NCBI GenBank assembly: GCA_020627535.1
Contig: JAHDGU010000002.1
Location: 186,001 to 250,000 of the forward strand
Reading direction: 5' to 3'
From: Saprospiraceae bacterium
GTDB taxonomy: Bacteria > Bacteroidota > Bacteroidia > Chitinophagales > Saprospiraceae
DNA length: 64,000 bases
Made by a program: the position numbers and the translations under genes. The stretch's first letter is position 1; each line of letters starts with the position of its first letter. Of this stretch, positions 1 through 64,000 are shown one piece after another. The notes under the pieces are model-generated. The model was not told where the DNA came from, did not search any database, and saw nothing but the letters and a program-made list of their open reading frames with translations.

Positions 1-274
1 AGTCACTGAGACCAGTCTTATCAAATTTGAGCTCTGATTGAGAAAATACTGTATTACTGATATCCCGTGGATTGGGACGGTTTATACCATTGGGGGCACT
101 GATACCATCTGCATAGTCTGCTGGCACTAGTCTGGGCATCTCAGCATTGACGCTACCCCAAGAGGGATTGGCGTAGTTATTCAGCGAACCGTCTATGGTG
201 CGGTACTCTTGTGCAGATAACGCGAGAGCTATCCACAGACCAAGACAAGTTAAAGCAGCTTTCTTCATGTTCAT
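1..274 (-). CDS. Heme peroxidase family protein, N-terminal part (cut by window edge)
   Basis: Only the first ~91 codons are in the window; the rest lies beyond base 1. The protein starts with a Sec signal peptide (MNMKKAALTCLGLW, cleavage probably after ALSAQ). It continues with YRTIDGSLNNYANPSWG, then PADYADGISAP and RPNPRDISNTVFSQ. This order is typical of the N-terminus of secreted animal-type heme peroxidases (An_peroxidase family) in Bacteroidota. The catalytic heme residues are not visible here. ATG codons at 274 and 268 are both possible starts. A promoter -7 box (TATCTTTG, minus strand, 306-313) lies about 32 nt upstream. Family call from the N-terminal segment only. Confidence 0.65.
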   Translation of the reverse strand, partial: MNMKKAALTCLGLWIALALSAQEYRTIDGSLNNYANPSWGSVNAEMPRLVPADYADGISAPNGINRPNPRDISNTVFSQSELKFDKTGLSD

Positions 275-419
275 GTTTCTCTTTTTCTTCGCTTCGTCTG
301 ACTCGCAAAGATACAGTGCTGGGATCAAAAATGTCCTAAAAAAGACAGTTGTAAGACGCATGATTTAGCCCTAACGTCACACTCAGAGAAAAGCTTTAAC
401 ATATGAAAAATGTTCTATG

Positions 420-2507
420 TCAAGGAGACTTTAGCAATCGCAAGCTGAGTGCTGAATCTTCACCGACGGGTGAGATAAAATACAGTCCTGAAGTCAGATC
501 AACAAGCTCCAGAGCTCCGTGGCTGTCAATGCTTCTATGTGTGAGGAAGGTCCCATCTGCCGACGCCACCTTCCAAAGTCGGTAGTGTCTCAGAGAAAGA
601 GGAATGTAGACCATCTCAGATGCTGGCTGTGGATAAAGCAAGTGAGCTTGAGAAGAATACTCAACGCGAATCAGGCTAGAATGCCGAGTTTCAGTCCGCA
701 ATCTGTAGTAATTGCTACCGTCATATGGATCTGTGTCCACCACGCTCTGGACACTCAAGTTCTCTGCGATGGCAATATACTCGCCGAGATGATTTCTCTT
801 TTCCAGGTGGTAAAATTCTGTCTGAGCCGCATCTTCCCAACGTAGCTCTATCCCGTCCGACACGACCTGACCTCTTAGGATCAGATCAGTACTCGGCAGC
901 AACTCATCCTCGAGGATATGAATGCAAGTATCAACACCGATATCGCTTAGCTCTTGAATCGTTCCAGAAGGCCACGTGATCCTTATGAGCTCTACAGACT
1001 CATTGCTCCCTAGACCAAAATGCAGATATGGAGAGTCACCAGCTCCCAAGGATGAACCCGAGCGCGACTCCGCATACTGCTCTTCTCCATCTGGAGTCCT
1101 CAACATGATTTTACTACCAACGCCGTCTCGATTTGACAACACCCCTTCTAAGTCTAGCTTGATGTAGTGATTGCTATTGTCAAGATCATTTCTTTTGAAC
1201 TGCGCTGAATTATCATAATTCACAATGAAGACATCTAGATCTCCATCATTGTCATAATCCCCCACTGCACTAGTCCGTCCCCGATTAATATCATCAAAAT
1301 TGTGGGAAGCACTGTAATCTGAAAAGCTTCCATCACCATCATTATTGAAGTAAAAATTGGGGTGTGAAGTATCTAGATTATTCTGTGTACCTCCTAGACC
1401 AAGATATCCTGAGACGACCAGTAAATCCACCCACATATCATTGTCTAGATCTGCGAAATTCATCCCCCAGCTATAATTGCCAGTTTCTTGAACGGCAACT
1501 CCAGCACTTACTGCCACATCTGTAAAATTACCATTGTCATTTTCCCAGAGTCTTATGTCACCAATATTGGAATATGCCAAATCTTGATCTCCGTCATGAT
1601 CATAGTCTGCAATGGCCAAACCCATCGCACTGGCACAATCATCTAGCCCTATGGCTTCTGTAATCGTATCAAACTCCCAAGTACTCCAGTCACTTCCAGA
1701 TGGACCTAAATTCTCATAAAAAACTTGTTTGACAGGCCACTGATGCGTACAGTCGTTGGTCACCAATAAATCAAAGTCACCATCATCATCAAAATCAGTC
1801 CAACCAGAAATAAATGAGCTACCCCATCGCAATCCAAAATCATCAATTAAAAAGCTGGCATCTTCAAAAAAATCACCATTCACATTGTGCAGCAAATAGT
1901 CATTCGTATCAACCATTCCATCATGATATTCTGCAGGAACGTGATTGCTCAAATAGAGGTCAAGATATCCGTCTTCATCAAAGTCAAACCATGTCACAGA
2001 TGTCCCTCTCGTCGTGGTCCCAGAAATACCACCTAAAATACCGCTCACATTCGTGTAAGTCCTCTCTCCTGATCCTGCGACCTCGACATTGTGAAAAAGC
2101 ATATCACCGGACGCTGTCGTCAAGTATATGTCAGGGTATCCGTCATTATCATAGTCAGCCACAGCAACACCCGCACAATCGCATCCTGAGCAAGCAAGTC
2201 CAATGTCCGAGGCAATATCGCTGAAGAAATCATTCCCTTCGTCAAGCTGATTTTCGAAAAAGGAATTAAGTCCACCCCTATTGGTCACATACAAGTCAAG
2301 ATCTCCATCTAGATCGTAGTCGAGCCATGCAGCTCCGGTGCCCCAAGTTCCATCATTTTCGATATCTCCGATCGTATGTTCAAATTCCAGACCAACAACG
2401 GCCTCGTCATCACCGAAGGACTGCCCATTAATCAGCCCTAGAACACCTACAAAAAGCAGAAAAAATAAATATCTCTTATGGACTGATATATTCGCAACAA
2501 AAATCAA
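420..2507 (-). CDS. Secreted FG-GAP/VCBS repeat protein with ASPIC/UnbV domain and T9SS tail
   Basis: 695 residues. After a signal peptide come seven calcium-binding DxDxDG loops of FG-GAP/VCBS type, for example DYDLDGDLDLYVTN, DFDEDGYLDLYLSN and DYDNDGDLDVFIVN, expected to form an integrin-like beta-propeller. An ASPIC/UnbV domain follows around residues 455-525 (NRDGVGSKIML to ITWPSGTIQEL). The last ~75 residues resemble a T9SS type A sorting domain (LYPQPASEMVYIPL, then SGLYFIS), so the protein is probably exported to the cell surface. The start codon is TTG, overlapping the TGA stop of the upstream paralogue by 4 nt, so translation is probably coupled; no ATG start is available near it. 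The ligand is unknown. Confidence 0.85.
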   Translation of the reverse strand: MIFVANISVHKRYLFFLLFVGVLGLINGQSFGDDEAVVGLEFEHTIGDIENDGTWGTGAAWLDYDLDGDLDLYVTNRGGLNSFFENQLDEGNDFFSDIASDIGLACSGCDCAGVAVADYDNDGYPDIYLTTASGDMLFHNVEVAGSGERTYTNVSGILGGISGTTTRGTSVTWFDFDEDGYLDLYLSNHVPAEYHDGMVDTNDYLLHNVNGDFFEDASFLIDDFGLRWGSSFISGWTDFDDDGDFDLLVTNDCTHQWPVKQVFYENLGPSGSDWSTWEFDTITEAIGLDDCASAMGLAIADYDHDGDQDLAYSNIGDIRLWENDNGNFTDVAVSAGVAVQETGNYSWGMNFADLDNDMWVDLLVVSGYLGLGGTQNNLDTSHPNFYFNNDGDGSFSDYSASHNFDDINRGRTSAVGDYDNDGDLDVFIVNYDNSAQFKRNDLDNSNHYIKLDLEGVLSNRDGVGSKIMLRTPDGEEQYAESRSGSSLGAGDSPYLHFGLGSNESVELIRITWPSGTIQELSDIGVDTCIHILEDELLPSTDLILRGQVVSDGIELRWEDAAQTEFYHLEKRNHLGEYIAIAENLSVQSVVDTDPYDGSNYYRLRTETRHSSLIRVEYSSQAHLLYPQPASEMVYIPLSLRHYRLWKVASADGTFLTHRSIDSHGALELVDLTSGLYFISPVGEDSALSLRLLKSP

Positions 2508-4561
2508 TGAACTACAATTTTCTTCACGAATTTTTCACCACGAAATTTTCCAGAAAAGAAATAAATCCCTGACGGCAGTTCAATAAATTCCAGTCGGCGA
2601 TTAACAGGATTAAAATCATTGCTTCTTCCAGCTGCATCTGTGAGCAGCAAGTCAGTGAATTGGCTTATATTTTCTTCCAAAAAAATGCTCCTTACACCAG
2701 CATCATATCGGACAACATCGTCAATAGAAAAATTAGAGTATCTGACTGTATTTGAACGCATATCCCCGTCGCTCACTCGCAATAAGTAATTTCCGCTTTT
2801 CAAATCAGAAAGATCATAACTGAGTTTCCCGCCGAAATTTCGTGAATCTACGCTACCAATCTCATTGACCCTGCCATTCTCGATGGCCTCCACGGTATAC
2901 AACTTATCCATTCCATCATGCTCCCAGACGAGTAGATCAACGCCAGCTTCTTCTATCAGGTCCACTCTGATTGAAGCCGTAGGCAGACTAATGTCTTCTA
3001 AAATCGTAATCATGGTATCAGCATCCATATCATGTAGCGTCTGTATGATCCCACTTGGCCACGTCACCTCGATGAGGTCAATTGAGTTGCTGGTGCCAAT
3101 TCCAAAATGCAATATCGGAGAATCTCCTCCACCAAGAGAAGAACCACTTTGCCTCACAGCATATTGAAAATCACCACCTGTGGGCACCAACTTGACTTTG
3201 GCTCCAATGCCATCCCTATTGCTGATGACACCTTCCAAGTTGATCTTGAAATAGTGATTCCCATTGTCCAGATGATTCTCATAAAACTGGGACATATCGT
3301 CATAGTTGACCACATAGACATCTAGATCACCATCATTATCCCAGTCAGCGACCACCGAGGTTCTACTCCGCGTATCATCGTTAAAGTTTTCTAGATCGCT
3401 CCAGTTCGAAAAGGTCTCGTCACCATTGTTGTGGAAATAATAATTCTGCTGTAGTAAGTCAAGACCACAACCATCGCTAATCTCATTGAGATATCCACAG
3501 GACAGGATGATATCTTGCCAAGTATCATTGTCAAAATCTGCAAAATTGACACCCCAGCTGTAATAGATTTTGGGCTGAATATCGATACCTGCGGATGCTG
3601 CTATGTCTGTAAAGCTCCCTCCATTATTTTTCCAGAGACGAATACCACCGATATTGCTGTGCACCATATCCATCCGACCGTCATGATTGATATCTCCGAT
3701 GGACAATCCCATGGCATTATTACAATCTGAAAGACCTATATCTGCTTCCACAGTATCAAATTGCCAAGTTGTCCAATCAGAGCCGGAGGGACCAAGATTC
3801 TCATAAAATACTGCATCAGTGGGCCATTCGCCTGTACAGTCATTGGTCACCATGAGGTCAAAATCACCATCATCGTCGTAGTCAATCCACCCATTGGCGA
3901 AGCTGCTACCTGCAAGTTGACCAAAATCTGCCAGTAAAAAAGAGGCGTCTTCGAACTCGCGACCACCTCCAATTGCAGCTACATTGTGCAACAGGTAGTC
4001 ATTGGTATCAAGATTTTCCTCTAGGATATACTGAGCAGGCACGTGATTGGACAAATAGAGGTCTAGGTATCCATCATTGTCAAAATCTATCCAGCTGACA
4101 CTGGTCCCTCGAGCCTGGCTCGTCATATTGAGCTTGTCCGAATCATCTACAAATCCTGTACCTCCGTCATTGGTGAAAAGGCGATCGGTCTGCGCTGTCG
4201 CAATGTAGATGTCTGGGAAGCTATCATTGTTGTAATCTGCCACACTGAGCCCGGAGCAATCAGTGACTGGCACGCCAAGTCCGACTAGGCTCGTCACATC
4301 GGTAAAGAGCCTCTGCCCCTCAACAACTTGATTTTCAAAGAACTGATTCTGTCCTGCGCGATTCGTCACATAAAGATCTAGATCTCCATCACGGTCATAG
4401 TCGATCCAAGCCGCACCAGTGCCCCACTCACTGTCCTCTATCTCGTCCAGGTCATGTGTGACCATGACACCGTACTCGGCAGCACGGTCTGTAAATCCTT
4501 GTGCTACAGCTTGAGCACAGGCAAGAAATATGAGCAATAGGGCCTTAGAAGTTCGCAGCAT
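2504..4561 (-). CDS. Secreted FG-GAP/VCBS repeat protein with ASPIC/UnbV domain and T9SS tail (upstream paralogue)
   Basis: 685 residues and the first gene of a two-gene operon with its downstream paralogue. Signal peptide: MLRTSKALLLIFLACAQAVAQ. It carries the same seven DxDxDG propeller loops in the same order as its neighbour (DYDRDGDLDLYVTN, DFDNDGYLDLYLSN, DYDDDGDFDLMVTN, DWDNDGDLDVYVVN), then an ASPIC/UnbV domain (NRDGIGAKVKL to VTWPSGIIQTL) and a C-terminal T9SS type A-like tail ending in FVKKIVVH. The two proteins align nearly end to end, which indicates an old tandem duplication. A well-formed promoter lies 20-49 nt upstream. Surface adhesion or calcium-dependent binding is a guess from the fold. 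Confidence 0.85.
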   Translation of the reverse strand: MLRTSKALLLIFLACAQAVAQGFTDRAAEYGVMVTHDLDEIEDSEWGTGAAWIDYDRDGDLDLYVTNRAGQNQFFENQVVEGQRLFTDVTSLVGLGVPVTDCSGLSVADYNNDSFPDIYIATAQTDRLFTNDGGTGFVDDSDKLNMTSQARGTSVSWIDFDNDGYLDLYLSNHVPAQYILEENLDTNDYLLHNVAAIGGGREFEDASFLLADFGQLAGSSFANGWIDYDDDGDFDLMVTNDCTGEWPTDAVFYENLGPSGSDWTTWQFDTVEADIGLSDCNNAMGLSIGDINHDGRMDMVHSNIGGIRLWKNNGGSFTDIAASAGIDIQPKIYYSWGVNFADFDNDTWQDIILSCGYLNEISDGCGLDLLQQNYYFHNNGDETFSNWSDLENFNDDTRSRTSVVADWDNDGDLDVYVVNYDDMSQFYENHLDNGNHYFKINLEGVISNRDGIGAKVKLVPTGGDFQYAVRQSGSSLGGGDSPILHFGIGTSNSIDLIEVTWPSGIIQTLHDMDADTMITILEDISLPTASIRVDLIEEAGVDLLVWEHDGMDKLYTVEAIENGRVNEIGSVDSRNFGGKLSYDLSDLKSGNYLLRVSDGDMRSNTVRYSNFSIDDVVRYDAGVRSIFLEENISQFTDLLLTDAAGRSNDFNPVNRRLEFIELPSGIYFFSGKFRGEKFVKKIVVH

Positions 4562-4580
4562 GATATAGCATCTTCTAGAC

Positions 4581-4610
4581 CAAATCTACAAAATCTAGCT
4601 GCTCTAGCAA
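4581..4610 (-). promoter_or_regulatory. Bacteroidota-type promoter for the FG-GAP protein pair
   Basis: On the minus strand TTG (4610-4608) is followed after exactly 19 nt by TAGATTTG (4588-4581). This matches the TTG-N19-TAnnTTTG promoter of Bacteroidota. The predicted transcript starts about 10-15 nt before the ATG at 4561. Confidence 0.6.
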
Positions 4611-4719
4611 ATCAAATGGTGCTCTATGAGTGTTGTCGTCATTGTAACAGTGAGTCTATGCAGCGTGTGGCCTTGGGTTTGCACTCGTTATATTTGTCAA
4701 TCTTAAGATCTACAAACAC

Positions 4720-7700
4720 ATGAAAAAGTACCTTTCTTCTTTTCTTGCCTTGGGCTTTGTATTTGTCAGTATCAGTTTTGTCTCTGCACAAAACTCACTG
4801 TGGACCGTCCTGGAAGCAGACAACTTTGATGCTAGCGGCGAAAATATCAAGACTCAGGCAACGGAGTATGCTCTACTTCAGCTAGATGGCAGAGCACTTC
4901 AAGCTCAGCTCGCTAACGCTCCACACGAAAGCTCAACGAGTCTCGGAGAATCTGCACAAAGCATAAAGCTCCCACTACCTGATGGCACTTGGGATGAATT
5001 TCACTACCACGCATATGATGCCATTGACCCAGCTGCACTATCCAGGTTTCCATTACTTCAGGCTTACAAGGGTGTGAGTAAGACAACTGGCAATACGGTA
5101 AGATTTGACTTCGCCTACAATGGATTTAACGCCTACATCAATACTGCTCAAGGAGAAGTATTCATTGAGAGACACGTCGAAGATAGTCGCAAGTACTACG
5201 CCTCATTTTACGGAAGTATGATCCCCAATTATCTGACAGATGTCATTGCCTGTCAGGCTCATGATGATGACGTCGTAGCAGAAACAGCTCCTCACGGACA
5301 CACGAGATTGCTACCGACCTATCCACTGCGCACCTATAGGCTCGCAGTCACTACTACTGGCGAATGGGCGAGAGCTCTAGGCGGTGGAACTGTAGAAGGT
5401 ACCATCTCTGAGATCCTCAATGTGACGAACCGCATAAACACTGCGATGGAAAGAGACTTTGCCATACGCCTAGTCCTCATCAGCAACAATGATCTGTGCA
5501 TATTCTTGGATGGCAATGATGATCCATTCAACAATGGAGATGCCGGTGATCTCATGTCGAAGTCAACTGGCGTGCTCAACACCGCAGTGGGTGCAGGAGC
5601 CTATGACATCGGCCATGCATTTGGCACAAATACAGGTGGTGTGGCGCAACTTGGATCTGTGTGTCGCGCCAATAAGGGCGCTGGTTCTTCCTCAACCTTC
5701 GGCGCCTATCGCACGACAAGATTCTTCCACATCGTCGCTCATGAAATGGGGCATATGCTCACAGCCACTCATACCTTCAACTGGTGTGAAGGAGAAAATG
5801 AGACTGGTGCTACAGCCTACGAGCCAGGTAGTGGAAGTACGATCATGAGCTACGCAGGAGCAAGTAACTGTGAAAACCGCTATATCCAGAATGTTTCTGA
5901 TCCATATTATCATAGCAACTCTATTGAGCGAGTCGTGAATTTCATCAGGAATGATGCTGGAAGCACTTGTGGCACTGACACTGAGCACGAAAACACAGCT
6001 CCTGTAGCTATGCATGACTATGAAGATGGATTCTTCATACCAATTGGTACGCCATTTTACCTTGAAGGAAGTGGCGTGGATGCCGAAGATGACGATTTGA
6101 CATATTGTTGGGAGCAGTTTGACCTTGGCCCACTCTCGCAATTGGGGTCACCTGTCGGCAATGCCCCATTGTTCAGAAGTTTCCCGCCTAGTGAGGAGTC
6201 TGTAAGGGTCTTCCCTGAGCTCAATAAGATACTCTTTGGCGCCACGAACTTCAATGAGACACTGCCCACGACTAGCAGAGATATGACTTTCCGTCTCACG
6301 GTCAGAGATAATAATCCTGAAGCTGGACTCGTAGATTTTACGGAAGTTTCCTTCAAAAGCACCGCCTCAGCTGGCCCGTTTGAAGTGAGTACGCCCCTCA
6401 ACAATGAAGTCTTAGAAATCGGTGACTTCTATGAATTGATCTGGGCTGTATCCAACACAGACCAAGCTCCAGTAAACTGTCAGTCAGTCAATGTTTACTA
6501 TGCCACCAATGGCATCGACTTTGAGGAAGAACTTGCGAGTGATGTACCGAACAATGGCCGCCTATTTATCCCTGTGCCCGCTGATGCGTCCACAGGAGCA
6601 CGGATCGCAATCGAAGCGGCAGACAATATATTCTTCAACATATCAGACAGATTTCAAATTCAAGAAGCACAAGAGGCTGGATTTGGATTTGCCCCAGCGG
6701 CAAGCGAGCTAGATATCTGCCTCCCAGCAGTGTCTAGCCTGGATCTACTCACATTGCCGAAGCTTGATTTCGATGGTGCGGTGAGCTTTAGTGTAGAGGG
6801 ACTTCCGGATGGTGTCACTGCAAGCTTTAGCCAAAATCCTGTAACCCCCGGCGAGAATGCAGTCATGAATATTGACTTCGGAGACTACCAAGAAGAAGGC
6901 AGTTTCAATATTGTCATTACAGCTACTGCTGACAGTGCAGAGACCGTAACCCGTGAGGTGACAGTCACCACGACCAATACTGACTTCTCTGCGCTTGCAC
7001 CTGACGGTCCTGCAGATGGAAGTACTGGTCTTTCTGTCCTTCCTGACTTCGCTTGGACTGGATCACCATATGCTACTTCTTACAGCCTTGAAATCGCTAC
7101 AGAAGCTGATTTTGAAGCGAGCTCCATCGTCGAGGCAGCTACCGGAATCACAGAGACAAGCTACACACCATCCATTGCTCTAGAAGAAAACACGCTTTAC
7201 TTCTGGAGAGTCTCAGCAGAGAACAAGTGCGCTGAAAGTAAGCCTACACAGACGTTTAGTTTCCACACCTTGAGCCTTACCTGTGGGGAGTTCACAAGTG
7301 ATGATACACCTATCGAAATATCCAATGGTGGTATGCCGACCATCGAATCACGGATTCCTATCCCATCTGGATCTAATATCGTGGACGTCAATGTGCCATA
7401 TGTGAGAATCATACATGACTTTGTCAGTGACCTCAAATTGACACTCATATCACCGTCCAATACAGAAGTAGTACTTGTAGATCAGAAATGCGCCAATCTC
7501 AGCAATATCGATCAGGGCTATGATGATGAATCACCAGAGCCATTCGCCTGTCCACTTACTGATGGGAAGCTACATGTACCCGATGATCCACTCAGCAGCT
7601 TCAATGGTGAAGATGCGATGGGCCTCTGGACATTGCGTGTAGAGGATAACAGATTTGGTGGTGGTGGAAGACTTACGAGCTGGCAATTGGAGCTTTGTGC

Positions 7701-8322
7701 AGACCTATCCCTCGCAGCGCCGGAGCTCATCAGCAATGAGACACTCTTCGTGATGGCAAGGGAGCAGGAATTTATCCTCAACGATCTTCTCTCTACCACC
7801 GACCCGAACAATGGTCCTGGAGAGATCCGATACACGATCACAGAGGCTACGGCACATGGTGTGGTCAAAGTCAATGGCAGAGACCTCGGTGTCGGAGATA
7901 GCTTTACTCAGCTCCAGATTGACAATGGAGAACTCAAGTATCTTTCTTTACAAGTGGATAGTGAGACAGACTTTTTCCGATTTGTGATCACAGATGGAGA
8001 GGGAGGATATATCGGTGCTCAGCGATTTAATATCAGAATTGACCTCTCTAGTGCGACTGGTGACCTCGAGTTGAGCCGTGATCTGATGGCCGTGAGTCCT
8101 AATCCAGCTCAAGAATACCTCATCGTGGAAACCACTCTAGGCGAAATTGATGAGCATGCCATCATAACACTTACAGATCTCAATGCCAAAGCCGTCCAGA
8201 GTTGGAGAGCCCTTGAAGGTCGACAGCGTCTTGATCTGCAAGGAGTCCCAGCAAGTGTATATCTGCTCAGTCTACAGACAGAGGATAAGATTCAAGTAGA
8301 GAAGCTGATCATACAGCAATAA
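4720..8322 (+). CDS. T9SS-secreted reprolysin-like zinc metallopeptidase
   Basis: 1200 residues. Signal peptide (residues 1-23), a propeptide to about residue 195, then a metzincin catalytic domain with the zinc motif HEMGHMLTATH at residues 341-351 and a Met-turn in STIMSYAG. Downstream are immunoglobulin/Fn3-like segments (about 565-840), a proprotein-convertase-type P domain (about 850-1000, ending LTSWQLELC), a cadherin-like/CSPG-type repeat (about 1005-1110) and a T9SS type A tail (VSPNPAQEYLIVE to the end). The protein is an extracellular protease. A -7 box TATATTTG lies at 4689-4696, 24 nt before the ATG; its -33 element is weak. A strong terminator follows the gene. Confidence 0.9.
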   Translation: MKKYLSSFLALGFVFVSISFVSAQNSLWTVLEADNFDASGENIKTQATEYALLQLDGRALQAQLANAPHESSTSLGESAQSIKLPLPDGTWDEFHYHAYDAIDPAALSRFPLLQAYKGVSKTTGNTVRFDFAYNGFNAYINTAQGEVFIERHVEDSRKYYASFYGSMIPNYLTDVIACQAHDDDVVAETAPHGHTRLLPTYPLRTYRLAVTTTGEWARALGGGTVEGTISEILNVTNRINTAMERDFAIRLVLISNNDLCIFLDGNDDPFNNGDAGDLMSKSTGVLNTAVGAGAYDIGHAFGTNTGGVAQLGSVCRANKGAGSSSTFGAYRTTRFFHIVAHEMGHMLTATHTFNWCEGENETGATAYEPGSGSTIMSYAGASNCENRYIQNVSDPYYHSNSIERVVNFIRNDAGSTCGTDTEHENTAPVAMHDYEDGFFIPIGTPFYLEGSGVDAEDDDLTYCWEQFDLGPLSQLGSPVGNAPLFRSFPPSEESVRVFPELNKILFGATNFNETLPTTSRDMTFRLTVRDNNPEAGLVDFTEVSFKSTASAGPFEVSTPLNNEVLEIGDFYELIWAVSNTDQAPVNCQSVNVYYATNGIDFEEELASDVPNNGRLFIPVPADASTGARIAIEAADNIFFNISDRFQIQEAQEAGFGFAPAASELDICLPAVSSLDLLTLPKLDFDGAVSFSVEGLPDGVTASFSQNPVTPGENAVMNIDFGDYQEEGSFNIVITATADSAETVTREVTVTTTNTDFSALAPDGPADGSTGLSVLPDFAWTGSPYATSYSLEIATEADFEASSIVEAATGITETSYTPSIALEENTLYFWRVSAENKCAESKPTQTFSFHTLSLTCGEFTSDDTPIEISNGGMPTIESRIPIPSGSNIVDVNVPYVRIIHDFVSDLKLTLISPSNTEVVLVDQKCANLSNIDQGYDDESPEPFACPLTDGKLHVPDDPLSSFNGEDAMGLWTLRVEDNRFGGGGRLTSWQLELCADLSLAAPELISNETLFVMAREQEFILNDLLSTTDPNNGPGEIRYTITEATAHGVVKVNGRDLGVGDSFTQLQIDNGELKYLSLQVDSETDFFRFVITDGEGGYIGAQRFNIRIDLSSATGDLELSRDLMAVSPNPAQEYLIVETTLGEIDEHAIITLTDLNAKAVQSWRALEGRQRLDLQGVPASVYLLSLQTEDKIQVEKLIIQQ

Positions 8323-8348
8323 GCAAGGTATTCATCAAATCATAAAGC

Positions 8349-8385
8349 AAAAAGCCGTTCGATTCTAGATCGAGCGGCTTTTTTT
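8349..8385. terminator. Bidirectional intrinsic terminator between protease and MATE genes
   Basis: AAAAAGCCG and CGGCTTTTT form an inverted repeat that continues inward (TTCGAT with ATCGAG) around a short TCTAG loop. There is an A-run on the left and a T-run on the right, so it can end transcription from both convergent genes (stops at 8322 and 8390). Confidence 0.85.
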
Positions 8386-8389
8386 GTCG

Positions 8390-9706
8390 TCAGACAGTTC
8401 CTAAGCCGTATTTCCGATAGTAGATCCATTGCGCCACTGCGCGGGCGACAAGAAATACACTCAGTGCGATCCATATGGCCTCTGCTGGCATTTTGGCGAA
8501 AGCCAGAACATAGGAAGCAAAGAACACGATACCGGCCACGAGCATACAGATAAACATGGCTCGGCTAGCCACCAGGCCAATGTAAATGCCGTCCCAGATA
8601 TAACTAGCCCATCCGCATAAAGGCAAAATCACCGCCCATATCCAATATGGCTGAGCAGCCACGATCACAGCCTCATCATCAGTGAAGATGGCTACGATGT
8701 GATTGTAAGCCACAGCATAGATCAGCGCGATCATCACAGCCATCAGACAGGCCCAGATCATTGACCATCGTACAGACAGATCTAACTTGATCTGATCCTT
8801 AGCGCCTTTGTACTTTCCCACAAGACTTTCAGACGCATAGGCCATACCATCGATCAGGTAGCTCATCCAATTGAGAAACTGGAACATGATCATATTGACT
8901 GCCAGTACAGTGATCCCGAGACGCGAAGACTCGCGATACATGAATCCGAAAATTACCGTCAAGATCACAGTGCGCAGGATAATATCACGATTGATGATGA
9001 AGAACTCGCGATAGGTCGCAATCTGAGCCCTCAGTCCTTGCCTTACATGGGACCATGAGCTTCTATACCTAATGAAGTAAAGGATGATGGCTGCCAAGAG
9101 CCCTATGTATTGCGCTATGACAGTACCCCAAGCAACTCCCGCTATACTCATGTCATATACACGAACGAGTAAGTAACTCAATAAGACATTGCTAAGATTG
9201 ATGATGATAGTGATGAGCAAAGGAAACCATGCATTTTGCAATCCGAGATACCAGCCTATCAGCACGATCAGGCTCAGTGTCGCAGGAGCCGCCCAGATAC
9301 GGATGCGGAAATATGCACTCACTAGCGACTGCTGTGATGGGTCCACGGCGAAGACCACTTGGCCAATCCGATCGATCTGGCCGGCGAGGAGGATAAGAAG
9401 TAAGGATGCTAAGAGTGCTACCAGTATGGCTTTCGCCAAAATGGCTCCCTGCTCAGTTTGGTCTTCCTTGCCATAGGCCTGTGCCGTAAGACCTATGGTA
9501 CTCATCCTAAGAAAACCCATGTTCCAATACAAAAAACTAAAGATGATCCCACCAAGTCCGACGGCACCTAGATGAAGCTCAGAAATATGACCCATCAGCA
9601 AGGTATCCACAGAGCCAATCAATGGTACAGAAACATTGCTCAATATGTTGGGAACCGCCAACTGAAATATTTCCTTATGGATAGGACGTTTCACTTGTAT
9701 ATTCAC
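8390..9706 (-). CDS. MATE family (DinF-like) multidrug/toxin efflux transporter
   Basis: 438 residues if translation starts at the GTG at 9706 (MNIQVKRPIHKEIFQLAVPN). The open frame runs on to 9892, but that extension overlaps the divergent ligase gene and resembles no transporter N-terminus. About twelve hydrophobic segments are visible. The N-terminal pattern AVPNILSNVSVPLIGSVDT followed by LLMGH is the usual MATE/DinF beginning. The family exports cationic drugs or metabolites in exchange for Na+ or H+; the substrate cannot be told. It is divergent from the cell-wall operon, with about 60 nt between starts. Two exact copies of the 14-mer described in the findings lie inside this gene. Confidence 0.85.
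   Translation of the reverse strand: MNIQVKRPIHKEIFQLAVPNILSNVSVPLIGSVDTLLMGHISELHLGAVGLGGIIFSFLYWNMGFLRMSTIGLTAQAYGKEDQTEQGAILAKAILVALLASLLLILLAGQIDRIGQVVFAVDPSQQSLVSAYFRIRIWAAPATLSLIVLIGWYLGLQNAWFPLLITIIINLSNVLLSYLLVRVYDMSIAGVAWGTVIAQYIGLLAAIILYFIRYRSSWSHVRQGLRAQIATYREFFIINRDIILRTVILTVIFGFMYRESSRLGITVLAVNMIMFQFLNWMSYLIDGMAYASESLVGKYKGAKDQIKLDLSVRWSMIWACLMAVMIALIYAVAYNHIVAIFTDDEAVIVAAQPYWIWAVILPLCGWASYIWDGIYIGLVASRAMFICMLVAGIVFFASYVLAFAKMPAEAIWIALSVFLVARAVAQWIYYRKYGLGTV
8491..8504 (+). repeat. 14-mer TTTTGGCGAAAGCC, copy 1
   Basis: Exact copy inside the MATE gene. On the coding (minus) strand it is read as Ala-Phe-Ala-Lys (codons GCT TTC GCC AAA), within LAFAKMP. Confidence 0.8.
9428..9441 (-). 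repeat. 14-mer TTTTGGCGAAAGCC, copy 2
   Basis: Exact copy in the same MATE gene but about 930 bp from copy 1. It is again read as Ala-(Ile/Phe)-Ala-Lys-type codons on the gene strand, next to ILAKAIL. Confidence 0.8.
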
Positions 9707-9767
9707 GATCTCATATGGATAAAATAGATCATATGATCTTTGCACAAAGATGAATGCATTGACAGAC

Positions 9768-12434
9768 ATGAAGATCCGCGTAGGCATACTCATGGGAGGA
9801 CCATCCAAGGAGAGAGAAATATCCTTTGCTGGGGGCCGCACTGTGTATGACAATCTGGACAAAGACATCTTTGAGCCGGTCCCAATCTTCATTGATGTTA
9901 ACTGTAGCCCTACATTGCTCGACTGGCAGTACGTCTACAAGGGAAGCATCCGAGACTTTTATCCTCCAGTTTCTCAGCTACCGATCAAACGCTATAGATA
10001 TCAGATCTATGAAGACTCGATCGATGCTCCACCATCAGCGGGTCTTGCAAGTCATGTAGGCACACCGCTGCAATGGAATCAGCTCATACAACATGTAGAT
10101 ATTGCATATCTCGCACTCCATGGACTGTGGGGCGAAGATGGGAAGGTCCAAGCTCTTCTTGAGCACCATGGACTACCCTATACTGGCTGTGGAGTCAGGG
10201 CATCTGCTATCGGTATTGACAAGCGTATCCAGAAACTACTCATGTCTCAAGCTGGCTGGGACTGCCCAGCAGTAAAATTCATGAGTAGAGCACAACTAGA
10301 CAGTACTGATTGGACCGAGTATCTTCAGGAGCTCAAGGCTACTCCAGGATTGCCACTAGTGATCAGACCCGCGACGCAAGGCTCATCACTTGGTGTGACC
10401 ATCATCAATGACCAAAGCAGCCCAGATGAGCTTCGCGATGCTTGTGAATTGGCATTTTTCCGCCAGAGACTATCTATGAGTGTCTGGTCAGGATGGGATC
10501 TTGAGGAACGGCAGAATTATCTGCAAAATCTCACAGACGTCCGTGTCGGCGTAGGAATGCCCATCCTAGCCAATGGTCATTTGATCTATCACCCTAGCGA
10601 TCTGCATGAGTGGCTCGATGACTGTGAGGAGCAAGAGGTCATATTAGAAAATCTCAATGACGAAGAATGGATTCTACTTGAAGAGTTCGTGGATGGTATC
10701 GAGTTTTCGAGTATCGTCATCACAGATCTCCATGGTCAGGCTGTCTGCCTCCCACCTACAGAAATCGTCAAAGACGACGAAGTCTTTGATTACAGATCCA
10801 AGTACTTGCCGGGTATGGCGCGAAAGAGGACGCCAATCGAACTAGACCAACAGTCTATCACCAATATACAAAAGACATGCTGTCGACTCTTCGAGTTTTT
10901 GGGCTTTGAGGTGTATGCTCGGATCGACGGATTCATCAAGTCAGACGGTACGATCTATCTGAACGATCCCAATACCACCTCAGGGATGCTACCGAGCTCG
11001 TTCTTCTTCCATCAGGCGGCAGAAATCGGCTTGAGCCCCAAAGAATTTATCACCTACATTTTGCACAGCTCGCTGCGTGCAAGATGTCAGAGCCGTCCTT
11101 CACTCCTACAGTGGTCTGGGCTGCTAGAGTCATTAGAATCTGCACTACTCACTAAGTCGGCGATGACCCACCAAAAAACAAAGATTGCCGTAATATTTGG
11201 TGGATTTAGCTCTGAGCGTCACATCAGTCTAGAATCCGGACGCAACATCTACGAAAAACTAGCAAGTAGCCAAGACTATCTGCCCATACCCATCCTACTC
11301 AGTGGCTCAAGTGAGCAGCATACATTACATGTCTTGCCTATCCGCATGATGCTCAAGGATAATGTCGACGATATCGTAGTGTGCATTGACAAGAAAGAGA
11401 TGCATCCTACCGCAGCAGATCTGGTGCACCAGCTCGGAGATTTACTAGATACTTTCAAGACGGATGAGCTAGGCGCTTTCGCGCAAATGATTAGCTATCA
11501 TGAGTTATCAGAGATGGTGGACTTTGCCTTTATTGCTCTCCATGGCAGACCAGGCGAGGATGGAGCCATACAGCAGGAACTCGAAGCCGTAGACCTGCCA
11601 TACAACGGATCTGGAGTTTCTAGTAGTCGCACCACCATCAATAAGTATAGCACCCTTGAAATCCTCAGATCGCATGGATTCACGACTGCGGACCAGCTCT
11701 TGATAGAGGCAGAATCGTACATTTCAAATCGGCAGAATACCCTCAGAGATGTAGCAAAATCACATCATTATCCCCTCATAGCAAAGCCTGTAGATGACGG
11801 ATGTAGTAGCGCTGTGAAGAAAATTGATGATCAAGAGCAACTTCAGGATTACTTGACCCTGCTTTTTGGCGAAAGCCAAGATCCTACCATAGAAAGAGAT
11901 AAGCTAGGACTCTCTCACAATGAGGAGTTTCCTCGCAAAAATCAAGCCTTGATCGAATCACTTATCTCTGCTGGAGATGCTCAACAGTTCATGGAGATCA
12001 CCGTAGGAGTCCTCGGCGACCTTGAGACTGGTCAACTGCAAGTCCTAGAGCCCTCAGAAGCACTCTCTAGCGGAGACGTACTGTCCCTCGAAGAGAAGTT
12101 TCTTGCTGGAGAAGGACAAAACATTACTCCCGCGAGACTCGGTGCAAATCAGGATCAATACGCCATCATCGTCGACCAAATCAAAGCCGATATAGCAAGA
12201 GCAGCGACGATCCTCGAAGTATCTGGTTATGCGAGAATTGATGCCTTCGTGAAGGTCAGAGACAATCTAGAGACAGAAACAATCATCATAGAGGTCAATA
12301 GCCTCCCGGGTATGACGCCAGCCACCTGTATATTTCATCAGGCAGCTCTACGTTCCTTATCTCCTCTAGAGTTTATAGAGCACATCATCAATCTAGGCAT
12401 GCGCCGCCAAGATACAGTCCTTGCATCTGCATGA
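9768..12434 (+). CDS. ddl: Double-length D-alanine--D-alanine ligase (two fused Ddl modules)
   Basis: 888 residues; bacterial Ddl is normally ~300-370. Module 1 (residues 1-~450) has KEREISFAGG, HGLWGEDGKVQALLEHHGLP, an ATP-grasp core with VIRPATQGSSLGV, and the metal-site region LNDPNTTSGM. Module 2 starts at an in-frame Met (nt 11163) with KIAVIFGGFSSERHISLESG, then HGRPGEDGAIQQELEAVDLP, IAKPVDDGC and EVNSLPGM. Module 2 keeps the ATP-binding Lys (AKP) and Glu (EVN); module 1 has Arg (IRP) and Asp (DPN) there. The enzyme should make D-Ala-D-Ala for peptidoglycan; module 1 may be regulatory or differ in specificity (inference). An upstream ATG at 9750 is also possible. The gene overlaps the next by ATGA. 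Confidence 0.85.
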   Translation: MKIRVGILMGGPSKEREISFAGGRTVYDNLDKDIFEPVPIFIDVNCSPTLLDWQYVYKGSIRDFYPPVSQLPIKRYRYQIYEDSIDAPPSAGLASHVGTPLQWNQLIQHVDIAYLALHGLWGEDGKVQALLEHHGLPYTGCGVRASAIGIDKRIQKLLMSQAGWDCPAVKFMSRAQLDSTDWTEYLQELKATPGLPLVIRPATQGSSLGVTIINDQSSPDELRDACELAFFRQRLSMSVWSGWDLEERQNYLQNLTDVRVGVGMPILANGHLIYHPSDLHEWLDDCEEQEVILENLNDEEWILLEEFVDGIEFSSIVITDLHGQAVCLPPTEIVKDDEVFDYRSKYLPGMARKRTPIELDQQSITNIQKTCCRLFEFLGFEVYARIDGFIKSDGTIYLNDPNTTSGMLPSSFFFHQAAEIGLSPKEFITYILHSSLRARCQSRPSLLQWSGLLESLESALLTKSAMTHQKTKIAVIFGGFSSERHISLESGRNIYEKLASSQDYLPIPILLSGSSEQHTLHVLPIRMMLKDNVDDIVVCIDKKEMHPTAADLVHQLGDLLDTFKTDELGAFAQMISYHELSEMVDFAFIALHGRPGEDGAIQQELEAVDLPYNGSGVSSSRTTINKYSTLEILRSHGFTTADQLLIEAESYISNRQNTLRDVAKSHHYPLIAKPVDDGCSSAVKKIDDQEQLQDYLTLLFGESQDPTIERDKLGLSHNEEFPRKNQALIESLISAGDAQQFMEITVGVLGDLETGQLQVLEPSEALSSGDVLSLEEKFLAGEGQNITPARLGANQDQYAIIVDQIKADIARAATILEVSGYARIDAFVKVRDNLETETIIIEVNSLPGMTPATCIFHQAALRSLSPLEFIEHIINLGMRRQDTVLASA
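11864..11877 (+). repeat. 14-mer TTTTGGCGAAAGCC, copy 3
   Basis: Exact copy in ligase module 2. Here it is read in a different frame as Phe-Gly-Glu-Ser (LLFGESQD). The stem is extended to TTGGC-GAAA-GCCAA. Confidence 0.8.
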
Positions 12435-13234
12435 AACGAGTCGCCAAACATATCGCTATCATCCTTGCACTGATCCTTCTGCTCCTCATCGGAGCACTCC
12501 AATGGCTCAAGTGGTACACACACAATGGTGAAAAGCTCGTCTTGCCAGACTACATAGATAAGCCATATGTACAGGCTGTAGATGACGCCAAAGAGCGAAG
12601 CTTTGAAATCATCATCACGGACAGTGTATTTCTCGTAGGGAAATCAGGTGGACTCATTATCAATCAGAATCCCCGACCAGGATCAGAAGTAAAGCGAAAG
12701 AGGAAGATCTATGTCACTGTCACCAAGACACAGGCTGACATGATCAGCGTGGCCAACCTGCCTAGACTTTATGGAGAGAGCTATGAGCTTAAGCAACAGC
12801 AACTTGCTAAGGGCTATGAGCTGGAATCAGAGATCATAGACTACATCTACGACAGTGGTCAACCTGATATGATCATGGAAGTCAAGTATAGAGGCAAAGT
12901 CATCGTAGACAGGCAAGGGAGAAAGGATGACTTCGAGATCCCCAAAGGTGGTAAACTTCAATTTGTGCTGAGTAAATCCAGTGGGGGAGAATTTACCATG
13001 CCAGATCTCGTCTGCAAAAACTACGATCAAGCAAAATTTCTCATCGAAAATTCGCTCATGACGCTAGGAGAAGTGAGTACGGATGGCACCGTAACTGATC
13101 TCAATACTGCTGTCGTCTATCGACAAGATCCACCATACTCATCTGGAATCCAACTGATCCAAGGTGACACCATCAATCTTTATCTTACAAAGGATTTACC
13201 ACCAGGATGTGATACCGACAACTCAGATCAATAA
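12431..13234 (+). CDS. Membrane-anchored PASTA-domain protein
   Basis: 267 residues. Short cytoplasmic N-terminus, one transmembrane helix (about residues 8-27), then periplasmic PASTA repeats: VLPDYIDKPYVQAVDDAKER to YVTVTK, a second unit starting ISVANLPRLYGESYELKQQQ, and a third starting FTMPDLVCKNYDQAKFLIEN and ending INLYLTKDLPPG. No kinase or transpeptidase domain is attached. PASTA domains bind muropeptides or beta-lactams. The ATGA overlap with the D-Ala-D-Ala ligase gene supports a role in peptidoglycan synthesis or sensing. Confidence 0.85.
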   Translation: MKRVAKHIAIILALILLLLIGALQWLKWYTHNGEKLVLPDYIDKPYVQAVDDAKERSFEIIITDSVFLVGKSGGLIINQNPRPGSEVKRKRKIYVTVTKTQADMISVANLPRLYGESYELKQQQLAKGYELESEIIDYIYDSGQPDMIMEVKYRGKVIVDRQGRKDDFEIPKGGKLQFVLSKSSGGEFTMPDLVCKNYDQAKFLIENSLMTLGEVSTDGTVTDLNTAVVYRQDPPYSSGIQLIQGDTINLYLTKDLPPGCDTDNSDQ

Positions 13235-13235
13235 G

Positions 13236-13550
13236 ATGCAAGATATTACTACAGAGCAACTCAAAGAAAAACTCGAGCAAGCCGAAAGAGATTTCCTCTT
13301 TCTCGATGTGCGAGAACCATGGGAATACGAAGAAAGCAATCTCAAAGCGAAGCTGATACCACTCGGGGATCTACCAGGCAAGCTTAACGAGCTTGAAGAG
13401 TATAAAGAGAAGGAAATTCTCATCCATTGCCGCTCTGGTGCAAGGAGTGGTCAAGCCAAAGAGTTTTTGAGTATGATGGGCTTCACCCAAGTGCGCAATG
13501 TACTCGGTGGTATCATGAGATGGGAAGAGCTCTACGGCAAGCCGTCTTAA
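13236..13550 (+). CDS. Single-domain rhodanese-like sulfurtransferase
   Basis: 104 residues from the ATG one nucleotide after the PASTA stop codon. Typical features are DVREPWEYEESN, the active-site loop HCRSGARSGQA with catalytic Cys, and a C-terminal GGIMRWEEL. The family transfers sulfane sulfur, or acts as a redox or arsenate-type phosphatase-like module; the acceptor is unknown. An upstream in-frame ATG at 13164 lies inside the PASTA gene and is less likely. Last gene of the ddl operon. Confidence 0.85.
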   Translation: MQDITTEQLKEKLEQAERDFLFLDVREPWEYEESNLKAKLIPLGDLPGKLNELEEYKEKEILIHCRSGARSGQAKEFLSMMGFTQVRNVLGGIMRWEELYGKPS

Positions 13551-13590
13551 GCGCTTGATTTCACAAAATCGAGGCTAAGAGTCTTTGATT

Positions 13591-13626
13591 TTGGACAAAG
13601 TGTTAGATTTACACGAAGTTGTCCAA
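13591..13626 (+). promoter_or_regulatory. Nested inverted repeat abutting the maltose operon start
   Basis: Outer arms TTGGACAA (13591-13598) and TTGTCCAA (13619-13626) are perfect reverse complements. Inside them, GTGT (13600-13603) pairs with ACAC (13611-13614). The right arm ends directly at the pgmB ATG (13627). A -7-like TAGATTTA (13604-13611) lies inside. It could be a repressor operator or an mRNA hairpin covering the start. Confidence 0.55.
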
Positions 13627-14292
13627 ATGACCAAACTCAAGCAAAAGAAGGCATTCATATTTGATATGGATGGAGTACTCGTCGACTCTGCGCACTACCA
13701 CTATCTATCATGGAAAGTGATCACTGATCGACTTGGAATCGCCTTTGATCTCGAGGCCAATGAAAACCTCAAAGGCATCTCTCGTACGGAGTCGCTGGAC
13801 TATATCTTGAGTCTTGCACCAGAGGTACATCTCAGTCCGGAAGAGAAACAAGCTCTTCTCACTGAAAAGAATGACATCTACCTAGATTCCATCTCACAGA
13901 TGGACAAAGACAGCCTCCTTCCAGGTATGCAAGACGCACTTGAGCACTTGAAAGAGCATAACTATAAACTTGCAATCGGCAGCTCAAGCAAAAATGCCCG
14001 TTACATCGTCAAGAATGTCAAAATTGATCGCTGGATCAAAGTCGTGTCCGACGGCACTGATATACAGCGCAGCAAGCCCGACCCACAGGTATTTGAGATC
14101 GCTGCCGATCGACTTGATGTAGCAAAAACCGACTGCGTCGTCGTGGAAGACAGTGCCAGCGGTGTCACTGGTGCCAATACGGCCGGCATGCTATCTATCG
14201 GCATAGGCACCGAGGAGCAGCTAGGTCATGCTCATGTTGTCGTACCAGATACTCAAGCATTTGCAGATTATATCAAGCAACATATCAGATGA
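13627..14292 (+). CDS. pgmB: Beta-phosphoglucomutase (HAD superfamily)
   Basis: 221 residues from the ATG; a TTG 42 nt upstream lies before the inverted repeat and is less likely. HAD motif I is FDMDGVLVDSAHYHY, with nucleophile Asp and the acid/base Asp two residues later. Motif II is in IGSSSKNA, followed by the Lys in RSKPDPQVF, and motif IV is VVVEDSASGV. Cap residues LKGISR fit beta-PGM, which converts beta-D-glucose-1-phosphate to glucose-6-phosphate. That is the product of the next gene's phosphorylase, so pathway and context agree. ATGA overlap with the GH65 gene. Confidence 0.92.
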   Translation: MTKLKQKKAFIFDMDGVLVDSAHYHYLSWKVITDRLGIAFDLEANENLKGISRTESLDYILSLAPEVHLSPEEKQALLTEKNDIYLDSISQMDKDSLLPGMQDALEHLKEHNYKLAIGSSSKNARYIVKNVKIDRWIKVVSDGTDIQRSKPDPQVFEIAADRLDVAKTDCVVVEDSASGVTGANTAGMLSIGIGTEEQLGHAHVVVPDTQAFADYIKQHIR

Positions 14293-16619
14293 AGCAATAC
14301 CTCAAGATAGATCCATGGAAAGTCATTGAGGATTCTTTCCATCCACAGCACCATCGCATCACAGAGGCGGTGATGAGTCTGGGCAATGGCAAATTTGGTC
14401 AGAGGGCCAACTTCGAAGAAGATTACTCGGGAGATAGTCTCCTTGGAAACTATATTGCGGGCATCTACTACCCTGACAAAACCAAGGTGGGATGGTGGAA
14501 AAATGGGTATCCTGAGTACTTCGCCAAAGTCCTCAACGCTGTCAACTGGGCATCAGTGAAGGTCACTATCGATAACCAATCAATTGATCTCAATAAGTGC
14601 GAAATCCTTGATTTCCAGCGGATACTGGATCTGAAGAGAGGTGTTTTACGAAGGAAGTGCACCCTCAGACTGGATGAAGATAAAGAGCTGACGATACGAG
14701 CCAAGAGATGCATCAGTCAGTCCAACAAAGAACTGGCACTCCTCGAATACTCCATTGACTTCCATCACGACTTCAAGGAGATGGACTTCGATGCGGTACT
14801 AGACTTTGATGTCGTCAATGAAGACAGCAACTACGAGGAAGTATTTTGGGATCCGCTCTTCAGTCATGGAGATGAGGAGATGGCCGTCATCGCCTCTCAG
14901 ACCCTTAAGACAGGGTTCATCGTGCGTGCCTCTGCACACAATGTGCTTTTATTCAATGAGGAGCAAAAGCATCCAGACTCTATTGCAGTCCGCGAAAGAT
15001 CAGTAGCTCACAGCTATCGCGTACAAGATATCACAGCTGGATCTACACTCACACTTCGCAAAAAAGTCAGAATCCAATCACCGCTCTTCTACACGCAGAC
15101 GGAGCTGCTGGACGAAGAGCTCAAGCTGCCCAAACTCCTTCAGGACCAGAGCGTCGATGAGCTATTTGAAGCGCATGACAAGAGCTGGGAAAGAATCTGG
15201 GATCAACATGATGTCATCCTAGAGGGTGACGACGAGCTCCAACAAGGTATCCGCTTCTGCATATTCCAACTGCTGCAGACCTACAACTGCGAGGATGGTC
15301 GGCTCAATATCGGTCCAAAAGGATTTACTGGCGAGAAGTACGGTGGCAGCACTTACTGGGACACAGAAGCATACTGCTTGCCCTTTTATCTTCATACCAA
15401 AGAGCATGAAAAGGTCAAGAAACTGATCTTTTATAGATACAGGCATCTCGAGGCTGCCATCGCCAATGCCAAGAAACTCGGTTTCTCCAATGGCGCTGCC
15501 CTCTACCCTATGGTCACGATGAACGGCGAGGAGTGTCACAATGAGTGGGAAATCACCTTTGAGGAGATCCATCGCAATGCTGCGATATCCTACGCGATAT
15601 ACAACTATATCAACTACACTGGCGATGAGCGATATCTAGCCCAAGGTGGGACAGAAGTTCTAGTTGCTATTGCCAGATTTTGGGCACAACGTGTCAACTG
15701 GTCCAAAGACAAGAATCTCTATGTGATGCTCGGTGTCACAGGACCCAATGAGTACGAGAACAATGTCAACAACAACTGGTACACCAATCGTATGGCGACT
15801 TGGTGCCTTGACTATGCCAGTGAGGCTGTCGCCAAAATGAAATCTGACTACTCGAGCGAGTGGAAAGAGTTGAAATCCAAAATCAACTGGGCTGATAGCG
15901 AACTCGACCTCTGGAAAAACATTTCCGACAAGATGCACTATCCCCAGATCGAGGATCAAATCATATTCTTGCAGCAAGATGGCTTCCTCGACAAAGAGCT
16001 TATCCCTGCTGATCAAATCCCAGATGAGAACATCCCACTCTATCAGAACCTAAGCTGGGATCGGATTTTGAGATCTTGCTATATCAAGCAGGCAGACGTG
16101 CTACAAGGACTTTATGCGCTCAGACACCAGTACAATGAAGATACCATCAGGGCCAACTATGAGTTTTACGAGCCACTGACCGTCCATGAATCATCATTGA
16201 GTCCATGCATCCATAGCATGTTGGCTGCCAGATTGAGAGATATGGATCAGGCAGTGCACCACTTCAAGCGATCATGTCGTCTTGATATCGATGACTACAA
16301 TAATAACTCCCGAGAGGGCTGCCACATTACGAGTATGGCTGGTGTGTGGATCGCACTGATCGAAGGATTTGCTGGATATGATCTGCAAGATGGAGAGCTC
16401 ATCATCGATCCCGTCTTGCCAGAGCAGTGGACGCGCTTGGCATTTTCTGTCACTCATCGGCTTGTCAATCTTCACATCAATATCACAAGTGATCAAGTAG
16501 AGATTACAAATCAGTCCACTTCCGCCAAAAGGATTTATGTCGGACGACAACACATAGAATTACAAGCAGAGCACACGACTACTATCGCTCACCAAGCCAA
16601 AATCTTACAAAACGTATGA
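14289..16619 (+). CDS. GH65 maltose phosphorylase (inverting glycoside phosphorylase)
   Basis: 776 residues, usual for the family. The N-terminal domain begins DPWKVIEDSFHPQH and continues SLGNGKFGQRANFEEDYSG. The (alpha/alpha)6 barrel carries GVTGPNEYENNVNNNWYTN with the general acid Glu at about residue 488; a phosphate-binding loop lies near SREGCHITSMAG. The expected reaction is maltose + phosphate to glucose + beta-glucose-1-phosphate, in the cytoplasm. Kojibiose or trehalose phosphorylases share the fold, but pgmB and amylase neighbours favour maltose. It overlaps both neighbours by 4 nt. Confidence 0.9.
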   Translation: MKQYLKIDPWKVIEDSFHPQHHRITEAVMSLGNGKFGQRANFEEDYSGDSLLGNYIAGIYYPDKTKVGWWKNGYPEYFAKVLNAVNWASVKVTIDNQSIDLNKCEILDFQRILDLKRGVLRRKCTLRLDEDKELTIRAKRCISQSNKELALLEYSIDFHHDFKEMDFDAVLDFDVVNEDSNYEEVFWDPLFSHGDEEMAVIASQTLKTGFIVRASAHNVLLFNEEQKHPDSIAVRERSVAHSYRVQDITAGSTLTLRKKVRIQSPLFYTQTELLDEELKLPKLLQDQSVDELFEAHDKSWERIWDQHDVILEGDDELQQGIRFCIFQLLQTYNCEDGRLNIGPKGFTGEKYGGSTYWDTEAYCLPFYLHTKEHEKVKKLIFYRYRHLEAAIANAKKLGFSNGAALYPMVTMNGEECHNEWEITFEEIHRNAAISYAIYNYINYTGDERYLAQGGTEVLVAIARFWAQRVNWSKDKNLYVMLGVTGPNEYENNVNNNWYTNRMATWCLDYASEAVAKMKSDYSSEWKELKSKINWADSELDLWKNISDKMHYPQIEDQIIFLQQDGFLDKELIPADQIPDENIPLYQNLSWDRILRSCYIKQADVLQGLYALRHQYNEDTIRANYEFYEPLTVHESSLSPCIHSMLAARLRDMDQAVHHFKRSCRLDIDDYNNNSREGCHITSMAGVWIALIEGFAGYDLQDGELIIDPVLPEQWTRLAFSVTHRLVNLHINITSDQVEITNQSTSAKRIYVGRQHIELQAEHTTTIAHQAKILQNV

Positions 16620-18010
16620 AAACTCCATTCGCTCTCCTCACGCTACTGTGCTTACTATGGACCAGCTGTCAGACTGATCCATCATCCAACTCTGAGACGA
16701 CTAGCCCAGAGTCAACAGCAGAAAGCACGGATCCGATGGCAGCCCCGGAGTGGGTCAATAATGCCGTCATCTATGAAGTCAATCTTCGACAATATAGCCA
16801 AGAGGGAAGCTTTCAAGCCTTCACTGATGATCTTGAACGCATCAAGAAGCTCGGAGCAGACATACTTTGGTTTATGCCAATACATCCGATCAGTGAGACC
16901 AAGCGTAAGGGGCCACTCGGCAGCTACTACGCCGTGAGTGACTACAGAGGCGCCAATCCAGAATATGGCACCATGGAAGATGTCGATGCTATGATCAAAA
17001 AGATTCACGAACTCGGCATGTACATCATCATCGATTGGGTACCCAATCACACAGGATGGGATCATGCATGGATCGCAGATCATCCAGAATACTACACTAA
17101 GAATGCCGATGGAGAGATCACTGATCCTCTACAAGATGACGGTACGCCATGGGGCTGGACCGATGTGGCAGATCTTGACTATGGCAATGCTGAGATGCGT
17201 CAAGCAATGATCGATGACATGAAGTGGTGGTTGACAGAGCGCAATATAGATGGTTTTAGGATGGACGTTGCGCATGGTGTACCGACAGACTTTTGGGTGG
17301 ATTGCAATCAGCAATTGATGGAGACCAAACGCTGCTTCCTTTTGGCGGAAGCCGAAGTTCCTGAGCACAGAAATGAAGCTGGATTCCATGCCTCCTACGC
17401 CTGGACATATATGCACCTGACCAATGAGATCGCAGCAGGTAAGCACACGGCCAAGGAAATCATTGACTACTACAAAGAAGATCAGGACAAAATGCAGAGT
17501 GGCTTTCACATGTATTTCACGAGCAATCACGATGAAAATAGCTGGAATGGTACTGTCTTTGAGAGATATGGTGACGGAGCCCAAACCTTTGCAGCAGCAA
17601 GCTTCATCATGGACGGTATGCCGCTGATCTATAGCGGTATGGAAGCGCCTATGAAAAATCGGCTCAAGTTCTTTGAGCGCGACCCAATAGACTGGAACGG
17701 ATATGCCTGGCAAGAATTTTACGAGCAACTTACACGGCTCAAACATGACAATCCTGCCTTAGATCATGCTGGCGAGCCTGGATCAATAAGCTTTGATGGC
17801 ACCAGTGATGAGGTCTTGGTCATTACGAGAGCCAAAGGAGATAATACTGTGGTCGGGACCTTCAACCTCACAGCTAAAGCGCAAAATGCTCTGCGAAAAA
17901 AAGAGGGTATTGACATGGCCAAACCCATGATCAGCAATGAAGCTATTGTCCTAGGTGAAGGCACCAAGTATGATCTCAAACCATGGCAGTATATCATAGA
18001 AGTACTGTAG
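16616..18010 (+). CDS. GH13 alpha-amylase family lipoprotein
   Basis: 464 residues. A lipoprotein signal peptide (LLCLLWTSC, acylated Cys near residue 19) anchors it in the envelope. The (beta/alpha)8 barrel shows VIYEVNLRQYS, DWVPNHTGWDHAW, the nucleophile in GFRMDVAHG (Asp217), the acid/base in LLAEAEVPE (Glu245) and the third acid in TSNHDENSW (Asp306). A short C-terminal beta domain follows. It probably splits malto-oligosaccharides in the periplasm to feed the phosphorylase encoded upstream. Third gene of the ATGA-overlapped operon. Exact specificity (neopullulanase, maltogenic or alpha-amylase) is not clear. Confidence 0.9.
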   Translation: MKTPFALLTLLCLLWTSCQTDPSSNSETTSPESTAESTDPMAAPEWVNNAVIYEVNLRQYSQEGSFQAFTDDLERIKKLGADILWFMPIHPISETKRKGPLGSYYAVSDYRGANPEYGTMEDVDAMIKKIHELGMYIIIDWVPNHTGWDHAWIADHPEYYTKNADGEITDPLQDDGTPWGWTDVADLDYGNAEMRQAMIDDMKWWLTERNIDGFRMDVAHGVPTDFWVDCNQQLMETKRCFLLAEAEVPEHRNEAGFHASYAWTYMHLTNEIAAGKHTAKEIIDYYKEDQDKMQSGFHMYFTSNHDENSWNGTVFERYGDGAQTFAAASFIMDGMPLIYSGMEAPMKNRLKFFERDPIDWNGYAWQEFYEQLTRLKHDNPALDHAGEPGSISFDGTSDEVLVITRAKGDNTVVGTFNLTAKAQNALRKKEGIDMAKPMISNEAIVLGEGTKYDLKPWQYIIEVL

Positions 18011-18043
18011 GATCAAGCTCAGCTCCAAGTCTATGAATCTCGT

Positions 18044-18721
18044 ATGTCAGCGCATACAGAAATAGAAGACCTAGGAAATCGCTCCGCAAAGACTGGGGTC
18101 TGTGCTCTCATAGGACTAGGCATACTCATCTTAGCAGGTATATTGGTTGCTGTCGTTTGCAGAGAGGTCGATGATGCCTTTCGCACGGTGGATGAGGCTC
18201 TGCAGGAGACTAAGACCAGCAGTACCGCTGAAACCAAAGATCTAAGAGACGCCCTAGAAGTCCTTAACGTAGATCCTTCCCTCCTCTCCGAGATAGATGC
18301 ACATTCTACTAGCCTGACAACTCTGGCAGATTCGATCCGCGAGCTCATCGTCATGGAGACTGGTGGCTGGGAAGTGACAGAATACGGGAAAAGACCATCA
18401 AATCCTAAGGACATGGCCGTATCGCATCGGATACTACTCACAGAAGGATACGGCGATCAACTTGAGCAACAATTCAAGAAGACCAGTGCCTTCTACCAGG
18501 AACAAATCAAACATTTTTCCCAAGATGAGGTAGTTATACCACTGCAGTTGTTCGCTGTACCAGCAGAATCAGAAAAAACTTGGGCAGAGTACTGTTTTGG
18601 TCATATGCCACTCCAGGCGATCCTACCGCTATTCAGCAAGATTGAAGCAGACGAGATCAGCAGCAAAAATCTGCTTTATAGAGCTATCATTGACCAGACG
18701 ACCTCATCACTGACAAAATAG
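18044..18721 (+). CDS. Membrane protein resembling the GldM/PorM N-terminal domain
   Basis: 225 residues. One transmembrane helix (about 17-38) is followed by a helical periplasmic part. Three stretches recall GldM, the inner-membrane motor subunit of gliding and type IX secretion: a helix then LIVMETGGWEV; a conserved-looking SHRILLTEGYGDQLEQQF; and KTWAEYCFGHMPLQAILPLF followed by a closing helix, where GldM has W...F...P..A....LS.LQ. Full GldM is ~520 residues with three further domains; here the protein ends after the first. It lies 33 nt after the amylase gene with no gld/por genes beside it. Assignment is from remembered family patterns and needs profile confirmation. Confidence 0.55.
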   Translation: MSAHTEIEDLGNRSAKTGVCALIGLGILILAGILVAVVCREVDDAFRTVDEALQETKTSSTAETKDLRDALEVLNVDPSLLSEIDAHSTSLTTLADSIRELIVMETGGWEVTEYGKRPSNPKDMAVSHRILLTEGYGDQLEQQFKKTSAFYQEQIKHFSQDEVVIPLQLFAVPAESEKTWAEYCFGHMPLQAILPLFSKIEADEISSKNLLYRAIIDQTTSSLTK

Positions 18722-18884
18722 CCTGTAGACATCCAAATCGGATGCCATGACGAAGGAGGAGTCGAATGATCGCGTGATATGTTGCGGATGCTTCTATCTC
18801 AGCAATATGCTCAGCTCAAACAGCTTCAACTAGGCAGGTATAGCTCGATCAACTTTTTCTCCGATATTTGGGTTCATTGAAACG

Positions 18885-19448
18885 ATGTCGCACGCCAAAA
18901 ATCCATATCGATCCTCTTCTGTTTTAATCAGTTTAGCCTCGATGGCATCAGTGCCTCTGAGATCCTTCGCTCTAGCTAAATGGATTGTAAGTCTTGTATT
19001 TTGCCTTGTGATGCTTGCTAGCTACGCACAGGGTCCATCAGTTCACCTAGAGGAGGAAATTCAAAGTGCTCCAAGAAGTCTTGACATTTTTCTCACCCAG
19101 ATGCCAACTCAAGAAAATGGTGACAAGCTGATGGGAATCATCGTGGACTCTTTGACGAGAAAGCCCATATTCGCCGCGTCTCTATCTGTTCCTCGTCTTG
19201 CGATCTCTACGAAATCAGACTTTGAAGGGAAGTTTCAATTGTCATCAGGGGATCTGAAAACATCAGACATGATGGAACTGAGCTCCGAGGGGTTCAATAG
19301 CAAGTCTTTGGCGATATCAAATGCCAAGAAAGCTGTGTATAGTCAGGCGCACTCTGCGACAGCATCAGAGGGTGACCATGACGCTGAAGAGAAAAAACTG
19401 AGCTTCGCGCCGCTAAGAGTCATCCGCAAATTGCTCGATACTCTTTAG
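18885..19448 (+). CDS. Exported protein with carboxypeptidase-like regulatory domain
   Basis: 187 residues. A long N-terminus is followed by a hydrophobic export segment (about residues 32-48, ending SYAQG). ATG codons at 18885 and 18942 are both possible. Residues ~85-145 read GIIVDSLTRKPIFAASLSV, then STKSDFEGKFQLS and ELSSEGFNSKSL. This is the beta-sandwich regulatory domain (CarboxypepD_reg-like) common at the start of TonB-linked receptors and on surface proteins. Nothing catalytic follows. Function unknown; possibly a partner for an outer-membrane protein. Confidence 0.6.
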   Translation: MSHAKNPYRSSSVLISLASMASVPLRSFALAKWIVSLVFCLVMLASYAQGPSVHLEEEIQSAPRSLDIFLTQMPTQENGDKLMGIIVDSLTRKPIFAASLSVPRLAISTKSDFEGKFQLSSGDLKTSDMMELSSEGFNSKSLAISNAKKAVYSQAHSATASEGDHDAEEKKLSFAPLRVIRKLLDTL

Positions 19449-19493
19449 TTTCGAGGTAATTTCAATAGCACCAGAGTCTTGTCATAATGCATC

Positions 19494-20084
19494 TTGTATG
19501 TAAAGCTTAATGATTTGCGATCTATTCTGATTCTTATGTCAATTCAGCTTGCTACAAGCTCGTGCTCAAATAAGCGAGAACTGAGATTTGGTGATATTGA
19601 CGATTTTAATGCACATAGAGTTTCTATAATCCAGCCGGATTCCTTTGCGGTATTTGGTGATTTAATTAGACATGTTGATGAATTAAGTTGTTTGGACAGC
19701 ATTCCTTCAATTTATCTTGAGACTAAAAAAGTCAATAAAACCATTGCTCTATCCAGTATCTGTTGGTTTGAGCATGGCTGTATTCTTATCAAACCGAGAA
19801 ACAGACTTTTGATCAGAGATGGTCAAGTTCAGTTAGGACGATCAATTGGCCTTGATTCATTGGATGAGGTCATGAGAGCACACTATTTAAACTATGGTGA
19901 ACTAGAACAATTCAGTGAGGATCCTAGAAAAGCACTGGTCTCAATCCAGTTTAGCGGACATGATTTCGGGAGTTTACAAGAGATAGTCGATAAGATAACA
20001 GATTCGTTTCTCAAATTGAAGCTTGATGTAGACTTGATTCTTACGTTGGAAGATTTAGATGGAAGTTCTGACGAATTGTACTGA
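19494..20084 (+). CDS. Putative lipoprotein of unknown function
   Basis: 196 residues if TTG 19494 is used; TTG 19515 or ATG 19536 are alternatives. The N-terminus RSILILMSIQLATSSCSNKR looks like a lipoprotein signal with a TSSC lipobox. The rest is a mixed alpha/beta domain without motifs I recognise: repeated charged stretches, LLIRDGQVQLGRSIGLDSLD, and an acidic end. The coding sequence is visibly richer in A+T than its neighbours, which may mean acquisition by transfer. No close partner is evident. Confidence 0.5.
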   Translation: MYVKLNDLRSILILMSIQLATSSCSNKRELRFGDIDDFNAHRVSIIQPDSFAVFGDLIRHVDELSCLDSIPSIYLETKKVNKTIALSSICWFEHGCILIKPRNRLLIRDGQVQLGRSIGLDSLDEVMRAHYLNYGELEQFSEDPRKALVSIQFSGHDFGSLQEIVDKITDSFLKLKLDVDLILTLEDLDGSSDELY

Positions 20085-20240
20085 ATGATATGACTTGAGG
20101 GAAAACTACAAGTATCAAGGTATAGGACGACAGTCCTTCTGAGCGACTTTTGACTTGCGACTTTAGAGAACAAAGAACCACTTTCGGTTAACCAATTAGC
20201 GGACCAGCGCCTTGTCGCTCATCGTCCCTCTCCCATCCTA

Positions 20241-20253
20241 GTTACACTGTAAC
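20241..20253. promoter_or_regulatory. Palindrome GTTACA-C-TGTAAC upstream of surface amylase
   Basis: Perfect 6-bp arms around one central base, about 100 bp before the amylase start. The adjoining TAACACT is the reverse complement of AGTGTTA, found inside the inverted repeat before pgmB. Candidate operator. Confidence 0.35.
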
Positions 20254-20315
20254 ACTTAGGTCTTGGCGCTGTCAAATTCTGAGAGAGATCCGCGTGAAAA
20301 GCTGAATTTTGCTAT

Positions 20316-20338
20316 ATTAGTGTCACAATGACACTAAT
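20316..20338 (+). promoter_or_regulatory. Candidate operator: 10-bp inverted repeat before surface amylase
   Basis: ATTAGTGTCA (20316-20325) and TGACACTAAT (20329-20338) are perfect reverse complements separated by CAA. The element ends 15 nt before the ATG. Its position over the expected transcription start suggests repressor binding, or alternatively a 5'-UTR hairpin. Confidence 0.5.
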
Positions 20339-20353
20339 GTCATCATTTTGAGT

Positions 20354-23167
20354 ATGAAACCACACCTCACTTTACCGATCCTCCTTCTACAATTTTTAGT
20401 CATCTCAACTACCTCTGCACAGATCATCACTATAGATCCTGTGTTTCCGACCAGAGGAGATGTGGTCACCATCACCTATGATGCCACCCAAGGTAGTGGC
20501 GGCCTGATCGGTGTAGATCAAGTATACGCCCACACCGGTGTCATCACAGCCAGTGGAGGACCAGGCAACTGGCAGTATGTGCAGGGAAATTGGGGAACTG
20601 ATGACCCCAATGTCAAGATGACCAAAATTGCTGATAATCTGCACCAGATCACGTATCAGATGGAAAGCTACTATGGTGTACCAGAAAGTGAAGAGATTGT
20701 AGAGATGGCATTCGTATTTCGCAATGTCGATGGCTCTCTAGAGGGAAAGACCGCTGATCTCGGGGATATCTTCACCCCTGTATACTCTGAGGATGCAGAG
20801 TTTCTCGCCACCTTTGTCACTCCTCAGGAGTCCAACATCATTCTGACCCAAGATGACTCACTACGTGTAGTGGTTGCCTCCTCCCAAATCGCAGACATGC
20901 AGCTGAGCGTGGACCAAAATGTCGTTAGCAGCATCAGCGGAAAAGAAATCGAATATGTCTACTATCCTGAGTCAACTGGCAATGTCCAGGTAGCCTATCG
21001 CGTGAGCGCTCTTGGTGAGGTACTAGAAGATAGCTTCACTGTAGTCGTCAATCCTCCCATAGAGATCGCCGAGCTACCGGCTGGAGCGCAAGATGGCATC
21101 ACCAGACTTGATGATAGTACAGCGCGTTTTGTGCTATACGCACCAGATAAGTCATTTGTATACTTACTTGGCGAATGGGGAAGCTTTGCAGCTGACGAGA
21201 CAGGTTTCATGCAGCGGACACCAGATGGCAATCGCTGGTGGATAGAAGTCACGGGGCTATCACCTGCAGAAGAATATGCCTACCAGTATCTCGTAGATGG
21301 AGTCATCCGTATCGCTGACCCCTACGCAACACAGGTCTTGGATCCTTTTCATGATCAATTTATTCCGCCTACCACATATCCAGATCTCAAAACTTACCCA
21401 GAGAACGCCTCTGGCATCCTCGGTGTGATGAGTACAGGCATCAATACATTTGACTGGCAAGTCAATGACTTTGAACCTGTGGCGGAAGAAGCGCTGATCA
21501 TCTATGAGTGTCTCGTGAGGGATTTTCTGGATTCACAGAACTACTCTGACCTTGCGGACACCCTAGACTATTTGCAAGGTCTTGGGATCAATGCCATCGA
21601 GCTGATGCCAGTGCAAGAGTTTGAAGGAAATAACAGCTGGGGCTATAATCCATCCTATCACATGGCCCTAGACAAATATTATGGCTCTCCGGAAGCATTC
21701 AAGCACTTTGTAGATGAAGCTCATCGTCGAGGCATCGCTGTGATACTTGATGTAGTGTATAACCATGCATTCTCTCAAAGTCCACTCGCAAGACTCTACT
21801 GGAATGCTGCGCAGTTCAAACCAAGTGCAGACAATCCATGGCTCAATCCCGATGCCAAGCACCCCTTCAATGTAGGCTACGACTTCAATCACGAGAGCGC
21901 CGCCACAAAGCAGTTTGTCAAGCAGACCTTGAGCTACTGGATAGAAGAGTATCGTATCGATGGATTTCGATTTGATCTGAGCAAAGGATTTTCACAGACA
22001 TTCTATGCTGACCCTGGAAGCATGGCCCAGTATGACCAAGGCAGAATCGACATCCTGACGGACTACGCCAATCACATTTGGTCGCTAGACCCAGACAACT
22101 ATGTCATCCTAGAGCACTTTGCTTCCAATGATGAAGAGAAGGAGCTTGCCAGCAGAGGTATGATGCTCTGGGGTAATGCCAATCACGCTTTCAATCAAGC
22201 GACCATGGGCTATATCATCAATGGAGAATCAGACTTCAGCCATATATATCATGATGCCAACAATAGAGACTGGCCAGCACCGAAGATGGTCGGCTATATG
22301 GAAAGCCATGATGAGGAGCGTCTCATGTATCGCAATATCAACTTTGGAAATCGAGAGAATGGACACGATACCAGAGACCCACAAGTTGCTCTCGATCGTA
22401 TCGCCACTGCCTATAGCTTCTTTGTCTCAATTCCTGGTCCGAAGATGCTCTGGCAGTTTGGAGAGCTAGGCTTTGATTATTCCATCAATCGCTGTACCAA
22501 TGGTACCATCAGCGAAAACTGCAGACTATCTGATAAACCCACATTCTGGAGTCGTAGGAACGAAGAGGGGCGACAAGATCTCTATGAGCACTTCGCTGCT
22601 ATGAATCATCTCACGCAGAAGCATGCAGTCTTTGATCAAGGAGAATTTGCGATGCAGGTCTTTGGTAGCAATAAGTCAATGCAGTTTCTCTCCGATACGC
22701 TCAATATTGTCATGGCAGGGAACTTCGATATGAAAGAACTCAATGTTTCTCCTCGATTTTCTCAGACCGGTACGTGGTATGAGCTGATTTCTGGAGACAG
22801 CCTGGAGGTCAACTTTACCTTTGATCAGGTACTACTTCAACCCGGTGAACTCAGGATCTATGCTGATCGTCAGATTGGGAGAGAAGATTTTGCCACAAGT
22901 ACAAGTGAACTATACCAAAAGTCTCAGATCAATGTGTGGCCAAATCCCGCAGAAGATTGCCTACACATCAAGATTCCAACTGCCGAAAGCAAAGCACTTG
23001 AGCTCAGTCTCATTGATCAGACAGGACGCAGTGTCCATCATGCACAGAATGAGTCCCAGGACGGCATTGTCACCATGTACCTACCCGAAAATCTACCATC
23101 TGGTGTATATCTTCTTGGTGTGACAGGAGAAAGAACAAATTGGTCCAGTAAAATCATCGTCAAATAG
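20354..23167 (+). CDS. T9SS-secreted GH13 alpha-amylase family enzyme
   Basis: 937 residues from the ATG (a TTG six bases upstream is unlikely). Signal peptide ends near STTSAQ. N-terminal beta domains (about 24-240) are followed by a CBM48-like domain (FVLYAPDKSFVYLLGEWGSF) and a GH13 barrel. Key residues are visible: VYNHAFSQ, nucleophile in GFRFDLSKG (Asp541), acid/base in VILEHFAS (Glu587) and GYMESHDEERL (Asp653). A C-terminal T9SS type A tail (VWPNPAEDCLHIKIP to SGVYLLGV) sends it to the cell surface. It should cut starch or glycogen outside the cell, supplying the maltose operon 6 kb away. Confidence 0.9.
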   Translation: MKPHLTLPILLLQFLVISTTSAQIITIDPVFPTRGDVVTITYDATQGSGGLIGVDQVYAHTGVITASGGPGNWQYVQGNWGTDDPNVKMTKIADNLHQITYQMESYYGVPESEEIVEMAFVFRNVDGSLEGKTADLGDIFTPVYSEDAEFLATFVTPQESNIILTQDDSLRVVVASSQIADMQLSVDQNVVSSISGKEIEYVYYPESTGNVQVAYRVSALGEVLEDSFTVVVNPPIEIAELPAGAQDGITRLDDSTARFVLYAPDKSFVYLLGEWGSFAADETGFMQRTPDGNRWWIEVTGLSPAEEYAYQYLVDGVIRIADPYATQVLDPFHDQFIPPTTYPDLKTYPENASGILGVMSTGINTFDWQVNDFEPVAEEALIIYECLVRDFLDSQNYSDLADTLDYLQGLGINAIELMPVQEFEGNNSWGYNPSYHMALDKYYGSPEAFKHFVDEAHRRGIAVILDVVYNHAFSQSPLARLYWNAAQFKPSADNPWLNPDAKHPFNVGYDFNHESAATKQFVKQTLSYWIEEYRIDGFRFDLSKGFSQTFYADPGSMAQYDQGRIDILTDYANHIWSLDPDNYVILEHFASNDEEKELASRGMMLWGNANHAFNQATMGYIINGESDFSHIYHDANNRDWPAPKMVGYMESHDEERLMYRNINFGNRENGHDTRDPQVALDRIATAYSFFVSIPGPKMLWQFGELGFDYSINRCTNGTISENCRLSDKPTFWSRRNEEGRQDLYEHFAAMNHLTQKHAVFDQGEFAMQVFGSNKSMQFLSDTLNIVMAGNFDMKELNVSPRFSQTGTWYELISGDSLEVNFTFDQVLLQPGELRIYADRQIGREDFATSTSELYQKSQINVWPNPAEDCLHIKIPTAESKALELSLIDQTGRSVHHAQNESQDGIVTMYLPENLPSGVYLLGVTGERTNWSSKIIVK

Positions 23168-23169
23168 CT

Positions 23170-23592
23170 TTGTCCCCCAGTTTTGCCAGCAGGATATTGG
23201 TATACAGTGTTCTATTATGCTTCATTGCTTATTGGTTTTCACCAAATGAAACGGTAGACATACAGCTTCACGATACTTACTATGTCATTGAGCTTTTTCA
23301 GGCCATGATTCCAATAACAGGAGTATTGGGTCTGTTCGCATTATGCTATTGGACGCTCAGAAATAGAGCACTCCATCCTTGGCTGACAGGCATCCACACC
23401 TTGGGAACCTTAGTGATTGCCTTCCTACTGATCTCGGACATGACTGTGAGTCCAGGATTTTGGTCAGAGCACCGAGGAATCAGGAAACTTCTCCGAAAGA
23501 CAGTTCCCTACTTTTTCGTCTTTGGGCTACTGGCTCAGATTCTCTTTATCGTCAATGGTGTGCTGGCATTGAGAACGAGTGCCAGTCGATAG
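23170..23592 (+). CDS. Small four-helix membrane protein with IQLHDTYYVI motif
   Basis: Up to 140 residues; the first codon here is TTG, directly after the amylase stop, and a TTG further in (before VYSVLLCF) is also possible. Four hydrophobic helices are predicted. The segment ETVDIQLHDTYYVIELF resembles the conserved helix of cytochrome c oxidase subunit I (DI.LHDTYYVV.HFH), but the following His-x-His copper/heme-region residues are absent. I know similar short uncharacterised membrane proteins in Bacteroidota. No function can be assigned. Confidence 0.5.
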   Translation: MSPSFASRILVYSVLLCFIAYWFSPNETVDIQLHDTYYVIELFQAMIPITGVLGLFALCYWTLRNRALHPWLTGIHTLGTLVIAFLLISDMTVSPGFWSEHRGIRKLLRKTVPYFFVFGLLAQILFIVNGVLALRTSASR

Positions 23593-23624
23593 CTCACATA
23601 TTATCGCAAATAATGTAGAGCTTA
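23591..23624. terminator. Possible hairpin terminator between convergent genes
   Basis: AGCTCACATATTAT and AATAATGTAGAGCT form an imperfect inverted repeat between the convergent stops at 23592 and 23632. There is no long T-run, so the call is weak. Confidence 0.3.
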
Positions 23625-23631
23625 TAAAACC

Positions 23632-24381
23632 CTACAGCTCAAACTTGAGTCCACGCTGACGCTGCTCTCGGTACCTCGCCTTGTTGAATCTGAACAGTCG
23701 GGCGGGACGGTGATGCACTTCCTTCTGGTATTCACCGACATCTTCTAGGATATCGAGAGACTTAAGCTTGCGCCGGAAATTGCGCTTGTCAAGTTCGATA
23801 TCAAGCACTACTTCATACAGTGTCTGTAACTGGGCAAGCGTGAATTTATCTGGAAGTAGGTCAAATCCGATCGGAGCCTCTCTTAGGCGTTGACGCAGAC
23901 GCTGCAGCGACTCATCCAAAATCTGATTGTGATCAAATGCAAGTTGACCAACTTCGCTGATGCTCTTCCAGCGCACACGATCCTTGAGATGACTGGAAAT
24001 GGGTATCGAAGATATCTGGACCAGTGAGTAATATGCCGTACTGATCACTCGTCCAAGTGGATGGCGACTGATATCACCAAATGTCTTGACCTGCTCATAG
24101 TAGACATTCTCCAGACCAGCTCGCTCTTTGAAGATGCGCTTGGGTGCATGATCCAGATCTTCATTGGGCTGGATAAGATCTCCAAGCAAAGACCAAAGCC
24201 CATCATAGGGCGTCATGTTGCAAGCGAGCAAGAGGACCTTCAACTCCTCTTCAGCATCATAACCAAAGATGACACAGTCCACAGACATGGCGCACTTGTA
24301 CTCTTCATTGATGCTCGAGAGCGAAATATTGATGTTCTCCGGCCTCTTTGTCGGAGGTATGTTCTTAAAAGATAGAGGCAT
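23632..24381 (-). CDS. Nudix-type transcriptional regulator (NrtR/AraR-like)
   Basis: 249 residues: an N-terminal Nudix-fold domain (about 25-160) and a C-terminal winged helix (about 165-240, FTLAQLQTLYEVVLDIELDK and RNFRRKL, then RPARLFRFN). The Nudix box is degraded: GDLIQPNEDLDHAPKRIFKE keeps Gly and Glu but has Lys-Arg where RE is required and Glu-Arg where EE is required. Hydrolysis is therefore unlikely, and the domain probably senses a small ligand. In Bacteroidota this architecture includes the arabinose regulator AraR and NAD regulator NrtR. No sugar-pathway genes touch it, so the regulon is unknown. Confidence 0.85.
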   Translation of the reverse strand: MPLSFKNIPPTKRPENINISLSSINEEYKCAMSVDCVIFGYDAEEELKVLLLACNMTPYDGLWSLLGDLIQPNEDLDHAPKRIFKERAGLENVYYEQVKTFGDISRHPLGRVISTAYYSLVQISSIPISSHLKDRVRWKSISEVGQLAFDHNQILDESLQRLRQRLREAPIGFDLLPDKFTLAQLQTLYEVVLDIELDKRNFRRKLKSLDILEDVGEYQKEVHHRPARLFRFNKARYREQRQRGLKFEL

Positions 24382-24485
24382 GATGTAGATAGATGATGTA
24401 ACAAAGTTAAAAACGCCTTGAACACCAACAAATTGTAAATAAAAAAATACTGATTTGTAATGTTAACGGACTGAATTCTGGGGTA

Positions 24486-25022
24486 TCAGAACTTGTTTCT
24501 CCACATCATAGATTCCATCGGCTTCGGACTGCGCTCGATGTACTTTGCATTGGCCTTCTTGTTGTAGTAGTTATTGATATCGCCATTGATAGCAAAATAG
24601 ATCAGTTGTCCGATGGGCATACCTGCGTAGACGCGCACAGGATGAACGCATGAGATCTCAAGAGTCCAGTAGTTACAGAAACCTACATCACCTTTACCCG
24701 CTGTAGCGTGGATGTCAATTCCTAGACGACCGACACTTGACTTTCCTTCAAGAAATGGAACACTATTGTGCGTCTCCGTATACTCAAGTGTAGAGCCGAG
24801 ATATAGAGTACCTGGTTGAAGAACGAATCCATCTTCAGGGATCTCCAAGGCCATCACCTCGTTGTGCTTCTTTGCATCTAGCACTTCGTCCTTGTAGACC
24901 GCAAGATGCGACGACAAGTGAACATCATAGCTATTGGTACCCAAGGCTGATGCATCAAATGGCTCAATGACAATCTCACCACTGTGAATCGACTGTAAGA
25001 TCTGTGTATCTGTAAGAATCAT
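24486..25022 (-). CDS. dcd: dCTP deaminase
   Basis: 178 residues from the ATG at 25022; the open frame extends to 25088 but that part precedes the promoter. Typical trimeric dUTPase-fold motifs: GTNSYDVHLSS, VPFLEGKSSVGRLGIDIHAT, AGKGDVGFCNYWTLEI (catalytic Glu in TLEI) and YAGMPIGQLIYF. It converts dCTP to dUTP for thymidylate synthesis. It is transcribed divergently from the phosphopantetheinyl transferase gene. Confidence 0.93.
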   Translation of the reverse strand: MILTDTQILQSIHSGEIVIEPFDASALGTNSYDVHLSSHLAVYKDEVLDAKKHNEVMALEIPEDGFVLQPGTLYLGSTLEYTETHNSVPFLEGKSSVGRLGIDIHATAGKGDVGFCNYWTLEISCVHPVRVYAGMPIGQLIYFAINGDINNYYNKKANAKYIERSPKPMESMMWRNKF

Positions 25023-25029
25023 GAGTTCG

Positions 25030-25059
25030 CAAAGATACTCTAGGCAGCATGTCCCACAA
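25030..25059 (-). promoter_or_regulatory. dcd promoter, nearly leaderless
   Basis: Minus strand TTG (25059-25057), 19 nt, then TATCTTTG (25037-25030): a full Bacteroidota consensus. The expected start of transcription falls almost on the dcd ATG (25022), so the mRNA should have little or no leader. Confidence 0.65.
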
Positions 25060-25111
25060 TCTATTTGGCCGAAAGGCCTCGACATCAAATGACAAATGAG
25101 ATCTTTGAGTC

Positions 25112-25747
25112 ATGTCCTTAATCTATAAACGACGACTATCTCCACAGCATCTGCTCGGTATGTGGAAAATCGATGAGGATGAATCAATCTTATTAGACAA
25201 TCTAGAATTGTCAGAAGAGGAACAGGCCGATCTCAAACCTATCAAGGGGCGAAGAAGGCTAGAGTGGTTGGGAGCCAGAAATCTGCTTGACCAGATCATC
25301 GACCGAGAAAAACGCAAACCCATCTTCAAGGATCAATATGGGAAGCCTCATATTCGAGGCGAGCAGCGCAAGATATCCATCTCTCACTGCTATCCCCTCG
25401 TAGCAGCATCTATTGATGAGCGAGATCACGGTATCGATCTGCAGCGTCAGGTTGCTAAGATCACTCGGATCAGGCATAAGTACTGCAGTGAGACCGAATT
25501 GAGCTACAATCAAGGAAGCATAGACTCCTTGCACGTCATCTGGGGCGCGAAGGAAGCGATGTATAAGGCCTGGGGGCGAAGAGAAATCGACTACCGCAAG
25601 CACTTACTCGTAGAAGATTTTCGTTATGACGGAGAGGCAGGCAGGTTTCAAGCACGCCTACTCAAGGATGAGCATGATTGGAAATTTGACATTCACTACA
25701 GGAGTTTTCAAGACTACTATCTGGTCTATGCGGTACGTACTCATTAG
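25112..25747 (+). CDS. 4'-phosphopantetheinyl transferase superfamily protein
   Basis: 211 residues, the Sfp-like double-domain length. Markers: RRRLEWLGARNLL in the N-terminal half, SISHCYPLVAASI, the Mg2+-binding DHGIDLQ (Asp of the G-I-D motif) and the second motif WGAKEAMYKAWGR with the catalytic Glu-Ala-Lys region. It transfers phosphopantetheine from CoA to a carrier protein (acyl or peptidyl); the partner is not encoded nearby. The last 20 nt overlap the next gene. Confidence 0.88.
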   Translation: MSLIYKRRLSPQHLLGMWKIDEDESILLDNLELSEEEQADLKPIKGRRRLEWLGARNLLDQIIDREKRKPIFKDQYGKPHIRGEQRKISISHCYPLVAASIDERDHGIDLQRQVAKITRIRHKYCSETELSYNQGSIDSLHVIWGAKEAMYKAWGRREIDYRKHLLVEDFRYDGEAGRFQARLLKDEHDWKFDIHYRSFQDYYLVYAVRTH

Positions 25748-26168
25748 CATCGGACTGGTCATATCACTAGCGGCCTGTCGGCCAAATGCTCCAGAGCCTT
25801 CTGCTAGCATAGAGGAAGATCGTCTACCCACTGACTTTGTACAGTTTTACGCCCGATTCCATTCAGATAGCACCTATCAAATGCAGCATGTCATCTTCCC
25901 GTTGCCTGGTAAAGAAGCCGACTCTACGGGTCGTACATACTGGATCGAAGAAGAATGGAAAGTCCACAATCTCAGCAATTTTGATGAGGCTCAGTTTGAG
26001 CATGAATTTGAACTGATGAATGATCGGCTCATCGTCGAGACCCACTATCACAAGCAAGTACCTTATGTCGTGATGCGACATTGGGTAGAACTAGAGGGCG
26101 GCTGGCAGCTGAGCTACTACGGGAGTAAGATGGGGAGCCTAGGAGGCGAAAAATCCGACTCGCTATGA
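25728..26168 (+). CDS. Lipoprotein resembling DUF4348 family
   Basis: 146 residues from the ATG at 25728, which gives a clear lipoprotein signal (MRYVLISIGLVISLAACRP). The open frame extends upstream inside the transferase gene without signal-peptide character. The mature part has FVQFYARFHSDSTYQMQHV, then IFPLPGK, then Trp-rich segments (EEEWKVHNL, MRHWVELEGGWQLSYYGS). This spacing recalls DUF4348 proteins of Bacteroidota. Function unknown. It overlaps the following gene by ATGA. Confidence 0.65.
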   Translation: MRYVLISIGLVISLAACRPNAPEPSASIEEDRLPTDFVQFYARFHSDSTYQMQHVIFPLPGKEADSTGRTYWIEEEWKVHNLSNFDEAQFEHEFELMNDRLIVETHYHKQVPYVVMRHWVELEGGWQLSYYGSKMGSLGGEKSDSL

Positions 26169-26788
26169 AAAAATTTGGCACTACAGCGCTTATCGTGCTA
26201 GGTCTCATGCTCCTTGGAGCAGCAGTGACCTATAGCATCATGAAGCGCGAAAAAGTCGATCTCCAGGAGACGGATGCCGTCATCATCCTGGACAAAATTG
26301 AAAAAGTCTGCAAGCTCGTAACTGTAGAAGGCAACTATAGTGAGAACTACGATGAGAAGAACATCCGCGAACTTACAGTATATCTCCCCTTCCCCAGCAC
26401 CTTCAAGTTTAGCAAAAGCGCCGCAGTACAAGTCAATGGCAAAGTCCTCGTCGGCTATGACATGAAAGACATCGAAGTAGAGATCGACTCGATCAATGGC
26501 ATTGTACGCCTCAAGAATATGCCCGATCCACAGATCATTTCCGTAGATCACGAGATCACCTACAAAGACTTTGACGACAGCTGGTTCAATACCTGGAAAG
26601 CAGAAGACTATACTCAGCTCAGCAAGAATGCAAAAGACGTCATCCGTGACCGCGCTACAGAGGAACGTCTCATGCAGGAAGCCGAAGAGCAAGGCAATCA
26701 GATGATCGAAGTGATCAGATTCCTTGTCGAAAGTGCTGGGATGAGGCTGGAGGTCGAAGAGCGGGAAAAAGCTGGTCTACTGGACTGA
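26165..26788 (+). CDS. DUF4230 family membrane-anchored protein
   Basis: 207 residues. One N-terminal transmembrane helix (about 5-25), then VIILDKIEKVCKLVTVEGNY, the hallmark of DUF4230. A beta-rich domain (VQVNGKVLVGYDMKDIEVEI) and a long charged C-terminal helix follow. The family is found as extracytoplasmic proteins of unknown role. ATGA overlap with the DUF4348-like lipoprotein suggests that the two work at the same envelope site. Confidence 0.8.
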   Translation: MKKFGTTALIVLGLMLLGAAVTYSIMKREKVDLQETDAVIILDKIEKVCKLVTVEGNYSENYDEKNIRELTVYLPFPSTFKFSKSAAVQVNGKVLVGYDMKDIEVEIDSINGIVRLKNMPDPQIISVDHEITYKDFDDSWFNTWKAEDYTQLSKNAKDVIRDRATEERLMQEAEEQGNQMIEVIRFLVESAGMRLEVEEREKAGLLD

Positions 26789-26820
26789 GTGGCAAAAGCC
26801 CCTTCTTGCCAGATAATCTC

Positions 26821-26870
26821 AAGTTTGCTTCTCGTGCACGTCTAGCGGCGAGTTGCCCAGAAAAGAGTGA
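26821..26870. repeat. 50-bp direct repeat, copy A
   Basis: It matches copy B (26952-27001) at 41 of 50 positions without gaps, including an identical 3' end CCAGAAAAGAGTGA. It lies in a 335-bp gene-free stretch (26789-27123) that otherwise shows nothing recognisable. Confidence 0.65.
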
Positions 26871-26951
26871 AAATCAATAGATATCTAGCACTCGGCAGCT
26901 TTTGCGAGACGCGCTCAGCAAACACAATAAAACCCAATTCAAAGTGCTATC

Positions 26952-27001
26952 AAGTGTGTTTCTCGTGCGCGTCTTTCGCCGACCTGTCCAGAAAAGAGTG
27001 A
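26952..27001. repeat. 50-bp direct repeat, copy B
   Basis: Second copy, 131 bp after copy A. The conserved blocks are TTCTCGTGC and CCAGAAAAGAGTGA. The middle part differs (AGCGGCGAGTT against TTCGCCGACCT). Confidence 0.65.
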
Positions 27002-27123
27002 TTAGAATATACTCCCTCTTAAGTAAATGGCCTAGCTCAATACTTAGGTGTCTTGTGTAGAAGTTGATGAACCAACTTGACTCTGTCATTTGAAATCAAG
27101 CTCTCTCTAGCCCAAGTGGGTTA

Positions 27124-27372
27124 TCATCTCTTTCGGAAGAGCTGTTCGATGAGATCTGATTTGTTAATCCTATGATGAAAGGCCACGTCTCTCAATATTG
27201 CTGACAAGGTACCCACTCTTAGGGGATCATGACTAGGAATGGTGATATGATGTTCTTATTCGCCTTTGAAGGTCATCCTCATATGACTTCCAGCTTGACG
27301 ACTCTTCTCATACCCCATGACTTCGAGCCGTTTTGCCAGCTCAAGCCCAGATACATCTCTTGGAAGCTTCAT
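27124..27372 (-). pseudogene. hicA: HicA-type mRNA interferase toxin with in-frame stop codon
   Basis: The frame starts at ATG 27372 (MKLPRDVSGLELAKRLEVMG), runs through the catalytic-His region RQAGSHMRMTFKGE, meets TAA at 27258-27256, then continues in the same frame for 43 codons that read as a normal HicA C-terminus (HHITIPSHDPLRVGTLSAIL, then FHHRINKSDLIEQLF) to TGA at 27126. One base change would restore an 82-residue toxin. The 38-residue product keeps the His but lacks half the dsRNA-binding-like fold, so it is probably inactive. It overlaps hicB by ATGA. Confidence 0.8.
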
Positions 27373-27572
27373 GCACTGAAAACCTCTTGGCGCACAACAT
27401 GCAAGCGAATTATCTTGTCCTTCCAATCCTCGAAGTGGCAACGAACAGCCTCTCGTACATTGGCCCGTAAGGCTTCCATTGTATCACCTTCTGTATAGAT
27501 TGAGTCCTTGAGACCTGATGCCTGATATCCACCTTCATTGCTGTCTTTGACAATAAATATGATCTCATTCAT
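27369..27572 (-). CDS. hicB: HicB-like antitoxin, short form
   Basis: 67 residues from the ATG at 27572 (a GTG two codons upstream is also in frame). The sequence EIIFIVKDSNEGGYQASGL, then TEGDTMEALRANVREAVRCH, is the partial RNase-H fold of HicB that caps the toxin. There is no C-terminal DNA-binding domain, as in other short HicB proteins. It lies upstream of hicA with a 4-nt overlap. The antitoxin is intact although the toxin is broken. Confidence 0.8.
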   Translation of the reverse strand: MNEIIFIVKDSNEGGYQASGLKDSIYTEGDTMEALRANVREAVRCHFEDWKDKIIRLHVVRQEVFSA

Positions 27573-27655
27573 ATGCACAAAATAAGCCCCTTTTTACGAC
27601 CAATACAACAAGCGCGTCTCTCCCTGATCAGACGTTGACCGATGTTTCTATAGAA

Positions 27656-28492
27656 CTAGGATAGTTCAGCAGCATCACCATCTATCTCTGGAAATAATGG
27701 CTCGAAACGCCAGTCAAGTCCAATACGCCTGCAGTGCTCGATCAAAAATCTATAGGGAATGCTTGGAGAATAATCAACTGCCTGAGAGAGGAATGGTGAA
27801 ATCAGCTCGTCCTTGTATGAGTTAATTTCCATTCCACATCTTTGTCCCAACAAGAGGTAGAATGCCGTCTCGAAGGAGAGAAATTCAGCGGGAAAAAACA
27901 TCCGACTGACTTGTGACTTCATTCTGGCCGTTTGAAACTTGGCAACCGATTTTAGCAGTCGATGTCTGTCCGATTCCATGATTGCCTCCAAGCATTCCTT
28001 ACTTGCTCTCAAATAGCCAACTGATTCTCTTTTTCTAATTTTTTCATCAATTATGGGGGATCCAAATCTTAGAGAGTCATTATCACCTAGAATTAACCCT
28101 CTGAAAACAGATGCCATCCATCCAATGGGATTTTTAAGTTGTGGTGAACTGGTCTGATGACCAAGCTCAGCGTAGCGTCTTATTATACCTTCTTCACCGC
28201 TTAAAAGAGCGTAGTAATATGGTCTGACATGCCAGCTAATCCAATCATCTGCGTGATTGGTGTAAACGTAGTCGGATATCAGAGCACTTATCAAGAAGTT
28301 GGTTCTTGCACTTACATAGTCAGACTCAAGGACATTGGCGGTTGCAAAGTACAAATGCAGGGAAGCGAAGCGCCCCCTCACTGATTTTTGATCGTATGCT
28401 TCAATGTCATATGTTTTTTGCACATAGGTTTTATGCATAGAGACATAGCTGGTCATAACATTTTGCCACTCTTTATCCTTTTGGTCAGCCAT
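27656..28492 (-). CDS. Helical repeat protein resembling Imm49 immunity proteins
   Basis: 278 residues, all helical, no signal peptide. A central stretch (CLEAIMESDRHRLLKSVAKF, then FFPAEFLSFETAFYLLLGQR-CG) has the pattern 'small domain, workload count, Phe-rich acidic helix, RG' that I associate with Imm49-type immunity proteins. The end is FRFEPLFPEIDG-like and acidic. A strong AGGAGG ribosome-binding site lies about 12 nt before the ATG, unusual here. It follows a tiny ORF by 5 nt. Immunity function is inferred from resemblance and genomic setting; other TPR-like roles are possible. Confidence 0.4.
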   Translation of the reverse strand: MADQKDKEWQNVMTSYVSMHKTYVQKTYDIEAYDQKSVRGRFASLHLYFATANVLESDYVSARTNFLISALISDYVYTNHADDWISWHVRPYYYALLSGEEGIIRRYAELGHQTSSPQLKNPIGWMASVFRGLILGDNDSLRFGSPIIDEKIRKRESVGYLRASKECLEAIMESDRHRLLKSVAKFQTARMKSQVSRMFFPAEFLSFETAFYLLLGQRCGMEINSYKDELISPFLSQAVDYSPSIPYRFLIEHCRRIGLDWRFEPLFPEIDGDAAELS

Positions 28493-28497
28493 CTTGT

Positions 28498-28608
28498 TTA
28501 TCCTCCTACTCGTATGGTTATGATCGATCCCTCTCCTACTTGACCACCCGTGCCTCCAGTCTTTTTGATTGCTGACAGTGCCTCTGCCACTTTCGCTTCC
28601 ATTGCCAT
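28498..28608 (-). CDS. Small ORF, possible remnant of a toxin C-terminus
   Basis: 36 codons from ATG 28608: MAMEAKVAEALSAIKKTGG, then a Gly-rich end GEGSIITIRVGG. The same frame is open for 12 codons before the ATG (back to TAG at 28647). It ends 5 nt before the Imm49-like gene and carries that gene's ribosome-binding site in its last codons. It may be a real small protein, or what is left of a polymorphic toxin whose immunity gene survives. No homologue is recognised. Confidence 0.35.
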   Translation of the reverse strand: MAMEAKVAEALSAIKKTGGTGGQVGEGSIITIRVGG

Positions 28609-28696
28609 CTCGTCTTTGCCGTAATGCTCAAATTTAATACACTCCTATTTTGAGAAATCCTATTCTAGTTACTTAGGGGCTACATGGCCACAACAC

Positions 28697-28735
28697 GAAA
28701 AAAGCCGCAGCAGATCTCTCTACCACGGCTTTCTT
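28697..28735 (-). terminator. Intrinsic terminator after pnp
   Basis: Read on the minus strand: AAAGCCG, an 18-22-nt loop region with partial pairing, CGGCTTTTTT. Located about 20 nt after the pnp stop codon at 28757. Confidence 0.8.
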
Positions 28736-28756
28736 TCACTTTGAAGTCTCGATCAA

Positions 28757-30934
28757 TTAAGAATCAGACTTCTGTCTATCATTATCTCTCTTCGGACGCT
28801 CCGGTCTAGGAGGTCTCGGCAAGAGGACTTTTCTAGAAAGTCTAAACTTACCAGATTTCTGATCGATGTCAATGATCTTGACTTTGACATCATCGCCTTC
28901 CTTGAAGTACTCCTCGACTTTCTCGACACGCTTCCAGTCAAACTCTGATACGTGAAGCAGCCCACTCTTGCCGCTGAAGTCAACGAAGACTCCGTATGGC
29001 ATGACGGATGCAACTTTGGCATCAAGGACATCTCCTACTTCAGGCATGTACGTCACCATCTTCACATGAGCTACTGCCTCTCTCATTCCTTCAGCGTCCT
29101 CACTCATGATCTGCACGACACCTTTGTCATCCACCTCGTCGATGGAGATTGTCGTACTCGTGCGAGCTTGAAGCTCCTGGATGTTCTTACCACCAGGTCC
29201 GATAATCGCACCGATAAAGCTCTTATCGATGTGCAGAACTTCGATACGAGGAACGAATGGCTTGTAATCTTCTCTCGGAGTCTCAATGGTCTTGGCCATC
29301 TCGTTGAGGATGTGCAAACGACCCTCTCTTGCTTGATCTAGCGCCTTGGTGAGTAGATCGTATGGAAGACCATCGATCTTGATATCCATCTGGCAAGCGC
29401 AGATTCCTTTGGTCGTACCTGTGATTTTGAAATCCATGTCTCCGACTGCATCTTCATCTCCTAGGATATCAGAAAGTACTGCTGTCTTATCACCTTCTTT
29501 GACAAGTCCCATAGCGATACCTGCCACAGCTGCCTTCAGCGGAACACCACCGTCCATCATGGCCAATGATCCTGCACAGACCGTGGCCATAGAAGATGAT
29601 CCATTGGACTCAAGGATGTCAGATACGAGCCTCACAGTGTAGGCGTAGTCATCTGGCATGACCTGCTTGAGAGATCTCTGCGCGAGATTGGCGTGACCGA
29701 TCTCTCTACGACCCGGTCCTCGCATCGGCTTGGTCTCCCCTACTGATAGGGCAGGGAAATTGTAATGAAGGATAAAGTTCTCCTGATACTGCTCCATGGC
29801 ATTATCAATCATCATTTCATCTCTCTTGCTTCCGAGAGTGAGCGAAGTCAATGACTGCGTCTCTCCTCTCGTGAAGATCGCTGATCCATGAGCAGATGGA
29901 AGGTAATCGATCTCTGTCCAGATGTTTCGTACATCTTCTGGCTTTCTGCCATCGAGTCTCACACCGTCATTGAGGATTTGGTCTCTTGTGACTTGCTTTT
30001 TGAGCTTGTCGAAGTATTTACCAAGGTAAGATGCATTTGCTTCGAGCCATTCTTCGTCTTTTTCTTCGTTGATCGCATCGACAAACTCCGTCTGCAGAGC
30101 TTTGAATGCATCCTTGCGATCAAACTTGGCCATTGCCCCACGGCAGATCTCCCACATTTTGCTTTCGCATCTCTCTGCTACAAGTGCCTTGACCTCCTCA
30201 TTAACTTCTTCGGCGATCCACTCTCTCTTCACAGTGGCCTTTTCACCGACTTGCTGTGCAAGATCTAGCTGAGCCTGACACTGCACTTTGATGGCATCAT
30301 GAGCTACTCTGATGGCCTCTACGATCTCCTGCTCTGAGCACTCATCTGCTTCTCCCTCTACCATCATTACGTCTTGTAGTGTCGCTGCTACGATAAGGTC
30401 TAGAGACGCCGATGCCAAGTCCGACTTGGAAGGATTGATGACATACTCGCCATCGATCTTGCAGACTCTGACCTCTGATATAGGTCCAGCCCACGGAATA
30501 TCGCTCACTGAGAGCGCAGCAGAAGCCGCTAGAGCAGCGTATGCATCAGGGGTGATCTCGGCATCTCCAGAAATGAGATTGATGATCACCTGTGTATCAT
30601 TCATATAGCCGTCAGGAAATAGTGGTCTGATGGCCCGATCTACCAATCTAGAGATCAAAATCTCGTAGCTCGATAGACGTGCTTCTCTCCGGAAGAAGTT
30701 GCCCGGAATACGACCAGCTGCGGCAAATTTTTCTTGATAGTCGACCGAAAGTGGAAAAAATGGCTGTCCTTCTCTGGCTTCGTGCGCACTGACGACAGAA
30801 GCGAAGATCATCATCTTACCTACCTTGACTACAACTGAACCGTGAGCTTGGGTGGCGAGCTTACCAGTTTCGATGGTCACCTCCTGCCCACTAGGAAGTG
30901 TAAAGCTCTGCACTGTTGGGTTTTGTTGTCCCAT
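28757..30934 (-). CDS. pnp: Polynucleotide phosphorylase
   Basis: 725 residues. Two RNase PH domains (about 15-145 and 325-465; the second with GPGRREIGHANLAQRSL) flank a helical linker. Then come a KH domain (about 560-620, IGAIIGPGGKNIQELQ) and an S1 domain (about 625-700, GDVLDAKVASVMPYGVFVDF). It degrades RNA 3'-5' by phosphorolysis to nucleoside diphosphates. The C-terminus ends in a basic/acidic tail (RPERPKRDNDRQ). It lies downstream of rpsO as in many bacteria; a hairpin is present in the spacer. Confidence 0.97.
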   Translation of the reverse strand: MGQQNPTVQSFTLPSGQEVTIETGKLATQAHGSVVVKVGKMMIFASVVSAHEAREGQPFFPLSVDYQEKFAAAGRIPGNFFRREARLSSYEILISRLVDRAIRPLFPDGYMNDTQVIINLISGDAEITPDAYAALAASAALSVSDIPWAGPISEVRVCKIDGEYVINPSKSDLASASLDLIVAATLQDVMMVEGEADECSEQEIVEAIRVAHDAIKVQCQAQLDLAQQVGEKATVKREWIAEEVNEEVKALVAERCESKMWEICRGAMAKFDRKDAFKALQTEFVDAINEEKDEEWLEANASYLGKYFDKLKKQVTRDQILNDGVRLDGRKPEDVRNIWTEIDYLPSAHGSAIFTRGETQSLTSLTLGSKRDEMMIDNAMEQYQENFILHYNFPALSVGETKPMRGPGRREIGHANLAQRSLKQVMPDDYAYTVRLVSDILESNGSSSMATVCAGSLAMMDGGVPLKAAVAGIAMGLVKEGDKTAVLSDILGDEDAVGDMDFKITGTTKGICACQMDIKIDGLPYDLLTKALDQAREGRLHILNEMAKTIETPREDYKPFVPRIEVLHIDKSFIGAIIGPGGKNIQELQARTSTTISIDEVDDKGVVQIMSEDAEGMREAVAHVKMVTYMPEVGDVLDAKVASVMPYGVFVDFSGKSGLLHVSEFDWKRVEKVEEYFKEGDDVKVKIIDIDQKSGKFRLSRKVLLPRPPRPERPKRDNDRQKSDS

Positions 30935-30953
30935 AATACATCATCATTTAAGA

Positions 30954-30974
30954 CTCATTCCCATTTGGAATGAG
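30954..30974 (-). promoter_or_regulatory. Hairpin in the rpsO-pnp spacer
   Basis: CTCATTCC (30954-30961) and GGAATGAG (30967-30974) pair perfectly around a 5-nt loop, 20 nt before the pnp ATG. No T-run follows, so it is not a classic terminator. It may be a processing or autoregulatory hairpin. Confidence 0.5.
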
Positions 30975-31065
30975 GGTGTACAATGAAGGAATGGGTCACC
31001 GCTTGGCAGCAACTATACGATATGTGACTTTCTAGAAAAAACGAAAGATGGGGGCCAAGCTCAGA

Positions 31066-31341
31066 TTACTTTCTGATGCCTAGCTTCTCGATGAGAGCCC
31101 TGTACTTGACGATGTCTTGGCTCTTCATGTAAGCCAATAGTCTTCTACGCTTACCGACGAGAGTCAGTAGACGTCTTCTACAGGAATGATCTTTCTTGTT
31201 CTCTCTGAGGTGATCAGAGAGGGACTTGATTCTAAAGGTAAATAGGGCTACTTGGCCTTCGATAGAACCAGTGTTTTTCTTGTCTCCTCCATATTCTTGG
31301 AAGATTTCGTCTTTTTTCTCAGCTGTTAGATAACTAGCCAT
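31066..31341 (-). CDS. rpsO: 30S ribosomal protein S15
   Basis: 91 residues, normal length. Contains the four-helix S15 sequence with DTGS-equivalent KNTGSIEGQVALFTFRI, LSDHLRENKKDHSCRRRLL and LVGKRRRLLAYMKSQD. It binds 16S rRNA in the platform of the small subunit. A -7-like box TATCTTTG (31378-31371) lies 30 nt upstream, so it may have its own promoter besides readthrough from mazG. Confidence 0.97.
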   Translation of the reverse strand: MASYLTAEKKDEIFQEYGGDKKNTGSIEGQVALFTFRIKSLSDHLRENKKDHSCRRRLLTLVGKRRRLLAYMKSQDIVKYRALIEKLGIRK

Positions 31342-31403
31342 AAGTGTCTTTCCTTCTTATTTTTCGGCTGCAAAGATACACTACAGCTTTGGTTATCGAC
31401 TCA

Positions 31404-32156
31404 TTATTTTTTCTCGAGTTTTTTGGCTTTCGCCCAAAGGGCATCCATCTCTTCAAGACTCATGTCTTTGAGTGGCCTCTCTGCTTGAGCCTCTATGTAC
31501 TCAAATCTGCTCTTGAACTTGCGATTGACCCTCTCCAATGCTGTTTCAGGGTCGATCTTAACATATCGGGCATAATTGATCAGGCTAAAGAGCACATCTC
31601 CAAACTCCTCTTCCCGCTCATCATTACTCATCGATGCCTGAGCTTCTTCAAACTCAGCAAGCTCCTCTTTCACCTTAGACCATACATCAGACATGTCATC
31701 CCATTCAAATCCAACCTGAGCAGTCTTGTCTTGCATTCGATAGGCCTTGATCATAGCAGGAAGTGACTGAGGCACACCACTAAGCACAGATTTCTTGCCC
31801 TCTTTGAGCTTGAGCTGTTCCCAGTTTTTCTTTACCTCCGCTTCATCCGCTACCTCTAGATCACCATATATATGTGGATGACGGTTGATCAACTTCTCAC
31901 ACTGTGCATGGATAGCCTCTGCCATGGTGAAATCGCCATTTTCTGTGGCGATTTTGGCATAGAAGCAGAGATGAAGCATAATGTCTCCAAGCTCTTCTTT
32001 GACTGATGCTGGGTCATTATCCATGATTGCATCTGCCAGTTCGTAGGTCTCTTCGACCGTCAGATTCTTGAGTGTCAGCATGGTCTGTTTGCGATCCCAT
32101 GGACATTTTTCACGAAGATCGTCCATGATCTGTAACAGACGCCCAAAGGCTTGCAT
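31404..32156 (-). CDS. mazG: MazG nucleoside triphosphate pyrophosphohydrolase
   Basis: 250 residues from the ATG at 32156; the upstream 34 codons of open frame do not resemble MazG. Two MazG domains: CPWDRKQTMLTLKNLTVEE with VEETYELADAI and KEELGDIMLHL; then the second with KVKEELAEFEEA and EEFGDVLFSLINYAR. The Glu/Asp residues bind Mg2+. It removes pyrophosphate from NTPs/dNTPs and guards nucleotide pools. It lies 62 nt upstream of rpsO on the same strand. Confidence 0.93.
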   Translation of the reverse strand: MQAFGRLLQIMDDLREKCPWDRKQTMLTLKNLTVEETYELADAIMDNDPASVKEELGDIMLHLCFYAKIATENGDFTMAEAIHAQCEKLINRHPHIYGDLEVADEAEVKKNWEQLKLKEGKKSVLSGVPQSLPAMIKAYRMQDKTAQVGFEWDDMSDVWSKVKEELAEFEEAQASMSNDEREEEFGDVLFSLINYARYVKIDPETALERVNRKFKSRFEYIEAQAERPLKDMSLEEMDALWAKAKKLEKK

Positions 32157-32258
32157 ATTGTGTGTGTGATCGGTCACGAAATTATTTTTTAACCAATTTT
32201 TTTCACGAAGGACAAAAATCGCATTTCCTCCTGGTCCTGACTTAAAACAACTTAACAA

Positions 32259-33785
32259 ATGAAAAAAACACTTTTACTCATCTGCATGCTGTTTGCTGTA
32301 GGCAACATGTTTGCTCAGGATGAGCTTTGCAGTGAATGTTGGGAACTGGAAATAGATCCGGTTTGCGGTGTTGACTCTAGTGGCGTAGAGTATCAACTAC
32401 CCAACGCTTGTTTCTTAGAATGCCTTGGCTTAGAAGAAACAGAATGTGATAGCATCGTTTTTGAGGACGGCCCCTTTGAGGACTGCGACTGTGTGATTGA
32501 TCCAGCTGAAGAGTGGATCTGCATCCTTACAGACGAAGAAACAGGACTCATCTGCCCGTTTCCGAATCTCTGTGTCGCAGAATGCCAGGGATACTCAGAA
32601 GATCAGATCGTAGAGTGTGAAAATTTTGACTGGGACTTTGAGAATGGCATTGATACCATCTTAGGTTGCATCCTCGAATGTGGTGAAGAACAAGGCGATG
32701 AGCTTATCTGCGTGGCCGATGAAGATGGCAACCAGTTTCTCGTCCCTAATGTATGTGTAGCCGAATGCCTCGGACTAGAGATCGTAGACTGCGATAGTAG
32801 TGCCTGGGACTGGGACTGGGATTACACTGATACGATCGACTGGGACTGGAACGATACCATCGACTGGGACTGGAATGATAGCATCGACTGGGATTGGGAC
32901 TGGAATGATAGCACTGACTGGGATTGGCCATGGGATGACTCTACTGATGTACAGTGGGACGACTCTGTATGGACATGTATCCTCGAGTGTGAGACCGACT
33001 TCTCAGAAATCTTCTGCGCTGAAGATGCTGATGGAAATGTGGTCGTGGTATTCAGTGAGTGTGAAGCAGAGTGCCTAGGACTCAGCATTGTAGAATGCGA
33101 CTCTAGCATCTTCGACTGGCCTGGTGATCAGAATCCTTGTGGCTGCGAGATAGATCCTGAAGAAGAGTGGATCTGCATCCTGACCGATGAGGAGACTGGT
33201 ACGATTTGTCCATTCCCAAATCTCTGCTTTGCAGAATGTGAAGGCTACACCGCAGATCAGATCGTAGAGTGCCAAGACGACCCAATTGGCGGTGGATGGG
33301 AAATTGACATCGACTCCAATATGTTTGAGTGCCTCTTTGAGTGCGACGACACAGACTGGGATCCAGAGGATGTCGTGTGCGTCACGGACGGGCAAGGAAA
33401 TGAATTCTCTGTGCCCAATGAGTGCTTCGCCAACTGTCTCGACCTAGAAATTGTCGATTGCAACGAGGGCATCGGCGTAGTCTTCGAAGAGCACAGCCTA
33501 GAGGACAATGGACTTAGAGCAGCTATAGAAGCAGATAAAATCTTGTTGACCAGCTATCCTAATCCAGTGGTCGATGAGGTAGTTGTATCACTAGAGGTTC
33601 CTCAAGCAGGTCAAGGACAGCTCAGAATCGTCGATCTCACCGGTATTCCTGTATACCAAGCGAATGTCACTATGAGTACGACTAGCGATATGATCCGAGT
33701 AGATGCCAGCAACTTCCAGAGTGGAATATATACTGTCATCTTCGAGATGGACAATAAAGTACAGACAGAGCGATTCATCAAATAA
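32259..33785 (+). CDS. T9SS-secreted Cys-rich (Kazal-like) protein with Trp-Asp repeat
   Basis: 508 residues. Signal peptide ends near NMFAQ. Six ~40-residue Cys-rich units follow, each like C..C....DPVCGVDSSG then C..ECLGLE...C, reminiscent of Kazal domains. Units 2 and 5 share WICILTDEETG and CPFPNLC; units 1, 3, 4 and 6 share the ECLGLEIVDC type. Between units 3 and 4, residues ~181-227 are almost only Asp, Trp, Ser, Thr, Asn and Ile, built from the repeat DWDWND(T/S)I. A T9SS type A tail closes the protein (SYPNPVVDEVVVSLEV). Protease inhibition would fit Kazal folds, but several units lack the usual spacing. Very acidic. Confidence 0.75.
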   Translation: MKKTLLLICMLFAVGNMFAQDELCSECWELEIDPVCGVDSSGVEYQLPNACFLECLGLEETECDSIVFEDGPFEDCDCVIDPAEEWICILTDEETGLICPFPNLCVAECQGYSEDQIVECENFDWDFENGIDTILGCILECGEEQGDELICVADEDGNQFLVPNVCVAECLGLEIVDCDSSAWDWDWDYTDTIDWDWNDTIDWDWNDSIDWDWDWNDSTDWDWPWDDSTDVQWDDSVWTCILECETDFSEIFCAEDADGNVVVVFSECEAECLGLSIVECDSSIFDWPGDQNPCGCEIDPEEEWICILTDEETGTICPFPNLCFAECEGYTADQIVECQDDPIGGGWEIDIDSNMFECLFECDDTDWDPEDVVCVTDGQGNEFSVPNECFANCLDLEIVDCNEGIGVVFEEHSLEDNGLRAAIEADKILLTSYPNPVVDEVVVSLEVPQAGQGQLRIVDLTGIPVYQANVTMSTTSDMIRVDASNFQSGIYTVIFEMDNKVQTERFIK

Positions 33786-33811
33786 AAATATTTGATGCAG
33801 GGGTTTCTCAA

Positions 33812-33845
33812 AAGGGGCGAGGCAGCGATGTCTTGCCCCTTCTTC
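33812..33845 (+). terminator. Intrinsic terminator after the Cys-rich protein gene
   Basis: AAGGGGCGAG and CTTGCCCCTT pair around a ~10-nt loop, followed by the pyrimidine-rich CTTCATT. Located 27 nt after the stop codon. Confidence 0.6.
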
Positions 33846-33920
33846 ATTCCATGAAACCGCAGCCAAGACAACCTCTGACTCTACAGGAGTGTTGTACCTT
33901 TGAACCATCAATTGAGCGCT

Positions 33921-34133
33921 ATGCAGTTTTTGATCGTATTTGGTATTATCACAGGGGTCTTTCTACTGAGTTTTGTGATGATCAATATTCGCTACATCTT
34001 CACCGGACAAGAGTTTCGTGGTACTTGCGCTAGCAACAACCCCATGATCAAAAACAATCTTGGTGAGTGCTCCGTATGTGGTAAGCGACCAGAAGAGGAG
34101 TGCAAGATGCCTGAGGTCAAGCCTCAGACCTAA
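33921..34133 (+). CDS. Small membrane protein with C-terminal Cys motif (NqrM-like)
   Basis: 70 residues from the ATG; a TTG 21 nt upstream is less likely. One transmembrane helix (residues ~3-24) is followed by RGTCASNNPMIKNNLGECSV, then CGKRPEEECKMP. Four cysteines (one in GTC, one in GEC, one in VCGK, one in EEC) could hold a metal. The layout resembles NqrM, the iron-delivery factor of Na+-NQR, and is common in Bacteroidota as a 'membrane or secreted protein'. A -7 box TACCTTTG (33895-33902) precedes it. Confidence 0.65.
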   Translation: MQFLIVFGIITGVFLLSFVMINIRYIFTGQEFRGTCASNNPMIKNNLGECSVCGKRPEEECKMPEVKPQT

Positions 34134-34153
34134 GCTATCTTCAATTACAGATA

Positions 34154-34167
34154 GGCTTTCGCCAAAA
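34154..34167 (-). repeat. 14-mer TTTTGGCGAAAGCC, copy 4 (intergenic)
   Basis: The only exact copy outside a gene. It lies 20 nt after a small membrane-protein gene, and its T-run is shared with the terminator of the SDR gene. Confidence 0.8.
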
Positions 34168-34189
34168 AAAGGGCTGCGGATAGCAGCCC
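34164..34189 (-). terminator. Intrinsic terminator after the SDR gene
   Basis: On the minus strand GGGCTGC-TATCC-GCAGCCC is followed by seven T. Perfect 7-bp stem, located 64 nt after the SDR stop codon. Confidence 0.85.
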
Positions 34190-34252
34190 TGAGATGAGTC
34201 TTTGCTGTGCTTTGATCAAAGGCGGCAGTGCACAAGCCTGGACGTCTTTGTG

Positions 34253-34996
34253 CTAGTTTCTTCCAGCCATAACGCCTCCATCGATGTCAAGAATCGAGCC
34301 CGTAATCCAAGCCGCCTTATCAGAAAGCAGGTATTGAATCGCTTCGGCAATGTCCTTGGCCTGCCCATTTCTTCCTATCGGGTGGAAATTATGAAAGCCT
34401 TCTAGGGCTTCCTTTGCAGCATCTTCCCCTCCAAAAACACCATGATAGACCGGTGTATCAACCACTGCTGGTGATACTGCATTGACGCGGATGTTGTGAT
34501 CCGCCAACTCCATCGCCAAATGTTGAGTAAGCGAATGAAGGCCCGCTTTTTGCATGGAGTAGGCTGAAGAAGGAGTAGCCTTTACGGCCTGCTTAGCCCA
34601 CATGGAGCCAACATTCACAATACTTCCGCCAGCGGTATCGCGCATCTTCTTGGCTGCAGCTTGTGTGATAAAAAAGAACCCTCGGTTGAGATCCATATAG
34701 GAGTCATAGTCTTCTGTCGTGTGTTGCAAAAATGGCTTTGGACCAAATATACCAGAGGCATTCACGAGATAATCGAGATTGTCCCACTGCTCAAGAGTGC
34801 CGGCGAGTAGTTTTACTTGACTGGCATCTGATATATCTATTTGATGCTTGTGAAGATTGACTTGATTTGGCACCTTGTCGATAGAACGTCCGACAATATG
34901 GACTTCGTGACCATCAGCAAGGAGTGCTTCTGCTGTTGCTCTTCCGATTCCGCTCGTTCCTCCAATAATTAATGCGCGTTTTGTTGTTTTTGACAT
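34253..34996 (-). CDS. SDR-family NAD(P)-dependent oxidoreductase
   Basis: 247 residues, classical short-chain dehydrogenase. Cofactor loop [23 protein letters not shown] (NNAG position), catalytic Ser in VGSMW and the YxxxK motif in [13 protein letters not shown], and a C-terminal [13 protein letters not shown]. An Arg in HIVGRSIDK after beta-2 favours NADP(H). Substrate unknown. A palindromic operator overlaps its promoter and a TetR gene lies directly upstream, so it is probably induced by a small lipophilic compound. Confidence 0.88.
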
Positions 34997-35011
34997 GATT
35001 CATTGTATTAT

Positions 35012-35025
35012 ACAGACTTGTCTGT
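35012..35025. promoter_or_regulatory. Operator site 1 for the TetR-type regulator
   Basis: ACAGAC-TT-GTCTGT, a perfect palindrome 16 nt before the SDR start. The surrounding bases extend it (TAGACAGAC...GTCTGTATA). It shares a 12-bp identical core with site 2. Confidence 0.6.
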
Positions 35026-35127
35026 CTATTAAAGAAGTGATTTACTCTCTACCCTGCAGCCATTCCTTTACAGGAGCTACAGAATGCACATAAGACAACA
35101 AAGATCTCTAAATGTTAATTAAGCAAG

Positions 35128-35139
35128 ACAGACTTGTCT
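35128..35139. promoter_or_regulatory. Operator site 2, overlapping the TetR stop codon
   Basis: The same 12 bases as site 1 (ACAGACTTGTCT) recur here, 116 bp away, at the very end of the regulator gene. Two sites could allow looping or cooperative repression of the SDR promoter. Confidence 0.5.
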
Positions 35140-35716
35140 ACTTGTGTCTCATTGAGGACAATCTGAAATTTAAGAGATCAAGTGCCTGATCAATAGGCCA
35201 TGACGATTGATGCAAATGTGCTTCGCCTACTGCTGATTCGTAGATCAGGTAAATATGCTTTGAAAGGGAATCTTGTTCTTGAGGCCTCAGTCCATCAATG
35301 TTTTCCATCACTAGAAGCTTGATATAGCTCATCAGTCTGGTCTTGTTTTGTTTGATCTTGGATCTGACCTGTATATCGTCAGGAGGTACTTCAGCCATAG
35401 ATCGGATACACCAGCAGCCATTGAAGCCGTCTTGATTGTAGAAATTATAAAGAAACTCAATGATCGCGAGGAGTCTGGCGTCACCATTGGGCTTGTTGAC
35501 GACAAAATCTTGAAGATCCCGCATGAAATCCCTGTCCATCTTGTCTAAGTATGCCAAGAACAGTTCTTCCTTCGTCTTGAAGTGCGCATACAATGTCGCC
35601 TTGGCAACTCCTGCTTTCTTGATGATCTCATTGATCCCTACAAGATTGAAAGCCTTCGCATAAAACAGCTCTGCTGCAGTATTGACAATATGATCCCGTG
35701 TTTTCTGAACAGGCAT
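35138..35716 (-). CDS. TetR family transcriptional regulator
   Basis: 192 residues from the ATG at 35716 (a TTG nine bases upstream is less likely). The N-terminal helix-turn-helix domain is clear: IVNTAAELFYAKAFNLVGIN, then EIIKKAGVAKATLYAHFKTK and EELFLAYLDKMD. The C-terminal ligand-binding part contains DGFNGCWCIRSMAEVPPDD. No copy of the operator motif lies before its own start, so it probably controls the SDR gene downstream rather than itself. Confidence 0.88.
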   Translation of the reverse strand: MPVQKTRDHIVNTAAELFYAKAFNLVGINEIIKKAGVAKATLYAHFKTKEELFLAYLDKMDRDFMRDLQDFVVNKPNGDARLLAIIEFLYNFYNQDGFNGCWCIRSMAEVPPDDIQVRSKIKQNKTRLMSYIKLLVMENIDGLRPQEQDSLSKHIYLIYESAVGEAHLHQSSWPIDQALDLLNFRLSSMRHK

Positions 35717-35826
35717 AATCGACAAAATAACGCAGAATCAATTGGAGGTGATCATTGAAGATTCAAAGAAATCTCGGACGAGCGGTAGGAAGGAAGTTGA
35801 CTGTCGAGATCCGAGACATGTCAGCT

Positions 35827-35906
35827 GTCCGCTAGGACCGCAGCGCAGCGGAGTCCTGGATGACGCGGTCATGTTTCTCAGCAAACATCGTGCTGAGAAA
35901 CATGAC
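35827..35906. repeat. Double palindromic element (REP-like) between TetR and stomatin genes
   Basis: Two strong hairpins in 80 bp. The first has AGGAC (35834-35838) pairing with GTCCT (35853-35857) plus inner CGC/GCG, and also an alternative GTCC-GCTA-GGAC at 35827-35838. The second has 16-bp perfect arms, GTCATGTTTCTCAGCA (35868-35883) and TGCTGAGAAACATGAC (35891-35906), around a 7-nt loop. No T-run, so not a simple terminator. The rest of 35717-35932 shows nothing else. Confidence 0.6.
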
Positions 35907-35932
35907 GGCCCCAAAAAATCATGAGAATAAGA

Positions 35933-36871
35933 CTATGACTTATCAGATTTATCGCCACCTCTGGACTTCTTCATCTCTTCTCCAATCAAGTGAGATGTAC
36001 TGAAGGCGGAGACCATCTGATTGAGCATTTCGCTTCCTGCACTCGGCGCATTTGGCATGAGGACGAGATTGCTATTGGAATTCTCGCCCATACTCTGTAG
36101 CGTATCATAGTGCTGTGTAACGACGATGAGCGCCGATGCCTCAGTACTGTTGATTCCAACTTTATTGAGGACCTCTACACTATCTTCTAGTCCCCGAGCG
36201 ATCTCACGTCGCTGATCGGCAATACCCTGTCCCTGGAGGCGCTTGCTCTCTGCTTCGGCTTTGGCCTTGGCTACGATGCGTATCCGATCTGCTTCTGCCT
36301 CATATTCAGCAGCCACCTTTTCGCGCTCTGCAGCATTGATACGATTCATGGCAATCTTTACCTCATTGTCAGGATCTATGTCTGTAACCAGTGCCTTGAC
36401 AATACCATAGCCGTAGGTATTCATGGCGTCTTCTAGCTCTCGCTTGGTAGCTACAGCGATGTCGTCTTTTCTTTCAAAGACTTCATCAAGCTTCATCTTG
36501 GGCACTTCTGCACGGATGACGTCAAAGACATATGAGGTGATCTGATCTTGAGGATTCTCTAGTTTATAAAATGCGTCAAAGATCTTGTCCTTGAGCACCA
36601 AATACTGGACACTCACCTTCATACGTACAAAGACGTCGTCCTTGGTCTTGGTTTCCACATTGACATCTAGCTGCTGAATCTTCAGGGAAACCTTGCCGGA
36701 TATCCTATCAAATACTGGGATTTTGAACTGCAGGCCAGACTGTCTTATGCTATTGAATCGCCCAAATCTCTCGACTACTGCTGCTGTCTGTTGGCGCACA
36801 GTAAAGATTCCGCTGAGCAGGATAATAATGAGGAAAAATGCTATGATCGCAATGATGGGTGGGAATGGCAT
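35933..36871 (-). CDS. SPFH/stomatin-like membrane protein
   Basis: 312 residues. An N-terminal transmembrane helix (about 4-24) is followed by the SPFH domain (VRQQTAAVVERFGRFNSIRQ to LVTDIDPDNEV). A long coiled-coil rich in Ala, Glu and Arg follows (AAEREKVAAEYEAEADRIRI), then a hydrophobic/Met C-terminal part. Such proteins form ring-like membrane scaffolds (HflK/C, QmcA and paraslipin relatives) that organise proteases or lipid domains. No NfeD-type partner is adjacent. Probably transcribed alone. Confidence 0.88.
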   Translation of the reverse strand: MPFPPIIAIIAFFLIIILLSGIFTVRQQTAAVVERFGRFNSIRQSGLQFKIPVFDRISGKVSLKIQQLDVNVETKTKDDVFVRMKVSVQYLVLKDKIFDAFYKLENPQDQITSYVFDVIRAEVPKMKLDEVFERKDDIAVATKRELEDAMNTYGYGIVKALVTDIDPDNEVKIAMNRINAAEREKVAAEYEAEADRIRIVAKAKAEAESKRLQGQGIADQRREIARGLEDSVEVLNKVGINSTEASALIVVTQHYDTLQSMGENSNSNLVLMPNAPSAGSEMLNQMVSAFSTSHLIGEEMKKSRGGDKSDKS

Positions 36872-36962
36872 AGTACGTTGGTTTTCACTTGTTGATTGAC
36901 AATCTTGTCAGGACCTAAGATATATCAGTGCAGACAGATTTACCTACTTGATCGACGAAAAG

Positions 36963-37559
36963 CTAGTGAGAATCGAGCAGATGACCAAATACATCCTGCT
37001 TTGTACGCAGATAGTCATCATTTTCTTTTCGCGGCTTGATGATCAATGGCTTCCTCCCGATGACCTCCACGGAGCCTGCATCATCCAGAGCTTTGATTTT
37101 TTCTGGATTGTTGGTCAATAGGGTAATTTGCTCGATCCCAAGATCTTTCAATATCGCAATCGCATCCTCATAGCTCCGACCATCCGCAGCAAATCCGAGG
37201 TGTAAATTGGCGTCAGCGGTATTGAGGCCTTGATCTTGAAGCTCGTAGGCTCGCATCTTATTGATGAGTCCAATGCCTCTGCCCTCTTGGCGCAGATAGA
37301 TAAGCACACCACCTTGCTCCTGTATGATTCTCAGAGACTCGTGCAATTGTTCTCCACAGTCACAGCGATACGATCCAAGCAGATCACCGGTCAGGCACTC
37401 TGAGTGAATGCGGACTAGAGCGTGCTTGCCGATATCGTCACTAGTGGTCAAGATGATGTGAGGCATCGGATCACTATCCGTACGAGCATAAGCAGACATC
37501 AAAAATGGACCAAACTCAGTCGGAAGTGTGATGGTTTGAATTCTTCTCAGCATGGACAT
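36963..37559 (-). CDS. ribA: GTP cyclohydrolase II
   Basis: 198 residues, a stand-alone RibA without the RibB domain. Zinc-binding cysteines in RIHSECLTGDLLGSYRCDCG, the GTP-binding YLRQEGRGIGLINKMRAYEL, and LLTNNPEKI near the end. It opens GTP to the first riboflavin precursor. ATG 37559 and ATG 37553 are both possible. I saw no FMN riboswitch signature upstream. Confidence 0.93.
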   Translation of the reverse strand: MSMLRRIQTITLPTEFGPFLMSAYARTDSDPMPHIILTTSDDIGKHALVRIHSECLTGDLLGSYRCDCGEQLHESLRIIQEQGGVLIYLRQEGRGIGLINKMRAYELQDQGLNTADANLHLGFAADGRSYEDAIAILKDLGIEQITLLTNNPEKIKALDDAGSVEVIGRKPLIIKPRKENDDYLRTKQDVFGHLLDSH

Positions 37560-37942
37560 ATAGAACCTCCGGGCTCGAGTATAGGTTCACGAGGAAAAAG
37601 TACAGTGGTCAGAGCAACTATTGTGTCTTGGTAGACACGGATACCACCAGATAAATTGACAGCAAGGCCAAAATCGATATGACGAGTGTAGTAAACACGA
37701 TTCCCATTACGACCTCAAATATCTACGCTTACTCATTGATTTCCAAGCAGATACATATTTTTCAACACATATTGACTTAACACATATAAGCTATGTATAA
37801 TACAAAAATACATATAAACAATTTATATATGTACACAAATGGCTTACACCGGATTACACATAGCACAAAATAGCATTTGAATTTACTCAAGCTAGAGGCT
37901 CAAATGCAAGCTGACCGAGTGAGACGACGAGAGGACTAGCGA
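37560..37942. other. Gene-free region with AT-rich core and ACACAT/ACATAT repeats
   Basis: 383 bp without a convincing ORF. The core, about 37735-37850, is strongly AT-rich and contains several spaced copies of AACACATA or close variants (AACACATATT, AACACATATA, ATACATATA, TTACACATAG). It could be a regulatory or bending sequence upstream of ribA, or unconstrained DNA after the downstream barrel gene. Confidence 0.4.
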
Positions 37943-38797
37943 TTAACGATTTCGGCGATTATAATAGCGAGACTTAGAGCCTTGCCAGCGGTAGATCAGA
38001 CGAAGCTGGAGAGTGGCAAAAGCATCTGTCTCCTCACTATTACCTCTGATTCCAAGTGGCACAGCGCCGTCGACACCTTCGAGCTCATTGGTCCTGAAAG
38101 ACAGTTGCCGGGCAATGGAGCCATTGCGTGCTTCAAGCTCGGCGAGATCAGGATATCTGGTACTTACGTCGTCGAGATAATCTGTGAAAGTGATGCGGTG
38201 CAAATATTCTAAGGCGATACTCCAGTCATTATTGAGCTCATACTCAATAGCGATCCCTAGAGGAACTGCAACCTGCACTTTCCCGTAGGTAGGGCGTCGC
38301 AGAGTAATGCTGTCAGCAGGTAACTGACCTTCTGTACCGAGGGGTCTGAGCTTGTGCCATGTACCACCAAGCTGTGCTTCTGGATCGTGGCTGTAGACGG
38401 CTATACCAGCAATTGCATGCAACTGTAAACGCTCATAGTATCTGAAGAATGCATCCGTGACATTGAAATCGAGCAACAGGGCACCTTCAAGGACTTTGTT
38501 TCTGAATGACAGATTTCTTAGTCGCCTACCCTCGTCTTTCTGGAACTTATCGTCACCAGAAAATTGCATGAAGCTCACTTGACCTCTAAGCGCCAGGTAA
38601 TCCAAAAGATTGTAATTCACTGATGCTCCCACGCTATAGCTCTCTACTCCAGTACTGAAAATACTGGTAGTAGGCGTAAGATCTCCGTAATATGTAGCTC
38701 CTCCCAGATTGAGGGCAAACTCGTCTAGCTGACTATGAGCAGTACCCAAACCGAGACAGAGCGATAGAGCCACGAGGGCAGATTTCCAATTGAACAT
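37943..38797 (-). CDS. Outer-membrane beta-barrel protein (DUF6089-like)
   Basis: 284 residues. Signal peptide ends at GTAHSQ. Then LNLGGATYYGDLTPT and alternating amphipathic strands, with long loops around residues 145-180 and 220-250; the last strand is RLIYRWQGSK. The start and strand pattern are typical of the DUF6089 porin-like family in Bacteroidota. Function unknown. Its own promoter lies upstream (38817-38847). Confidence 0.8.
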   Translation of the reverse strand: MFNWKSALVALSLCLGLGTAHSQLDEFALNLGGATYYGDLTPTTSIFSTGVESYSVGASVNYNLLDYLALRGQVSFMQFSGDDKFQKDEGRRLRNLSFRNKVLEGALLLDFNVTDAFFRYYERLQLHAIAGIAVYSHDPEAQLGGTWHKLRPLGTEGQLPADSITLRRPTYGKVQVAVPLGIAIEYELNNDWSIALEYLHRITFTDYLDDVSTRYPDLAELEARNGSIARQLSFRTNELEGVDGAVPLGIRGNSEETDAFATLQLRLIYRWQGSKSRYYNRRNR

Positions 38798-38816
38798 GTC
38801 GATTCTGTCAGTGGTG

Positions 38817-38847
38817 CAAAGCTACAAGATCATCTCAGGTCAACCAA
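38817..38847 (-). promoter_or_regulatory. Promoter of the outer-membrane barrel gene
   Basis: Minus strand TTG (38847-38845), 20 nt, TAGCTTTG (38824-38817), 20 nt before the ATG. It lies in the 87-bp gap after ilvC, which separates the two transcription units. Confidence 0.55.
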
Positions 38848-38884
38848 GGGATCGGATAAAATTCACAAGATCTTCACAAGACCT

Positions 38885-39931
38885 TTAAGCGTTTTGGGGG
38901 CGAAGGCTCCGTACGACCTTACCGGCTTGCCACATTTCTGACTCTTGAAGTTCCAGCAATTCTGCTTCGAGCTTAACCCGATAGTCGCTCTTGCCATTGG
39001 AATCTATGCTTCGCTGGGCCTCCCTACCCTGCGCGACTTCCTCGTACAGATCTGCAAAGACTGGCTTTACGGCATCTCGAAATTTTTTCCACCAGTCCAA
39101 TGCGCCTCTCTGGGCAGTCGTAGAACAATTGGCATACATCCAGTCCATCCCATTTTCCGCGATCAGAGGATAGAGCGATTCTGTTGCTTCTTCCACGGTT
39201 TCGTTGAAAGCCTCCGACGGCGAGTGCCCTTTGGATCGCAGAAGATCATACTGTGCGGCAAAGAGACCTTGGATGGCTCCCATGAGCGTGCCACGCTCGC
39301 CTGTGAGATCCGAGTAGACTTCCTTCTTGAAACTTGTCTCAAAGAGATAGCCTGAGCCGATACCAATCCCAAGGGCTATGACCCGATCTCTTGCTTTCCC
39401 AGTAGCATCTTGATGTATGGCAAAACTGCTGTTGAGTCCTCTACCAGCCACAAAGAGCCGCCTCAGGCTCGTACCCGAACCCTTGGGAGCAACTAGTATG
39501 ACATCTACATCAGCAGGTGGTATGATTCCTGTGCGCTCAGCATAGGTCACGGCAAATCCGTGACTGAAGTAAAGTGCCTTGCCTGGTGTCAAGTGTTGCT
39601 TCAGTCGCGGCCACACATCAATTTGCGCTGCATCGCTGAGCAGGTACTGGATCGTTGTCGCACGCTGTGCTGCCTCTTCAATGCTAAAAAGAGTCTCACC
39701 TGGCACAAATCCATCTGCCACAGCCTTGTCCCATGAAGCACTTGGCTGGCGCTGGCCGACGATTACATTGAAGCCATTGTCTCGGAGATTGAGTGCCTGA
39801 CCAGGACCCTGCACACCATAGCCAATGATGGCAATGGTCTCATCCTTGAGGACTTCCTTTGCTTTGCTGAGTGGAAATTCTCCACGGGTCACGACGTTTT
39901 CTTCGACTCCGCCAAAATTCATTGTTGCCAT
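38885..39931 (-). CDS. ilvC: Ketol-acid reductoisomerase
   Basis: 348 residues. NADPH-binding loop GYGVQGPGQALNLRDNGF with the specificity segment VGQRQPSASW. The knotted helical domain carries the metal-binding acids in YSDLTGERGTLMGAIQGLFA and the ESLYPLIAENGM region. It converts acetolactate to dihydroxyisovalerate, the step after IlvBN. Last gene of the leu-ilv operon, 26 nt after ilvN; no clear terminator follows. Confidence 0.95.
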   Translation of the reverse strand: MATMNFGGVEENVVTRGEFPLSKAKEVLKDETIAIIGYGVQGPGQALNLRDNGFNVIVGQRQPSASWDKAVADGFVPGETLFSIEEAAQRATTIQYLLSDAAQIDVWPRLKQHLTPGKALYFSHGFAVTYAERTGIIPPADVDVILVAPKGSGTSLRRLFVAGRGLNSSFAIHQDATGKARDRVIALGIGIGSGYLFETSFKKEVYSDLTGERGTLMGAIQGLFAAQYDLLRSKGHSPSEAFNETVEEATESLYPLIAENGMDWMYANCSTTAQRGALDWWKKFRDAVKPVFADLYEEVAQGREAQRSIDSNGKSDYRVKLEAELLELQESEMWQAGKVVRSLRPQNA

Positions 39932-39957
39932 AATTGCTTGTGTTAATCTTTGATGGT

Positions 39958-40518
39958 TTATTGATCTAGTGCAGGCTCACCTTGAGGAGATCGCTGCAAA
40001 GACTTTAGATAATTGTTGAGTTTTTCCATGGGTTTGACGATGGCCACACGTCCAGAATTGGCGTATTCGTAGATACCAATCTCCTTGAGACTTGCAAGTA
40101 GCTCATCAATCTCCTGACGATGGCCGGTTTTTTCGATCACTACATACTCTTGTTCTACACTGAGAATTCTGGCACTTGAGCGCCTGATGAGTCGCTCCAG
40201 ACCTTCATTCTCAAAAAAAGTCGAAGCAGGCACTTTGAAGAGTGCAAGCTCTTGGAAGATGATTTCTTGATTGTCATAGTAAAATGCCTTGAGGACATCC
40301 ACTTGTTTTTCCAGCTGAGCACAAAGCTTCTTGACCCTGACCTCATCAAGCTCAACCACGATCGTGAAGCGAAAGATGCCGTCCATTGAGCTTGGTGACG
40401 CTGTGATGCTCCGTATATCTATGTGTCGTCTGGTGATGACATTGACGATGCGCTGCATCAATCCAGTCTGATCCTCTGAGAAGATCGTCAGTGTATAGTC
40501 TCTAAGTCCTTCACTCAT
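39958..40518 (-). CDS. ilvN: Acetolactate synthase small (regulatory) subunit
   Basis: 186 residues. N-terminal ACT domain ([20 protein letters not shown], then [16 protein letters not shown]), followed by the C-terminal regulatory half ([48 protein letters not shown]). It binds branched-chain amino acids and stimulates the large subunit. The ATG overlaps the ilvB stop by 4 nt. Confidence 0.93.
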
Positions 40519-42278
40519 GATGTCGGTGCTTCTAGAATGATCTCATCGACAGCCTTGCCCGAGGATATCATCGGGAAGACATTTTCTTCTTTTTGTACTT
40601 GCACATGCAGCAGATATGGGCCTTCATGGTCGAGCATATCCTGTAGCGCAGTGTCCAGATCTTTGGCAGATTCAACTCTGTTTGCCGTCACTCCATAGCC
40701 TTCTGCGATTTTGACAAAGTCAGGATTCTCAAGCTCGACGGAGCTGTAACGCTCATCAAAAAACAGCTCTTGCCATTGGCGCACCATACCGAGATAAGTG
40801 TTGTCTAGTAGCAAGATCTTCACGGCAATATTCCACTGCTTGAGTACGGCAAGTTCTTGGATGGTCATTTGGTATCCGCCATCTCCTACGACAGCGATGA
40901 CTTGATCATCGGGCCTCGCCAGCTTAGCACCGATTGCCGCTGGTAAGCCAAAGCCCATTGTCCCGGCTCCTCCTGAGGAGATCCATTGATCTCTTCCTAG
41001 GTAATCATAGTATCGAGCTGCGAGCATCTGATGCTGTCCCACATCAGTGCTGATCACTGCTTGTCCAGCTGTCATCTGAGATACTTGTGATAGCACATAG
41101 CTCATCTTGAGAGGACCATCGGATGACAGTGCTTTGGCATACACCTTGGACACCTCTTGTTGTCTGAGCTCTTCAAATCTGTCGTACCACTTCGGATATG
41201 ACTTCTTCTCGACCATTGGTGTGATGGCCTCCAGAGCATCTTTAGCATCTGCCAGGATAGCGACATCTGCCGGCACATTCTTATTGATCTCGGACGGATC
41301 GATCTCGACATGTATCACTTTGGCTTGCTTGGCATAGCGCTCTAAATTACCTGTCACTCGATCGTCAAATCGCATACCGATGGCGATGAGCACATCGCAC
41401 TCATTGGTCAGCATATTGGGAGCATAATTCCCATGCATCCCGAGCATACCCATATGCATCGGATGGTCATCCGACAAGGCCGATAGGCCATGAATCGTGC
41501 AGCCTACCGGGATTCCACTCTTTTGGACGAAAGTCCTGAAGACCTCCGTCGCATCAGCGATATGGATGCCATGACCTGCAAGGATGAAGGGACGCTCTGC
41601 TCCATTGATTAAGCGCGCTGCGTCCTTGAGAGCAGCGTCTTGCACGACCGGCTTGGGCTTGTAGCTCCGGATCGAGAGCTGTGATGGATACTCAAAATCC
41701 AGCGACGCAAACTGCGCATCCTTGGTGATATCAATGATCACTGGTCCAGGCCGACCCGAATTGGCAACTGCGAAAGCCTTCTTGAAGATTTTTGGGATTT
41801 CCTCAGCTTTCGTAATCTGATAGTTCCATTTGGTGATCGAAGTCGTGCAACCGATGACATCTACCTCCTGAAAAGCATCCGAGCCCAAGAGTGCAGAGGG
41901 AACTTGCCCGGTCACACATACGAGCGGTACCGAGTCCATCAAAGCATCGAGAAGCCCTGTAAAAAGGTTCGTCGCTCCAGGCCCTGACGTCGCAAACACG
42001 ACTCCTGGCTTCCGCAAGGATCGTGCATAGCCTTCTGCGGCATGTATGGCACCCTGTTCGTGTCGGGTGAGATAGTGCTTGAGGCTATCGCGATAGTCAT
42101 ATAGACAATCATAGATCGGCATGATCGCTCCACCTGGATATCCAAATATGGTGTCTACACCTTCTGCGACCAAACACTCCATCACAGCTTGAGCTCCAGT
42201 CATTACATTGGTGCTCGCCTTGGACTCTTGAGCTTGGGCTTGATATCCTGATCCTTGTGTTGCTTGCTTCAATTCCAT
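40515..42278 (-). CDS. ilvB: Acetolactate synthase large (catalytic) subunit
   Basis: 587 residues from the ATG at 42278, 5 nt after the ilvD stop; an ATG at 42302 would overlap ilvD. Thiamine-diphosphate enzyme features: [12 protein letters not shown], catalytic Glu in [18 protein letters not shown]-region motifs, and the ThDP/Mg2+ motif [15 protein letters not shown], then [14 protein letters not shown]. It condenses pyruvate (or pyruvate + 2-oxobutyrate) to acetohydroxy acids. Confidence 0.95.
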
Positions 42279-42283
42279 GGTAC

Positions 42284-43957
42284 TTATGCGTCTGTGATAC
42301 AACCTTGGCTGGCATCCGTGACCAGTTTTCTATACTTGGAGAGATATCCAGAGAGTTTGTGATCAGGCTTTCGCCAAAATGACTTCCTGCGCTCAATCTC
42401 CTCTGCTTCTAGATCGACATCAATCTTGCCATTGACAGCATCTATGGTGATGCGATCACCATCCTCGATCAAGGCGATCATTCCACCTTGATACGCCTCT
42501 GGCACGACATGTCCTACTACAAAGCCGTGTGATCCTCCTGAGAATCTTCCATCTGTGATCAGTGCCACTTCTTTGCCGAGACCGAGACCCATGAGCAGAC
42601 CTGTCGGCTTGAGCATCTCCGGCATACCTGGAGCTCCCTTGGGGCCACAATAGCGGATCACGATGACTTCTCCTGCTTTGATATCTTCTGCTCTGAGTGC
42701 ATCATTTGCCGCCTCTTCGCTGTCAAATACTCTTGCTTTCCCCTCGAAGAAATCTCCTTCCTTCCCTGTAATCTTTGCCACGGAGCCTCCTTCGGCGAGA
42801 TTGCCCTTTAGTATGCGGATGTGTCCTCTAGGATTCATGGGTGATGTAAGAGGGAAGATGACCTTTTGTCCTTCATGTAGAGCTGGCAGCTCTTCGAGAT
42901 TTTCTGCTATGGTCTGTCCAGAGACAGATCTCTGACTTCCGTCAAATAGATCGTGATACATCATCATTTTCATCACGGCTGGCACACCGCCGACCTCAGA
43001 GAGATCTTGCATCACAAACTTTCCACTTGGCTTGAGATCTGCCAGCAGTGGTGTATGCTTGGAGATATACTGAAAGTCATCAAGCTCAAGCTCGAGATCA
43101 AAGCATCGTGCTATGGCCAGCAAGTGAAGCACTGCATTGGTTGAGCCACCTAGGACGATGATCAGCCTGATAGCATTGAGCAGGCTTTCTCTGGTGACGA
43201 TCTTCCGTGGGGTCCAATCCAGTTCAAGAAGCTTCTTGATAGCAATGCCAATGGCATCAGATTCCTTGGACTTGTCTAGACTCACGGCTGGATTGGATGC
43301 ATTGTATGGCAGTGCCATACCCATAGCCTCTATGGCTGACGACATCGTATTGGCCGTATACATACCGCCACAGGCACCTGGACCAGGACAAGCACTCTTG
43401 ACGATAGCGTCAAAGTCCGACTTGTCCATCGCACCAGATGAAAAGGCACCGAGAGCTTCAAAAGCACTGATGATCGTGAGATCTTCGCCCTTGTGGCATC
43501 CGGGTGCTATCGTCCCACCAAAGAATAGGATTGAAGGTCTATCAAGGCGACCGAGTGCCATCATGGCTCCGGGCATATTTTTGTCACAGCCCACCACAGT
43601 GATAAGCGCGTCATACCACTGCGCTCCCGCTACTGTCTCGATACTGTCTGCGATGAGATCTCTTGAAGGCAGTGAATACCTCATCCCACTAGTGCCCATG
43701 GACATGCCATCACTCACGCCGATGGTATGGAAGATGAGTCCGAGCAGATCTTGTTTCTCGACACCTCGCTTTATATCCTTTGCCAGATCGTTGAGATGCA
43801 TATTGCATGGATTGCCTTCCCACCCTGTGCTCGCGATACCGACTTGTGCCTTGTCCATATCAGACTCAGAGAGGCCGATGGCATGTAACATAGCTCTTGC
43901 TGCTGGCTGAGTAGGATCTTGGGTGATCCTACGGCTGTATTTGTTGAGTGTCGCCAT
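42284..43957 (-). CDS. ilvD: Dihydroxy-acid dehydratase
   Basis: 557 residues, full length. Iron-sulfur ligands appear in [28 protein letters not shown] and [17 protein letters not shown]. Active-site regions are [15 protein letters not shown] and [11 protein letters not shown]. It makes 2-oxoisovalerate and 2-oxo-3-methylvalerate. It lies 6 nt after leuB. The complementary strand has a long open frame (43137-43910) that is only a shadow. Confidence 0.96.
42366..42379 (-). repeat. 14-mer TTTTGGCGAAAGCC, copy 5
   Basis: Exact copy near the 3' end of ilvD, read in the third frame as Phe-Trp-Arg-Lys-Pro (SFWRKPDHK). Confidence 0.8.
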
Positions 43958-43963
43958 AGGATA

Positions 43964-45052
43964 TCAGCTCAGCGCTGCACTTGGTATTTGTACTTCCTGA
44001 AGGATGTGCTTGACAATTTCATCTCCAAGTTGAGAGCATGTGAGTGGATCTTGACGAGCAAGATCTTGGGTAAGCAGGTCTTGATCGATGCAGTGTGTGA
44101 TGGCCTTCAAGACATCATCCGCCTCCTCGACAAGATCAAAGTCTCGCAACATCATTTCGACAGAGAGAATGGTTGCAATAGGATTGGCTATGTTCTTCCC
44201 TGCTGCCTGCGGATAGGAGCCATGCACGGGTTCATAGAGTCTAGAGCTTTCGCCAAATGAAGAGGACGGCAACAGGCCTAGTGAACCGCCGAGGACGCTG
44301 GCCTCATCAGAAAGGATATCCCCAAACATGTTGGATGTGACGATCACATCAAACTGTGAGGGATAAAGGATCATCTGCATGGCGGCATTGTCTATGAATA
44401 GGTACTGCACGTCTACATCAGGATACTCCTTGGCCAGGTCTTGTACGACTTGTCTCCAAAGTCTCGAGCTATCTAGGACATTGGCCTTATCAACGAGGTG
44501 CAATCTTTTGCGTCTTCGCTGGGCTGATAGGAAGGCAAGTCTGGCAATGCGCTCGATCTCTGGTCGTGTGTAGATCATGAGATCGCTGGCCTGATTCTCA
44601 TCTCTATGTTTGGCACCGAAGTAGATCCCGCCTGTCAGCTCCCTGTAGATCACGAGATCTACGCCCTCAAGCTGCTCTGGTTTGAGCACAGAAAGATGAC
44701 GGAGATTGTCAAAGATCTTGAGCGGTCTGACATTGGCAAAGAGGCCTAACTCTTTGCGCAGGCCAAGCAAGCCTTGTTCTGGTCTCACCTTCGCGCTTGG
44801 ATCGTCGTCATACTTGGGATCTCCTATGGCTCCGAGGAGCACCGCATCTGCAGCGTGGCAAGCCGCGATTGTGTCTGTGGGTAGCGGGCTTCCTGTCTCA
44901 TCGATGGCGATCGCTCCGATGAGCTTCTCTTCGTAGTGAAAAGAGTGAGCATATTTATGGCCTATGGCATTAAGCACACGGATGGCTTGATCTACCACTT
45001 CAGGACCTATCCCATCTCCTTTCAAGACACAAATGTTGCTCAACTTACTCAT
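43964..45052 (-). CDS. leuB: 3-isopropylmalate dehydrogenase
   Basis: 362 residues from the ATG at 45052, 2 nt after the leuD stop (a TTG six bases upstream overlaps that stop). GDGIGPEVVDQA at the N-terminus, substrate-binding RELTGGIYFG, and metal/NAD residues in VTSNMFGDILSDEASVLGGS and EPVHGSYPQAAGK. It oxidises and decarboxylates 3-isopropylmalate to 2-oxoisocaproate. Confidence 0.95.
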   Translation of the reverse strand: MSKLSNICVLKGDGIGPEVVDQAIRVLNAIGHKYAHSFHYEEKLIGAIAIDETGSPLPTDTIAACHAADAVLLGAIGDPKYDDDPSAKVRPEQGLLGLRKELGLFANVRPLKIFDNLRHLSVLKPEQLEGVDLVIYRELTGGIYFGAKHRDENQASDLMIYTRPEIERIARLAFLSAQRRRKRLHLVDKANVLDSSRLWRQVVQDLAKEYPDVDVQYLFIDNAAMQMILYPSQFDVIVTSNMFGDILSDEASVLGGSLGLLPSSSFGESSRLYEPVHGSYPQAAGKNIANPIATILSVEMMLRDFDLVEEADDVLKAITHCIDQDLLTQDLARQDPLTCSQLGDEIVKHILQEVQIPSAALS

Positions 45053-45054
45053 AC

Positions 45055-45645
45055 TCAATAAATCACTTGTTCTTGTTCAAAGGCGATGATATCGTCCTTG
45101 ATACTCAATAAAAAATCGATGTCATCATGCCCATTGAGCAGACACTGCTTCTTGTATCCATCAATATCAAAGCTCCATTCCTCCTCACCACAGCTCAATT
45201 TCTGCTCTGGTAGATTGACCTTGAGTTCTTGGCTTGGATCAGCCTCAATCGCTTGAAATATCGTATGAAGAGCTTGATCGGAGACTGTGATCGGCAGGAG
45301 GCCATTATTCAGGGCATTTCCTTTGAAAATATCAGCAAAGAAACTGCTGATGATCACACGGAACCCATAATCTCCAAGTGCCCAAGCGGCATGTTCTCTG
45401 CTCGATCCGCAGCCAAAGTTTTTACCTGCGACCAGGATTTCTCCAGCGTAGATCGGATTATTGAGCACAAAATCTTGTTTGGGTTCTCCACCACGATCAT
45501 ATCTCCAGTCTCGAAAGAGATTGTCTCCAAAGCCATCTCTCGTGATTGCCTTGAGAAATCTTGCTGGGATGATCTGATCCGTATCGACATTTTCGATAGG
45601 CATGGGTACTGCAGAGGAGCTGATATGTACGAGTGGCTTCATCAT
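45055..45645 (-). CDS. leuD: 3-isopropylmalate dehydratase small subunit
   Basis: 196 residues. [40 protein letters not shown] (swivel-domain motif) then [17 protein letters not shown], and [17 protein letters not shown]. It works with LeuC to isomerise isopropylmalate. ATG doublet at the start; the first overlaps the leuC stop (ATGA). Confidence 0.95.
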
Positions 45646-47018
45646 GCTTTGATGACAGTTCTGACGTCCACGATATGTCCTGCCAGTGCTGCGGCGGCGG
45701 CTGTGATGGGGCTTGCAAGCAGTGTGCGTGCTCCAGGCCCTTGCCTACCTTCGAAGTTGCGATTGGACGTAGAGACACAGTACTCGCCTTGTGGGATCTT
45801 ATCCTCATTCATTCCGAGACAGGCCGAGCAACCAGGTTCTCTGAAGTCGAATCCCGCTTCTCGAAAGATGGTGTCTAGTCCTTCAGCCTTCGCTTGCGCC
45901 TCGACTTGCTTCGAGCCTGGAACCACCATGACACTGACATGAGAGGCTTTTCTCTTTCCTTGGACCATTTGGGCGACAGCCCGCAGATCCTCAATGCGCG
46001 AATTGGTACAACTACCGATGAACACATGCTCGATCCTCTTTCCGAGCAGTGACTCTTCCGCTTCAAATCCCATGTAATCCAACGCCTTGGTGTCAGAGTG
46101 ACTTGGAATATTATCCGTCACAGCCATTCCCATTCCAGGATTGGTGCCGTAGGTGATCATGGGAGCGATATCGTCGGTGTGAAAGTGATGCTCTACATCA
46201 AAAACTGCCATGTCATCTGAGTATAGGCTTAACCAGTACTGCTCGGCTGCTTCTAGCTCAGCGCCTTGAGGGGCAAATTTCTTTCCTCTGATATAGTCAA
46301 TCGTAACTTGATCAGGAGCAATCAAGCCACCACGTGCACCCATCTCGATGCTCATATTACAGATGGTCATCCGAGCCTCCATGCTCAGCGCACGGATGGC
46401 ACTTCCTGCGTACTCAACAAAGTATCCAGTGCCTCCCGCCGCTGTGAGCTTGGATATGATATATAGAATTATGTCTTTGGATGAGCTACCAGGAGACAAT
46501 TCGCCATCCACAGTGATTCTCATCGTCTTAGGTCGATCGAGGATCAAGCACTGAGATGCCATGACCTGCTCCACCTGTGAAGTGCCAATGCCAAATGCAA
46601 TGCTACCAAACGCACCATGTGTACTCGTGTGGCTATCACCACATACGATGGTCATGCCTGGCCGAGTAATACCCAGCTCGGGGCCAATAACGTGGACGAT
46701 ACCCTGGTAAGGATGTCCTAGACCATATAGTGGTATGTCATGGGCGGCGCAATTGTCCACGAGCGTCTGTACTTGCTTTCGGGACATCGCTTCCCGGATA
46801 GGCAGATGCTGATCCCTGGTGGGGACATTATGATCTGCTGTAGCTACGATCTTTTCCTTCCGGAAAATGTCAATACCTCTTGCCTCTACACCTGCAAAGG
46901 CCTGGGGACTTGTGACCTCATGGATCAAGTGCCTGTCAATATATATGACATCCCTTCCACCAGGAAGAGACTTGACGACGTGAGCGTCCCATATCTTATC
47001 AAATAATGTCTTGGACAT
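45642..47018 (-). CDS. leuC: 3-isopropylmalate dehydratase large subunit
   Basis: 458 residues from the ATG at 47018 (preceded by an in-frame GTG). Aconitase-family 4Fe-4S ligands are in [15 protein letters not shown] and [12 protein letters not shown], with a third Cys in [14 protein letters not shown]. Also [16 protein letters not shown]. Normal length for the bacterial LeuC. It lies 5 nt after leuA. Confidence 0.95.
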
Positions 47019-47023
47019 CACTC

Positions 47024-48187
47024 CTAGATGGCAACTTTGGGAAAGAGCTGTGTAAGCATCACCGATAAGTCCTGATCATGAACTTCCTTCTGACGATCGG
47101 CCAGGTTGATAAATCGATCATAGGCAATATCTAGTTCGTCCTTATAAAGATTGAAGCCGATCTCTTTGGCTCTGTAGGCCAAAGCTGCTCTCCCTGATCT
47201 AGCGGTAAGGACAATCACAGATTTATCCACTCCGACCTCTCTGGGATCGATGATCTCATAGTTGCTCCTGTTTTTGATCACACCGTCTTGATGGATTCCA
47301 GAGCTGTGGGCGAAAGCATTGTGCCCTGTGATAGCCTTATTGGCTTGCACCGGCATACCCATCTTATCTGAGACGAGCTCGCTAAGACCCTTGAGCATGG
47401 TGCAGTCTAGATCTGTGTGATAAAGACCGCCAAATCTATGCTTAATGGTCATAACGACTTCTTCGAGCGCGGTGTTGCCTGCTCGCTCTCCGATGCCATT
47501 GATCGTACACTCAATCTGTCTTGCACCATTCTGCACAGCGGCAATAGAATTGGCGGTGGCCATGCCGAGATCATTGTGACAGTGAGTAGATAAAGTTGCC
47601 TTGTGAATGCCTTTGACATTGTCTCTGAGATAAGCGATCTTTTGGCCATATTCATCTGGTAGACAGTAGCCTGTGGTATCTGGAATATTGAGCACAGTAG
47701 CTCCGGCTTTGATGACTGCCTCGCAGACGCGTGCTAGGTATTCATTGTCCGTGCGTCCTGCATCTTCTGCAAAAAACTCGACGTCTTCGACGTACTTTTT
47801 GGCGAAAGCCACGGCACGCACTGCACGCTCGATGATGTCTTCCTGCGTCGAATTAAACTTGTATTTGATATGCATCTCGGAAGTGCCAATACCTGTATGG
47901 ATACGAGGTCTTCTGGCTGGCTTCAGTGCTTCTGCTGCAGCCGAGATATCCTTCTCCACACTGCGCGATAGTCCGCAGATGATAGGCTCTCTGATCTCTT
48001 GAGCGATGCGCTTCACTGCTTCAAAATCACCAGGACTTGATATCGGGAAGCCAGCCTCAATGATATCCACACCGAAAGTCTCTAGCTGTCTGGCGATCAT
48101 GATCTTTTGATCTGCATTGAGCTTGCAGCCAGGCACTTGCTCTCCGTCTCTGAGAGTGGTGTCGAAGATGTTTATTTTCTCGGACAT
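47024..48187 (-). CDS. leuA: 2-isopropylmalate synthase, short form lacking the LeuA regulatory domain
   Basis: 387 residues from the ATG at 48187; earlier in-frame codons do not look like protein of this family. The catalytic TIM barrel is complete: [29 protein letters not shown], and metal-binding [17 protein letters not shown], then [15 protein letters not shown] following helical subdomain ([20 protein letters not shown]) is present, but the ~110-residue C-terminal leucine-binding domain is missing. Feedback inhibition may therefore be absent or indirect. First gene of the eight-gene operon, divergent from the next gene. Confidence 0.93.
47797..47810 (+). repeat. 14-mer TTTTGGCGAAAGCC, copy 6
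   Basis: Exact copy inside leuA, read on the gene strand as Ala-Phe-Ala-Lys (VAFAKKYV). Confidence 0.8.
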
Positions 48188-48342
48188 AAATGCGTCAGTT
48201 AAGAGCGTCGAAAATAGGAGCACCTTACTTCCGCAGCTCACAAAAAGTAAATATTTCTCCGAATTGTAAACAGCGTTTAACTTTCATAATTCACTCATTA
48301 TGTGATATTTGCAATGAACTACATTACAATACTTAAATTAAC

Positions 48343-49857
48343 ATGAGTGACCTCGTCCTCTTGGTGAACAGCCTGAGCAAAGGCGAAAAAAGGAAGTTTC
48401 GCATGACGAGTCAGCAGACTTCGGCGCCCAAGCTATATGTCAAGCTATTTGATCATATCATCAAGCATGGAGGTCTTGAGCGCGAGCTTGCTCTGCGACA
48501 AATTCCAGAAATCAAGAGGAGTCAATACGCCAATGTCAAGGCCAATCTCTACACACAGATCCTGCGTTGCTTGCGCGAAATACATCGAGAAGGCTATAGC
48601 GAGATCAAGGCAAGAGAGTTGTTTGACTTCGCTAAGGTGCTGTATGCTCGGGGACAATACAAGCAAAGTCTGAGGATGATCGCTAAGGTCAAGAGCCTCT
48701 GCGATCGAATCCAGAATTCGCCCTTACGGTATCTGGCAATCTCCTTCGAAAAACAAATCGAGTCTCAACATGTCACAGGTAGCATGTCGCACAAGGCCCT
48801 AGAGCTATCTGTAGAATCATCGAGACTACTAAGCACCTTGTCCACACGCAACCAACTTTCCAATAGCTCTCTCCTACTATATGGCATGTACCTAGAGCAA
48901 GGATTTGCCAAAAATCAAAGGGATATTGCAGTGCTAGAGGCTTTTCGCCGAGAACACGTTCCAGTACTTGAGGAAAACGAGCTAGATTTCTATGAGCGCC
49001 TCTACTACTATCAAGGCAATGTGTGGTACTACCTGATGATGCACAACTTTAGCCTGGTCTATCGCAACTCCGTCAAGTGGGTCGCCCTATTTGACGAGTT
49101 CCCAGACCTCAAGATACCAGCGAGATCTATCTATATCAAAGGCCTGCACAATGTGCTCAATGCGCTTTTCATGCTCACAGAAATCGAGCGGTTCCAAGAG
49201 TATCTCTCTATGCTCGAGGAGATGAGAGACATAGATCTTAAGCAACTCAGTCTCAATGAGAGATCCCAACTTGACCTGTTCATCCTAACCCATCGACTCA
49301 ACCAGGTTTTCCTCACCATGGATTATCAGAAGGGAATAGAGCTCGCTCGACTCGCAGAAGAGCAGATGAAAAACAATGAGCTCTGGGATCTCAATCGACG
49401 CATGACACTGCACTACAAGATCGCTTGCATCTACTTTGGAGCCAACCGACTTGATGATTGTCTGACACACTTGGTGGTGATCACGCAGAAGAGATTCAAA
49501 AACTTTAAAAATGACATCCAGTGCTTTGCCCTAATTCTCCAGCTCATAGCACACTATGACCGTGAAGATGTCTATGTGATCGACAGTCAGATCAGATCCT
49601 TGTATCGCTTTTTACTACACACCGAGGAGCTCCAACAAGTACAAAAAGAAATCGTCAGCTTCCTTCGGGCACTAAGCTACATCTCACCTGACAAGCTCGC
49701 GGAAGCTTTTTCCAAGCTAAAGTCAAAACTCGAATTGCTTGAAGAAGATCGACTGGAGCGTAGGGCCTTTCTTTATCTTGATATCATATCTTGGCTCGAC
49801 AGCAAACTACTTGGGGTGAGTATGGAAGAGGCGATCAGAAGACGAAGATCGAGTTAG
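48343..49857 (+). CDS. Uncharacterised helical repeat protein (KSLSKxEKRxF family), paralogue 1
   Basis: 504 residues, no signal peptide, almost entirely helical. The N-terminus LVNSLSKGEKRKFRMTSQ, then KLYVKLFDHI, is the family signature. It continues with TPR-like helices (YANVKANLYTQILRCL, FAKVLYARGQYKQSLRMIAK) and ends ERRAFLYLDIISWLDSKLLG. The next gene encodes a close relative with the same start, middle and end. I know this as a recurring uncharacterised family in Bacteroidota. A scaffold or regulatory role is only a guess from the fold. Confidence 0.75.
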   Translation: MSDLVLLVNSLSKGEKRKFRMTSQQTSAPKLYVKLFDHIIKHGGLERELALRQIPEIKRSQYANVKANLYTQILRCLREIHREGYSEIKARELFDFAKVLYARGQYKQSLRMIAKVKSLCDRIQNSPLRYLAISFEKQIESQHVTGSMSHKALELSVESSRLLSTLSTRNQLSNSSLLLYGMYLEQGFAKNQRDIAVLEAFRREHVPVLEENELDFYERLYYYQGNVWYYLMMHNFSLVYRNSVKWVALFDEFPDLKIPARSIYIKGLHNVLNALFMLTEIERFQEYLSMLEEMRDIDLKQLSLNERSQLDLFILTHRLNQVFLTMDYQKGIELARLAEEQMKNNELWDLNRRMTLHYKIACIYFGANRLDDCLTHLVVITQKRFKNFKNDIQCFALILQLIAHYDREDVYVIDSQIRSLYRFLLHTEELQQVQKEIVSFLRALSYISPDKLAEAFSKLKSKLELLEEDRLERRAFLYLDIISWLDSKLLGVSMEEAIRRRRSS

Positions 49858-49889
49858 AAATTCATTGGAGAAATTCTTGAGTTTGGGGC

Positions 49890-49917
49890 AAAAAAAGGGG
49901 GCAGTCAATGCCGCCCC
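49890..49917 (-). terminator. Terminator-like hairpin on the minus strand with no minus-strand gene
   Basis: Minus strand: GGGGC-GGCATTGACT-GCCCC, then C and seven T. It would stop a transcript running antisense to the 308-bp gap between the two paralogues. The same hairpin read on the plus strand has no T-run. Confidence 0.5.
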
Positions 49918-50002
49918 TCCGTTGAAACCAAACCACCCAAACCAAAGGAATTCAAGTATTTCTGCCTTTGCAGAACCCACTTGAGAGGGTGTATATATTT
50001 TG

Positions 50003-50017
50003 ACTGAGATTCTCAGT
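50003..50017. promoter_or_regulatory. Palindrome ACTGAGA-T-TCTCAGT between the two paralogues
   Basis: Perfect 7-bp arms around one base, ~150 bp before the second paralogue. Just upstream is the AT-rich TATATATTTTG (close to a -7 box). Possible operator or sRNA hairpin. The rest of 49858-50165 shows no gene. Confidence 0.35.
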
Positions 50018-50165
50018 GATTTACATTCTCTTTTGAATGACAATACGAACATATGGCCATCCCAAAGTCAAAACATTCTATTTTTAATCGGATTTGTGAT
50101 ACCAATCAGAGGTTCATTTCACACTAACAACTGACTATCAGACACTTGCAAATCCCACAGATGCT

Positions 50166-51701
50166 ATGCCTATATCAAGAACTGAAGATCTTTTTACACT
50201 GATTAAATCTCTCAGCAAGTCTGAGAAGCGTGCTTTTCGATTATATGTCGAGCGCATCGCCGAGAGTCAGAATCTAGTGTACATGAAGATTTTTGATGCC
50301 ATGGATCAACAAAAAGTCTTGAACGAACCTGAGATCAAACGAAAGATCAAATCTCAAAATAGCACAAGCTATAGCAATGCCAAGCGCCATCTCTATGAAC
50401 AACTGATGATTTCATTGAGGTTGATCCAGAAATCCAAAAAAGCCAATATCAAGGTGCGGGAGCTCATTGACTTTTGCTACATATTGTATGACAAAGGCCT
50501 CTACCTACAGACGCTGAAGATCCTAGAAAGAGCAAAGTACCTCGCTCACAAAAATCATCTTGACTTTGCCCTACTCACACTCTTAGAGTTAGAGAAGACC
50601 ATTCACTCGCGCCATATCACAAGGACACCTGAAGAACCGGTAGAATACCTGCTAGACGAAGTGGCAGAACTGGGTAGTTCTATCAACGAAAGAATCAGCA
50701 GCACCAATCTCAAGCTGCATCTCCATAAGTATTACATCAATCACGGACATGTCAGGTCTGAGGAAGAGGAGCGAATCTTCGTGGCTCGGTATCAGGACGA
50801 AGTCCTACAAGGATTCAGGCCTCGGTCCGCCATAGAAAAAGTGACCTTCAGACAGACACTCGTCTGGTACTACTACATACTCAATGACTTCCACCAGTGC
50901 TTCCATCATGCATCCAAGTGGATCGACGCCTTCGAATCCGATACGGAGCTACTGCATAGAGACATCAACCTTCTACTCAGAGGATATCACTATGCATTGA
51001 CAGGACTATTCAGCATCCGAGACCATGAACGCCACGGTACTTATTTACAGCGATTTGAAAAGCTGTGTGAAGAACAAAAATCAAAACTCTCCGAGAATAG
51101 CTTCATCATCAGGTTCATGTATCTCAATGTGGCTAGATTGGATCACTTCTTCCTCAGAGGAGACTTCGTTGGCACTGTCAACAGGATTAAGCGCATCGAG
51201 CGTCAGCTGCAAAAACACGAGTATGCCAGCAAAATGGACCAGCACAAAATCAAAGTGATCAACTATAAGATCGCATGGTCCTACCTTGGGCAAAATAAGG
51301 CCAGCACCGCATTGTCATACCTACTAGCAATTGTCGAAGACAGCAAGAACTCATTGCGCAAAGACATACAGATCTACTCACGCATCATGATACTCATGTG
51401 CTACTATGACATGGATATGCTTGCAAGACTCCACCAGAGCATCGTCACCTTCAAGAAGTACTTCAATCGAGTGTCAATCTCTACGGACTTTCAAGATCTT
51501 TCAATCAAAATGTTTCGAGCACTTCTACGAGCGGGAAGCTCCGATCAGATCGAGATTTTCAAGGAATTCCATGAAAAATTTGAAGAGATAAAAAAGGATC
51601 GCTTCGAGAAGCGATCCTTCATATACCTAGATATTGAGAATTGGATGCTATCCAAAATCAAGAAACAATCTCTCTCTCAGCTACTCTCGCAATCTCTCTG
51701 A
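50166..51701 (+). CDS. Uncharacterised helical repeat protein (KSLSKxEKRxF family), paralogue 2
   Basis: 511 residues, colinear with paralogue 1: LIKSLSKSEKRAFRLYVERI, KIFDAMDQQ, SYSNAKRHLYEQLMISLRLI, LIDFCYILYDKGLYLQTLKI, VWYYYILNDFHQCFHHASKW, KINYKIAWSYLGQNKA-like, and the end EKRSFIYLDIENWMLSK. No catalytic motif and no membrane segment. Separated from paralogue 1 by 308 bp, so it may be expressed separately. A perfect 26-bp palindrome lies near its 3' end. Confidence 0.75.
   Translation: MPISRTEDLFTLIKSLSKSEKRAFRLYVERIAESQNLVYMKIFDAMDQQKVLNEPEIKRKIKSQNSTSYSNAKRHLYEQLMISLRLIQKSKKANIKVRELIDFCYILYDKGLYLQTLKILERAKYLAHKNHLDFALLTLLELEKTIHSRHITRTPEEPVEYLLDEVAELGSSINERISSTNLKLHLHKYYINHGHVRSEEEERIFVARYQDEVLQGFRPRSAIEKVTFRQTLVWYYYILNDFHQCFHHASKWIDAFESDTELLHRDINLLLRGYHYALTGLFSIRDHERHGTYLQRFEKLCEEQKSKLSENSFIIRFMYLNVARLDHFFLRGDFVGTVNRIKRIERQLQKHEYASKMDQHKIKVINYKIAWSYLGQNKASTALSYLLAIVEDSKNSLRKDIQIYSRIMILMCYYDMDMLARLHQSIVTFKKYFNRVSISTDFQDLSIKMFRALLRAGSSDQIEIFKEFHEKFEEIKKDRFEKRSFIYLDIENWMLSKIKKQSLSQLLSQSL
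51594..51619. repeat. 26-bp perfect palindrome inside the coding region
   Basis: AAGGATCGCTTC (51594-51605) and GAAGCGATCCTT (51608-51619) separated by GA, 82 nt before the stop. It encodes KKDRFEKRSF, conserved in paralogue 1 as EEDRLERRAF, but paralogue 1 lacks the palindrome. Confidence 0.6.
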
Positions 51702-54700
51702 TTAGTTATCTCCTAGATTTCTGCCGGGCGTATATGGTGCTCCATACCGATTGAGGAGCGACTCTAGCGCCTTGAGTTTTTTGCCTTCAATGTCATCCAC
51801 CAGGGCACCTAGGCTTGCAAACTCCTCCTTGGCAATCGCAAAGCTCGACTGATGTGTAGCCGTAGGAGCTGAGGTACTGTATTTCTGCTCATACATGATC
51901 CACCCGATCCTCGTGGCAGGAGTGGGTGGCTGGTCGATATCCAAACGACTCTTGATCGGATCACCGTATAGTGCTAGATTCACCTCTTCAAGCTGGTCGT
52001 TGATCTCTTGCTCGAGTCCTGCAGCCTCGGCAAATCCACCATTCATCATCTCAGCAGCTTTCTTGATATGTCTCATTTTGTTGCCAATGTCCCCGAGTCT
52101 TCGTTGCATGACGGAAATGTCTGCTGATAGTGCTTCGACTTCTTGTTGGAATGCCGTCTTTTCAGGCCTATCAGCTGCTGGCATGCTCGTATTCTTGAGT
52201 GCTTTGACCTCAAAGCTCTGAGGCCCTGCAACCTGCTTCATTTCAATTCCATCCCACTGACTCAGAGTAACACTGTAAGTACCTGGAGGCACAAGACTGC
52301 CTTCGGATACACCGGCAAAAGGATTGTAAAAGCCTCCACCTCCAAGAGATATAGGTCCCTGTTCATTATACCGCATATTCCATCGATATTCTTGCACGCC
52401 TTCGGCATAGGATCTCGTGACTCGGCGAATGACCTTTCCTCCGGCATCAGATATCTCCAAGACGAGCTTGGGTTCCCGCTCATCCTGCTCTGCCTTGAGA
52501 TCTTCATAGCTTGGATAGGGCGTATCCCTTTTATCCTTGGAAGACTTCGACTCTTCCTTCTCCCTCTTCTTCTTGAGGCTCTCGTACTTATCAGAAAATT
52601 GATAGCGAATCAGTGCTACAGGACCTAAATTGTCCGCGGTGTAATAGTTATCACCTTGAAATGACTTCCCAGGCAGACCAAGAGGCTTGTCTTGTTCCCA
52701 GACCAATGCATCACGCACATCAAAAAAGCGAACCAGATCTTCCGTCTTTTTATTTTCGATTGATCTCAATGGACTGTAGTCATCCATCACATAGAATCCA
52801 CGTCCAAATGTGCCAAGCACGAGGTCATTTTCTCTACGCTGTATAGCGATGTCTCTCACAGCAATTGTAGGAAGTCCCGCGCCAAGCTTCTTCCAGCGAG
52901 CCCCGCCATCCACAGAACAAAATGCCCCAAATTCAGTCCCACAAAAGATCAGATCGGCATCGACATGATCTTCTTCTATCGCGTAGACACTACCGCGTTC
53001 TGGCAGATTGTTACTGATATTCTTCCAAGTCAAGCCTTTGTCGGAAGACTTAAAAAGATAAGGCTTAAAGTCTCCATACTTATGATGATTGTATGCTGCA
53101 TAGATCACAGCCTCATCGTGCTGAGAGAGAAATACCGCATTGACATAGCTCTGTCTGGGAGCGCCTGGAATATTGTCAATCTTGCGCCAAGATTGGCCGC
53201 CATCCTCAGTGATCTGTATGAGTCCATCGTCTGTACCGATTGCCAGCAGGTCCGGATTCAGTGCTGACTCGCTCATAGCGACGATAGTGCCATACGGTGA
53301 GGTTGAGCCATTTTTCATGACAGAGTTGATACCGACGATCCGATCATATACCTTGAGCTGATTTCGATCTAGTTGACGCGTGAGGTCTTCACTGATCACT
53401 TCCCAACTATGTCCATAGTCATCTGACTTAAATACTTTGTTGGCGGCAAAGTAGACGCGACCAGACTGGTGCGGACTGGCGATCAGGGGAGCATCCCAGT
53501 TCCACCTGTAAGCATTTTCACCTTTGCGCTCTTTGGGCTGGATGCCAAGCTCCTCTCCGCTTTGCTTGTCGTATCTGACAAGCACTCCATACTGTGACTG
53601 TGCATAGATGATATTGGGATTTTCTGGATCTACTTGTGTCTCAAATCCATCTCCTCCATGCGTGATAAACCAATCCTCATTGACGATTCCATGTGAATTT
53701 GTCACTCTCGATGGTCCACCTAGACTAAAGTTGTCTTGCGTACCACCGAAGATGTTGTAAAATGGCTCAGCATTGTCCACCGACACCTTGTAAAACTGTG
53801 TAACGGGGAGATTCTTCTTGAAGTCCCAAGTCTTGGCTGCATCGAAGGTCTCATAAATACCGCCATCACATCCTACGAGCCAGTGGTCGGCATTGGATGG
53901 ATCGATCCACATGCTGTGATTGTCCACATGCTTAGTGTCTTCACCCACGTGATTCCATGATTTGCCTGCATCAAAGGACACCTTCATCCAGGTATCCATC
54001 GAGTAGATAGTCTTGTGATCATGCGGAGAGACGATGATCTCTTGGTAGTAGTTGCCCGATGTAGATCGACCAGATTGCTTAGACCAGCTTGCACCTCCAT
54101 TGGTCGTGAGATAGGTGCCCCCTTTTCCTTGTGCTGCTTCGACAATGGCGTAGACATAGTCAGGATGAGAAGGTGCGATCGCGAGACCTATACGCCCCAT
54201 TTCTACGGTGGGCAGACCACTATTGATCTTATCCCACGACTGACCGCCATCAGTAGTCTTATACATCCCTGAGCCTGGTCCACCACCCACATAGGTATAG
54301 ACATGGCGTCGACGCTGAAGCGCTGCTGCATAGATGACATCAGGATCTCGAGGGTCCATCACGATATCATTCACTCCTGTGTGCTCATCTAGCTCTAGTA
54401 CAAGGTTCCAAGTTGATCCTCCGTCCATCGTCTTGTAGACACCACGTTCTCCTCCTTTGGACCACAGAGGCCCTATGGCTGCCACGTATACGACATCAGA
54501 GTTGTCCGGATGGACGATGATCTTGCCGATATGTTCTGAGTCCTTGAGACCCATATTCTTCCAACTATTGCCACCGTCTGTGGATTTGTAAATTCCGTCA
54601 CCATATGCGACGGAGCGCTGATTGTTGTTTTCGCCACTTCCTACCCAGACAGTACTCGGCTGATTGGGATCATAGGTCACACAGCCTATGGAGTAAGAAC

Positions 54701-55013
54701 CTTGTCCATCAAAGACAGGTCGAAAAGTCGTACCGCTATTGACGGTTTTCCATACTCCACCCGAAGCCGTCGCCACGATGTATTCATACGGTCTGTCAGG
54801 ATGCACCGCGATATCTGCAATACGCCCTGATGTGAGTGCTGGACCTACACATCGCCATTTGAGCGCTGACAGGCTCAGCTCATCAATGGCGTGCTTCTCG
54901 GAGTTGGTCTCCGCCTTTTTCTTTTTAGATTTTTGTGTACTGCCTTCCGGCAAAATGCATAGTACAGCAAGGCACACGATCATGCACCTGTAAAGCAATC
55001 TGAAATTGGTCAT
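51702..55013 (-). CDS. Secreted VPS10/sortilin-like Asp-box beta-propeller protein
   Basis: 1103 residues. Signal peptide (cleavage near GSTQ), a Lys-rich stretch, then at least eleven Asp-box (BNR) motifs of the form S.D.G.(S/T)W, for example KSTDGGNSWKNMG, KTMDGGSTWNLVL, KTTDGGQSWDKIN, ITEDGGQSWRKID and KSSDKGLTWKNIS. These should form one or two large propellers (to about residue 760). The C-terminal ~340 residues include a charged linker (KKKREKEESKSSKDKRD), a beta domain and a helical end. No T9SS tail. Relatives are annotated as VPS10-domain or 'glycosyl hydrolase' proteins; catalysis is unproven. It abuts the preceding convergent gene. Confidence 0.82.
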   Translation of the reverse strand: MTNFRLLYRCMIVCLAVLCILPEGSTQKSKKKKAETNSEKHAIDELSLSALKWRCVGPALTSGRIADIAVHPDRPYEYIVATASGGVWKTVNSGTTFRPVFDGQGSYSIGCVTYDPNQPSTVWVGSGENNNQRSVAYGDGIYKSTDGGNSWKNMGLKDSEHIGKIIVHPDNSDVVYVAAIGPLWSKGGERGVYKTMDGGSTWNLVLELDEHTGVNDIVMDPRDPDVIYAAALQRRRHVYTYVGGGPGSGMYKTTDGGQSWDKINSGLPTVEMGRIGLAIAPSHPDYVYAIVEAAQGKGGTYLTTNGGASWSKQSGRSTSGNYYQEIIVSPHDHKTIYSMDTWMKVSFDAGKSWNHVGEDTKHVDNHSMWIDPSNADHWLVGCDGGIYETFDAAKTWDFKKNLPVTQFYKVSVDNAEPFYNIFGGTQDNFSLGGPSRVTNSHGIVNEDWFITHGGDGFETQVDPENPNIIYAQSQYGVLVRYDKQSGEELGIQPKERKGENAYRWNWDAPLIASPHQSGRVYFAANKVFKSDDYGHSWEVISEDLTRQLDRNQLKVYDRIVGINSVMKNGSTSPYGTIVAMSESALNPDLLAIGTDDGLIQITEDGGQSWRKIDNIPGAPRQSYVNAVFLSQHDEAVIYAAYNHHKYGDFKPYLFKSSDKGLTWKNISNNLPERGSVYAIEEDHVDADLIFCGTEFGAFCSVDGGARWKKLGAGLPTIAVRDIAIQRRENDLVLGTFGRGFYVMDDYSPLRSIENKKTEDLVRFFDVRDALVWEQDKPLGLPGKSFQGDNYYTADNLGPVALIRYQFSDKYESLKKKREKEESKSSKDKRDTPYPSYEDLKAEQDEREPKLVLEISDAGGKVIRRVTRSYAEGVQEYRWNMRYNEQGPISLGGGGFYNPFAGVSEGSLVPPGTYSVTLSQWDGIEMKQVAGPQSFEVKALKNTSMPAADRPEKTAFQQEVEALSADISVMQRRLGDIGNKMRHIKKAAEMMNGGFAEAAGLEQEINDQLEEVNLALYGDPIKSRLDIDQPPTPATRIGWIMYEQKYSTSAPTATHQSSFAIAKEEFASLGALVDDIEGKKLKALESLLNRYGAPYTPGRNLGDN

Positions 55014-55037
55014 AGTTTGAGAATTAATGTAGTAAAT

Positions 55038-55535
55038 CTACCACTTGAGCAGCCAACATAATAGGCCACTCATCAGCACAGAACATATCATCCAGTAGAT
55101 CCAATGAATCAATATGTACACACCACCTCTGCGCTCAAAAAGAGCAACAATGGCAATGAGTGGAAGTGCGATCAAGACCGAAAAGATTGCGCCATGCAAA
55201 GCGCCATGCCCAAAGCTCCTGTACTGAGAGCCATAGTCGGTCATAATCGAGTTATACAGCTCATAACCCGGCGATCCAGGACTTGCATGTTCTACCATCA
55301 GCTGTACAAAACCGACGGTATGGATAGTAAACTGCGGAATAAACAAAGCAAAAGCACAACTCAGCAAATAGGTCAAGCCAAAAATCAAGGCCATATTGCC
55401 ACCTTCTAGAGATTCTTCTGTAAATCCATTCACCTTCATCCATTGCTTGCCAGCAACAGCTGGACTGTAATAAATAGATCCAATGGCCAATGGAATAAGG
55501 CCAGCTACGAGTATCATATACCAATTGGTGGGCAT
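55038..55535 (-). CDS. DUF1761 family membrane protein
   Basis: 165 residues with four predicted transmembrane helices. The start LIPLAIGSIYYSPAVAGKQW, then MKVNGFTEESLEGGN, is the DUF1761 signature. Later helices are FGLTYLLSCAFALFI, HGAIFSVLIALPLIAIVALF and a Trp-rich last helix. Role unknown. It lies upstream of the VPS10-like gene on the same strand (24-nt gap) and may be cotranscribed. Confidence 0.85.
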   Translation of the reverse strand: MPTNWYMILVAGLIPLAIGSIYYSPAVAGKQWMKVNGFTEESLEGGNMALIFGLTYLLSCAFALFIPQFTIHTVGFVQLMVEHASPGSPGYELYNSIMTDYGSQYRSFGHGALHGAIFSVLIALPLIAIVALFERRGGVYILIHWIYWMICSVLMSGLLCWLLKW

Positions 55536-55607
55536 AACAATTAAGGTTTTGTTTGAGTAATATGGTCAAGATAGGACGTTTCTTTGACAAGAGAAAACTG
55601 ATTTCCT

Positions 55608-57224
55608 ATGCACACTCCCATGATTTTCCAGGCTTTTCTGCGAGAAGCAGGTCTTTTAAGTTGGCTCATTTTGGCGACAGCCTTATCCACCGACGCTCAA
55701 GTCCAGGAACTCCAAGTCCACATGGGTCCAGAAATGCGGGAGTTTGGAAATTCGACAATTGCGGATATTGTGGCCTACCAAGACGGCCACTACTATACCA
55801 TGAGACAACATAGCGCGGGGCTACTTGGCACCAAGAACGCCTTTACCCTAGAGAAATATGATCTCGATCTGCAGCTCGTCGAAGCACAAGACATAGAGCT
55901 ACTCCAAAGATCTCGACTGGGTAGTCTCGAGCGAATTGTCCAATTTGGCGATGAGCTTTACATGCTCAATGCCTATCGTGACAAGAAGACACGCTTCAAT
56001 ACACTCTTCATAGAGAGCATCGACTTGTCCACTCTGGAGCAGCAAAAAGACTTCAGGAAAATTGCAGAAATCGACTACAGTGGATATCCCAATGACAACT
56101 CAGGTGTATTTGACTATAAACTGTCTCTAGATAGTAGCAAGATGCTCGTATTTTATGCTCTGCCCTTTGATCGCAATGGTCAAGAGGAATTCGGATTTCA
56201 TGTCTATGACCTCGGACTAAAAGAGCTGTGGGACAGACAGATACTCTTACCCCACGAGGATCGCCTCTATGACTTGGAAGATTTCCAGATCGATGAAAAT
56301 GGCAATGTATACATCCTAGGCAGAGTCTATCAAGATAATCGCCGACCCAAAGTCAAAGGTGAGCCGAATTACCACTACGAGATCACCGCATTTTATGAAA
56401 GTGGAACCGTACAGGAAACCTATCGGGTAGAACTTGGAGATAAGTTTTTGTCTGACATGAAGATGGCAGTAGACCCTCAGGGTGACTTGATCTGTGCAGG
56501 CTTTTATGGAGCTCGAGACGATGTAAATATTCTTGGGAGCTACTTCATCAAGATCGATCGAGAAAGCAAGGCACTCAAAGCCAAGCACTTTGATGAGTTT
56601 GGCATCCAGTTTTTGACAGCCAATGAGCGAAAAGGCAAGCAAAAGCGTCTCGAAAAAAGAGCGAAAGCAGGACGGACCGTAGATATCGGGGAATACTATC
56701 TCAATGATATCATTATCAGACCAGATGGAGGAGCATTTCTCGTGGGTGAGCAGTTTATTATCGATATCAATCGGACCCCGATGAATAGTCGATTTATCAC
56801 GGATCAGTACCTCTATCATTACAATGACATTATCGTCATCAATATCAATCCGGATGGTACGATCAAGTGGACACAAAAGATCCCCAAGCGACAGATCAGC
56901 GAAAACGACTTTGGCTATTACTCAAGCTATACACAGTACTACAGAGGAGATCAACTATTTTTTGTGTTCAATGACAACGCCCGGAATCTCAACTACACAG
57001 GGACAGGCCGCGTGGAGGTCTTCAATGGAAGAGCCAATAGTGTTGTCACTCTTGTGGAGCTCACACCGGCAGGGAAGCAGATTCGACAAGCCCTCTTTGA
57101 CCTGAGAGAGGCACAAATGATCACACGCCCCAAAGTGAGCGAGCAAGTCTCGCCAGAACATATGATCCTCTTCGGCGAGTATGGCAGGAGGGAGCGCTTT
57201 GTCAGGCTTAGCTTTTTGCAATAG
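55608..57224 (+). CDS. Exported protein of unknown function, probable beta-propeller
   Basis: 538 residues. A long signal peptide ends near STDAQ. The mature part is beta-rich with recurring units like DFQIDENGNVYILGRVY, KMAVDPQGDLICAGFY, IIRPDGGAFLVGEQFI and INPDGTIKWTQKIP, which suggest a propeller. A basic stretch (ERKGKQKRLEKRAKAGR) interrupts it near residue 345. No T9SS tail or lipobox. I do not recognise a named family. Followed 20 nt later by a lipoprotein gene on the same strand. Confidence 0.65.
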   Translation: MHTPMIFQAFLREAGLLSWLILATALSTDAQVQELQVHMGPEMREFGNSTIADIVAYQDGHYYTMRQHSAGLLGTKNAFTLEKYDLDLQLVEAQDIELLQRSRLGSLERIVQFGDELYMLNAYRDKKTRFNTLFIESIDLSTLEQQKDFRKIAEIDYSGYPNDNSGVFDYKLSLDSSKMLVFYALPFDRNGQEEFGFHVYDLGLKELWDRQILLPHEDRLYDLEDFQIDENGNVYILGRVYQDNRRPKVKGEPNYHYEITAFYESGTVQETYRVELGDKFLSDMKMAVDPQGDLICAGFYGARDDVNILGSYFIKIDRESKALKAKHFDEFGIQFLTANERKGKQKRLEKRAKAGRTVDIGEYYLNDIIIRPDGGAFLVGEQFIIDINRTPMNSRFITDQYLYHYNDIIVININPDGTIKWTQKIPKRQISENDFGYYSSYTQYYRGDQLFFVFNDNARNLNYTGTGRVEVFNGRANSVVTLVELTPAGKQIRQALFDLREAQMITRPKVSEQVSPEHMILFGEYGRRERFVRLSFLQ

Positions 57225-57244
57225 CTCTAGGTTATATTTGACAG

Positions 57245-58129
57245 ATGAGACAAGCTATTATCCCACTCGTCATATCCGTACTTTGCCTCACTGCTTGCAA
57301 GGCTCCACAAAAGGCGAGTTTGGAAACCATACTCAAGGATCACATGGCAAAAGGCCAGGGCATATTTGCGCTATCCTATCTTCACCTCGACACTGGTGAA
57401 GAGATCCACATCAATGAGAAAGAGCGCTTTCATGCTGCCAGCACAATGAAAACACCTGTGCTCATTGAGCTCTATAAGCAAGCGGCAGAAGGGAAATTTG
57501 CGATGGACGATTCTGTAATGGTCAAAAACGAATTTTATAGTATCGTAGATAGCACTGTCTACTCCATGGACATCGATGAAGACAGCGAAGAGAAGCTTTA
57601 CGAGCAGATTGGCTCCAAACTTCCAATCCAAGAACTCGCCTACGACATGATCGTTGCCAGCAGTAATCTAGCAACCAATATTCTCATCGATCTGGTCGAT
57701 GCCAAAAAAGTCACACAAACCATGAGAGGCTTGGGAGCCGACAGCATTGATGTACTCAGAGGCGTGGAGGATATGAAAGCCTATCGCGCAGGTCTCAGCA
57801 ATAGTACGTGCTCCATGGATCTCATGAAGATCATGGAGGCCATCGCGACAGACCAGGCTGGATCTACATCAGATTGCCAAGCCATGATCAAGATCCTCAG
57901 AGATCAGAAGTGGCGGGATGTGATCCCACGTTATCTACCTGCCGATGTGACGGTGGCGAATAAAACTGGGAACATTACTGGCGTACATCATGACAGTGGG
58001 ATCGTGTACTTACCAGATGGTCAGAGCTACGTGCTTGTTTTGCTCTCAAAGGAGCTGGAGGACTTTGACCGAGGCACTGAATTGTTGGCTCGGGCATCTG
58101 AGATGGTTTACAAGCATCATCTGGACTGA
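57245..58129 (+). CDS. Lipoprotein with class A beta-lactamase fold (serine hydrolase)
   Basis: 294 residues. Lipoprotein signal VISVLCLTACKAP. Active-site elements: Ser-x-x-Lys in ASTMKTPV, SxN in ASSNLATNIL, an omega-loop-like RGVEDMKAYRAG with a candidate Glu, and KTG in NKTGNITGVHHD. The fold is shared by beta-lactamases and D,D-peptidase-like hydrolases. The class A core motif RWEPELN is not present, so antibiotic resistance should not be assumed. A -7 box TATATTTG (57233-57240) lies just before the ATG. Confidence 0.82.
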   Translation: MRQAIIPLVISVLCLTACKAPQKASLETILKDHMAKGQGIFALSYLHLDTGEEIHINEKERFHAASTMKTPVLIELYKQAAEGKFAMDDSVMVKNEFYSIVDSTVYSMDIDEDSEEKLYEQIGSKLPIQELAYDMIVASSNLATNILIDLVDAKKVTQTMRGLGADSIDVLRGVEDMKAYRAGLSNSTCSMDLMKIMEAIATDQAGSTSDCQAMIKILRDQKWRDVIPRYLPADVTVANKTGNITGVHHDSGIVYLPDGQSYVLVLLSKELEDFDRGTELLARASEMVYKHHLD

Positions 58130-58243
58130 AGGCTCTAGGCCAAATGACAAGGATCTTACAAGACTGGATTACGCACGAGGACAAACACCTGAGTATCACT
58201 ACTGCATGCTCCGATTGCTTCACCCGAAGTGTATCTTCGACGG

Positions 58244-61063
58244 ATGAAGCGGACACTTTTCACCTTTGTATCCCTGCTTATCCTTGTGAGCTCAATCAGC
58301 GCCCAGGATCGTATGAATATGAAGCTGCTAGGAAATTGGAATCCGCTCAACCCCTCAGAAAATCCTAATACATCTCCGTATAATGATGTCTGGGGCTATG
58401 CTGCTGATGGTCGAGAATATGCAATTGTCGGAGGACGTGATAGCGTCTTCTTCGTGGACATCACTGACCCAAGGAATCCAGAGCAAGTAGGATCATTCTT
58501 TGGCACAGGTGTCACCAGCTGGAGAGATATGAAGACATACAGCCACTACGCTTTTGCCGGCAGCGAACGAAATGGTGAAGGCCTCATGGTCTTTGACCTT
58601 CAACATCTACCTGACTCTGTGGTACAAATAGATCGAACAACAGAATTTTTCACGCGCAGTCACAACATCTTCATTGACACCAGCTCTGCGTGGCTGTATG
58701 CTCTCGGCGCTCGAGAGGGATCGACTTATCGGGATATCATCATCTTGGATATCTCTGACCCTTACAACCTTGTCGAGGTCAATGAGCAGGCACTACCAGG
58801 CGGCTACATTCACGACGCCTATATTCGCAATGACACCATGTGGGCCTCACATGGTAGCTTCAATACTGATTTCAATGAGTATTTGGTCTATGACTGCAGC
58901 TCCGGCAGTTGTAATCTCATCAATGGCATATATAATTATCCACAAGAAGGGTATCAACACAGTAGTTGGGTGCATCCTGAGAAGAACATCGTCGTCTGGG
59001 CTGACGAGTCCCATGATCGAAGCATGAAAATCGCAGAGTACAATGCTAGAATGCAGTTCACAGTCACAGATCTCTTTCGTAGCAAACTACTTGAGCCTAT
59101 CACAGGAGATACTGGATCCATAGCGCACAATCCATTCATCAAAGGAGACTCGGTCTACGTCAGTTACTATCATGACGGACTCGTGGTCTTTGACATTTCA
59201 GACCCGACAGATGTAAAACTCGCCGGCTACTATGATACGCATCCAGAGAATACGAACTATAGCAGCTATAAAGGAGTGTGGGGTGCATATCCCTATCTTC
59301 CATCAGGTGTAGTGCTGGCAAGTGATAGGCATCGAGGTCTACATATACTCCAGATGGTCGAGGAGACCACGCTTGATGACTACACCGAGTCGACAGAAGA
59401 CTTTGTCAATCCTGAGCGTGGATGGTATCGCTACTCCGAGGCAAGGTCTAGTGGATATCAGTTGCTAGATAGCACCACTTTGGCTGATCAGCGTGAATTG
59501 CACCAGCCTTTCTCAGCTGATTACTCGGTTTACTCTTCTCTTGTCTTCAGATACTTTTTCTTGGAAGACTTCAAGACTGGTCCCATCTCTCAGGGTTTTC
59601 TGGACAGTATGCAGATGGATTTTGATATTGCTCGATCGGCCGGTGCCAAAATCATCATGCGAATGGCCTATACCGACCAGACCACTGACTGTGGCGGCGA
59701 ATATTGTAGACCATATGGTGATGCAAGCAAATCAGTAGTACTCGATCACATCGATCAGATCGAGCCTCTTTTGGAGGCCAATAGTGATGTCATCATGTCG
59801 GTACAGATGGGATTTATCGGCATCTGGGGCGAAAACTACTATACTGACCATTTTGGAGATGCTTCTCAGCCTCCTTACTACCTGACGAGCACTCATTGGC
59901 AAGATCGCATCGATGTGCTAAAAGCTCTTTTGGATGCTGTCCCTGAGGAACGTATGATTCAAGTGCGCTATCCACAGATGAAGCAGAAGTATGTGCATGG
60001 CACTGCGGCCATGACTGACGCGCCCAATATGGATCCTAGCTCAGCATTTGGCGGAAGCCACGAAGCTCGCATAGGTGTGCACAACGACTGCTTCCTCAGC
60101 GACGCAGGAGATATTGGAACCTATACAGACTACTCAGATATCAATGGTGCCTCGATGGACACCACGAATCTCAAACCATATCTTGCGGAAGAGTCCAAGT
60201 ATACTCTTGTCGGAGGCGAGACCTGTAGTCCCTATCTACCAACCAGCGACTGTGCGTCCAATGGAGGAATCGCCGAGACAGAGATGGCTAGATTCCACTG
60301 GACTTATCTCAATGCAGATTACAACAATGCCCTCAATAATGACTGGAACACTCATGGATGCATAGATGACATCAGTAAATCGCTGGGCTACAGATTTGTT
60401 TTGAGAGAGACGACTGTCCAAAATAGCGCCAGACCTGGTGGATCGATAGACATCAGTCTCACTATTGACAATGTGGGCTTTGCTTCCCTGGTCAATCCCA
60501 GATCAGCGGAGATTGTCCTAAGAGACACCATTACCGGTGATATTTGGAAAGCACAGCTCGACATCGATCCTAGATCTTGGATGCCTGGAGAAACTAGCTT
60601 TACTGCAGAGATCTGTGCATCTGCGTGTATGCCGGAGGCCGACTATGAGGTCCTGCTCCATCTAGCTGATCCGGCCACGACCCTCTATGAAGACCCAAGG
60701 TACTCTATCCGCCTCGCCAACCAAGGTCTGTGGGAGGCTACAACAGGATACAACAAGCTCAAGCAGCATATCACGATCAGTGCTGGCGGAGGGCCACAAA
60801 GCTGTGCAACTGATGACTATCTCAATAGCACCACTAGACGCAATGAGTGGGTGGGTCCCGCTATTGCCAATTGGGATGCGAGTCCGAGTCACTGGAGTCT
60901 CGGGCGATTGCCTGAGCCCTGTGACTTTGTGATCATTCCCGCGGGACACGAGGTGACAATACCTACGGGCTTGACGGTCTATGGAAGTACGCTCCAGGTA
61001 GATGCAGGTGCGGAGTTGATAGGACAAGCCAACACCATTGCCAATATTTTTTATCTCGACTAG
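58244..61063 (+). CDS. Fusion: choice-of-anchor-B propeller with DUF4874/DUF4832 glycosidase-like domains
   Basis: 939 residues from the ATG (a GTG 15 nt upstream is in frame). Signal peptide ends SISAQ. Residues ~25-375 form the choice-of-anchor-B region: YNDVWGYAADGREYAIVGGR, FVDITDPRNPEQVGSF, RSHNIFIDTSSAWLYALGA, SSYKGVWGAYPYLPSG. Residues ~385-780 match the DUF4874 then DUF4832 order: EDFVNPERGWYRYSE, IMRMAYTD, QMGFIGIWGENYYTD, RIGVHNDCFLSDAGDIGTY, and an immunoglobulin-like end. The last part (CDFVIIPAGHEVTIPTGL) begins a surface-protein motif usually followed by a sorting tail, but here the protein stops. A sugar-acting TIM barrel is likely; substrate unknown. Confidence 0.75.
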   Translation: MKRTLFTFVSLLILVSSISAQDRMNMKLLGNWNPLNPSENPNTSPYNDVWGYAADGREYAIVGGRDSVFFVDITDPRNPEQVGSFFGTGVTSWRDMKTYSHYAFAGSERNGEGLMVFDLQHLPDSVVQIDRTTEFFTRSHNIFIDTSSAWLYALGAREGSTYRDIIILDISDPYNLVEVNEQALPGGYIHDAYIRNDTMWASHGSFNTDFNEYLVYDCSSGSCNLINGIYNYPQEGYQHSSWVHPEKNIVVWADESHDRSMKIAEYNARMQFTVTDLFRSKLLEPITGDTGSIAHNPFIKGDSVYVSYYHDGLVVFDISDPTDVKLAGYYDTHPENTNYSSYKGVWGAYPYLPSGVVLASDRHRGLHILQMVEETTLDDYTESTEDFVNPERGWYRYSEARSSGYQLLDSTTLADQRELHQPFSADYSVYSSLVFRYFFLEDFKTGPISQGFLDSMQMDFDIARSAGAKIIMRMAYTDQTTDCGGEYCRPYGDASKSVVLDHIDQIEPLLEANSDVIMSVQMGFIGIWGENYYTDHFGDASQPPYYLTSTHWQDRIDVLKALLDAVPEERMIQVRYPQMKQKYVHGTAAMTDAPNMDPSSAFGGSHEARIGVHNDCFLSDAGDIGTYTDYSDINGASMDTTNLKPYLAEESKYTLVGGETCSPYLPTSDCASNGGIAETEMARFHWTYLNADYNNALNNDWNTHGCIDDISKSLGYRFVLRETTVQNSARPGGSIDISLTIDNVGFASLVNPRSAEIVLRDTITGDIWKAQLDIDPRSWMPGETSFTAEICASACMPEADYEVLLHLADPATTLYEDPRYSIRLANQGLWEATTGYNKLKQHITISAGGGPQSCATDDYLNSTTRRNEWVGPAIANWDASPSHWSLGRLPEPCDFVIIPAGHEVTIPTGLTVYGSTLQVDAGAELIGQANTIANIFYLD

Positions 61064-61627
61064 ATGAAGTACACGCTGCATGGCTTACGCCAAAAAAGTA
61101 ATGAGATCTTCGATCTTGTAGGGCTAGAAATCAGTTTTGATCGCTTTGACGGAGCCGGACAACTTCGTAAGGAATTCGAAATCCTCCGCAAGCGAGATGC
61201 CGTAGCCGTCTTGGTCGAAGTCTTAGAATCCAAGGAGCTTGTGCTCGTCAAGCAATTCAGACCTGCGCTTATTGACAAGGCCGACCCATGGCTCACAGAA
61301 GTCGTTGCCGGAGGCATCGATGATGGTGAGACTGCAGAGGAAGCTGCACGGCGAGAGTGCTGGGAAGAGACGGGCTTTCGCCCAAATGAGCTCATGAAAA
61401 TTGGATCCTTCTTTCCTACACCAGGAATTACCGACGAATGCATCCATTGCTTTTTGGCGAAAGCCTCAGAAAAAGACTCTACACCTGGCCAATCAGGTCT
61501 ACTTGGCGAGCATGAAGACATTCAACTCATCCGTCTGCAGCCAAATGATGTCCGAGACTACTTGACTCAATGCACAGATGCCAAGACTATGATCTGCCTG
61601 CAATGGTATCTCTCCCATCAACTATAG
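61064..61627 (+). CDS. Nudix hydrolase (ADP-ribose pyrophosphatase-like)
   Basis: 187 residues. Complete Nudix box: GGIDDGETAEEAARRECW, then EETGF. The preceding ELVLVKQFRPALIDK and following FFPTPGITDECIHCFLAKAS fit ADP-ribose/NDP-sugar pyrophosphatases. It probably cleaves ADP-ribose-type nucleotides. The ATG directly follows the stop of the fusion-protein gene, so the two are probably cotranscribed. It contains one exact and one near copy of the 14-mer. Confidence 0.9.
   Translation: MKYTLHGLRQKSNEIFDLVGLEISFDRFDGAGQLRKEFEILRKRDAVAVLVEVLESKELVLVKQFRPALIDKADPWLTEVVAGGIDDGETAEEAARRECWEETGFRPNELMKIGSFFPTPGITDECIHCFLAKASEKDSTPGQSGLLGEHEDIQLIRLQPNDVRDYLTQCTDAKTMICLQWYLSHQL
61452..61465 (+). 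repeat. 14-mer TTTTGGCGAAAGCC, copy 7
   Basis: Exact copy in the Nudix gene, read as Phe-Leu-Ala-Lys-Ala (CFLAKASE). A near copy (GGCTTTCGCCCAAAT) lies 80 bp upstream at 61373-61387 in the opposite orientation. Confidence 0.8.
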
Positions 61628-61634
61628 TCATGGG

Positions 61635-64000
61635 CTATCTGATGCTTCTCCTAGCTCGCCGGACTCTGGAATCTTGACCAAAATCCCAAGCTGCCGTGAG
61701 ACTTATGCGTTGACCTTGCCATCTACGTGCATACTCATTGGTAAATGTGGGTAAGGTCGCTCCGCCTCTGTAAACCGCTAGTTCGAATAGATTTCTAACA
61801 TTGAGTGAAATCTGCAATCGATCCTCAAGAAACTTACGGCTCAGACCGGCATTGATACCATAATAAGGATCTCTGAATGACTGAAGATATCTTTGACTTC
61901 CATAGTAGTAAAAGTTGACCTGCATCCTGATATCCTTGGGGAGTTTCCCGCGCAAACCGAGCTCGGCATTGTAATTGCGAAATGAATTCCCAAAATCAAC
62001 CCCTTCATAAAATCCCGTCTGTCTAAACTCAGCACCACTGAGCTCTCCCGTCAGCTGCCATCCGCTCCAAGGCTCATAAGTGACGATTAGCCCGCCCACC
62101 AAAATGCGTTCCTGTTCCAGATTGATCGGAAAGTAAGTAACCAGACCTCCGCTATCTTGCAACACCTGAGTGTCATAAAAACCGTCTATGTAGTGAGCCG
62201 AAAAAAATGGTGATAGCGTCAGCTTATCATCTCTGTAGAGCAACTTGACTTCGACGAGATCTCTGAAGCTAGGGTCCAAGTCTGGATTTCCAAATCGGAT
62301 TTCGTTCGGATTTTCGATGCCGCCAAATGGATTGAGCTGCCTGAAATGTGGGCGCTGGATGCGCTTGCTATAACCGATGCTACCATTGAGCTTATCTGAA
62401 AACTTGTAGCTAATCGTGGTAGAGGGGAAGATCCAATTGTATGATTTTTGGATGGGCTCGATTCCATCTTGTGCCTCTTCCACCTTGATATTGGTGTATT
62501 CGCTACGCAGTCCAACTTGCAATCCCCACTTGTCATGTTCATAGGCATACTGCACATAAGCAGCGGCAATACGTTCATAATAATCGACCATATTTTGGAG
62601 GTCTCGGTAGGTCTTAAATTGTCCATCAAGATTTTGCTCTGCGTGATAGTCGCTTGAGATTATTCTCATTTCGCCTCGGATACCGGCTTCAAGCTTAGCT
62701 CGACTACCCAATTTTTGCTCATAATCTCCTTGCAGGAGAAAATCACTGCTTGACTCTAGATTGCTTGTGCGCAATTGAAAAGCCTCGGTCATGCTTGGAA
62801 ATCTCTCCGTCATGATCGTCAACTCTTTTTGATCGCGCGACCAGAAATCATTCTGAAACAGGACGAGCAACTTGCTTCCCTCTTTCTTGAAATCTTCTGC
62901 CCAAGTCAGCTCGACTTGATTGTAATGGCCTGGTTGCAAATAGTCATAGCTCTGCGTCCATTCACGATCAAGGACTCCAGCCTCATCGCCAAAGCGGTAA
63001 TCGACATCAGAGAGATCATCATCTGTCTGATGGTAATATGAGTAAGAGGCACTCAAAGTGGTGCGCTCACGTGGTCTGAAGTCTATACCAATGAATGCAT
63101 TCCCAGCTCTGTCATTGCGAGCCTGATCTAGATCTTCATTGAGCACTTGCAGTCCACTCGGTAGCTGGCTGATGCGCTCAGCACTCCCAACACTGAAGTA
63201 GTTGGAGTACCTGATACCAGCATTGCCAAAGAATGTCAGATTCCCCTTGGTCCGATTGAAGTTTGCTGCGAGGCGAGTCTCTGTGGGGACACCCACAGTA
63301 GCACTTACCTGTCCTCCCCAAGTCTCTTTGGTCGCTTGCTTGAGAATAATATTGATGATCCCCGCACTGCCAGATGCCTCATATTTGGCAGACGGATTGG
63401 TCATGATTTCCACACGCTCAATATTGGATGCTGGTATACCTTGGAGAGCATTATTGTCTGCGAGGGCGGATGGCTTGCCATTGATGAGCACTTTTACCGA
63501 TGCATCCCCACGTAGGCTGACGATTCCTTCAGGCGAGACATTGACCATCGGTACATTGTCCAAGACCTCGTTGGCCGATCCGCCTTGAGATACAATGTCT
63601 GCTCCGACGTCAAAAATCTGCTTGTCCAACTTGAGGATCATCCGACTGCGCTCCGCAGTGATGGTCACTCCATCTAGATCTACGGCAGACGAGCTCAACA
63701 ATACATCACCTAGGTCTAGATCAGAGCCAAGATCGATAAGCGTATCTAGCGTAGTATATCCGATGTACTCAAACTTGAGCTGATACGAACCTCTGGAAAG
63801 ACTCATCGAGAATACGCCCAGAGAATCCGTACTTGCACCTGTAATAAGCGCCTCGTCTTGATAAACAGACACGGTGGCATACTCGAGTGGAATGTCGTAT
63901 TGAGCATCTACGATGCGACCTGTGAGCTCGGCCTTGACAGGCAAATGGCTAGCTAGTAGGCTACTGGTCGATGCCAGCGCCATGACGGCAAAAAGAAATT
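61635..64000 (-). CDS. TonB-linked outer-membrane receptor/beta-barrel protein, 5' end beyond window
   Basis: At least 782 residues. The frame stays open to the window edge and reads FFFAVMALASTSSLLASHLP, a signal peptide whose start codon probably lies beyond base 64000 (ATG 63983 is internal). Then a carboxypeptidase-like regulatory domain (TGRIVDAQYDIPLEYATVSV), a plug domain (IFDVGADIVSQGGSANEVLD, then GDASVKVLINGKPSAL and NPSAKYEASGSAGIINI), and a large barrel of the OMP_b-brl_3 type ending SLTAAWDFGQDSR. It probably takes up or binds a ligand with TonB energy; ligand unknown. Confidence 0.88.
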   Translation of the reverse strand, partial: FLFAVMALASTSSLLASHLPVKAELTGRIVDAQYDIPLEYATVSVYQDEALITGASTDSLGVFSMSLSRGSYQLKFEYIGYTTLDTLIDLGSDLDLGDVLLSSSAVDLDGVTITAERSRMILKLDKQIFDVGADIVSQGGSANEVLDNVPMVNVSPEGIVSLRGDASVKVLINGKPSALADNNALQGIPASNIERVEIMTNPSAKYEASGSAGIINIILKQATKETWGGQVSATVGVPTETRLAANFNRTKGNLTFFGNAGIRYSNYFSVGSAERISQLPSGLQVLNEDLDQARNDRAGNAFIGIDFRPRERTTLSASYSYYHQTDDDLSDVDYRFGDEAGVLDREWTQSYDYLQPGHYNQVELTWAEDFKKEGSKLLVLFQNDFWSRDQKELTIMTERFPSMTEAFQLRTSNLESSSDFLLQGDYEQKLGSRAKLEAGIRGEMRIISSDYHAEQNLDGQFKTYRDLQNMVDYYERIAAAYVQYAYEHDKWGLQVGLRSEYTNIKVEEAQDGIEPIQKSYNWIFPSTTISYKFSDKLNGSIGYSKRIQRPHFRQLNPFGGIENPNEIRFGNPDLDPSFRDLVEVKLLYRDDKLTLSPFFSAHYIDGFYDTQVLQDSGGLVTYFPINLEQERILVGGLIVTYEPWSGWQLTGELSGAEFRQTGFYEGVDFGNSFRNYNAELGLRGKLPKDIRMQVNFYYYGSQRYLQSFRDPYYGINAGLSRKFLEDRLQISLNVRNLFELAVYRGGATLPTFTNEYARRWQGQRISLTAAWDFGQDSRVRRARRSIR

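Follow-up and report, generated by a model that had tools for sequence, protein, structure and literature searches.

The window analyzed here, a 64,000-nucleotide stretch of a Saprospiraceae genome, contains a gene for a short membrane protein related to the first periplasmic domain (D1) of GldM (Table 1). An alpha-amylase gene ends 33 nt upstream of its start codon and itself comes after a GH65 gene and a gene for a HAD hydrolase that we take to be beta-phosphoglucomutase-like. This arrangement agrees with a first-pass annotation of the window, which had placed the gene after a maltose operon rather than among gld genes. With orf187 and orf196, the gene makes up a three-gene block. In a congener (G001), two amylase genes lie side by side without the block at that place. 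The orf196 product had no Pfam match up to an E-value of 0.1, and a search of 247 other family genomes returned homologs from 3. Because orf196 is so rare in the family, acquisition of the block in the window genome appears more likely, though not proven, than its loss from the congener. A mobile element was considered and rejected: a repeat search gave only short two-copy matches and there was no Rfam match. Promoter-like sites lie about 1 SD above shuffled sequences, and terminator-like sites occur at expectation. Elsewhere in the window (9750-12434), a single 894-aa ORF comprises two tandem D-Ala-D-Ala ligase-like halves, with the Pfam N and C domains matched repeatedly.

Table 1. Features of the stand-alone D1 gene, its block, and the single-chain fusions found at other loci
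Feature	Location	Strand	Remarks
Block: stand-alone D1 gene + orf187 + orf196	18011..20347	+	2.3 kb, between amylase genes
Stand-alone GldM D1 protein gene	18044..18721	+	225 aa, stop included in span
Presumed transmembrane hydrophobic helix	18095..18163	+	approximately residues 18-40, by eye; helical in both models
α1, membrane-proximal half	18164..18211	+	residues 41-56; helix of D1 dimerization in GldM; on average 38% identical to 69 GldMs
GG turn/beta hairpin through GDQL block	18362..18463	+	residues 107-140
D1 C-terminal signature KTWAEYCFGHMPLQAILPLFSK	18578..18643	+	residues 179-200; on average 52% identical to 69 GldMs
orf187	18885..19448	+	by eye, probably secreted; CarboxypepD_reg-like match is weak and under the cut-off
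orf196	19494..20084	+	lipoprotein-like (by eye); low GC
GldL_N x2 + GldM D1 fusion	L093:2602-3858	-	Pfam
GldL_N x2 + GldM D1 fusion	L094:5344-6600	-	Pfam
GldL_N x2 + GldM D1 fusion	L088:3931-4977	+	Pfam
GldL_N x2 + GldM D1 fusion	L089:5593-6639	-	Pfam

The ORF is bounded by an ATG at 18044 and a TAG at 18719-18721 on the plus strand, and its frame scores best by codon usage, with a modest margin (0.199 versus at most 0.143 in the other five frames). Residues 44-203 match the Pfam profile GldM_1st (PF12081) with an E-value of 6.3e-10 and 39.8 bits, against a curated gathering cut-off of 25 bits, so that the GldM_N profile search proposed in the first-pass annotation returns a significant match. 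The protein also matches the GldM structure 7sax (E = 5e-5, phmmer against the PDB). Searches up to E = 10 with the profiles for the second, third, and fourth domains (GldM_2nd, GldM_3rd, and GldM_4th; PF21601, PF21602, and PF12080) gave no match in the protein, bearing out the earlier statement that the three later domains are lacking; the full-length GldM of the same genome matches all four. The score against TIGR03517, the NCBIfam equivalog for full-length GldM, is 27.8 bits, below its cut-off of 180.

In an alignment of 11 D1 rows (the window protein, its ortholog, and the D1 domains of nine full-length GldMs), the GG pair, the G..L of GDQL, and the pattern W....F..MP..A.LP...K...D show no variation across the rows; the motifs originally noted as recalling GldM fall on these columns. 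Seventeen of the 22 D1 columns conserved in GldMs are kept by the window protein, and 17 are kept by the ortholog. By both profile score and D1 fold, the protein is a member of the GldM_1st domain family, and its identity as a D1-only relative of GldM is well supported. A sequencing or assembly artefact or a broken gldM is out for this gene, as its ORF and that of its ortholog are intact; the contig ends lie approximately 204 kb and 253 kb away, and no D2-D4 match follows inside the ORF. Matches to phage or defence families are at noise level (PHROG, E = 0.074; PADLOC ZorA, E = 0.021).

An AlphaFold2 model of the window protein, built from an alignment of the protein with 70 relatives (1 ortholog and 69 GldM D1 regions), has a D1 fold with a mean pLDDT of 93.2 and a pTM of 0.81. 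A Foldseek search with this model returned GldM or PorM at ranks 1-18, six of them at E ≤ 0.001. The VIA structural aligner placed GldM/PorM at ranks 1-9 with Z scores of 14.3-19.9, followed by an unrelated entry at 8.9. Because the input alignment was made of GldMs, we ran a second prediction without GldM sequences, using the window protein and its ortholog only. The best of these models has a pLDDT of 76.9 (the others 69.6, 57.0, 45.3, and 38.4) and near-identical secondary structure, and its first 16 matches are GldM/PorM, four at E ≤ 0.001. Both predictions, the GldM-free one being the weaker, give the GldM D1 fold, in line with the helical bundle anticipated in the first-pass annotation.

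That annotation had also described a 225-residue membrane protein with one N-terminal helix, and we find the ORF as stated, with a single N-terminal hydrophobic segment (by eye) followed by a conserved Glu, E41. This residue is equivalent to E31 of the F. johnsoniae protein (PMC8986121), and we compared the helices without gaps by counting back from it. Of the 22 helix residues that 85% or more of 69 GldMs share (motif PRQxMxNxMYLVLTALLALNVS), the window protein keeps 5 and the ortholog 6. The six polar ones (R -22, N -17, Y -14, T -10, N -4, and S -2) are lost from both proteins (0/6 each), and Ile stands at the position of GldM Tyr17 in the window protein. The Y17A mutation in the GldM transmembrane helix (TMH) lowers secretion, according to the review PMC9127263. 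Section 8 of PMC8986121 states that GldL-GldM binding requires the TMHs, the soluble parts alone being insufficient, and that the GldM TMH homodimerises. Since GldM contacts GldL through this helix and the motif is lost here, direct insertion into the GldL ring looks unlikely. The protein thus looks uncoupled from GldL; if it acts on the motor at all, it probably does so by way of its D1 in the periplasm.

Compared with GldMs, the window protein is best kept in the membrane-proximal half of helix α1 (38% identity) and in the C-terminal signature (52%), with 10-29% elsewhere; the 17-residue N-tail, where the gapped alignment is unreliable, was left out of this comparison. Helix α1 packs D1 dimers together (PMC5790014). 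Among GldMs themselves, the two stretches are 51% and 65% identical. Because the same stretches are conserved among GldMs, their conservation in the window protein shows descent and fold, not GldM binding. The conservation alignment holds 69 of 79 GldM loci: the start pattern was missed in L106, L169, and L170, L126 was short (232 aa), and L142, L152, L153, L165, L167, and L175 were removed by thinning by hit table.

A search for a full gldM elsewhere in the genome, suggested at the outset, located the operon copy on contig C8, where GldM (532 aa, all four domains matched) is encoded together with GldL (GldL_N), GldN, and a GldK-like FGE-sulfatase-domain protein. The gene for the GldK-like protein is presumably gldK, and a PorP/SprF-like gene, assigned by reading, also lies on this contig. 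As a normal gldK-L-M-N set is present, the window gene is an extra and not a replacement.

Among 398 family genomes, the own genome included, a search with the protein identified one ortholog (L096/L040), a 238-aa open frame with 35% identity (E = 2.3e-34) in Saprospiraceae MAG-94 (genome G394, JAHDIN010000009.1); the next match in this search is a full GldM (E = 9.4e-19). A reverse search of 395 class genomes with the ortholog returned the window gene as the best match, and an alignment scan found L096 to be the sole stand-alone protein among the best 80 of 141 confirmed loci. No close relative emerged from a single-protein scan of the genome contigs, and no stand-alone match is present in the other genome of the genus examined, which is 94% complete; the gene is therefore dispensable. 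No neighbors are shared with the ortholog within the 8.7 kb compared at the latter. These protein searches set aside short frames in G257, G361, G359, G370, G398, and G419 and, in the reverse search, rows below 450 aa in G742, G517, G521, G592, G603, G510, and G757, of which G510 was examined through the GldM_1st survey.

That survey, carried out on 105 family genomes, identified four with a D1 protein lacking the full domain set (G000, which is the own genome, G074, G122, and G022, the last with D1-D2), after removal of one contig-edge fragment. Among 129 class genomes, at least six besides the own genome carry such proteins (G425, G476, G508, G510, G512, and G543); split and edge frames were removed first, and the class counts are lower bounds that cover the matches listed, with short frames in G517 and G521 left out. 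GldM_1st matches of any kind occur in all but 2 of the 105 family genomes (103) and all but 5 of the 129 class genomes (124). Together with further ones from other searches, 16 D1 proteins lacking the full shaft were examined, and none of them has the GldM helix motif pattern, which is present in 78 of 79 full GldMs. Many surveyed genomes have at least two full-length GldM genes, seemingly in two length classes of approximately 505-535 and 540-565 aa.

Judged by eye, these proteins differ in how they are anchored. Single-TM anchors are seen in the window protein, L096, L042, L069, L091, L202, and L203, lipoprotein-type signals in L041 and L085, and secretion signals in L084 and L092, while L045 carries D1 at the C-terminal end of a secreted protein after an unrelated domain. 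We assembled a comparison group of ten (L041, L042, L045, L069, L084, L085, L091, L092, L202, and L203). All ten score above the GldM_1st cut-off, none has the GldM helix motif, and nine have the C-terminal signature pattern, with V for F in L092; the exception, L085, carries D2 besides D1. Several candidates were dropped: L090, in which gldM is divided between two frames; L087, which has the complete helix motif and a frame ending just after D1; the contig-edge fragments L086, L095, L068/L053, L070, L043, L038, and L044; and L046 (E = 0.0013), whose match had the look of chance on inspection. The split gldM (L090:5038-6581, minus strand, in G476) reflects a sequencing error or a broken gene.

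Four further proteins (L088, L089, L093, and L094), from two genera of different families, join two GldL_N segments and GldM_1st in a single chain without D2-D4. These fusions indicate that D1 and GldL-type membrane parts can combine without D2-D4, and the window protein could by analogy belong to a minimal motor, as its inner subunit, alongside a GldL-like protein that has diverged. We regard this as highly improbable, given that none of the seven scanned neighbors of the gene matches GldL_N and that all six polar helix positions are lost.

The diversity of anchors (TM helix, lipoprotein signal, secretion signal, attachment to the end of an unrelated domain, and two preceding GldL_N segments) speaks for another explanation, the main rival to the one that we prefer: D1 may be an independent periplasmic dimer or scaffold module that was diverted from its motor function, with another envelope partner and no present link to type IX secretion. 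This is a real possibility, if a doubtful one. It fits the absence of gld genes next to the window copy and of neighbors common to the ortholog in the stretch compared. Against it, a full-length gldM is present in 7 of the 10 genomes behind the ten stand-alone rows of the clade test described below (G000, G394, G074, G056, G122, G022, and G512; the three not established are G270, G476, and G610), so the ancestral partner is usually at hand. This counterargument is weak because nearly every surveyed genome has a GldM_1st match.

Phylogenetic trees pair the window protein with its ortholog three times (support 100/99, 99/99, and, in a smaller tree, 96/79). The branch that places this pair among family GldMs is weak (83/79 and 83/84; 80/53; 30/40 across trees), so derivation of the window gene from a Saprospiraceae gldM is likely but not proven. 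In the D1-only tree, the G022 D1-D2 lipoprotein pairs with the GldM of its own genome (100/95), as does the G056 stand-alone protein (99/94). A topology that forces ten stand-alone rows into a single clade is rejected (AU p = 6.25e-7), and so is one that groups the window pair with G022 and G056 (AU p = 4.5e-4); the AU test rows exclude L202 and L203, and the groups were named after the trees had been seen. Some placements are unstable: SA_G074 moves from SA_G270 in the D1-only tree (98/93) to the window pair in the smaller tree (81/91), and several stand-alone rows are long branches. There is good evidence, from these trees, that stand-alone D1s were born several times separately from resident gldM genes; it is not final in view of the long branches, the moving G074 row, and the naming of groups after the trees.

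One genomic setting recurs in two families: a D1 gene lies just upstream of what we take to be an exonuclease III gene both in G074 (L041) and in genus g56 (L042, L202, and L203). G074 and genus g56 may or may not be one lineage (AU p = 0.32). In three of the five g56 genomes seen (G056, G848, and G862), the D1 gene stands between response-regulator and exonuclease III genes; in the other two (G817 and G857), only full-length frames are found among the matches listed. Short frames in G859, G862:C46, G895, and G899 were outside the examination for this genus search. Two such D1-like frames, G859:C24:314894-315490 (206 aa, one TAG) and G895:C265:7199-7480 (223 aa), are possibly stand-alone or decaying.

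The G056 copy is 35-38% identical to the other two g56 copies, and two neighboring genes are 83% and 95% identical. Between G862 and G848, the dN/dS of the stand-alone gene is 0.21 (NG86) or 0.225 (YN00). The corresponding values for its neighbors are 0.023 and 0.018 (NG86), approximately 10-fold lower, with dS of the exonuclease gene saturated. At least one stand-alone D1 gene, that of genus g56, is therefore under purifying selection, weaker than that on its neighbors.

These values bear on whether the window gene is a dying gldM duplicate, truncated and still open, with no role. A single ortholog, absence from the congener, the modest coding score, and long tree branches could all be read in this way. 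We nevertheless find this reading distinctly unlikely. Two genera carry an intact ORF, the products being 35% identical; each retains 17 of the 22 conserved D1 columns and has the helix replaced. In addition, the analogous g56 gene keeps both its low dN/dS between two species and its place in three genomes. Because g56 is another lineage, its dN/dS supports the kind of gene and not the window copy.

The first-pass annotation had suggested that a stand-alone version could cap, inhibit, or modify the type IX motor. On present evidence we lean, tentatively and with less than even confidence, toward a role in which the window protein, itself uncoupled from the motor, would partner the D1 of GldM and so tune the type IX motor. 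Anchored in the inner membrane with its D1 in the periplasm, the protein would use helix α1 to pair with GldM's D1 or, next to the motor, with another copy of itself. It would probably receive no proton-driven torque from GldL and would have no shaft with which to reach the GldK/N ring. With torque probably unavailable and the shaft absent, such pairing could idle or tune some GldLM motors, and the outcome would be to brake or buffer both type IX secretion and gliding. Several observations count against this role. The gene is not near gld genes, has no neighbor in common with its ortholog in the 8.7 kb compared, and is missing from the congener. The GldM TMH homodimerises and its motif is lost here, so pairing may be weakened. 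Other D1-only proteins look lipoprotein-like or secreted, and pairing with an inner-membrane GldM fits these less well. Finally, in g56 the stand-alone gene has a dN/dS about 10 times that of its neighbors, which does not look like that of a tightly constrained role.

A broader reading of the motor-tuning proposal is that Bacteroidota repeatedly excise D1 from their own gldM, leave behind the shaft and the helix that couples to GldL, and put the domain on a new anchor as a motor brake, clutch, or buffer, the window gene being one of these recurrent uncoupled GldM decoys. We consider this generalization rather unlikely as it stands. A GldM size survey (PMC9389320) describes one narrow length peak, and its section 8 mentions no short forms. 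We found no report of stand-alone D1 proteins among the papers listed in a search by title or abstract start, with most subscription papers outside its reach. If D1-only proteins are motor regulators, they would offer a natural handle on how GldLM is switched or limited and on the binding partner of D1. If they are not, their existence still suggests that D1 can stand by itself in the periplasm and be investigated apart from the motor.

The closest known system is the GldM/PorM motor protein, which assembles with GldL into a 5:2 complex that powers secretion. Like GldM/PorM (TIGR03517; PF12081 + PF21601 + PF21602 + PF12080), the window protein has the D1 signature and fold and a single N-terminal hydrophobic helix followed by a conserved Glu. 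Unlike GldM/PorM, it ends at residue 225 without the D2, D3, and D4 periplasmic shaft, lacks the conserved helix motif, falls below the TIGR03517 cut-off, and is encoded between amylase genes and not in a gldKLMN operon. The MAG-94 protein resembles it in length and architecture and is its best match both ways, whereas the genomic neighborhoods differ in the stretch compared. Members of the ten-protein group have the same D1 without the helix motif but differ in their anchors and, with L202 and L203 set aside, do not form one clade with the window pair. The fusions of two GldL_N segments with GldM_1st likewise carry D1 without D2-D4, but on GldL-type membrane anchors.
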